This document shows positions 1-32,846 of a stretch of 32,846 nt of DNA, one piece after another. Below the pieces are notes generated by a model. It ran no database searches and was not told the DNA's origin. It saw only the letters and a list, made by a program, of their open reading frames with translations. How positions within the stretch are numbered: position 1 is the first letter of the stretch; the number at the start of each line of letters is the position of its first letter. The stretch is from Desulfobacula sp. (lineage in GTDB: Bacteria > Desulfobacterota > Desulfobacteria > Desulfobacterales > Desulfobacteraceae): positions 1 to 32,846 of the forward strand of contig NZ_JAIOSW010000093.1 of NCBI RefSeq assembly GCF_021107415.1, read 5' to 3'. The position numbers and the translations under genes were made by a program.

Positions 1-1615
1 AGCCTCCCATGGGCATGGGTCCGGAGCCCAGCAAAGTTTTTCCTGGTCCTTTTCTTCTGATGGGATTGACAAGTTCAAGGGCATGAACCTTGCCCCACTG
101 CCATTTTTTTGGATCACCCCCCAGCGTTGGAGAAAGAAATGCCTTTGCCTTTAAGGCAGCCAGATGAAACAGGTCTTCAAGGGACTCGGTAATATCTTTT
201 GTCCTGATATTATCAAACCAGGAAGAATCACCATTTAAAACCATGTGTTCAAGTCTTTCCTGCCAGAAATACCAGTTATTGAGCATGATCATGGCTTTTT
301 CATTTCCCAGGTCATCTTCAGAAACCAGCAAAGCAAACAATTTGTAAGTGGTTTGAAAGATGGTGGGAGCTGCTTTATCTGGATCATCCAAAAAATTCCA
401 GGTTGAAAGAATTTCACCCATTATTTTTGTATCGTCGTATTTGAGCAGGCTTTTTGCCATAACCGGGGATATTTTTTGGGCCATTAGATTTTTTGTATCC
501 CTTTGATACATCCACAGGTCATTAATTGTTTTTTTTTCAGATGAAGCCATCAGCTCTTTTAACCTTCTATACCGGTATGAGGGCGCAAAGTATGAAGAAT
601 AATAATAGGGAAAGTCATTTTTTATTGTTTTATGGTTACAGGTACCGATCCAGTTTTTTTCAGGGTTTATAGTGCCGGGCATTTCATCGGCAGGAATCCA
701 TCCATGCCAGTTATCATTGGAATTTTTTACAGGAAAGGGAAAACTACCGTCTCCATTGTAGCGGATGGGGATTTTTCCGGAAGTCTGGTGCCCAATATTG
801 CCGCTTGTATCAGCAAATATCCAGTTAAAGCATACCATGGGGATCTGTTTTAGAGCCTTTGCAATATCTTTACTGTTTTTTGCCGTTAAGATATCTGATA
901 GACCAATGAAGGACTCCATGGATTCAGCAGGGGCGAATCTTAAGGTGATGACATTTTTAGTTTTTAAATCCGGAAATATATTAGAAACAACAGGTCCTCT
1001 TCTGGTTGCCCTGATGATGAAAGCTTCCTGCTTAAATCCTTTTGGGGCATCTTTATCCTTTATTTTAAGTGTTTCTTGAATCTGAATGAACGGTATTGAC
1101 TTTTTCCCTTCCAGGTAATTATCAGGATGCTCAGGATCAATGGTCTCAATGTAGAGATCCAGCATATCACCATAATTATTGGTCATGGAAATTGCAATAT
1201 GATCGGTACGGCCGACGGCCATTCCGGGCATACCGGGAATTTGTGCACCAACTGCTCTTATTTCAGGTGTAAACAATCCGACAGGATACCAGACACCGGG
1301 CAGCATTCTGGGATCAAGATGGGGGTCGCCGGAAAAAAGGGTACTGCCAGTGGCGGAAAGCGCCGGGGCTACCGCCCAGTTATTGCTTCCGCCGCGAAGC
1401 TTTCTGTCACTGGTATAGGCCAGCAGATCCTTGATAGGGGTCATTGTCATGGAGACATGTTCCCTTGAAGGCATTTGTATTTTGCCCGTGTCGTCAGGAT
1501 CATCGGCATTGATGTTAAGGGGCATGATCTGGGAAGTTTTTTCAAACCCTAAGGTCTCTAACAGCATCTGGGCTGTTATTTCAGACTTTAAATTTGCCGA
1601 GGTTGAATATCCCAT
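1..1615 (-). CDS. Penicillin acylase family Ntn hydrolase, 3' end outside window, 5' end of family missing
   Basis: An open frame reads leftwards from an ATG at 1615 off the window edge (538 codons visible). Penicillin acylases are secreted N-terminal-nucleophile amidases, autocleaved into A and B chains just before a serine. That junction is visible as RGGSNNWAVAP, with the nucleophile Ser at about residue 77, followed by the B-chain motif SGDPHLDP and, near the edge, WQWGKVHALE and GSGPMPMGG. The sequence before the junction (MGYSTSANLKSEI) matches the end of an A chain, so roughly 150-200 residues including the export signal are absent. The frame stays open upstream for only 13 more codons without a start, to a TAG at 1655-1657. 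Residues before the ATG (SVESILYY) still look family-like, which favours a 5'-truncated remnant over a short natural form. No internal stop was found. The fold is secure; activity is doubtful. Confidence 0.8.
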   Translation of the reverse strand, partial: MGYSTSANLKSEITAQMLLETLGFEKTSQIMPLNINADDPDDTGKIQMPSREHVSMTMTPIKDLLAYTSDRKLRGGSNNWAVAPALSATGSTLFSGDPHLDPRMLPGVWYPVGLFTPEIRAVGAQIPGMPGMAVGRTDHIAISMTNNYGDMLDLYIETIDPEHPDNYLEGKKSIPFIQIQETLKIKDKDAPKGFKQEAFIIRATRRGPVVSNIFPDLKTKNVITLRFAPAESMESFIGLSDILTAKNSKDIAKALKQIPMVCFNWIFADTSGNIGHQTSGKIPIRYNGDGSFPFPVKNSNDNWHGWIPADEMPGTINPEKNWIGTCNHKTIKNDFPYYYSSYFAPSYRYRRLKELMASSEKKTINDLWMYQRDTKNLMAQKISPVMAKSLLKYDDTKIMGEILSTWNFLDDPDKAAPTIFQTTYKLFALLVSEDDLGNEKAMIMLNNWYFWQERLEHMVLNGDSSWFDNIRTKDITESLEDLFHLAALKAKAFLSPTLGGDPKKWQWGKVHALELVNPIRRKGPGKTLLGSGPMPMGG

Positions 1616-1693
1616 GTAATAGAGTATGCTCTCAACAGAATAAAAATGGTGAGGCTAAACATTGTTTATTCGTTTGAATCTTCTTTTTTTTAC

Positions 1694-1721
1694 TTGACAA
1701 CCAATACGCTTAGAAAATAAG
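1694..1721 (+). promoter_or_regulatory. Candidate sigma-70 promoter of the liv operon
   Basis: A perfect -35 TTGACA (1694-1699) is followed after 16 nt by AATAAG (1716-1721), a 4 of 6 match to the -10 consensus. It lies about 50 nt before livM in the gap between the divergent amidase remnant and the transporter genes. Confidence 0.45.
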
Positions 1722-1773
1722 TTGAGATATAGATCGCTTCATCAGACTGTTGAACACAAAAGGATTGTTTCCC

Positions 1774-2823
1774 ATGGATATGAAAAGAGATTATTTTGAA
1801 GATGTTCAGCTCTTTACTTCTCCGGTTGTTATCTTCTGGTTTGCTGTCTTGATTGGAGCTCTCTATCTTTTCCCTTTGTTTGCAGACAATTATTATGTGT
1901 ATGTGGCCAATTATATTGCCATTAATATCATTGTGGCGGCGGGCTTAAATCTTCTGGTGGGATATACAGGACAGATTTCCCTTGGTCATGCCGGTTTTTT
2001 TGCCATTGGCGCCTATGGAACGGTTGTTCTGATGGTAAAGGCAGGATTCCCATTTCTTCTGGCCCTGCCATGCGCCGCTTTTATTGCAGCCTTTTTCGGG
2101 TTCTTGCTGGGGCTGCCGGCTCTTCGGCTTGAGGGGCCCTATCTTGCCATCGCCACACTGGGATTCGGATTGACCATTACCCAGATTATTGGACGGATTG
2201 AATTTTTTGGCGGCAGAGATGGTATTCATGCACCGGACATTACCATTGGTTCCTGGGTTATAGATACGGATAAGGAGTTTTATTTTTTATTGATCACCCT
2301 GACAATTTTCCTGCTGCTTTTTATGCGTAATCTGATCAAGACAAGAGTTGGCCGGGCCTTTATTGCCATCAGGGATGCTGATATTGCGGCCCAGACCATG
2401 GGGGTGAATATTCTTTATTACAAAACTCTGGCTTTTGCAGTGAGTGCATTTTATGCAGGCATTGCAGGTGGTTTGTATGCCTTTGTTTTAAAATTTATTG
2501 AGCCGGAAATCTTTACCCTGCTGATGTCCATTATGTTTCTGGCCATGGTAGTGGTGGGGGGACTTGGTTCCATGATGGGGGCCATTACCGGTGCCACACT
2601 TCTTTGCTGGCTGGACTTAAAACTGCGCAATATTCTTGATATCCCCTATGTTGGGGACTGGCTGGAATATCTTTCCAAACACTGGTTTTCCATCACTGGT
2701 GTTTCCAATATTCAATATATTGTGTTTGGTTCCATTATGATTCTGATTGTATTGTTTGAACCCCTTGGGCTCTATGGCATATGGATTCGAACGAAAAAAT
2801 ACTGGCGAACCTGGCCGTTTTAA
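1774..2823 (+). CDS. livM: Branched-chain amino acid type ABC transporter permease LivM
   Basis: Polytopic inner-membrane permease of the HAAT (Liv) family, about 349 residues. It forms the membrane channel with LivH and is energised by LivG and LivF. Visible marks are the LivM signature GYTGQISLGHAGFFAIGAY, the cytoplasmic coupling loop GRAFIAIRDADIAAQTMG, and the late glycine-rich segment VVVGGLGSMMGAITGA, set among many hydrophobic spans. A TTG at 1750 would add eight residues. The ATG at 1774 is preferred because an AAAAGG stretch ends about 10 nt before it. It is the first gene of a six-gene run in the order M-H-K-G-F-ligase. The substrate cannot be read from the permease. Confidence 0.9.
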   Translation: MDMKRDYFEDVQLFTSPVVIFWFAVLIGALYLFPLFADNYYVYVANYIAINIIVAAGLNLLVGYTGQISLGHAGFFAIGAYGTVVLMVKAGFPFLLALPCAAFIAAFFGFLLGLPALRLEGPYLAIATLGFGLTITQIIGRIEFFGGRDGIHAPDITIGSWVIDTDKEFYFLLITLTIFLLLFMRNLIKTRVGRAFIAIRDADIAAQTMGVNILYYKTLAFAVSAFYAGIAGGLYAFVLKFIEPEIFTLLMSIMFLAMVVVGGLGSMMGAITGATLLCWLDLKLRNILDIPYVGDWLEYLSKHWFSITGVSNIQYIVFGSIMILIVLFEPLGLYGIWIRTKKYWRTWPF

Positions 2824-2836
2824 TGGGAAGGTGTGA

Positions 2837-3712
2837 ATGATTGATTTGATTCAGATAATTGTCAACGGTATTGCAGTGGGAAGTTCCTATGCATTGATGG
2901 GCCTTGCCATGGTTATCATTTATAAAACATCTGAAGTCCCTAATTTTGCCCAGGGTGAAATGGCCCTGATATCCTCTTACTTTGCCATGACGCTATTAAT
3001 TTCTTTTAATATGTCTGTATATTCGGCGTTCCTTTTGACCTTTGTGTTTGCAATTATTCTGGGATGTTTCCTGGAGTTTGCCATCCTTCGGCGGGCAAAG
3101 GAACCTAATGTTTTGGGGATGATTGTTATCACCATTGGTATTGAGATGGTTCTTTTAGGGTTTGTCTCATGGAAATTCGGTGCGGATCAGAAGACCATGC
3201 CGTTTCCCATAGGGCCCTATGACAGCTTTATTATCAGGGATATCTTTATCAGCAAACTGGAAGTCCTGACATTGGTGGCGGCATTGTTATTAATGAGTGT
3301 ACTCTATTTGTTTTTTAAATATTCAAAACTGGGACTTGCCATGAAAGCCACCCAGCAAAACAGTGTTGCCGCACAGATTGTCGGTATCAGGACCAACCGG
3401 ATTTTGATGATGACCTGGGGGATCTCCTCGCTTGTGGGAGCTGTGGCCGGGCTTTTGATTTCTCCGACCATCATGCAGCCGTTTATGATGTGGGATCCCA
3501 TGCTCAAGGGATTTGCCGCAGCCGTCATGGGGGGGATGACTTCTTTACCAGGGGTCGTGATATCCGCTTATATGCTGGGTATTATTGAAAATCTGTTTGG
3601 CGGATATGTTTCCATTGAGTTTAAGACTGTGGTTGCTTTTGTTATTATTGTACTTGTGTTGTGTATTAAGCCCAGTGGCCTTTTTTCCAAGCATTATGTG
3701 AAAAAGGTTTAA
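2837..3712 (+). CDS. livH: Branched-chain amino acid type ABC transporter permease LivH
   Basis: Second inner-membrane permease of the HAAT transporter, 291 residues, of usual family length. The N terminus carries the LivH pattern NGIAVGSSYALMGLAMVIIY followed by the NFAQGEM segment. The coupling loop is GLAMKATQQNSVAAQIVGI, and the C-terminal half holds AAAVMGGMTSLPGVVIS. A GGGAAGG Shine-Dalgarno sequence lies just before the ATG, 13 nt after livM, so the two permeases are probably co-translated. The stop codon falls in the first copy of a 12-nt tandem repeat that fills part of the gap to livK. Confidence 0.92.
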   Translation: MIDLIQIIVNGIAVGSSYALMGLAMVIIYKTSEVPNFAQGEMALISSYFAMTLLISFNMSVYSAFLLTFVFAIILGCFLEFAILRRAKEPNVLGMIVITIGIEMVLLGFVSWKFGADQKTMPFPIGPYDSFIIRDIFISKLEVLTLVAALLLMSVLYLFFKYSKLGLAMKATQQNSVAAQIVGIRTNRILMMTWGISSLVGAVAGLLISPTIMQPFMMWDPMLKGFAAAVMGGMTSLPGVVISAYMLGIIENLFGGYVSIEFKTVVAFVIIVLVLCIKPSGLFSKHYVKKV

Positions 3713-3766
3713 TTCGGATTTTAATCCGGGCTTTAACCTGGTTTTTAAACGGGTTTTTATTCAGGG
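3707..3766 (+). repeat. Five imperfect 12-nt tandem repeats between livH and livK
   Basis: Five consecutive 12-mers share the consensus TTTTAATCCGGG: GTTTAATTCGGA, TTTTAATCCGGG, CTTTAACCTGGT, TTTTAAACGGGT and TTTTATTCAGGG. The first overlaps the livH stop codon. CGGATT-TT-AATCCG (3715-3728) can form a small hairpin. Position before the binding-protein gene suggests mRNA processing or decay control, but that is inference. Confidence 0.6.
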
Positions 3767-3816
3767 GATACGTGAACGTAACATAGAACCAATGATTGTT
3801 TAAAAAGGAGGACGAC

Positions 3817-5010
3817 ATGAAAAAAAAATTAATGCTTGTTTTATTTGTTTCTCTGGCATTTTTATTGAGCTTTGCCCCAAACCTTTGCGCTGAAGAAGGT
3901 GTGACAGATACGGAAATCCATCTCGGGCAATGGGGTCCCCAGACGGGTCCTGCAGCGGCCTGGGGTAATGTGGCCAGGGGTACAGGCGACTATTTTAAAT
4001 GGATCAATGACAATGGCGGTATCCACGGCAGGAAAATTGTTTATCACATGTTTGACGACGGGTATAATCCGGCCAAAACAAAGGCAGGGGTGAAAGAACT
4101 CCAGGAAGGTACAGGGATATTTGCCTGGGCCTGTGGTGTGGGGACATCTCCCGGCTTAGCGGTTCGAGATTATCTGGCCAAAAGAAATATTCCATGGGTA
4201 GGGCCTGCTGCAGGTTCCATGCACTGGGTAAATCCTCCCCAGAAAAATCTGTTTGCTGTGTATCCGCTTTATGTGGGTGAGGCAAAGGCACTTGTAAAAT
4301 ATGCCATTGAAAAAATGGGTAAAAAACGGGTCGCCATAGCTTACCTCAATGATGAATACGGGAAAAACGGACTTCGAGGGGCGCTTGCAGAATTAAAGAC
4401 CCATGGTCTGGAAGCGGTTGCACAGGTATCCATGGAGGCCAAAGATTCCGACCTTAAACCCCATGTGATGAAATTAAGAAAATCCAAGGCAGACATGGTT
4501 CTAATGTGGACAACAGTGGGCCATTCCGCAAGGATTATCGGTATCAGCAAGGCCATGCAGTTTGCCCCGCAATTCATGAGCACCAGCACCACCTCTGACT
4601 TTCCTTTGATGATGCATATCACAAAAGGTCTTTGGGAAGGTGTGATCACCGCTACTCTTGCTGAACTTCCTGGTTCAGGTCATCCATTGCTGAATAAATA
4701 TAAAAAAGAAGTGTTTGATAAATATGCAGCCAAGGAAGAAAGATGGGGTGTTTTTTATTATGCAGGTATTGCTTTTACCGAGCCCATGATTGAAGGATTG
4801 AGAAATTGTGGCCGGGATCTGACAAGGGAAAATTTTATTACTGCCATGGAAAGGATCAGTGGATTTAAAGGAATCGGACCTGTAGTCAGTTATAAACCTT
4901 ATAACAAGAATGATATGTATTCACGCCAGGGGGGATCTCAGACTTTTTTGGTCAAGTGTCTTGCCGGCGGAAAAGCAGAAAAGCTGACAGACTGGATGGA
5001 TATAAAGTAG
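3817..5010 (+). CDS. livK: Periplasmic substrate-binding protein of the Liv-type transporter
   Basis: Exported solute-binding protein of type I fold (periplasmic binding protein 6/ANF-receptor family), 397 residues. The N terminus is a classical Sec signal: MKKK, a hydrophobic core, and a probable cleavage after NLCA, leaving EEGVTDTEIHLGQ. The mature start (IHLGQWGPQTGPAA) is typical of the family and contributes to the ligand pocket between two lobes. The ATG at 3817 has an excellent AAAGGAGG ribosome site 6-7 nt upstream, so a longer in-frame start at 3796 is rejected. The order permeases-binding protein-ATPases is common in Desulfobacterales and betaproteobacterial HAAT systems for aromatic or short-chain acids. 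The ligand here is unknown. Confidence 0.9.
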   Translation: MKKKLMLVLFVSLAFLLSFAPNLCAEEGVTDTEIHLGQWGPQTGPAAAWGNVARGTGDYFKWINDNGGIHGRKIVYHMFDDGYNPAKTKAGVKELQEGTGIFAWACGVGTSPGLAVRDYLAKRNIPWVGPAAGSMHWVNPPQKNLFAVYPLYVGEAKALVKYAIEKMGKKRVAIAYLNDEYGKNGLRGALAELKTHGLEAVAQVSMEAKDSDLKPHVMKLRKSKADMVLMWTTVGHSARIIGISKAMQFAPQFMSTSTTSDFPLMMHITKGLWEGVITATLAELPGSGHPLLNKYKKEVFDKYAAKEERWGVFYYAGIAFTEPMIEGLRNCGRDLTRENFITAMERISGFKGIGPVVSYKPYNKNDMYSRQGGSQTFLVKCLAGGKAEKLTDWMDIK

Positions 5011-5011
5011 A

Positions 5012-5791
5012 ATGGAATCCTCTTTTTTCCGGGTTGAGCATTTGTCCATTTCCTTTGGAGGGATAAAGGCTCTGCAGGATATCAGCTTTTTCATGAACAA
5101 GGGTGAGATCTTTTCTGTGATCGGTCCCAATGGTGCGGGAAAGACCACTCTTTTCAACTGCATATCAGGGCTTTATAAACCGGATCAGGGCAATATTCGA
5201 TTTAAAGGTAATTTCATTGAAAATAAAAAACCCGATACCATTGCCAGGATGGGCATTGCCAGAACCTTTCAGAATATTGAGCTGTTTTCCCATATGAACA
5301 CCATGGAAAATATTATGCTGGGCCGTCACATTCACATGAAAACAGGTCTTTTTCAAGGCATGTTCATGTGGGGGAAAGGATCTTTTGCAGCCAGAGAAGA
5401 GATTCAACACAGGGAAAAAGTGGAAAAAATTATTGATCTTCTGGAGCTTCAAAGTATACGGGACAAGTTTGTAGGCGCTCTTCCCTATGGGACGCAGAAA
5501 CTCATTGAACTTGGAAGAGCCCTTGCCTTGGAACCGACCTTGCTCCTGCTGGATGAGCCCTGCGCGGGAATGAATTCGGAAGAAAAGCAGGATATGATCT
5601 TCTGGATTAAGGATATCCAGGATGATTTGGGGATTTCAATCCTTCTCATTGAGCATGATATGAAAATGGTCATGGATATATCCGACAGAGTTTTGGCCAT
5701 TAACTTCGGCAAAGCTGTCACCTTGGGAACCCCTGAACAGGTCCAGCAGAACAAAGAAGTCCTCAAAGCATACATTGGGGAGGAAAATTAA
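5012..5791 (+). CDS. livG: ABC transporter ATP-binding protein LivG
   Basis: Cytoplasmic ATPase of the HAAT transporter, 259 residues. It has Walker A GPNGAGKT (residues 38-45), the LivG-type degenerate signature LPYGTQKLIELGRAL, and Walker B LLLLDEPCAGMN followed by the H-loop LLIEHDMKMVMD. The long insertion between Walker A and the signature is usual for LivG as opposed to LivF. The ATG lies one nucleotide after the livK stop, so translation is probably coupled. Confidence 0.92.
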   Translation: MESSFFRVEHLSISFGGIKALQDISFFMNKGEIFSVIGPNGAGKTTLFNCISGLYKPDQGNIRFKGNFIENKKPDTIARMGIARTFQNIELFSHMNTMENIMLGRHIHMKTGLFQGMFMWGKGSFAAREEIQHREKVEKIIDLLELQSIRDKFVGALPYGTQKLIELGRALALEPTLLLLDEPCAGMNSEEKQDMIFWIKDIQDDLGISILLIEHDMKMVMDISDRVLAINFGKAVTLGTPEQVQQNKEVLKAYIGEEN

Positions 5792-5793
5792 CG

Positions 5794-6570
5794 ATGCCGG
5801 ATCTGCTGGAAGTCAAAAATATTGAGACCTATTATGATCTGGTCTATGCCATCAGGGGCGCTTCTTTTGCCGTAAAAGAAGGAAGCATCACAGCAATCCT
5901 GGGCAATAACGGTGCAGGAAAATCAACCATTTTAAAGACCATCATGGGCCAGATAGAAGACCAGCCGGATAAGGGCATCATTGAGTTTGAAGGTGCTCCC
6001 ATACATCATAAGGATACCGATGAAATTGTTCGCAAAGGCATTGCCTATGTACCGGAAGGCCGGGAGGTTTTTGAAGAGCTGACCGTTCATGAACATTTAT
6101 TGATGGGAGCCTATATCCGGAAAGACACGTCAGAGATAAAACAGGATATTGAACAGGTGTTTAAATATTTTTCTGTTTTAAAAGACAGAACCAACCAGTG
6201 GGCAGGCACACTCTCCGGTGGAGAACAGCAAATGCTTGCCATTGGCAGAGCCTTGATGCTTAGACCCAAACTGCTGATCCTTGATGAACCTTCTCTAGGG
6301 CTTTCTCCCATCCTGGTTAAAGAAATTTTTTCCATTATCCAGGAGATAAATTCGAGAGGGACCACCATTCTCCTGGTTGAGCAGAATGCCAACATGGCCC
6401 TTTCCATTTCTTCCACAGGCCTGATTCTTGAAAACGGCCGGTTTGTAATGAAAGGCAAATCAAAAGATCTTCTGGAAGACAAGGATGTCAAAGAGTTTTA
6501 TCTTGGCATAAAATCCGAAACATCGGCTAAAGGCTACCAGCGATGGAAAAGAAAGAAAGCATGGCGATGA
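5794..6570 (+). CDS. livF: ABC transporter ATP-binding protein LivF
   Basis: Second cytoplasmic ATPase of the HAAT transporter, 258 residues. It carries Walker A GNNGAGKST, the canonical signature LSGGEQQMLAIGRAL, Walker B LLILDEPSLGLSP and the H-loop LLVEQNANMAL. It starts 2 nt after livG. The last residues (a basic tail ending in KRKKAWR) are encoded in a region that overlaps the start of the ligase gene, which indicates tight coupling to the downstream enzyme. Confidence 0.92.
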   Translation: MPDLLEVKNIETYYDLVYAIRGASFAVKEGSITAILGNNGAGKSTILKTIMGQIEDQPDKGIIEFEGAPIHHKDTDEIVRKGIAYVPEGREVFEELTVHEHLLMGAYIRKDTSEIKQDIEQVFKYFSVLKDRTNQWAGTLSGGEQQMLAIGRALMLRPKLLILDEPSLGLSPILVKEIFSIIQEINSRGTTILLVEQNANMALSISSTGLILENGRFVMKGKSKDLLEDKDVKEFYLGIKSETSAKGYQRWKRKKAWR

Positions 6571-8378
6571 AAAAGACAGAATCCGTATTTGAGACGATTC
6601 CCCAGGTGTTTAACCAGACGGTCAGTCAAAACGGCTCAAGAGTTGCACTGCGAACAAAAGACTTGGGCATCTGGCATGATATCACCTGGAATGAATACCA
6701 TGACAAGGCAAAAAAGGTGGGATGCGCCCTGGTATCCATGGGATTTGAAAAAGGGGATGCTGCCTGTATTATTGGTGATAACGCCATTGAATGGGTGATG
6801 GCAGATCTGGGGATTCAGTGCGTGGGCGGGGTGTCCGTTGGGGTCTACGCCACCAATGCCTGGCAGCAGGTGGAGTATGTGGTCAATCATTGCGATGCCA
6901 GGTTTTTGTTTGTGGAAAATGAAGAACAACTGGACAAGTGGTTGATGTTCAGAGAGAAGACACCGCTGTTAAAAAAGGTAATTGTCTGGGACACAAAAGG
7001 ACTTTTGGCATTCACAGATCCCATGGTCATGACCTTTGATGAATTGATTGAAAAAGGCAGCAAAGCCACTGAAGAGCATCCAACGCTGTTTAAAGACAGG
7101 CAGGCCAAAGTCAGGCCCGATGACCTTGCTGTGATCATTTATACCTCGGGTACTACAGGTCCCCCTAAAGGAGCCATGCTCACCCATAAAAATGTGACAT
7201 GGATGGCCGGCGCTGTTGAGTCAATTATTGACATATATAAAAAAGATAATGTCTTGTCCTTTCTGCCGTTGTGCCATGTTTTTGAACGGCTTTTCACGGT
7301 TTTTATCCATTTAAAATTTGCCTATATTGTTAACTTTGTGGAAAAGCCGGATACAGTCATGCAAAATATGATGGAAGTCTCTCCGACCATTGGATATGCC
7401 GTCCCAAGGATTTGGGAGAAATACTATTCCAATATCATGATTAAAATGGATGATGCCACATGGTTTAAGCGGATTGTTTTCAAGGCTGCCCTGGAAATAG
7501 GAAAAAAAAGGGCTGATCATGTAATGAATTTTAAATCCCTTGGTTTTTTTCACAGAGGCCTGTTTTTTATTGCCTGGTTTGCCGTTTTCAGAAAGCTTAA
7601 AGAGCGGCTTGGGTTTGAAAATATCCGGGTGGCTATTTCAGGGGCTGCCCCCATATCAAAAGAGGTGTTGCGCTTTTTTCAGTCCATTGGAATGAACCTG
7701 ATTGAAGGGTATGGACAGACAGAAGGAACAGGGGTTGCCACGCTTTCACCGGAGGATAAGACCAAATTTGGTACCGTTGGTATTGCCCTTAATGGAGTCG
7801 ATATTAAAATAGCCCCCGACGGCGAAATTCTTGTCAGATCTCCAGCGGTATTTAAAGGCTATTATAAGAGTGAAAAAGCAACCGCTGAAACCATTATTGA
7901 CGGCTGGTTGTATTCAGGAGATGTGGGGCAGATTGATGCAGACGGATTTTTAAAAATCACAGACCGCAAAAAAGATATTATCGTAACAGCGGGTGGTAAA
8001 AACATCACCCCCCAGTATATTGAGAACAAACTCAAGGCAAGTATTTATATCAATGATTCTGTTGTGATTGGCGACAGGCGAAAATTTTTATCCTGCCTGA
8101 TTATGATTGATGAAGACAATGTGGTGAAATTTGCCCAGGATAACAAAATTCAGTTTTCAACCTATAAAGATTTAACCTGTGACGAACAGGTGATTGCCCT
8201 TATTGACCGGGAAGTTAAAAAGGTCAATGAAACCCTTGCACGGGTTGAAAATATCAGAAAGTTCACCCTTCTTCCCAAGCGACTTTACGAAGAGGATGGC
8301 GAAGTGACTCCCACCATGAAAATTAAGCGAAAATTTGTCAACAAGGCGTTTAAAGATTTGATTGAAGCCATGTATTAA
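6543..8378 (+). CDS. AMP-dependent long-chain-type acyl-CoA synthetase
   Basis: ATP-dependent acid:CoA ligase of the ANL superfamily, 611 residues, close in length to long-chain acyl-CoA synthetases. It activates a carboxylic acid through an acyl-adenylate. Visible motifs are the P-loop YTSGTTGPPKG (200-210), the A5 motif GYGQTEGTG (Tyr at 390), YSGDVG with the ribose-binding Asp at about 460, and the hinge TDRKKDIIVTAGGKNITP before the small C-terminal domain. Start 6543 has AAAGG about 9 nt upstream. A start at 6567 would give an ATGA overlap with livF and is the main alternative. Its place at the end of the transporter operon suggests that it activates the imported substrate, possibly an aromatic or fatty acid. 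The ligand specificity is not readable. Confidence 0.88.
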   Translation: MEKKESMAMKKTESVFETIPQVFNQTVSQNGSRVALRTKDLGIWHDITWNEYHDKAKKVGCALVSMGFEKGDAACIIGDNAIEWVMADLGIQCVGGVSVGVYATNAWQQVEYVVNHCDARFLFVENEEQLDKWLMFREKTPLLKKVIVWDTKGLLAFTDPMVMTFDELIEKGSKATEEHPTLFKDRQAKVRPDDLAVIIYTSGTTGPPKGAMLTHKNVTWMAGAVESIIDIYKKDNVLSFLPLCHVFERLFTVFIHLKFAYIVNFVEKPDTVMQNMMEVSPTIGYAVPRIWEKYYSNIMIKMDDATWFKRIVFKAALEIGKKRADHVMNFKSLGFFHRGLFFIAWFAVFRKLKERLGFENIRVAISGAAPISKEVLRFFQSIGMNLIEGYGQTEGTGVATLSPEDKTKFGTVGIALNGVDIKIAPDGEILVRSPAVFKGYYKSEKATAETIIDGWLYSGDVGQIDADGFLKITDRKKDIIVTAGGKNITPQYIENKLKASIYINDSVVIGDRRKFLSCLIMIDEDNVVKFAQDNKIQFSTYKDLTCDEQVIALIDREVKKVNETLARVENIRKFTLLPKRLYEEDGEVTPTMKIKRKFVNKAFKDLIEAMY

Positions 8379-9622
8379 GCTTTTCTTAAACGGCGTATTT
8401 TTTTAAAATAGGTATTGCGGCAAAGATTTTCAACTTCCAGCATGGTGGCAAAAGCCTCGGAAAAATTATCTTTTCCGGTTGTAAAAAGGCCGTGGCCATA
8501 AACAATGGCAGAGTTTGTCTGTTCAAGCGCACGAGGCAGTGTATTACAAAGACCGAAAGGACCTGTGCCGACTTCACCCGGTACAATAGGAGTGCCCTCC
8601 ACAAATCTTTTTTTCGGACATTTGATATGGCATTGTTCCTTAAAAGCACAGGCAGCTTTTTCAACAGGATCGCAATCCATGGATAAGATGACAGAGAATT
8701 TAGGGTGTCCGTGCAGAATGGCCTTGCACCCGGTGCGGGAAATGGTTTCCAGATGAGCGGTCAGTTCACTTGAGGCGGTAAGCCCGGCACTGGTGGAACC
8801 GTCCATTGGAACCGGATCAATGCATCCCCTGAGCTCATCCAGAGAACTCCCGGTTTGACTGATGTAAAGCGTCTTGTTCCAGAAATAGGAAACATTGCCG
8901 AAAAAGGAATCCACAAGACCGTATTCAACCGTTTTTTGACCGGCCTCAATAATGGCGGAATAAACGGTTTCTTCATTTGGAAAGGGAGAAGGGATAAGTT
9001 CGGGCAATGTTGTTTGTATGGGTTCCAGATATGGGATGACGGCGTCAAACAGATCGTGGGCATCGTCTGTGGCAAATCCTGTTTGAAGTGCTTGAAGATA
9101 GTCGGTAAAAAATTTAATAAAATTTGCAAAGCAGACAGAGCTTATGGTTACAAATCCCTGTTCAGGGCTGACCAGACCATGGGCGACAATTGCAGGGCCC
9201 TTGAAATTTTTATTGCTTTTTCCAGGTGCAATGATCACGCTTTTTCTTTTTTTTAAAGCCTGAATGATTTGATCAGCACTAAATTCATTAATCACGGGCA
9301 GATCATGGAGAAAAGTTCTTGTTTCACAATCTTTTGGCTGGATCAAACCAATAGAGTTATTGGGAGATTTATGGGTGGATTCAAGGGCGCTTTCTGCTAA
9401 AAAGCGTATGAGGCTGCCATAGGGTTCTTTGGGCCTTAAAAAAACCAGAGAGTTTATATTCAGTCCTTTAAAAACATTTTCCAGAACACTGATCTCATCT
9501 GCCGGCCGGTTCCAGACAAGGGTATCATCCAGCCCGCCAATCAAGGGCCGGGAAGGGCCAAAAGTTTCTCCCAGTCCTGCTTGAATCAGTTTGTCTGCAT
9601 ATTTGTTTACAAGTTGTTCCAT
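8375..9622 (-). CDS. Class II aldolase/adducin family protein
   Basis: 415 residues. The C-terminal half (about 215-405) is a class II aldolase domain: GNVSYFW, then LYISQTGSSLDEL, zinc-ligand histidines in LHGHPKF (304 and 306) and YGHGLF (377). The family includes fuculose- and rhamnulose-phosphate aldolases, which cleave sugar phosphates to a lactaldehyde-type product, and some decarboxylases. The N-terminal 200 residues are not in short aldolases; the stretch GPAIVAHGLVSPEQGFVTI there looks like a degenerate relative of an aldolase fold, which is my inference. The start overlaps the end of the aldehyde oxidoreductase gene by 16 nt, so the two are co-translated. Its stop overlaps that of the convergent ligase gene by 4 nt. 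The substrate is unknown. Confidence 0.75.
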   Translation of the reverse strand: MEQLVNKYADKLIQAGLGETFGPSRPLIGGLDDTLVWNRPADEISVLENVFKGLNINSLVFLRPKEPYGSLIRFLAESALESTHKSPNNSIGLIQPKDCETRTFLHDLPVINEFSADQIIQALKKRKSVIIAPGKSNKNFKGPAIVAHGLVSPEQGFVTISSVCFANFIKFFTDYLQALQTGFATDDAHDLFDAVIPYLEPIQTTLPELIPSPFPNEETVYSAIIEAGQKTVEYGLVDSFFGNVSYFWNKTLYISQTGSSLDELRGCIDPVPMDGSTSAGLTASSELTAHLETISRTGCKAILHGHPKFSVILSMDCDPVEKAACAFKEQCHIKCPKKRFVEGTPIVPGEVGTGPFGLCNTLPRALEQTNSAIVYGHGLFTTGKDNFSEAFATMLEVENLCRNTYFKKIRRLRKA

Positions 9623-11373
9623 AAAAGTCCAAGTGTTTGTGCTTTTTTCTTTTTGGGCAGACCATTGGTGGTAAGCCCTCGAATATCATAATACTTTTTT
9701 CTGGCATCCAGAAATGCATCTCGGTTAATGGGGGGAATATGGATATTATTTGCGCTGGAACCAGACTCTGTGAAAAATCGATCCGGAAGATCATCGTCCT
9801 TGACGTCAAATTTGTTCAGCGCATTGATAATTCGTTCGTTATAATAAATGCATTCCCCTTTTCTAAGAAGATCCTGGGCACTGGTTTCAATTCCTGTAAC
9901 CGCTTCATAGGCAGTTGCATACTCTTCCAGGCTCGCTGCAAAAAAAGTAAACTTACAGGCAATAAGCGAGTCCACAACGGCATTCAAATCTTCGGCAATC
10001 TTTATGATCCTGGCTTTGCCGCTGAAACTGAAACGATCAGTGGCCACAGGTTTCCTGAAAATTTCATGACTGATGGGATAGGCACGCAAATGACATCCGC
10101 CCCGGGTGGACAAGGCATATCCCAATGCCATGCCATAAGCCCCCCGGGGATCATAGGCCGGAAGCTCCATCCCTTTGACAGCCATAGCAGCTTGAGGGCT
10201 TCCCATTTTTTTTGCATAGTGTTCTGCGCCCATGGCAAGGTCTTTTCCTTCACCTCTTCCAAGCGCCATGTCATCTAAAAGAGATAAAAGACTGTCTGGT
10301 GTGTAATCAAGGCCGGTTATTTCACGCCTGCAGGCTAAAGTTGAAGCCGCAGATATGGTATCCATGCCAAAATAATTGCATCGTTCATTGGCCTTTACGA
10401 CAAGCTCGGTATCCATGCAGCCGATCAGGGCTGTAAAATGAGACATGGTTTCAAACTCCGGCATGGCAAAAGACTTTTTATTTTTTGTTCCGATTTTTTT
10501 GCAAAGAATATGGCAGCCAAGGCACCCGTGTTTTTTAGGAGCATAGGTTTTGGTGTAGGCGGCTGCATTAAGTCTGGATGCATGCTCAAAACAAGTGCGG
10601 CGAAAATTATCCGTGGGCATCATTCTGCGGTTGTCCATAAGATCATATACCGCTCCTGTACCAAGGCAGGTAAACCCGAATTGGCCCATCAGTGCAGGGG
10701 AAGCAGCTGTAAGTCTTAAGATGTCCTCCCTTGCCTGCTTCAGTTTTTTTAGGTCTTTAACCTTACAATGACCAGTGCCATCCACCAGAAGATATTTGAT
10801 TTTTTTTTGGGCAAGGCAAAGTCCAAGTCCGCTTCTGCCGGCAGCAAAATGGCGGTCCACTATTATGGAAGCAAACCGCACACCATTTTCAGCTGCAGGC
10901 CCAATGGATGCTAAAGATGCATTCCCCGGCCCGATTTGTTGATGGACAGCATTTGTATCAAGTCCCCATAATTCGGTGGCATCTTTAAACTCTACCAGGT
11001 TATCCTTTATTGTAATGCCCACAGGTGTTTTACTTTTGCCTTTGATGACAATGCCGTCCCAGCCTGCACGCTTAAGCCGGGTGGCAAGTTTCCCGCCAAC
11101 CGAGGAATCTCCCACAAGTCCTGTGAGGGGTGATTTTGAAAGGATATGAGTTCGCCCTGAAGTGGGAGTAATAGTGCCTGTAAGAGGTCCTGTAAATATA
11201 CAGATCATCATGTCGGGGTGATCCCAGGGCAGGGTTGCGCACTGTCTTAAGTATTTACCTCCAAATCCTTTACCGCCGACATATCGGTTGTAAACATCAA
11301 GGTCGGGTGTCTCAACCTCAATGTTTTTTTTTGTCAGATCAATTACCAGTATTTTTCCGGTCCATCCGTACAT
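9607..11373 (-). CDS. aor: Aldehyde:ferredoxin oxidoreductase (tungsten enzyme)
   Basis: 588 residues, usual length for AOR-family tungstopterin enzymes, which oxidise aldehydes to acids with ferredoxin or run in reverse. It starts MYGWTGKILVIDL as in the family and has the pterin-binding segments GGKGFGGKYL and SPLTGLVGDSSVGG. The [4Fe-4S] ligands are visible as C284-x2-C287-x3-C291 (HGCLGCHILCKK), with the last ligand C473 in DSLIACKF. Overlap with the aldolase gene suggests that the oxidoreductase handles an aldehyde released by that protein, or protects against it. The gene is a cytoplasmic, single-subunit type with no neighbouring electron-transfer subunit. Confidence 0.9.
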   Translation of the reverse strand: MYGWTGKILVIDLTKKNIEVETPDLDVYNRYVGGKGFGGKYLRQCATLPWDHPDMMICIFTGPLTGTITPTSGRTHILSKSPLTGLVGDSSVGGKLATRLKRAGWDGIVIKGKSKTPVGITIKDNLVEFKDATELWGLDTNAVHQQIGPGNASLASIGPAAENGVRFASIIVDRHFAAGRSGLGLCLAQKKIKYLLVDGTGHCKVKDLKKLKQAREDILRLTAASPALMGQFGFTCLGTGAVYDLMDNRRMMPTDNFRRTCFEHASRLNAAAYTKTYAPKKHGCLGCHILCKKIGTKNKKSFAMPEFETMSHFTALIGCMDTELVVKANERCNYFGMDTISAASTLACRREITGLDYTPDSLLSLLDDMALGRGEGKDLAMGAEHYAKKMGSPQAAMAVKGMELPAYDPRGAYGMALGYALSTRGGCHLRAYPISHEIFRKPVATDRFSFSGKARIIKIAEDLNAVVDSLIACKFTFFAASLEEYATAYEAVTGIETSAQDLLRKGECIYYNERIINALNKFDVKDDDLPDRFFTESGSSANNIHIPPINRDAFLDARKKYYDIRGLTTNGLPKKKKAQTLGLLWNNL

Positions 11374-12179
11374 ATGAGTTCAACCATAATTTGTTTTTTA
11401 GTCACTGAGGAAAATCATGGTACATTGGGCAGAGTCACCATATTTATCCCAGATCACCATCATCGGTTTTATTTTTTTATAAATATCATATGATGATAAG
11501 AAATGATACAAGGCCTGTAAAGATTTCAGGGATAATTTCAGTAGATTTTAAAGGTTTCAGATATCCCGGCCTGGGCAAAGGTAATATTTTGTTTTCAGGC
11601 ACGCTTTTTTTAAAACCGATTAAAATTTGAATGGGTGGAGTACGGTCTAAAAATAAATAAAAAATAATGCTTGAGTTACTCCTGGTGCTCTATATATGTG
11701 GGGTCCTCAATTTTTGTTTGGTATGAGCACTACGAATGCCAGTCAACATAATCAAATCTTGTATTATTCTAAGCAATTATAGACAAAGAGGTCGCCTGTT
11801 TCCTATATGATATATACTCAATTTTTGTCATGTAAAAAGATTTTCAGAACATGTTTCTTAGGTGAATCTCTATCAATAAAGATTATCCATGAATCAATTA
11901 TATTTCCACCAAAGTTGATCAGTCGAAATGCCTTTACAGGCTTCAGAAATGTTGATAAGGAATTCTTGATTCAATTTTTTATAAGCTTCTATGAAAAGAT
12001 AGAAAGGCCTTTTTTTCTTGACAATAACATTTACTATAATTTATAAATTTTAATATTCAGGAATAAGAGAATTCTGAATTAAATCCCAAGATGTTTTTGA
12101 TTTGGGATATACAAGTAACAAAATTATTATTTTTTCAAAAATTAGTCCCGATTATTAATTCAAACTAAAGGAGTTTCCA
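11374..12179. other. Gene-poor 806-nt spacer between the divergent AOR and CNB-PKS units
   Basis: No convincing gene. A 79-codon ORF at 11807-12046 on the plus strand lacks a recognisable motif and has AT-driven composition. On the minus strand near 11520-11650 a stretch without a start reads like a decayed coding remnant. Just before the CNB gene there are two small inverted repeats: ATTCAG/CTGAAT about 12055-12080, and ATCCCAA/TTGGGAT at 12083-12089 and 12102-12108. These may lie in its leader. Confidence 0.5.
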
Positions 12180-12638
12180 ATGGAAGGTAACATTGGTTAT
12201 ATCAGGAATGTATCCTTGTTTAAAGCCCTTCAGGAAAATGAATTAAAGCTTTTGTCAAGCCATTTGAGCACTCATGAATTCAATGAAGGCGAAACCGTTA
12301 TCCATGAGTTCGAGAAAAGTAACGCACTTTATATTCTGGTTGAAGGCAGAGTAAAGGTGGTTCTTAAAGAGGCCGACGGCAAGGAAATCGTCATGGAGGA
12401 GCTTGGTCCAGATCAATTTTTCGGAGAAATGGGTCTGCTGGACGGCAAACCGAGATCTGCTGATGTGGTCTGCATACCGCGTTGCAGGATGCTCAGGCTT
12501 GACCGTGAGGATTTTTATGAAGTGGTAAAGCGTAATCCTTCTATACTGCACAGTCTGGTCATTGAATTATGTGACCGCTTAAGACGGGCCAATGATATGA
12601 TCAAGGGGGTCAATATTTCCCAAATGTACATTTATTGA
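12180..12638 (+). CDS. Stand-alone cyclic nucleotide-binding domain protein
   Basis: 152 residues, nearly all one CNB (Crp/EPAC-type) domain. The phosphate-binding cassette reads FGEMGLLDGKPRSA (81-94), with the Gly-Glu pair that contacts the ribose and the Arg that contacts the phosphate of cAMP or cGMP. No helix-turn-helix follows, so it is not a Crp-type transcription factor; it may sense cNMP and act on a partner protein. An AAAGGAG ribosome site precedes the ATG. It lies 34 nt before the polyketide synthase gene on the same strand, so it is likely co-transcribed with it. A class III adenylate cyclase gene lies just beyond the synthase on the other strand. Confidence 0.82.
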   Translation: MEGNIGYIRNVSLFKALQENELKLLSSHLSTHEFNEGETVIHEFEKSNALYILVEGRVKVVLKEADGKEIVMEELGPDQFFGEMGLLDGKPRSADVVCIPRCRMLRLDREDFYEVVKRNPSILHSLVIELCDRLRRANDMIKGVNISQMYIY

Positions 12639-12672
12639 CTCAACTTTCTAAGTTATCATAAGGAGCATAACA

Positions 12673-15600
12673 ATGGGGAATCTTCAATATAACAATACTG
12701 TTGCAGTTGTCGGCATGGCATGCTGGTATCCGGATGCGAAATCATTAAAAGAACTTTGGGAAAATATCCTGGCCCGGCGAATTCAGTTTAGAAAATTTTT
12801 AGATCAGCGAATGCCGATGGCCGAGTATCATCATCCAGATCGCAGTGAGCCGGATAAAACATATGGAAGCCGGGCTGCTTATATTGATGGCTTTTCCTTT
12901 GACTGGGCCGCTCATCGAATACCTTTGTCAACCTTTAAGGCCATGGATACCTCTCATTGGCTTGCATTGGATATTGCATTAAAGGCTGTGTCAGACGCGA
13001 GCTATGCAAAGGAAACCCTGCCACGGGACAAGACCGGGGTTATCATTGGAAATACATTGACCGGGGAACAGTCAAGAGCCGGTGTTATGAGGCTGAGATG
13101 GCCGTTCGTAAAAAAAGTTATATCAAAAACCCTGGTTTCCCAGGGCTGGTCTTCCCAGCAGATTCAGATGATAACACAAACAGCTGAATCCAATTTTAAA
13201 TCCGTTTTTCCGCCCGCGAATGAGGATACACTGGCAGGGGGCCTTTCCAATACTATTGCCGGACGAATCTGTAACTATCTGGATTTGCATGGCGGCGGAT
13301 ATACGGTTGATGGTGCCTGTTCATCCTCAATGATAGCAGTGGCAACTGCTGCAAACGGCCTGATCAGTGGTGATCTTGATCTGGCACTGGCCGGAGGGGT
13401 GGATATCAGCCTTGATCCGTTTGAAATCATAGGGTTTGCCAAGACAAATGCTTTGACCATGCATGAAATGACGGTATACGATCGTCGTGGAAGCGGCTTT
13501 ATTCCCGGCGAAGGCTGCGGATTTGTAGTGCTTAAACGATTGGAAGATGCAAAAAGGGACAAGGATTATATTTATGCGGTTATTAATGGATGGGGTATCT
13601 CATCAGACGGTGGTGGAACAGGCCTTACAGCACCTCTGGCACGTGGTCAGGCAAGATCAGTCCGGCGGGCTTATGACCGGGCGCCTTATGACATGGATTC
13701 TATTGATTTTATTGAGGGCCATGGCACAGGGACTACTGTAGGAGACAAGGTCGAACTGAGCTCAATATCACAGGCTTTGGAATCCGCACCCGAGGTAAAG
13801 GGTCGTTGCTGCGGTGTTACATCGCTTAAGTCCATCATCGGACATACAAAAGCGGCCAGCGGTATCGGGGCTTTTATTAAAGGAGTTCTGGCGGTTAACC
13901 GCCGTGTTATTCCGCCCATAGCCAACTGCAAGGAACCCCATGGCATATTTACAGATCAGGCACTTCATCTGTATCCGGTTTTAACCGGTGAATCAAGACC
14001 GGATGAATCCGTTATCCGGGCCGGTATATCCTCCATGGGATTTGGCGGGATCAATTGTCATATTACCATTGCATCTGAAGATCCTCCAAAATCCGAACTT
14101 AAGCCTCTTGTGGATGAAGATGCATTAATGGTTTCCAATCAGGACACGGAAATCTTTTTATTTTCCTATGATAAGCATGAAGACCTTTTTGATCGGATAA
14201 ACGAAATTCTGGCTTATAGTAATGCCATCAGCCAGGCGGAATTGACGGATCTTTCCTTTAAACTTTGCGGGTTGGTTGATCCTGGTGTCAGGTTCAAAGC
14301 GGCTGTTGTCGCGGGGAATCCTGACGAATTGACAACCCGGCTGAATGATCTTTTAAAAATAATTGAAGAAAATCCAATCCCGCAACAGGTTGTTTTTAAC
14401 CAGTCTCATACTGCTTTGTTTGGCTGTATAACCATGCCTCTTCGTATCGGCATGCTTTTCCCAGGGCAGGGATCCCAAAAAATGAATATGGCGCATGTAC
14501 TGATAAGACGGTTTCAATGGGCAAAAAAAATGATGGACAAGGCGGATAAGCTGCTTGAAACTATTGGTGGTTCACCGGTCAGCCAGACCATCTATCATTC
14601 ACTTGAAAGAGCAGCCGGTCCGGGGGTGGCAGAGAATTGGTTTAGAAATTTATCCAATACTCAAAATGCCCAGCCGGCTATTTGTGCGGTATCTGCGGTC
14701 TGGCTTGAATTTTTGAAAAAACTGGGGATTACGCCTGTTGCCTCAGGCGGGCACAGCCTGGGCGAATTAACCGCGTTTTATGCAGCACGCGCATTTGATT
14801 TTTCAGAACTGATTCAACTGGCGGCTGTCCGTGGCCGTGCCATGGCTGCCGGGGATGATCAGGCAGGCACCATGGCCAGTCTCAGATGTACAAGAGAAAC
14901 AGCAGAAAAGCTTGTCGGAAAAGCAGCAGAATATGTTGTTCTTGCCAATATCAACGGGCCGGAGCAGATGGTCGTTTCAGGGAGCCTGGCCGGTGTGGAT
15001 GAGGTGGCCAAACTGGCTGAAGAACAGCAGATCAAGATTACCAGACTGGAAGTTTCCAATGCCTTTCATTCCAGGATGATCCAGAATGCTGCCGACATTC
15101 TCGCGGATACGGATATACTTTCTGAGCATCCTGCGTCGCTTGATATTCAATTATTTTCCAGCAGAAATGGTCAGGAAGTGACATCATCCACATTATTAAA
15201 AAAACATTTTGCAGATCAGGTGGTGTCCCAGGTGGATTTTCCAGCCCTGATACAGGCAATGTCCAAGGCATGCGATTTGTTTATTGAGGTTGGATCGGGA
15301 CGGGTGCTCAGCGGACTTACCAATGCAATTAACGGTGATAACGGCCCCAGGTGTCTGCCTGTGGAATCTTTGCCGGGTGCAGACAAGGATTTAAATCAGC
15401 TTTTGGCGGTTCTGTTTGTGCATAATGTCGACATTAACTGGGACATTCTGTTTGCAGAACGTCTGGTCAGACCCTTTGTTTCTCCAGACGATAAAGTGTT
15501 TATCGATAATCCCTGCGAGCGTGAGATCGAAGGTGAAACAGCAGCACCGGGCAGTTTGTCTGACAGTCCTGCTTCAGGAATGATAGACCAATATCTTATA

Positions 15601-18600
15601 CAGACAGGACAATTTGATGAAGCCCAAATCAAAGACTATCTCATGGCCCGTGGAGGTTTTCTCGCGGATGTAATCCGGGCGGACGTTGATAATCAGGGTA
15701 AGGATGTAGAATGGGGGAGACCTGAAAAAGGGATTTTATCTAAAATGCTTGCATCTGAAGAAGCAAAATCTGAGGCTGAACCTTCCGATACATCCATTGA
15801 AGAGATTTTGTACAGTATTGTTCATGAAATTACAGGCTTTGCTTTGGAAACTCTTTCACCTGGATTAAGGCTTTTGGATGATTTAAACATGGATTCCATA
15901 AAAGCCGGAGACATGATTGTCAGATTTGCAGGCCGTGCCGGGGCAAAGGGGAATATTGATGCCGGACAGATGAGCAATGTCACGCTGGGTGAGGTTTTAA
16001 ATACGGTTTCTGCCCTGATTCCTGACAACGTGTCGTCATTGGTGCAAAGTGATATAGATGTGGCAGACATACTGACAGCCCAGATTTCTGATATGACCGG
16101 GTATTCTCCGGATTCCCTCAAGAGCGGGATGCGGCTTCTGGATGATTTGAACATGGATTCCATCAAGGCCGGTGATCTGATGGTCAGACTGATTAAGAAA
16201 ACCGGTATCCGTCAGGATCTTCTGGACACGTCGCGTTTGACAAATGCAAGTCTGGAAGAAATCGCACAGGCCTTTGATGCCTTGATGGATACAAAAGGGG
16301 CATCACAGCCGGTACCACAGCTGGATGCTGCATTATCCGCATTAGGCCCGGCACAGCTTGGGAAAACATGGGTGCGTGAATTCTCAGCAGAATTTATGGA
16401 AAAAGAACTGCCGTCAGGCATTGAAACCAGTGACTGGCAGAATGCCAATATTCTTATCCTGTACAGCAAAGGAATGCATACCTTAGCCGATACTCTGAAG
16501 GACAAGTTTTTGGACTGCAGCGCGCAGGTTAGAATTGAGGATTATGAGCACGCAATTGAAAACCAGTTGACCCAAAATCCTAATTTTTCTCATTTTATTG
16601 CGATATTACCGGCTGATCTGGAAGAGACGTCAAAGGATATTGAGGCGCTTGAACAGACCATATATTATCTTGCTTCGGTTGCCGGCCTGCCGTCAGCAAT
16701 ACAGCGGCCCATCACCCTGGCCTATATTCAATTCGGCCGCGGATTTTTCGGAAAATCTGGAGAATTGGTTGATTATCGAACATGTTGTGCAGCAGCACTT
16801 GCCAGGAGTATCCATCTGGAACGGACGGATCTGCTGGTCAGGGTTCTGGATTTTGATAAGGATGTCGATTCTGCCGAGGTTTCAGACAGGATTATTAAAG
16901 AATTGTCTTCAGAAGAATCCTTTGTGGATGCTGGCTATGATGCAGGGTTTGTTAGACGGGTATTTGTTCAGAAACCGCTTGATCCGTCCGGATATCAGCC
17001 CCGTGGCATTAAATGGAAGTCAAAAGATGTGATCCTGGTGACCGGAGGGGCTAAAGGTATTACGGCATCATGCGCTTTTGACCTGGCTCAAAATACCCGG
17101 ACCCGTATGGCCCTGGTCGGACGATCGCCTCTGCCTGAAGAGGATGTGTCAGGCAATGAGATGGTTCAAGTACTTGCACGATATGAAGAAAACGGGCTTG
17201 AGGCCCGGTATTTTTCCTGTGATGTTTCAGATCCTGATGCAGTGGATGCGCTTGTCAGAACCATTGAAAAAGAAATGGGGACGGTCAGGGGTGTGGTCCA
17301 TGGCGCGGGGTTGAATACTCCCCGTTTATGCCGGGATGTTTCAGCAAAAGATGCATTGTCAGAAGTCCATCCAAAAATTATGGGCGCCCTGAATATCATC
17401 CGGGCACTTTCGGACGAACCTTTGAAACTGTTTGCGGCCATGAATTCAATTATCGGGGTGACGGGCATGCCCGGTAATGCCTGGTACGGATTTTCCAATG
17501 AAGTTTTAGACCTGATTCTCAGGCATTATCAGGCTCAGCATGCTTCAACCCAGATCATTTCCGTTGCTTACAGTATCTGGGGAGAGGAAGGCATGGGCGC
17601 GCGCATGGGAAGTGTTAATGTGCTTAAACAAAAGGGTATTGATGCGATTCCTTCTGATGAGGGGATTAAACGGTTCACCCGTCTTTGCCTGAAATATCCA
17701 GGATCGGCTTTAGTGGCTGTTACAGCCCGCCTGGGCGGTCTGGATACATTCCGGATTCCCGCTCTTCCACGTCTGGCCAATGCCCGTTATCTTGAAAAAG
17801 AGGTGTATGCTATTCCGGGTGTGGAATCTGTGTTTCAAGCCCACCTGAACCTGGAAACAGATCTGTATCTGGTTGATCATAATTTTGACGGATCGCTGCT
17901 GCTGCCCACGGTTTTAGGATTGGAAGCCATGGCTCAGGTTGCAGCCTGTACTGCCGGACTTGCGCATTTTAGTTCACGGGTCAGGATAGAAAATATCCGT
18001 CTGGAACGTCCAGTTACGGTTGATCCAAGGGATGGCGCAGATATTTTGATTCGTGCTTTGGTGATGGAAAAACAAAACCTGGCGGCTCAGGATACTCTGA
18101 GAATCAGAACCTGGCTGTCAAAATCCATGAGTGATCTGGATGTTGGATACTTTTCCGCTGAGTTTGTTCTGGGATTAGAAGATGAACCAAACAATGGAAT
18201 GATTGAAAAACCGGATCATCCATTACCTATTGATCCGGTTTTGGATCTTTACCGGCCGTCCCTGATGTTTCAGGGACCGCGTTTTCAGAGAATGCACAGG
18301 ATCTGGCAGATCAATGAGAAAGGTGACGAAGCAAATGGAGCCATCTTTGAGACTCGCATCCTTGCTGACAAAGAAACACAGGCTCAAGCGTTTGACAGAC
18401 CGGAACACCGGAATTTGGTGTTGCCTGATCCGTTTTTTAATGACACGCTTTTGCAGTCTGCGCAGATGCTGACGCCCAAAACAGCATCTTTGCCGGTTTT
18501 TATCAAACGCTGGGATATTTTTCCATGTGAAGAGCCAACACCTTTATCCGTCCTGGCCCAGGTAGAGATGGGTCAAAGACATGAAAAAGAATTTGATACC

Positions 18601-20433
18601 ACAGTCACTGCAGTGGACAGCCAGGGACGCGTCATAGAGATGCTTGAACATTATACACTCAGAATTCTGAAAATGCATGATGATAATCCGTGTGCCAGGG
18701 ATTTGACAGCGCCTGAAAACCGTGACATCCAAATTATTGAAAATACGTTAAAGGACTTGGGCCAAACCTTCGGGTTTGAGCAGCCTGCTTTGGATCTGAT
18801 GTATATTCAAGGCATTCATGATCTTAAGAAAAAGGATCGTCATGAAAAACAAATGCCATTGATACAAAATATTCTGGAAAAGGTTCTTCAAGATGAATCT
18901 GATGACAAACATTCCTGGGAAGTGACATGGACTGATGATGGAAAACCCGTGATTAAAGGGCTTGAAAATATCATGATTTCATTGTCACATACGGACCGGT
19001 TATGCATCTGCTGCGCAGGACAAGGTTCCCAGGGGTGTGATATTGCTCCGGTCACTCCAAGGGAACGCGATCACTGGGAGTCACTTCTGGGAAAACCGTT
19101 TGCACCAGTGCTTAAGCAACTGAAAAAAGACTCAGATGACCTGGATATTGCCGGTACCCGGTTGTGGGCAGTAAAAGAGGTGCTCTATAAACTTGGTGAA
19201 AAAGACCCTGAACCGCCATCAATCGAAACAACAGGCGACAAGGCTGTGCTGTTTGAATCAGTCACTGCCAGGGGACCAGTTCACATTGTTACAATTTTAT
19301 TGGAACTGACCTGGGGCTCTCAATTGATACTGGCATTAAAAGTTGTTCCAAAAGCGCTTGATCTTAAGGACATCCCGGAAGGACAAGGATATGATGCACT
19401 CAAACAACACATGGAGATTCTGACGGGCCCCCAGGGCCAGAACTGTATCTCCATACGGCTGCCTGTGACTTTCAGGCCCAATGCTCAACTCAGCCGGACA
19501 GTTTATTTTTCCAATTATATGTTCTGGGCCGGAGAAATCCGTGAAGCATCCATCTGGCCAATATTGAGAAAAGTCGGCGAGCAGTTCAGTTCAGGTGAAT
19601 GGGGATCAGTGACCAATCATTCCCGGCTGCGTATTCTCGGGGAGGCCACAGCCCAGGATCAGATTGAAATCCGGTTGTGGGCGGATGACAACTACGGCCC
19701 GGCCGATTCCACCATGGATTTGAAATTTGATTTTTTAAAAGTTCTTCCCCATGGAAAATTCGAACGCCTGGCCTTTTGTGAACAGACTGTGACCTGGGTT
19801 AAAATTATTGATCACGGCATTGTAGCTCCAGAGCCGTATCCTGATTATTATTATGAATTTGTGAAAACAATGCTGCCGCAGAATGATAATCCCAAAACAC
19901 CGCCTGCGTTTCCTGAACCATTAGAGGATCTGCATAAAGATGATCCGGATGACAAATTCCAGTATGAAGCCACACCAGGGCCCAAGGTTGAGCCGCTTTT
20001 ATTTGAGCAGGTTATTGAAACCTCTCTGGATCACTCCAATCTGGTAGGAAATATTTATTTTGCTAATTATTACCTCTGGCAGGGAACGGCCCGGGATCGT
20101 TATTTTTATCAGCTGATTCCAGAGTATTATCAGGGCACTGGGGAAAAAGGGGAACTGCTGTGTCTGGAAACCCGCATAAACCATTTAAGGGAGGCTATGC
20201 CGTTTAACCGCATTATGGTGACCATGGCGCTTAAGACATTGACCCGGTCCAGGGCCATGTTTTATTTTGAATATTTCCGTGTGGATCAAGATGATACAAG
20301 GGTAAAACTGGCCTATGGTGAACAGGATGCAATCTGGGTAACCAGAGACAAACAAGGGAACCCCGCCCCTGCGCTTTTCCCTTTACAGGTGGTGAATGCC
20401 CTGGAAAAGGCCATATCCCCTGAAAAATTATAA
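12673..20433 (+). CDS. Enediyne-PKS-like iterative type I polyketide synthase with C-terminal PPTase and two hotdog thioesterase-like domains
   Basis: 2586 residues. Domains in order: ketosynthase (about 10-460; Cys216 in VDGACSSSM, His350 in EGHGTGT, His391 in IGHTKAA); acyltransferase (about 590-900; Ser695 in GHSLG, His799); two ACPs with DLNMDSIKAGD (Ser1075 and Ser1163, 88 residues apart); ketoreductase (TGGAKGI at 1457, Ser1592, Tyr1605); a double-hotdog dehydratase (His1736 in VDHNFDG, Asp1924); a phosphopantetheinyl-transferase-like domain (SLSHTD at 2103, Asp2123, WAVKE at 2165); and two CalE7/DynE7-like hotdogs (about 2260-2400 and 2445-2575; NLVGNIYFANYYLWQG in the second). Order and motifs up to the PPTase match enediyne PKSs, which make a polyene on one iterating module. 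Fused tandem thioesterase-like domains are unusual. No enoylreductase is seen, so a linear polyene is the likely product. SD: AAGGAGC. Confidence 0.85.
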   Translation: MGNLQYNNTVAVVGMACWYPDAKSLKELWENILARRIQFRKFLDQRMPMAEYHHPDRSEPDKTYGSRAAYIDGFSFDWAAHRIPLSTFKAMDTSHWLALDIALKAVSDASYAKETLPRDKTGVIIGNTLTGEQSRAGVMRLRWPFVKKVISKTLVSQGWSSQQIQMITQTAESNFKSVFPPANEDTLAGGLSNTIAGRICNYLDLHGGGYTVDGACSSSMIAVATAANGLISGDLDLALAGGVDISLDPFEIIGFAKTNALTMHEMTVYDRRGSGFIPGEGCGFVVLKRLEDAKRDKDYIYAVINGWGISSDGGGTGLTAPLARGQARSVRRAYDRAPYDMDSIDFIEGHGTGTTVGDKVELSSISQALESAPEVKGRCCGVTSLKSIIGHTKAASGIGAFIKGVLAVNRRVIPPIANCKEPHGIFTDQALHLYPVLTGESRPDESVIRAGISSMGFGGINCHITIASEDPPKSELKPLVDEDALMVSNQDTEIFLFSYDKHEDLFDRINEILAYSNAISQAELTDLSFKLCGLVDPGVRFKAAVVAGNPDELTTRLNDLLKIIEENPIPQQVVFNQSHTALFGCITMPLRIGMLFPGQGSQKMNMAHVLIRRFQWAKKMMDKADKLLETIGGSPVSQTIYHSLERAAGPGVAENWFRNLSNTQNAQPAICAVSAVWLEFLKKLGITPVASGGHSLGELTAFYAARAFDFSELIQLAAVRGRAMAAGDDQAGTMASLRCTRETAEKLVGKAAEYVVLANINGPEQMVVSGSLAGVDEVAKLAEEQQIKITRLEVSNAFHSRMIQNAADILADTDILSEHPASLDIQLFSSRNGQEVTSSTLLKKHFADQVVSQVDFPALIQAMSKACDLFIEVGSGRVLSGLTNAINGDNGPRCLPVESLPGADKDLNQLLAVLFVHNVDINWDILFAERLVRPFVSPDDKVFIDNPCEREIEGETAAPGSLSDSPASGMIDQYLIQTGQFDEAQIKDYLMARGGFLADVIRADVDNQGKDVEWGRPEKGILSKMLASEEAKSEAEPSDTSIEEILYSIVHEITGFALETLSPGLRLLDDLNMDSIKAGDMIVRFAGRAGAKGNIDAGQMSNVTLGEVLNTVSALIPDNVSSLVQSDIDVADILTAQISDMTGYSPDSLKSGMRLLDDLNMDSIKAGDLMVRLIKKTGIRQDLLDTSRLTNASLEEIAQAFDALMDTKGASQPVPQLDAALSALGPAQLGKTWVREFSAEFMEKELPSGIETSDWQNANILILYSKGMHTLADTLKDKFLDCSAQVRIEDYEHAIENQLTQNPNFSHFIAILPADLEETSKDIEALEQTIYYLASVAGLPSAIQRPITLAYIQFGRGFFGKSGELVDYRTCCAAALARSIHLERTDLLVRVLDFDKDVDSAEVSDRIIKELSSEESFVDAGYDAGFVRRVFVQKPLDPSGYQPRGIKWKSKDVILVTGGAKGITASCAFDLAQNTRTRMALVGRSPLPEEDVSGNEMVQVLARYEENGLEARYFSCDVSDPDAVDALVRTIEKEMGTVRGVVHGAGLNTPRLCRDVSAKDALSEVHPKIMGALNIIRALSDEPLKLFAAMNSIIGVTGMPGNAWYGFSNEVLDLILRHYQAQHASTQIISVAYSIWGEEGMGARMGSVNVLKQKGIDAIPSDEGIKRFTRLCLKYPGSALVAVTARLGGLDTFRIPALPRLANARYLEKEVYAIPGVESVFQAHLNLETDLYLVDHNFDGSLLLPTVLGLEAMAQVAACTAGLAHFSSRVRIENIRLERPVTVDPRDGADILIRALVMEKQNLAAQDTLRIRTWLSKSMSDLDVGYFSAEFVLGLEDEPNNGMIEKPDHPLPIDPVLDLYRPSLMFQGPRFQRMHRIWQINEKGDEANGAIFETRILADKETQAQAFDRPEHRNLVLPDPFFNDTLLQSAQMLTPKTASLPVFIKRWDIFPCEEPTPLSVLAQVEMGQRHEKEFDTTVTAVDSQGRVIEMLEHYTLRILKMHDDNPCARDLTAPENRDIQIIENTLKDLGQTFGFEQPALDLMYIQGIHDLKKKDRHEKQMPLIQNILEKVLQDESDDKHSWEVTWTDDGKPVIKGLENIMISLSHTDRLCICCAGQGSQGCDIAPVTPRERDHWESLLGKPFAPVLKQLKKDSDDLDIAGTRLWAVKEVLYKLGEKDPEPPSIETTGDKAVLFESVTARGPVHIVTILLELTWGSQLILALKVVPKALDLKDIPEGQGYDALKQHMEILTGPQGQNCISIRLPVTFRPNAQLSRTVYFSNYMFWAGEIREASIWPILRKVGEQFSSGEWGSVTNHSRLRILGEATAQDQIEIRLWADDNYGPADSTMDLKFDFLKVLPHGKFERLAFCEQTVTWVKIIDHGIVAPEPYPDYYYEFVKTMLPQNDNPKTPPAFPEPLEDLHKDDPDDKFQYEATPGPKVEPLLFEQVIETSLDHSNLVGNIYFANYYLWQGTARDRYFYQLIPEYYQGTGEKGELLCLETRINHLREAMPFNRIMVTMALKTLTRSRAMFYFEYFRVDQDDTRVKLAYGEQDAIWVTRDKQGNPAPALFPLQVVNALEKAISPEKL

Positions 20434-20598
20434 AACCGGAAAGTTGAATTGTTTTTTAGAGATTAATGATTTTATCGACTAATTGCATTGATGTCACTAC
20501 AACCAGCATGTTAGAGCCAGTTGTTTCACCTTAGTGCCCGACCGAAAACCGCAAATTTTTTCGATTACTGCGTTGGGCTCAAATTTTAATCCAATTTA

Positions 20599-22862
20599 TT
20601 ATTTCGATAAAAGCTTGTTAACGGGTAATTGATGCCGTCTTTCAGCCCCTTCCCACTGGGCTGGAGGTGGTGATTTTATAAAGCCTTTGATTCTATCCAG
20701 ATAGGACTGATAAAGTTGGGTCGGATCATTTTTATGAAGTGAGTCAATAATTTTATAGGCATCATGAAAATTTTGGTGCTGATAGGCTATGATTCCCTTT
20801 TCAAACATTTTAACATTATTCAATATGTCCTGCGATGGGGCTTCTTTAGATATGGGTTCATACAGATCAACCGGTTCTTGACGGCCTTTTACCTGAACTT
20901 TGTCAATATACCGGCAAAAAAATGTGTTTTTAATAATATTTTTTGTGGCTCCTGATATTAATATGGTTGTGCCATAGTTTTTATTTGCACCCTCAGCCTG
21001 GATGCAAGATTTACATTATCTCCCATAACAGTATAATCAAACCGCTCTTTGCTGCCAAAATTTCCAACACTCATAAGTCCTGAATTAATCCCTATACCCA
21101 CTGATATGTTTGGTAAATTTCTTTTTTTGCAAATGTTTTCCAGGTTGTTTAACTCTGATTTTAATGCCATGGCAGTATAAACTGCTTTGACTGCATGGTC
21201 CAGTTCTTCGTTTGGTGCTCCCCAAAAAGCCATGATAGCATCTCCGATAAATTTATCCACAGTGCCTTTGTTTTTCATGATGACTTGACTCATTCGGGTC
21301 AAATAATCATTCATGAAATTTCCAAGGTCCTTTGAATCCATTTTTTCCGAAATAGATGTAAACCCCCTGATATCGCAAAATAATACAGTTAATTCTTTTT
21401 CTTCTCCTTTTAAGGAAAGGGACTTCGGGTTCTTTAAAAGCTGAGAAACAACATCTGGTGAAACATAATGGGAAAAAGCTTTTTGTATATATCTTTTTTT
21501 TTTTTTCTCCCGGTAAGAATTGAATATACTGATAATCAATAAAATTCCTGCGCAGGTAATTATCGGATATGTAATTCCTAGAACGCGGTTATTTAGAAAG
21601 AAATAATAATAATTCCAGGTTATGGAGGCACAAAAAAAGATAACAGCTCCAATGCCGCCGGCCAATGGTCCCAGAACAGATAAAATCAAAGATAAAACAA
21701 GTCCGCCTGCAATGATAAGGGTATACGTTAAACCGATTTCTGTGTATATATCATAAATAAAAGGATCAGATTTTATGAGGTTGTCAATGATGTTGGCATT
21801 AATTTCAATACCTGGAACTGATTTTGAAAACGGTGTGGTCTTTAAATCAAACAATCCTATAGAAGAAGATCCGATCAGAACAAATTTATCTTTTATGACT
21901 GGTAAAGATGGTTTTGTTAATATATCTATAGCAGAAATATACTTGAACGTATTTACCGGGCCCCTGTAATTTACGAATATCTGACCCGAATGGTCAGTGC
22001 TTATAAATTTATCTCCAATATAAATTCCCAGGATGGGAATTTTGGGAGCTTTGATTTTGCCTGAGGCCTGTATGGTTAAAGCGGGAATTTTCATGCCGAC
22101 CCTAAATGTCTCCAAAGCAAGTGATGGGTAGGGAATGTTATCCATTATCATCATTAAGGGAACCTGTCTGGTTGTACCTGAATCGTCTGTAGATACGTTG
22201 AAAAAACCTTCGCTTTCAGCCATGGAAACCAAAGGGTTGTTCACCACTGCCCGGTATGCAGGGATAAGACAAAGATCCTGAAAATTTACGTTATCCGGCT
22301 TAATTTTTATCATACTTGACGGGAAAGGAAGCTCTGTGTCCGATTTAAGACCGTCTTCCTGCGTCTGAAATACATATCCCAGGATCGTAGGCCCCATTGA
22401 AATGGCCTGTCCAAAAAGCGAATCATGATCCATAGACTCATTATTGAATAATTTTGAAAGTATATTTTCAGGGATTTGGCTTGTTATAGAGGGATCAAGA
22501 TTTTTAAAATAATATATGGGTGAGGTGCGGTCTTTTTCTGCAAATACAATATCAAATCCTATGGCACGGGCATCATTTTTATATAGATTTTTTGTGATGT
22601 CAGCAAGGATATTTCTTGGCCATGGCCATTGGCCAATTTCTTTTAGGCTTTTTTCATCAATATCTACAATGATGATCTTACCCGAATCAGGCCTTGCCCC
22701 TCTTATTTTGAACATTATGTCCATGATTCGATTGTCTATGGCGTTTATGAGAGCCGGCTTCCGGTTGCCAAGACTGTAAAATCCCATGCATGAAATAAAG
22801 GTTATGACACAGCCTAAAAGAAAAGAAGATAGATTGAGATAATGCCTTAAGTGCTCATTCAT
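20599..22862 (-). pseudogene. CHASE2-domain class III adenylate cyclase, frameshifted near the end of the catalytic domain
   Basis: An N-terminal membrane anchor (about 12-31) is followed by a periplasmic CHASE2 sensor (about 35-370), three membrane spans (about 378-448) and a class III cyclase domain. Metal aspartates are visible in LFCDIRGF (Asp497) and KFIGDAIMAFW (Asp541), and the ribose-binding region in GDNVNLASRL. The frame then stops early at 20958. In the next frame the family continues as EGANKNYGTTILISGA, then VKGRQEPVDLYE, and on through a TPR-like tail to a TAA at 20599. The sequence CTGAGGGTGC near 20993 needs one more G to restore ASRLEGANK. A restored protein would have about 754 residues. 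Either the gene is recently broken or one base is missing from the assembly. It is the last gene of a three-gene operon with the FecR and Slam-like genes. Confidence 0.85.
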
Positions 22863-22889
22863 AAGGAATTACGAGAAATTGAGACATGC

Positions 22890-25040
22890 TTATCGGTCTC
22901 CTGCAAAAATACCATGATAATGTCTGCCGTCAGACATTTTAGCTGCAAAATTACCACCCACACCTTCAGCGCCGGGACCATAAAACGTTCCGTTAACATT
23001 GCTTGAGGCTGCATTTGATATCATTGCCTTAAATCCTGAACTAGTGACATTTCCTGTTGTGCTTATCATTGGAAGGGTAATTTGATCAAATGAAATATTT
23101 CCTGAAACAGGTTCTAAGGCACCAGGATCAAAATCAATGAAAAGGTTGGTAGTGCCATGTGTCATTTTTATCATTTGACTTGTATTATTAAACATAACGC
23201 CCTGTGCCTTGCCTGTATATGTCCCGTTAAAAGAGGTTGCGATAAGGCTGTCGATAATAGTTGAAGCAGTTTGTTTGCCGCAAATCCATCTGGCACCCGG
23301 AACGTGGACATGGTAATCCTTCCCGGTTTCTGGGTCCGCGTAAGCGACTTCCCAGTATCCCCAGGTTGTATAATTCGAAAGATTGACCGTGTTTGATGTA
23401 ACCATAAAATTGCCGTATGTTTTAAGTCCCCCTGTGGTTGAGCCGGCAGTTATTACATCGCTGCCGCTGAGAACGGCTGCAATAATTTTATCTGTTATAT
23501 AGACTGAATCACTGCTGCTTCCGCCTATGGTTAATCCAGTGATTAGATTATTGGCATCATTAAAATCACTTCCGGACATTGATCCTGAAAATGTGCCGTT
23601 ATCTTTATTTATAGTTAAAGTACAATCATCTGCACTGGTATTGAAAAAAATTCGTCTGTTTGTACTTGGTGAGGCCATATCTTCTGCAATACCAACAAAA
23701 AAACCTTTCCAGGTTTCAGTTCCAGAATAGGTGTCGGCAGTTTTACTATCCACTGTGGCTACAGCAATATCCGACCAGAATTGTTTTTCAGTCTGATTTT
23801 TTATATTGATGTCATAGCCTTCCATGGCAAGGCCGAGTCCTTCCTGGCCGGTTCCGTAAAAATGTCCAAATGTCTGTGATCCGGTAAGTGTCGTTATAGT
23901 TCCATTTTCCTGATGGCTATCTGAACCTAAAATTTTAATATCTGTAATGCTGCCTGATGAATTAACATTTCCAAAACCAAAACCATTATCGATATCTATA
24001 TCGTCTAAATCCTGCGCAGTATCTTCAAATGCAATAATTCGCTGATTATCCCAGTTCACAATAAAATTTATATTTTCTAAAGGTTCATCAGATATAATAT
24101 TAATTTCCTTTGTTTTACCGGCATAAAACCATATTCCGCTGGAAGGTATGGCTGTTGATTTGGATCCTGTAAACCCAAGATCCAATAGCATGGAAAGGAT
24201 CTTTTGTTGTGTCTCAGTTTGAGCTATATTTGAATTCAGTTCGGTTTGTGCTGAAGTTAATACAGTATCATTAATGACAGAAGAGACATCTGTCAAACTG
24301 CCTGTGTCTTTATTCCCGGTTGATGTCGGCTCAGATGGGAGCGGCTCGGTATCTCCGGAACTGCTGGTTTCTTGACTTGACTCTTCTTTGGGCGTTGAGG
24401 TAAGTGTGTTTTCAAGCTCAAGCAGTTCTTGAGGAGCCATCTTACTTGGTTTTTCAGGTGCCTGTGTACTGCTTATTACCTTGGTGCCAAATCCGGGCCG
24501 TGTGATATTTACCATGCCGGCATCATTTTTAACATAGATTCCTCTGCCGCCTTGGAAAACAACTGAGAGCAAAGATCCTTTAACCATGCCGGCATATATT
24601 GAACCACGAATGCCAATGGTTCCGGAAGGGGTGTTTGTTTTAAAATTACTGGGCGCAATGCGGGTGATTGCACCTCCCATAATCCTGAAACTGCCTTCAT
24701 TGATTTGAGTTTCCATGGCTGAGTCAGTATCACCCGGTTCCCATAAGTATTTGGTGATTTTCATTTGAGTATTGCGGCCAAGGGTAATCAAGGTATTATC
24801 TTCAAACATAAGCTGGATTCGTCCCTGTTCCGCCTTAATGGTGTCATGTAAAAAAACAGGTGCTTTTAAAAACAGTTTTTTTGATACCAAATCAGAGCTG
24901 ATGGCTGTAACATTCCCCCGTATGGCAATCACTTTTCCAACCGGATCATTTTGAGCGGCAAAACCCGGAGACATAGATAATAGAATAAAGCCGAGACAGA
25001 CGATTAACACAATATAAAATTTAATTTTAGCCTGTTTCAT
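22890..25040 (-). CDS. Exported FecR-domain protein with TbpB-like C-terminal repeats
   Basis: 716 residues. A Sec signal peptide ends near GFAAQ (about residue 29). A FecR domain follows (about 35-155: GKVIAIRGNVTA, LFLKAPVFLHDTIKA, TPSGTIGIRGS). Residues 190-265 are a Ser/Thr/Glu/Pro-rich linker. The long C-terminal part is rich in Gly, Ser and Thr and beta-strand-like; it contains GHFYGTGQEGLG (392-403) and, near the end, GTFYGPGAEGVGGNF (684-698). The latter resembles the GxFYGPxAxExGGxF pattern of transferrin-binding protein B-type barrels. FecR domains alone are periplasmic signalling or cell-envelope modules. The gene lies between a Slam-like gene and a CHASE2 cyclase, with short gaps (10 and 27 nt) and an AAAGG ribosome site. 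No lipobox was seen. Confidence 0.75.
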   Translation of the reverse strand: MKQAKIKFYIVLIVCLGFILLSMSPGFAAQNDPVGKVIAIRGNVTAISSDLVSKKLFLKAPVFLHDTIKAEQGRIQLMFEDNTLITLGRNTQMKITKYLWEPGDTDSAMETQINEGSFRIMGGAITRIAPSNFKTNTPSGTIGIRGSIYAGMVKGSLLSVVFQGGRGIYVKNDAGMVNITRPGFGTKVISSTQAPEKPSKMAPQELLELENTLTSTPKEESSQETSSSGDTEPLPSEPTSTGNKDTGSLTDVSSVINDTVLTSAQTELNSNIAQTETQQKILSMLLDLGFTGSKSTAIPSSGIWFYAGKTKEINIISDEPLENINFIVNWDNQRIIAFEDTAQDLDDIDIDNGFGFGNVNSSGSITDIKILGSDSHQENGTITTLTGSQTFGHFYGTGQEGLGLAMEGYDINIKNQTEKQFWSDIAVATVDSKTADTYSGTETWKGFFVGIAEDMASPSTNRRIFFNTSADDCTLTINKDNGTFSGSMSGSDFNDANNLITGLTIGGSSSDSVYITDKIIAAVLSGSDVITAGSTTGGLKTYGNFMVTSNTVNLSNYTTWGYWEVAYADPETGKDYHVHVPGARWICGKQTASTIIDSLIATSFNGTYTGKAQGVMFNNTSQMIKMTHGTTNLFIDFDPGALEPVSGNISFDQITLPMISTTGNVTSSGFKAMISNAASSNVNGTFYGPGAEGVGGNFAAKMSDGRHYHGIFAGDR

Positions 25041-25050
25041 AATATGGCCT

Positions 25051-26376
25051 TTAAAAATTATAGATTAAGAATAATTGAAAAAGGTCTTTATCAAATTCAT
25101 ACAGTTCAATATTTGAATTGGCCCAGGTATGTTGATAATTTAACCTTAGTGAAATATTTTTATTTGGTTTTAATAAGGATTTCCATATTTTCTTTTCCAG
25201 GCTGCATCCGGCAGAATGCTGATAATCCTTGCGTTTTTTATTAAAAAGGGCTGTTGGTTCATCATAATATAAATATTGATACTCGTAATTTACAGATCCA
25301 ATTATTTTTAATGGTAATTCACGGGTAATGGATAAGTTTGAAATAAAACGTTTGTAACTATACTCATCATCAGACGCGTCCTCTTTTTCTGCTTTAAGGC
25401 CGAGGCTGTACCAGTTTTTTTTAAAACCCAGACCCACATCGAAGGACAAGGATTTATTGTTAGAATCCATCTCAGGATAGCCGGGAAAATTTTTTGCTTC
25501 ATATTTCAATTCCATACTGGTCACTAAATGTGGCTTAACAGCGTGATTCAGTACACCTTTAAAACCAACACTATTTTGATATTGTGTATTTCCAAGTTCA
25601 ATCTGGTTTAATAAAAATTTAAAACCAAATTTGTTTTTTCCGGATATAAACTCAGGCCCTGTATGTCCACCGATATAGCGGATATCAAGAGTGTTGATTC
25701 TATCATAAATTGCCTTATAAAAACTTGTTTTAGTTTTCCAGAAATAATTTGAATAAGGGAACTTATAGGTATGATCAATTCCGATTGTGGTATTATAGAT
25801 CCAGTCCTGTGTTTTTTTTGAAAAAGGCCCTGTTAAGTTCACGTCCCCGATAATTGTTTTTATTATGCCGGTTGATGGTGACGCGTAAACATTATTATTC
25901 CAGTCAACACCCATCATGACCTGGCCGGTTAAAAAATGTTTTTGTTCTGTTTTATCAATATAGATTAAAAATTTTTTTATATTGTTTTTCACAGCTTCTG
26001 GAGGATTTGTTGCCAAAACCTCATTGCAATATTGTTTGGCAGTGTTATTTGCCCCTAATTTTTGAAAGGCTCTTGCAATTTCTAATTTTACACGGTGTTC
26101 AAAAGGAGATGTTATCAATATTCTTTCAAAAGCCATGATTGCCATTTCATAGTTCCCTGTCTCAAATGCGGCCCTGCCAAGGTAAAAGTTTAATTCCTGG
26201 TTTTCGGGAAAAAGCTCAAAGGCCTTTACCAGTCTTTCATATGATTCTTTAAATTGTTTGGATTTGAATAATTCAATTCCTATGGACAGGTGGTCCTCGT
26301 TACTATTGGACAATGGATTGCCCATCACGAAATTACAGTGTAAACAAATGAGAATAAATACGATAAAAGATTTCAT
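25051..26376 (-). CDS. Slam-like (DUF560-type) outer-membrane protein with N-terminal TPRs
   Basis: 441 residues. A signal peptide (about 1-19) is followed by about three TPR-like helical pairs (26-145; for example LNFYLGRAAFETGNYEMAIMA, ALERILITSP-like spacing). From about residue 148 the sequence becomes alternating and aromatic, starting GQVMMGVDWNNNVYASP and ending in a terminal Phe (LFLIYNF), as in outer-membrane beta-barrels. A periplasmic TPR domain fused to a barrel with a D-x-N-x-N start is the layout of Slam, the translocon for TbpB-type surface proteins. The next gene encodes a protein with TbpB-like motifs, which fits a translocon-substrate pair. The assignment rests on layout and a few motifs only. 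Confidence 0.6.
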   Translation of the reverse strand: MKSFIVFILICLHCNFVMGNPLSNSNEDHLSIGIELFKSKQFKESYERLVKAFELFPENQELNFYLGRAAFETGNYEMAIMAFERILITSPFEHRVKLEIARAFQKLGANNTAKQYCNEVLATNPPEAVKNNIKKFLIYIDKTEQKHFLTGQVMMGVDWNNNVYASPSTGIIKTIIGDVNLTGPFSKKTQDWIYNTTIGIDHTYKFPYSNYFWKTKTSFYKAIYDRINTLDIRYIGGHTGPEFISGKNKFGFKFLLNQIELGNTQYQNSVGFKGVLNHAVKPHLVTSMELKYEAKNFPGYPEMDSNNKSLSFDVGLGFKKNWYSLGLKAEKEDASDDEYSYKRFISNLSITRELPLKIIGSVNYEYQYLYYDEPTALFNKKRKDYQHSAGCSLEKKIWKSLLKPNKNISLRLNYQHTWANSNIELYEFDKDLFQLFLIYNF

Positions 26377-26408
26377 TTTTTCACTAAATGCGGCCTAACC
26401 TGAATAGA

Positions 26409-26427
26409 TTAAAAAATGATTTTTTAA
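26409..26427. repeat. AT-only perfect hairpin in the leader of the Slam-FecR-cyclase operon
   Basis: TTAAAAAA-TGA-TTTTTTAA forms an 8-bp stem with a 3-nt loop. It lies between the candidate promoter and the first gene of the minus-strand operon, around the predicted transcription start. Confidence 0.5.
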
Positions 26428-26430
26428 AAA

Positions 26431-26459
26431 AAAATAACAGACCGCGGATAATAAGTCAA
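26431..26459 (-). promoter_or_regulatory. Candidate sigma-70 promoter of the Slam-FecR-cyclase operon
   Basis: On the minus strand, TTGACT (26459-26454) is followed after exactly 17 nt by TATTTT (26436-26431). Transcription would start near 26424, about 50 nt before the first gene of the operon. Confidence 0.5.
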
Positions 26460-26534
26460 TATGCTTTTGGATTCATAATGGCAATTTGAATTTCATTGTG
26501 ATTCCACCGGTGTTCTTATTTATAGTATCTGTAT

Positions 26535-26831
26535 TTAATACTTCAGGCGGTCATCAAAATATTCATCAGGGGCAATGTCGGGTAAAATCACATTTAGTAC
26601 TGTAGTTTCGTTTGCAAACTTACAAATCCGGTAAAGCTGTAAGATCTGGAACAGAATCCCAGTAATCATAGCCATTGAAGCCTGGCCATGTATGAGAACT
26701 TTTCTACGTGGATCAAGCTCGATATTTTCATCAATGATTTTGGTAATAGCGCATCGTACAAAATAATGCTTCAGAATCGGTGCAAAACCGACTGGTTGCG
26801 TTTTTACAGATTTTACAACTGACTTTGTCAT
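26535..26831 (-). pseudogene. N-terminal fragment of an IS1634-type transposase (DUF4277 region)
   Basis: 98 residues. The sequence (VGFAPILKHYFVRCAI, LDPRRKVLIHGQASMAMITG, PDEYFDDRL) matches the N-terminal DUF4277-like region of IS1634-family transposases as I recall it. It then ends in Lys-Tyr-stop, where the full protein would continue for several hundred residues to the DDE catalytic core. The ATG at 26831 has an AGAAAGG ribosome site. An in-frame ATG at 26867 is less likely. No terminal inverted repeats or target duplication were recognised, so this is a decayed remnant without transposition capacity. Confidence 0.7.
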
Positions 26832-26867
26832 ATATAGCCTTTCTATGTATTTGAAATCATTATACAT

Positions 26868-27225
26868 ATTGAAAATGTTTAAGCCTATTTTTATTTACAA
26901 TGATTACAGGCACTTACACGAGGATAATTGCGAATACTGCCTTGATATAGTATGTTTTTATTGATTTCTTTTGATTTTTTCGGGATTTGTGCTATTTCCT
27001 AATTCATAAACTTAATATTTGAACAAGCGAAATGTGAGATTAAAGTAAGTACATCGGAAATTATTGCAGTTTTGAGGATATCGGTATTTTGAGGCAACCA
27101 GGCAGGTGGCAAGGTAAAGATTAACCTATACAAATTAGTTTTTTTGGTTTAGAAATAAATGGATAAATACCAGCAGACATACCATTTTATGTAAACATTG
27201 CGGCATTATTTCAGGAGGAACATTC
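26868..27225. other. 358-nt AT-rich spacer upstream of the phosphofructokinase gene
   Basis: No gene seen. It should hold the promoter of the pfk-cdaA unit, but I find only weak matches, such as TTGCGA with TATGTT 17 nt further on near 26930-26955. A strong AGGAGG ribosome site ends the spacer, 7 nt before the pfk ATG. Confidence 0.4.
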
Positions 27226-28329
27226 ATGGCAATACAGCGAGTGGGAATATTAACCGGAGGTGGGGATTGTTCGGGACTCAACGGGGTGATACGAGCGGTC
27301 ACCCGTGCTGCCATTATTCAGTGTGATGCAAAAGTCATTGGTATTGAAGGGGGTTTTGAAGGCCTTATCTCAGGACAGACCCAGGAGCTTACGATACGAT
27401 CGACAAAAGACATATTGACATTGGGAGGTACCATACTTGGAACAACCAACAAAGGAAATCCATTTGATTATCGTGAACTTGATACGGATGGCAGCATCAA
27501 AACAACTGATTATTCCGATAAAGCAGTTGAAACATTTAAGGCACTGAAGCTTGACTGTCTTTTTGTCGTAGGTGGGGAAGGAACCCTTGAAATCGGGTAT
27601 AAATTTTATAAAAAAGGTATACCTGTTATTGGAATTCCCAAGACCATTGATAATGATCTTGAAAAAACTGATTATACATTTGGGTTCCAAACCGCTGTCC
27701 AGGTGGCCTGCGATGCCATGGACCGTTTGCAGACAACGGGCAAAAGCCACCATCGGGTAATGATTTTGGAAGTGATGGGCAGGAATGCCGGATGGATTGC
27801 CCTTGAAGCCGGTATTGCCGGCGGCGCTCATATTATTCTTATACCGGAAATCGAGTATAAAATTGAGAATGTAATTAAAAAAATTCAACTCAGGAAAAAG
27901 GGCGGCAGCCCCTTCAGTATTATTATGATTGCAGAAGGGGCAAAACAAAAAGGAGGGGACACCATCAAGGCCCAAGAAGCGGCAGGCAGGCTTCAGGGAG
28001 TTGAAAAATTAGGTGGTGTCGGGTTTTATCTTGCCAGCCAGATTGAAAAAGAGATTGATCTTGAAGTCCGCACAACCGTTCTCGGACATATCCAGAGAGG
28101 AGGATCTCCCAATTCGTTTGACAGGGTTCTGGGTACCCGCCTGGGAAGTTTTGCCGTGGATGCAGCGGCACAGGGGAAATTTGGAACCATGACTGCCCTT
28201 AAAACTCCTGATATTGTGCTGGTGGACTTAAAGGATCTTGCAGGGAAAGTAAGAAGCGTATCTGTTGATTCTCAGCTCATTGCCTGTGCAGAATCCATTG
28301 GTATTAACATGGGTCGGAAGGCTATGTAA
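27226..28329 (+). CDS. pfkA: 6-phosphofructokinase
   Basis: 367 residues, PfkA superfamily, cytoplasmic. It phosphorylates fructose 6-phosphate in glycolysis, or works reversibly if PPi-dependent. Motifs: phosphoryl-donor loop GILTGGGDCSGLNG (7-20), VVGGEGTLEIG with Gly at 119, catalytic PKTIDNDL (Asp142 and Asp144) and MGRNAGWIALEAG. The position equivalent to E. coli Gly104 is Gly, which is expected for ATP use, while that equivalent to Gly124 is Lys139, as in PPi-type enzymes. This Gly/Lys mix is known in a clade of actinobacterial and other enzymes. ATP use is more likely. The cdaA gene follows 13 nt later. Confidence 0.9.
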   Translation: MAIQRVGILTGGGDCSGLNGVIRAVTRAAIIQCDAKVIGIEGGFEGLISGQTQELTIRSTKDILTLGGTILGTTNKGNPFDYRELDTDGSIKTTDYSDKAVETFKALKLDCLFVVGGEGTLEIGYKFYKKGIPVIGIPKTIDNDLEKTDYTFGFQTAVQVACDAMDRLQTTGKSHHRVMILEVMGRNAGWIALEAGIAGGAHIILIPEIEYKIENVIKKIQLRKKGGSPFSIIMIAEGAKQKGGDTIKAQEAAGRLQGVEKLGGVGFYLASQIEKEIDLEVRTTVLGHIQRGGSPNSFDRVLGTRLGSFAVDAAAQGKFGTMTALKTPDIVLVDLKDLAGKVRSVSVDSQLIACAESIGINMGRKAM

Positions 28330-28342
28330 AGAAAGGTATTTC

Positions 28343-29542
28343 ATGAATTTATTTGCCATATTGTCAAATATCAGGTTGCCGGATATTCTTGATATCCTGT
28401 TTATTTCCATTGTCTCCTATCAATTCTATATCTGGTTCTGGGGCACCAAAGCCTTTAAAGCCATTATTGGTATTGTTCTTTTAAGCGGGGTTTTTATTCT
28501 GGCCAAATCCTGGGGACTTTTTTTGACCACCTGGGTGTTCCAGATTTTGTGGCAGGTCTTTGTGATCCTTTTGATTATTTTGTTTCAAAAAGAAATCAGG
28601 CAAATGCTTGAGCGGTTTAATCCTTTGAAGACGTTTGGGTTTAAACACAGATTAACTGCAGATGGCTGGGTTCCGGCATTTTCCAACTGGGCGTTTGATG
28701 TGGCAAAAAAAAGAATCGGTGTAATCATTGTTTTTGAAAGAATGGATCTTGTGTTTGATTTGATCACCAAGGGGATTGCCATGGAATGTGATCCTCAGCC
28801 TGAAATATTGAATTCAATATTTTATAAAGAATCTCCTTTGCATGATGGGGCTTCCATCATTTCCCACGGTAAAATTTTAAAAACATCCTGCTATCTGCCC
28901 TTAACAGCAAGAGAAGATCTGCCCCAGGAATGGGGAACAAGACATAGAGCAGCCCTGGGACTGACTGAACAATGCGATGCCTGGGTGATGATTGTTTCAG
29001 AAGAAAGAGGGGAAGTATCATTTGCTGTTGATAATGATATGAGAAAAATAAAAGATGAAAAGGAGTTGTCCAGTCTTCTTGAGGATGCAGTCCTTGAGTT
29101 CAAAGAGGCTGATATAGATGTTAAAGAAAAAATAAAATCCTGGTTTACCAGGCGGTACCAAATTAAAGCTGCTGTTTTTGCATTGGTTTTTATTATGTGG
29201 CTGGCCTTTGCAGGGCAACAGAATTTTGAAAAGAAAATCGACCTTCCGTTGAACTTCAGAAATATTCCAACAGGGTTGGTTGTATCTTTACCTGCTGAAC
29301 CTAAAATTTCCATTACCTGTCGGGGCTTAAGGAAAGATGTCAGCCTGTTGAATGAAAATAATATTATTACTTTTATTGATTTGTTTTCAGCAAGGATAGG
29401 CAAATCCTCTTACACTATTACCACGGGTAATCTGATCCTGCCCAATGACAGAATTCATATTGTACATATCACACCTTCAAGGATGGAACTGATACTTGAA
29501 GAGAGCCTGGAAGCAAAAGAATCCCATATAGACACCCAGTGA
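28343..29542 (+). CDS. cdaA: Diadenylate cyclase CdaA fused to a YbbR/CdaR-like domain
   Basis: 399 residues. Three N-terminal membrane helices (about 14-34, 37-56 and 62-82) are followed by a DAC domain (about 95-255) that makes c-di-AMP from two ATP. Catalytic DGA (168-170) in HDGASIISHG and RHR (200-202) in GTRHRAALG are intact. A fourth hydrophobic helix (275-290) is followed by about 100 residues that look like one YbbR repeat (LNFRNIPTGLVVSLPAEPKI and NLILPNDRIHIVHITPSRMEL). In Firmicutes the YbbR protein CdaR is a separate membrane-bound regulator of CdaA; here the modules lie in one chain. The ATG at 28343 has AAAGG 6 nt upstream, so an ORF start 78 nt earlier is rejected. Confidence 0.85.
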   Translation: MNLFAILSNIRLPDILDILFISIVSYQFYIWFWGTKAFKAIIGIVLLSGVFILAKSWGLFLTTWVFQILWQVFVILLIILFQKEIRQMLERFNPLKTFGFKHRLTADGWVPAFSNWAFDVAKKRIGVIIVFERMDLVFDLITKGIAMECDPQPEILNSIFYKESPLHDGASIISHGKILKTSCYLPLTAREDLPQEWGTRHRAALGLTEQCDAWVMIVSEERGEVSFAVDNDMRKIKDEKELSSLLEDAVLEFKEADIDVKEKIKSWFTRRYQIKAAVFALVFIMWLAFAGQQNFEKKIDLPLNFRNIPTGLVVSLPAEPKISITCRGLRKDVSLLNENNIITFIDLFSARIGKSSYTITTGNLILPNDRIHIVHITPSRMELILEESLEAKESHIDTQ

Positions 29543-29558
29543 TTTATGGTGTGATATA

Positions 29559-29849
29559 TCAGCAGCACCCGCCGTTGCCACAGGATGCGTTTTCTTTTCC
29601 TTTTATCCAGACCTGGATAATATAGGAAGCTCAGCCGACCCCCGGACTGACGGATATAGCCTGGGAGGGACAATTGTTAACACATGCACCGCATTCCATG
29701 CAGGCATTAAAGTCAACAATATGGGCCTTGTTCTGGCTCATTTCAAAAACGGCCTGGGGACAGACTTCAGTGCACAAGCTGCAGCCGATACATTTTTCTT
29801 CATCAAGTACCAGGGTTGATACATTATCTAAATGTCTTAAATCTTGCAT
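29559..29849 (-). CDS. hgcB: HgcB, ferredoxin-like mercury-methylation protein, predicted selenoprotein (UGA at 29631-29633 = Sec73)
   Basis: HgcB is a small ferredoxin that works with HgcA to methylate Hg(II), passing electrons and probably mercury. The start MQDLRHLDNVSTLVLDEEKC is as in the family. Two [4Fe-4S] motifs follow: C20-x2-C23-x2-C26-x3-C30-P and C50-x2-C53-x2-C56-x3-C60-P. After SPGVG an in-frame UGA stands at codon 73, exactly where HgcB has its conserved lone Cys (GVGCA). Beyond it the frame reads ASYIIQVWIKGKENASCG-NGGCC-stop, which gives the family length (96 residues) and its C-terminal Cys pair (95 and 96). A SECIS-like hairpin follows the UGA. Conventional gene calling would end the gene at 29631. 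The ATG lies 23 nt after the hgcA stop; an in-frame ATG at 29918 inside hgcA is rejected. Confidence 0.88.
29603..29620 (-). promoter_or_regulatory. Bacterial SECIS-like hairpin in hgcB
   Basis: On the minus strand TTATCC-AGGTCT-GGATAA follows the UGA. Six perfect stem pairs are seen (eight if AG/CT pair), with AGGUCU at the apex, the same loop as the E. coli fdhF SECIS. The loop Gs are nucleotides 18 and 19 after the UGA, against 19 and 20 in fdhF. It lies wholly within the extended coding frame. Confidence 0.82.
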
Positions 29850-29872
29850 GATTATATCTTTCACAGTTAAAG

Positions 29873-31066
29873 TCAAAATGCAGAATAAATCCATAGCCCG
29901 GATGAAATCACCAGGCAAACCAATTGCACAGGAATGTACCGTTTCATTTCTTTTTCAACCCCTGAAGGTGATGTAAACGGTGTTGTCCCTGTGAAATTCA
30001 TGGCCAGAAAAGAGCTGATGGTCACGCTGAACAAAAAGAGAGCCAGACAGTCGGCTATTCCATGAATAGCAGATGTCATGAATACCAGCAGGAGAATAGC
30101 GAACATACTTCCTGAGATGATCCCTTTGAGAGCAAATTCCCTGGAGGGGATAAAGGGAAGCAGGACCGGAGTAACAAATGCGCCTGAAAATATTCCTGCT
30201 GCAAGGGCAAAAAAAGAAACAACGCCTCTTTCCCAGGCCATGGAAAAAGAAAAAATACCCGGTCCGAAACCTGAAATGATAAACAGGACAAGTGCTGTGA
30301 TCAGTGCTGGTTTCAGCACGATTTGAATCTCCACAGGTGTCAGGATAAATCGTTCATACAGATCAAAGGTGACCTGTCTCATTTTTTTGTCTGCTTTTTT
30401 GTTATTCTTTAAAAAAAACGGGATATCCTTTGCCCGTATGGGGCCATAGATCACCCTGAATCCTGACTGCTTTTTGACATCTTTAGCCGATATACCGGTT
30501 GCTCCCAGTTGGGGAACAATGATCTGTTTATGGTCTACAATATTTTCAAGGGAACTATCTTTAATCCTCTTCACGAGTTCCCGGGTTGAAAAAGTTCCCT
30601 TTCCTGCTGCGCACCAGACATTGATCCCTTTTGTATCCAGTACCAGAATCCATGCATTGATGTCGGCCAGCTCTTTTCTCAAATGATCAAACGTCAATTT
30701 AAAATTTGCGGTTACAAGTACCTCACAATTTTTATCCGGTTTTCCAATGGCATAAAGCCCGGGAGCCACCGTATATTTATACCGGTTGATACCGCATCTG
30801 ACATAAAAGCTTGAAAAAAGGTCATCTTTTCCCAGCTTTGGTTTAATGACAGGAATAAGTCCCGCATTAGTTTTTATAAACTTGTCCACATAGGAGCACA
30901 ACTTATAGCCTGGTTCTTCATAGTCTGCCATGGGGTTGGAAGGTTCAGCCGAACAGCTTGAACTGATCTCATCCATGGAGGACATGAGATTAACCCCGGA
31001 GGTTGATATTTTCAGACCTTTCTGAGAAGGGGGCCCATTACACCCCCAGCCCTCTATTTTGTTCAT
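29873..31066 (-). CDS. hgcA: HgcA, corrinoid-dependent mercury methyltransferase
   Basis: 397 residues. HgcA carries a methyl group on a corrinoid and donates it to Hg(II) at the membrane. The diagnostic cap-helix motif NVWCAAGK is present (149-156), with Cys152 the expected cobalt ligand. The corrinoid domain runs to about 230 and is followed by about five membrane spans (from PALITALVLFIISGF to LVCLVISSGLWIY), as in known HgcA. The N-terminal 55 residues, with Cys, Ser and Gly, are a variable extension. The ATG at 31066 is chosen because GGAG lies 6 nt upstream; an ATG at 31078 overlaps that ribosome site and would add four residues. It lies directly behind the ArsR-type gene and in front of hgcB. 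The UGA stop is a true stop, as another stop follows two codons later. Confidence 0.95.
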   Translation of the reverse strand: MNKIEGWGCNGPPSQKGLKISTSGVNLMSSMDEISSSCSAEPSNPMADYEEPGYKLCSYVDKFIKTNAGLIPVIKPKLGKDDLFSSFYVRCGINRYKYTVAPGLYAIGKPDKNCEVLVTANFKLTFDHLRKELADINAWILVLDTKGINVWCAAGKGTFSTRELVKRIKDSSLENIVDHKQIIVPQLGATGISAKDVKKQSGFRVIYGPIRAKDIPFFLKNNKKADKKMRQVTFDLYERFILTPVEIQIVLKPALITALVLFIISGFGPGIFSFSMAWERGVVSFFALAAGIFSGAFVTPVLLPFIPSREFALKGIISGSMFAILLLVFMTSAIHGIADCLALFLFSVTISSFLAMNFTGTTPFTSPSGVEKEMKRYIPVQLVCLVISSGLWIYSAF

Positions 31067-31080
31067 TTGTTTCTCCATCC

Positions 31081-31347
31081 TTATAAGTTTTGGATATATT
31101 GCTTAAATTTATTTAAAACGGTTTTATCTACACAAAAGTAGGTTTTGGGGCCTTCGACTTCTCCACAGACAATTCCGGATTCTTTTAACAGTTTCAGATG
31201 CTGGCTGATAGTGGATTGGGAATAAGGAAAGATATTGACAATTTCTCCACAAACGCAGGTGTTGATATCAATAAGGTGCTCAACAATTTTCATCCGTGTC
31301 GGATGTCCCAGTGCTTTAAATATTTTTGCAAGTTGTTCCGTGTTCAT
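31081..31347 (-). CDS. ArsR/SmtB-family metalloregulator of the hgcAB operon
   Basis: 88 residues, a compact winged helix-turn-helix. N terminus LAKIFKALGHPTRMKIVEHL is typical of ArsR; the recognition helix is about 43-60 (SQSTISQHLKLLKESGIV). A Cys pair in the metal-sensing helix reads CVCGEI (Cys31 and Cys33), close to the ELCVCDL site of ArsR/CadC-type sensors; Cys61 and Cys72 could add ligands. Such proteins repress until a metal or metalloid binds. ArsR-like regulators next to hgcA are known in other mercury methylators. The start overlaps the stop of a Cys-rich small ORF as ATGA, and the stop lies close to hgcA, so the unit is co-transcribed. A matching inverted repeat overlaps the operon promoter. 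Confidence 0.88.
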   Translation of the reverse strand: MNTEQLAKIFKALGHPTRMKIVEHLIDINTCVCGEIVNIFPYSQSTISQHLKLLKESGIVCGEVEGPKTYFCVDKTVLNKFKQYIQNL

Positions 31348-31430
31348 ATGCCGTCACCATAGGGGCAGGCACAGGTGCACAACTTGGTTTCTTTGCAATG
31401 GCATTTAGCGGTATTGATAATAATTTTCAA
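31344..31430 (-). CDS. Cys-rich 28-residue leader ORF at the head of the arsR-type/hgcAB operon
   Basis: A TTG start at 31430 has AAGGA about 7 nt upstream. The ORF reads to a TGA at 31344-31346 that overlaps the regulator's ATG as ATGA, the classic mark of translational coupling. The peptide ends CHCKETKLCTCACPYGDGI: five Cys and one His within 13 residues, spaced CHC-x5-CTCAC, like a minimal metallothionein or thiolate metal site. It lies between the predicted transcription start (about 31457) and the regulator. It could be a metal-binding microprotein or a leader peptide whose translation through Cys codons tunes the operon. No homologue is known to me. Base composition differs from the surrounding AT-rich spacer, which supports coding. 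Confidence 0.6.
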   Translation of the reverse strand: MKIIINTAKCHCKETKLCTCACPYGDGI

Positions 31431-31443
31431 AAATTCTTCCTTT

Positions 31444-31470
31444 TTATCGTTTATCGACTATTAACGATAA
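31444..31470. promoter_or_regulatory. Candidate ArsR-type operator
   Basis: A perfect inverted repeat TTATCGTT-N11-AACGATAA overlaps the -10 element and the predicted start of transcription of the operon. A further TTATCG half-site lies inside (31451-31456). Position and symmetry fit autorepression by the ArsR-type regulator encoded downstream. Confidence 0.55.
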
Positions 31471-31492
31471 GCCATTGTTTGAGAATTGTCAA
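31464..31492 (-). promoter_or_regulatory. Sigma-70 promoter of the mercury-methylation operon
   Basis: On the minus strand a perfect TTGACA (31492-31487) is followed after 17 nt by TATCGT (31469-31464), 4 of 6 matches. Transcription would start near 31457, giving a leader that carries the Cys-rich small ORF. Confidence 0.6.
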
Positions 31493-31647
31493 CCAGAAAT
31501 TTTATACAGAATTATTCATACCATTAACCAGTCTGAAAGTTTTTATTTGTCAGAATTATTATAGAAAAAATAGCATATCAGACCGGATAAGAAATTAAGA
31601 TTAATTATTTGATGCCTTGTAGCCGGCTTCATTCAAAAAGATATCTA

Positions 31648-31674
31648 TTGAATCCTCCCCTATAGATGTATAAT
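31648..31674 (+). promoter_or_regulatory. Candidate promoter of the Cys-rich protein gene
   Basis: A perfect -10 TATAAT (31669-31674) is preceded by TTGAAT (31648-31653) with a short 15-nt spacer. Transcription would start about 70 nt before the gene, divergently from the mercury-methylation operon. Confidence 0.35.
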
Positions 31675-31751
31675 AATGATACAAAATGATCGTCAACATA
31701 TTGGCAATAAGTTAGCTATGTTGATATTTGAAAAAAGGAAACTTGTCAGGA

Positions 31752-32285
31752 ATGAAAGGCCGTACCGATATCCCCTGGTGTTCTGCTGAAGAATGGAACC
31801 AGGTTTTTTTATTCATAAAAAGAATTGACGACTTGCATGGACAAAAACTTGTTAATGTTTATAAAACAGCGAATCAGATCAGACACAGATTTGAAGAGAT
31901 GTCAGGGTCAATAGAAAAGGTTTGCTCCCACACCTGTGTATATTGTGAGGATATCTGCTGCATAAGAGCAACCATATGGTTTGATTTAAAAGATCTGCTC
32001 TATATTTATTTTGGGCTGAATAAATTTCCTGCATCTCAAATCATAAAGAATTCATCTGGAAATCGAAAAAAAGCCTGCTGCCATTTTTTTGAAAAAGGGT
32101 GTGCACTTTCAAGGCTTGAACGTCCTTTTATCTGTACCTGGTATTTTTGTTCGGAACAAAAAAGATATCTGACCCGCCATCATCAAAAAATAAAGCAAAA
32201 TTTTGAGCAAATTTTGATTGAAATTAAAAATCTTCGCAATAAAATGGAAGAAGAATTTATCCGGATATCCTATCCAAATCTATAA
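31752..32285 (+). CDS. Cys-rich protein, YkgJ-like metal-chelating family possible
   Basis: 177 residues from the ATG at 31752; a TTG at 31728 could add eight. Ten cysteines fall in two groups: C58-x3-C62-x2-C65-x3-C69-C70, and C109-C110, C117, C128 and C133. The second group, CCHFFEKGCALSRLERPFICTWYFC in short segments, resembles the YkgJ/UPF0153 pattern (C-x-F-L-x-x-G-C-x-x-Y-x-x-R-P-x-x-C-x-x-F-x-C), whose members probably bind zinc or an iron-sulfur centre. No signal peptide or membrane span. The gene diverges from the hgc operon and precedes yhbY by 59 nt. A role linked to metals is tempting from its neighbours but unproven. Confidence 0.55.
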   Translation: MKGRTDIPWCSAEEWNQVFLFIKRIDDLHGQKLVNVYKTANQIRHRFEEMSGSIEKVCSHTCVYCEDICCIRATIWFDLKDLLYIYFGLNKFPASQIIKNSSGNRKKACCHFFEKGCALSRLERPFICTWYFCSEQKRYLTRHHQKIKQNFEQILIEIKNLRNKMEEEFIRISYPNL

Positions 32286-32344
32286 ATCCAATCTTTTTTG
32301 TGATATGATATGGACTTTAAAAATAAACAGGTAAGGATATTGGT

Positions 32345-32650
32345 TTGAAAGAATTAAAAGGATCACAAAAAAAGTATTTACGAGGACTTGCTCACAATTT
32401 GAATCCATCTGCTTTTGTCGGTCAGAAAGGCATTACCGAGGCATTGATAGGAGAGATTGATAAGGCTCTTAAAGCCAGTGAGCTTATCAAAGTCAAATTC
32501 AATGATTATAAGGAAAAAGAACAAAAAAATGCATTGATAAAAGAGATTGCAAAAGCCACTCAATCCCATATTGCCGGCATGATCGGGCATGTTGCCATTT
32601 TGTACCGGCAAAACAGTGATGTGGAAAAGCAGCATATCAGGTTGCCATAA
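32345..32650 (+). CDS. yhbY: YhbY-type CRM-domain RNA-binding protein
   Basis: 101 residues, a single CRM (CRS1-YhbY) domain, the usual bacterial length. It binds pre-50S ribosomal RNA during assembly. Family marks are LKGSQKKYLRGLAHNLNP, then VGQKGITEALIGEIDKAL, and IAGMIGHVAILYR near the end, with a GxxG loop in the last of these. The start is a TTG at 32345 with AAGGA 8 nt upstream, which gives the canonical N terminus (M)KELKGSQKKYLRG. Confidence 0.92.
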   Translation: MKELKGSQKKYLRGLAHNLNPSAFVGQKGITEALIGEIDKALKASELIKVKFNDYKEKEQKNALIKEIAKATQSHIAGMIGHVAILYRQNSDVEKQHIRLP

Positions 32651-32652
32651 CG

Positions 32653-32846
32653 ATGGGGAAATTACCATTGCGATTTTTAGCATTAAAAGGAAACTATATG
32701 AAGCTTGATGGCGGCGCCATGTTCGGCAATGCTCCAAAAGCCCTCTGGAGTCGTTGGATGCAGCCTGATGATCGCAATATGATCACCATCGGATCAAGAG
32801 CCCTTTTAATTGAAATACCGGATCATAAGATCTTGTTTGAAACAGG
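32653..32846 (+). CDS. MBL-fold metallo-hydrolase, N-terminal part only
   Basis: About 64 codons before the window ends. The start MGKLPLRFLALKGNYMKLDG, then AMFGNAPKALWSRW and RALLIEIPDHKILFETG, matches the N terminus of metallo-beta-lactamase-fold hydrolases with the LDGGAMFG motif; the HxHxDH zinc site would lie beyond the edge. The ATG at 32653 lies 2 nt after the yhbY stop. An in-frame ATG at 32698 has a better AAAAGGA ribosome site, but the residues before it still align with the family pattern, so the longer form is preferred. Confidence 0.72.
   Translation, partial: MGKLPLRFLALKGNYMKLDGGAMFGNAPKALWSRWMQPDDRNMITIGSRALLIEIPDHKILFET

Follow-up and report, generated by a model that had tools for sequence, protein, structure and literature searches.

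Selenocysteine almost certainly occupies the key position of the mercury-methylation ferredoxin HgcB in a lineage of Desulfobacula-like bacteria

Ordinary HgcB, as found in Desulfovibrio desulfuricans ND132, combines two CxxCxxCxxxCP motifs with a lone cysteine (Cys73) about 12 residues after the second motif and a C-terminal cysteine pair, and is encoded next to hgcA. Cys73 matters for methylation, as the first-pass annotation of the DNA studied here had held: in ND132, no methylation is left after the C73A substitution, and removing the two end cysteines together lowers it by 95%; in a proposed model, the end pair delivers Hg(II) to the corrinoid and hands methylmercury to Cys73 for release (PMC7305189). 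Selenocysteine (Sec) has already been linked to this system. In particular, the selenoprotein table of a 2026 review includes "Mercury methylation ferredoxin HgcB, NF040864, GVGU," credited to Haft & Gwadz 2023 (PMC13188914), and the latter paper (J Bacteriol 205:e00259-22) is cited elsewhere as a source on HgcA and HgcB variants that may be selenoproteins (PMC11588087); in the portion of PMC12013277 available to us, it appears in the reference list only. The other Sec-bearing mercury-methylation protein is selenoprotein HgcA (NF040863, CU motif; PMC13188914), in which Sec lies in the N-terminal Cys-Cys motif of HgcA, in contrast to residue 73 of HgcB. For the bacterial SECIS (bSECIS) element, the same review gives a general model, in which the UGA is closely followed by a stem with a small apical loop headed by GG, and a set of rules, namely, a loop of 3-9 nt, an upper stem of 4-16 bp, a G in the first two loop positions, and a spacing of 16-37 nt (PMC13188914).

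Here, we analyzed a 32,846-nt stretch of DNA (hereafter, the window), which very probably carries the arsR-hgcA-hgcB cluster of a Desulfobacula-like bacterium, with hgcB being a selenoprotein gene in which Sec is inserted at UGA codon 73 via a SECIS (Table 1). The protein encoded in the window is a genuine member of an already named family, sharing with the listed selenoprotein HgcB both the family model and the residue, GVG-U (PMC13188914), and differing from the case of Haft & Gwadz 2023 in that this instance comes from an unannotated contig. The statement of the first-pass annotation that no selenocysteine-containing HgcB had been described hence does not hold (PMC13188914, PMC11588087). 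The lineage-wide fixation, frozen codons, and HgcA motif pattern described below were not met in those parts of the literature naming selenoprotein HgcB that were available to us, and Haft & Gwadz 2023 may contain some of this.

Table 1. Features of the window and their coordinates
Feature	Position	Strand	Remarks
ArsR-family regulator gene	31081..31347	minus	2 bases upstream of hgcA; PF01022, 44.7 bits (cut-off 22), searched from codon 2
hgcA, corrinoid partner (NVWCAAGK)	29873..31078	minus	Cys form; N-terminal motif reduced to SCS; NF040863, 434.6 bits (cut-off 275)
hgcB, 96 codons + stop (UGA)	29559..29849	minus	in-frame UGA at codon 73; NF040864 above cut-off across the UGA
UGA codon 73, predicted to be read as Sec	29631..29633	minus	corresponds to Cys73 of ordinary HgcB; TGA in 27/27 nearest readable loci
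Post-UGA part of hgcB, ASYIIQVWIKGKENASCGNGGCC-stop	29559..29630	minus	includes C-terminal Cys pair; constraint assessed by pN/pS
Predicted SECIS, whole stem-loop with weaker lower helix	29597..29628	minus	lower helix: 72.7% of cells paired
Predicted SECIS, upper hairpin	29603..29620	minus	7 bp UUAUCCA/UGGAUAA, loop GGUC; follows bSECIS rules (PMC13188914); 7/7 pairs invariant in 55 distinct sequences
Predicted SECIS, apical loop GGUC	29610..29613	minus	17 nt after the UGA
Gene with DAC (diadenylate cyclase) domain, PF02457	28343-29542	plus	convergent to hgcB, 16 bases between ends
Aldehyde ferredoxin oxidoreductase gene	9607-11373	minus	overlaps the next gene
Class II aldolase/adducin-domain gene	8375-9622	minus	overlaps the preceding gene
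2586-residue multidomain ketosynthase/acyltransferase/ketoreductase/dehydratase protein	12673-20433	plus	resembles polyunsaturated fatty acid or polyketide synthases

The ArsR-family gene probably belongs to one operon with hgcAB. On the minus strand, hgcB translates from 29849 to 29559 as MQDLRHL...SPGVG-U-ASYIIQVWIKGKENASCGNGGCC-stop, a product of 96 residues ending in GNGGCC, so that our reading of the strand agrees with the first-pass annotation, which had reported a UGA at codon 73 in a frame running on to GNGGCC-stop and had equated this codon, correctly by both position and residue number, with Cys73. The NCBIfam HgcB model NF040864 matched the product with 121.3 bits (cut-off, 99) over residues 5-96, spanning the UGA; in the query (P0001), the UGA was replaced by Cys, and the sequence extended four codons beyond residue 96, the end stop included. 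As in ordinary HgcB, there are two 4Fe-4S motifs, with CMECGAC, and terminal cysteines, and hgcA adjoins the gene. By contrast, the lone Cys after GVG that characterizes the family is a UGA here and is present only if Sec is counted as the homologue of Cys, as in the selenoprotein subset; an in-frame UGA that lines up with a Cys conserved among homologues, as seen here, is what a bacterial selenoprotein gene is expected to contain. By analogy with the HgcB family, the protein would be needed for mercury methylation. Both hgcB and hgcA of the window terminate with UGA, as does hgcB in many relatives, and UGA is, therefore, not reassigned in the window.

The frame following the UGA is translated and under strong purifying selection. 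For 60 Sec genes, including that of the window and excluding the separate case L210, pN/pS was 0.09 in codons 74-90 compared with 0.23 in codons 59-72, before the UGA, and reached 2.4 and 3.0 when the reading frame was shifted by one and by two bases. The genes ending in CC number 55, the window's among them, and the remaining 5 have lost one or both of these residues or stop early. Coding constraint thus continues past the UGA, as expected of a selenoprotein gene. In one metagenome-assembled genome (G011; L011/L135), a second in-frame UGA is located near the end of HgcB (ENASC-U-DSGCC), representing Sec, an early stop, or an error.

The constraint on this region reaches down to synonymous sites in a hairpin, which follows the bSECIS rules in its loop, 7-bp stem, and distance from the UGA. 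When minimum-energy folds were examined, leaving aside the upper limit on the stem and the energy rule, the rules were satisfied by 59 of 60 Sec genes (those of the class sample described below plus the window) vs 25 of 81 Cys genes. Codons 77-79, 81, and 82 (ATT ATC CAG, TGG, ATA), which form the stem, are identical in all 61 Sec genes compared (the 59 of the class sample, the window, and L018); a further Sec gene outside this set, L086, has CAA for Gln. Synonymous difference (pS; 60 genes) is 0 in the stem codons vs 0.75 in codons 83-90, the third base of the loop codon is variable, and the codons beyond the stem vary freely. In the 54 Cys genes with YII at the same place, Ile77, Ile78, and Ile82 are each encoded by three codons and Gln79 by two. 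Residue 80, the codon of which supplies the second loop G, is Val in 59 and Gly in 2 of the 61 Sec genes, in contrast to Cys genes, where it is mostly Thr or Ser (57 of 81; Gly in 14); a G-initial codon at this position places GG at the head of the loop. Judging from these sequences, the hairpin with its frozen stem codons is a bacterial SECIS. Furthermore, the conserved IIQxWIK appears to encode a near-palindrome already, suggesting that few changes were required other than at residue 80 and in the choice of codons. Two other lines of evidence were considered and rejected: the hairpin region folds with an ordinary energy (z -0.69), and covariation was not found in the upper stem among the 55 distinct sequences because the stem never varies, and the freezing of synonymous sites was used in its place. 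The SECIS of Escherichia coli fdhF likewise carries a small GG-headed apical loop on a stem after the UGA; the element in the window is more A-U rich, encodes IIQVWIK of HgcB, and has a UGA-loop distance of 17 nt.

To assess how widespread the UGA is, we surveyed proteins, loci, and genomes. Among 120 listed homologues, out of 795 from a protein search, 16 are predicted proteins of 72-74 aa, and all 16 end at PGVG, indicating that gene callers cut them at the UGA codon, as the first-pass annotation had anticipated. In one homologue, P0003, which is 81% identical and was seen as protein only, position 73 is taken by Leu (SPGVGLATYIIQVW...), possibly the result of a Sec codon having mutated from TGA to TTA. 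Public genomes yielded 573 stretches with hgcA, of which the 80 best were retained, and hgcB was readable in all but 3; codon 73 is TGA in 27 of these 77 loci, namely, the best-ranked L002-L028, and Cys in 50, with the sequence of the top-ranked locus, L001, ending before hgcB. A cultured, named strain, Desulfocicer vacuolatum DSM 3385 (L026), is among the carriers of TGA. In a class-level sample of 389 genomes, hgcA was present in 173, and 148 hgcA loci were read (leaving out unlisted matches and the broken hgcA of G363, which is in two pieces), 8 of them without readable hgcB. The remaining 140 genes split into 59 with TGA at codon 73, from 58 genomes, and 81 with Cys, from 79 genomes, with no genome encoding both. 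A separate pattern scan of the 389 genomes recovered the Sec form at 64 sites in 62 genomes; one of these sites is a partial hgcB copy in G155 (L270:1259-1382, minus strand), where the 3' end of Sec-hgcB alone is repeated ~7 kb from the full gene, a partial duplication.

At the phylum level, 76 of 395 sampled genomes had an HgcB match at E 1e-22 or better, a threshold at which weaker HgcB goes unseen. Matches without an internal TGA cannot be Sec73, and the 13 that contain one comprise the already known G003 (Sec73), G036 with Cys73 (L191), and 11 others with Cys73, in which the TGA is the end stop except in L265. Thus, no Sec73 beyond G003 was found among the 76 strong matches of the phylum sample. 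In L265 (G646), HgcB with Cys73 has an in-frame UGA in the C-terminal tail (PPDUSDGCG), possibly a different Sec site.

The descent of Sec-HgcB was traced on an HgcA tree of 175 rows, drawn from 229 candidates (the window plus 148 and 80 loci) after removal of those without hgcB, with <300 residues of HgcA, or identical to an included row; the tree covers HgcA from residue 53 onward and was obtained by a quick maximum-likelihood search without bootstrap. In this tree, 60 of the 61 Sec rows group in a single clade (SH-aLRT 99), the nearest outgroups of which are Cys rows. Because L210 (G157), the remaining Sec row, sits apart beside a Cys row, at least two changes are forced by the starred branches. 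G157 has tRNA-Sec. Before residue 73, HgcB of L210 shows mean identities of 61.2% to Sec and 61.4% to Cys forms, its top ten matches all being Cys forms, and after residue 73, its identity to Sec forms reaches 100%, a composition that would reflect either a second gain of Sec or the transfer of the 3' part. The picture emerging from these comparisons is that Sec73 has become fixed throughout an entire lineage of bacteria.

The machinery for Sec insertion is present in most of the relatives' genomes. Rfam detected no tRNA-Sec in the window itself; in the 28 genomes of L001-L028, SelB scored above the cut-off in 22 and tRNA-Sec was found in 23. Neither was above the cut-off in three of them: G001 is a 1.5-Mb draft without readable hgcB, G011 has a piece matching SelB toward its C terminus (profile 306-581, 49.5 bits), and G018 has a fragment that may be SelB or another elongation factor. 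In the class sample, tRNA-Sec was found in 51 of the 58 genomes with Sec-HgcB, 7 having none, vs 61 of the 79 with Cys-HgcB. The missing machinery in some Sec-HgcB genomes is likely due to draft gaps. As a discriminator of the two kinds of genomes, the machinery was rejected as weak; being common in Cys-HgcB genomes too, tRNA-Sec permits Sec but does not predict it.

The partner protein HgcA shows a pattern of its own. At most Cys-HgcB loci, a Cys-Cys motif (PCCGPP) or its Sec form, the CU of the known selenoprotein HgcA, is located in the N-terminal extension of HgcA. Rows with Cys-HgcB include 75 with CC, 30 with CU, 8 with Cys but no pair, and 1 too short to be classed, whereas among the 61 rows with Sec-HgcB, 11 have CC, none CU, 40 Cys without a pair, and 10 no Cys; CC or CU is, accordingly, retained in 11/61 vs 105/113 rows. 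Sec-HgcA (CU, e.g., PCUGPKP or SCUP) thus occurs in 30 of the 175 tree rows, all 30 within the 113 Cys-HgcB rows and none together with Sec-HgcB, and the two selenoprotein forms are mutually exclusive in this row set. On the tree, the presence of CC or CU requires 10 changes within the Sec rows (n = 61) and 8 within the Cys rows (n = 113); Sec-HgcA itself requires 7. When motif loss in HgcA was tested with phylogenetic correction, there were only 2 independent pairs (median p 0.5), since Sec-HgcB arose about twice, and the pattern is, therefore, a lead and not a test. For the same reason, a plain Fisher value of 4.6e-22, calculated with a narrower first motif rule, was rejected as evidence of dependence; that rule had left 25 Cys and 3 Sec rows unclassed, many of these Cys rows having CU, and the final counts apply one rule to all rows, with one row still too short.

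Sec-HgcA was found at L047, L050, L059, L063, L067, L070-L074, L076, L080, L223, L231, and 16 of the 23 loci L236-L258, and HgcB is the Cys form at these loci wherever it was read. Some of them (L047, L063, L070-L073, L076, and L080) have HgcB with a CGC context in place of PGVGC. In L040 and L042, CU is found further upstream, next to an ordinary CC or single C in HgcA, and L238, L245, and L257, all with Cys-HgcB, have an in-frame UGA near the HgcA motif but outside any CU. A possible, if doubtful, interpretation is that selenium enters one mercury relay at two alternative points, the CU of HgcA or, in the Desulfobacula lineage, residue 73 of HgcB, never both in the rows read, with the HgcA pair becoming dispensable after the arrival of Sec73 and being lost repeatedly; the two sites would act in series or as substitutes, and methylation would be selenium dependent.

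Given that TGA and TGC or TGT differ by a single base and that the window is probably a metagenome contig, the UGA might be taken for a sequencing or assembly error, or for a fresh nonsense mutation in a dying hgcB. This reading, to which we assign a negligible probability, is contradicted by the recurrence of TGA in each of the 27 nearest loci with a readable hgcB and in 59 of the 140 genes of the class sample, across many assemblies including that of Desulfocicer vacuolatum DSM 3385, as well as by the strong selection on the post-UGA codons and the frozen stem codons. Nor is it at all probable that the UGA is an ordinary stop, leaving a functional 72-residue ferredoxin and a conserved tail as a leftover. 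Although both 4Fe-4S motifs precede the UGA and predicted proteins of 72-74 aa populate the databases, a leftover tail would hardly show a pN/pS of 0.09 in frame and above 2 in the shifted frames, or retain the terminal Cys pair in 55 of 60 genes, and ND132 needs both Cys73 and the pair (PMC7305189). A similarly slight chance attaches to the decoding of UGA as another amino acid, such as Trp or Cys, through a reassigned code or a suppressor and without selenium: P0003 with its Leu indicates that a residue other than Cys can occupy position 73, but the use of UGA as a stop in hgcB and hgcA of the window and in hgcB of many relatives, the excess of bSECIS-compatible folds in Sec over Cys genes, and tRNA-Sec and SelB in most relatives' genomes all speak against it.

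A different kind of alternative accepts Sec insertion as real and assigns to it a mainly regulatory role, with Sec chemically equivalent to Cys and with HgcB and methylation tracking selenium status. Efficient UGA recoding requires sufficient selenium (PMC4513850), and the Leu73 homologue would also fit; however, Sec occupies the one essential lone Cys, and the eroded Cys-Cys motif of HgcA in these lineages suggests that the metal relay has been altered, albeit with two independent contrasts only. On balance, we consider this explanation unlikely, while granting it more weight than the preceding three. Coding past the UGA, a conserved SECIS, Sec machinery in most relatives' genomes, and lineage-wide fixation were all observed here, and the central claim of the first-pass annotation, that Sec replaces Cys73, is strongly supported by the UGA survey, the HgcA tree, the stem codons, tRNA-Sec, pN/pS, and the bSECIS rules. 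From sequence data, the bacterium almost certainly builds selenocysteine into the key site of HgcB.

Under this selenoprotein reading, a ribosome meeting the UGA at codon 73 would be assisted by the GGUC loop 17 nt on, which would recruit SelB with tRNA-Sec, so that selenocysteine would be inserted in the window organism, giving a full-length HgcB of 96 residues that contains both 4Fe-4S motifs, Sec73, and the cysteine pair at the C terminus. Failed insertion would yield a 72-residue ferredoxin devoid of Sec73 and the pair. No activity is expected of this product, given that the model strain methylates poorly or not at all once Cys73 or the two end cysteines together are lost. Sec73 would most likely assume the role of Cys73, holding, as a selenolate, Hg(II) or the methylmercury handed over by the C-terminal cysteines. 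A selenolate binds mercury more tightly, and Sec73 may accordingly bind Hg more tightly and with altered kinetics. Selenium-dependent methylation is a prediction of this scheme.

Methylmercury is the product of HgcAB, and residue 73 is essential to HgcB (PMC7305189); if a whole lineage carries selenium at this residue, methylation should follow selenium supply. Annotation that cuts hgcB at 72 residues may misjudge the gene as broken. The genera in question are active in natural settings: expression of hgc genes in samples from the Baltic Sea was assigned to one Desulfobacula and one Desulforhopalus metagenome-assembled genome (PMC9494745), and among the loci of the present survey, Desulfobacula carries Sec-HgcB (e.g., L003) and Desulforhopalus carries Sec-HgcA (L070). 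The Sec-HgcB pattern deserves experiment, and with Desulfocicer vacuolatum DSM 3385, a named strain, the question of selenium can be put to a direct test.
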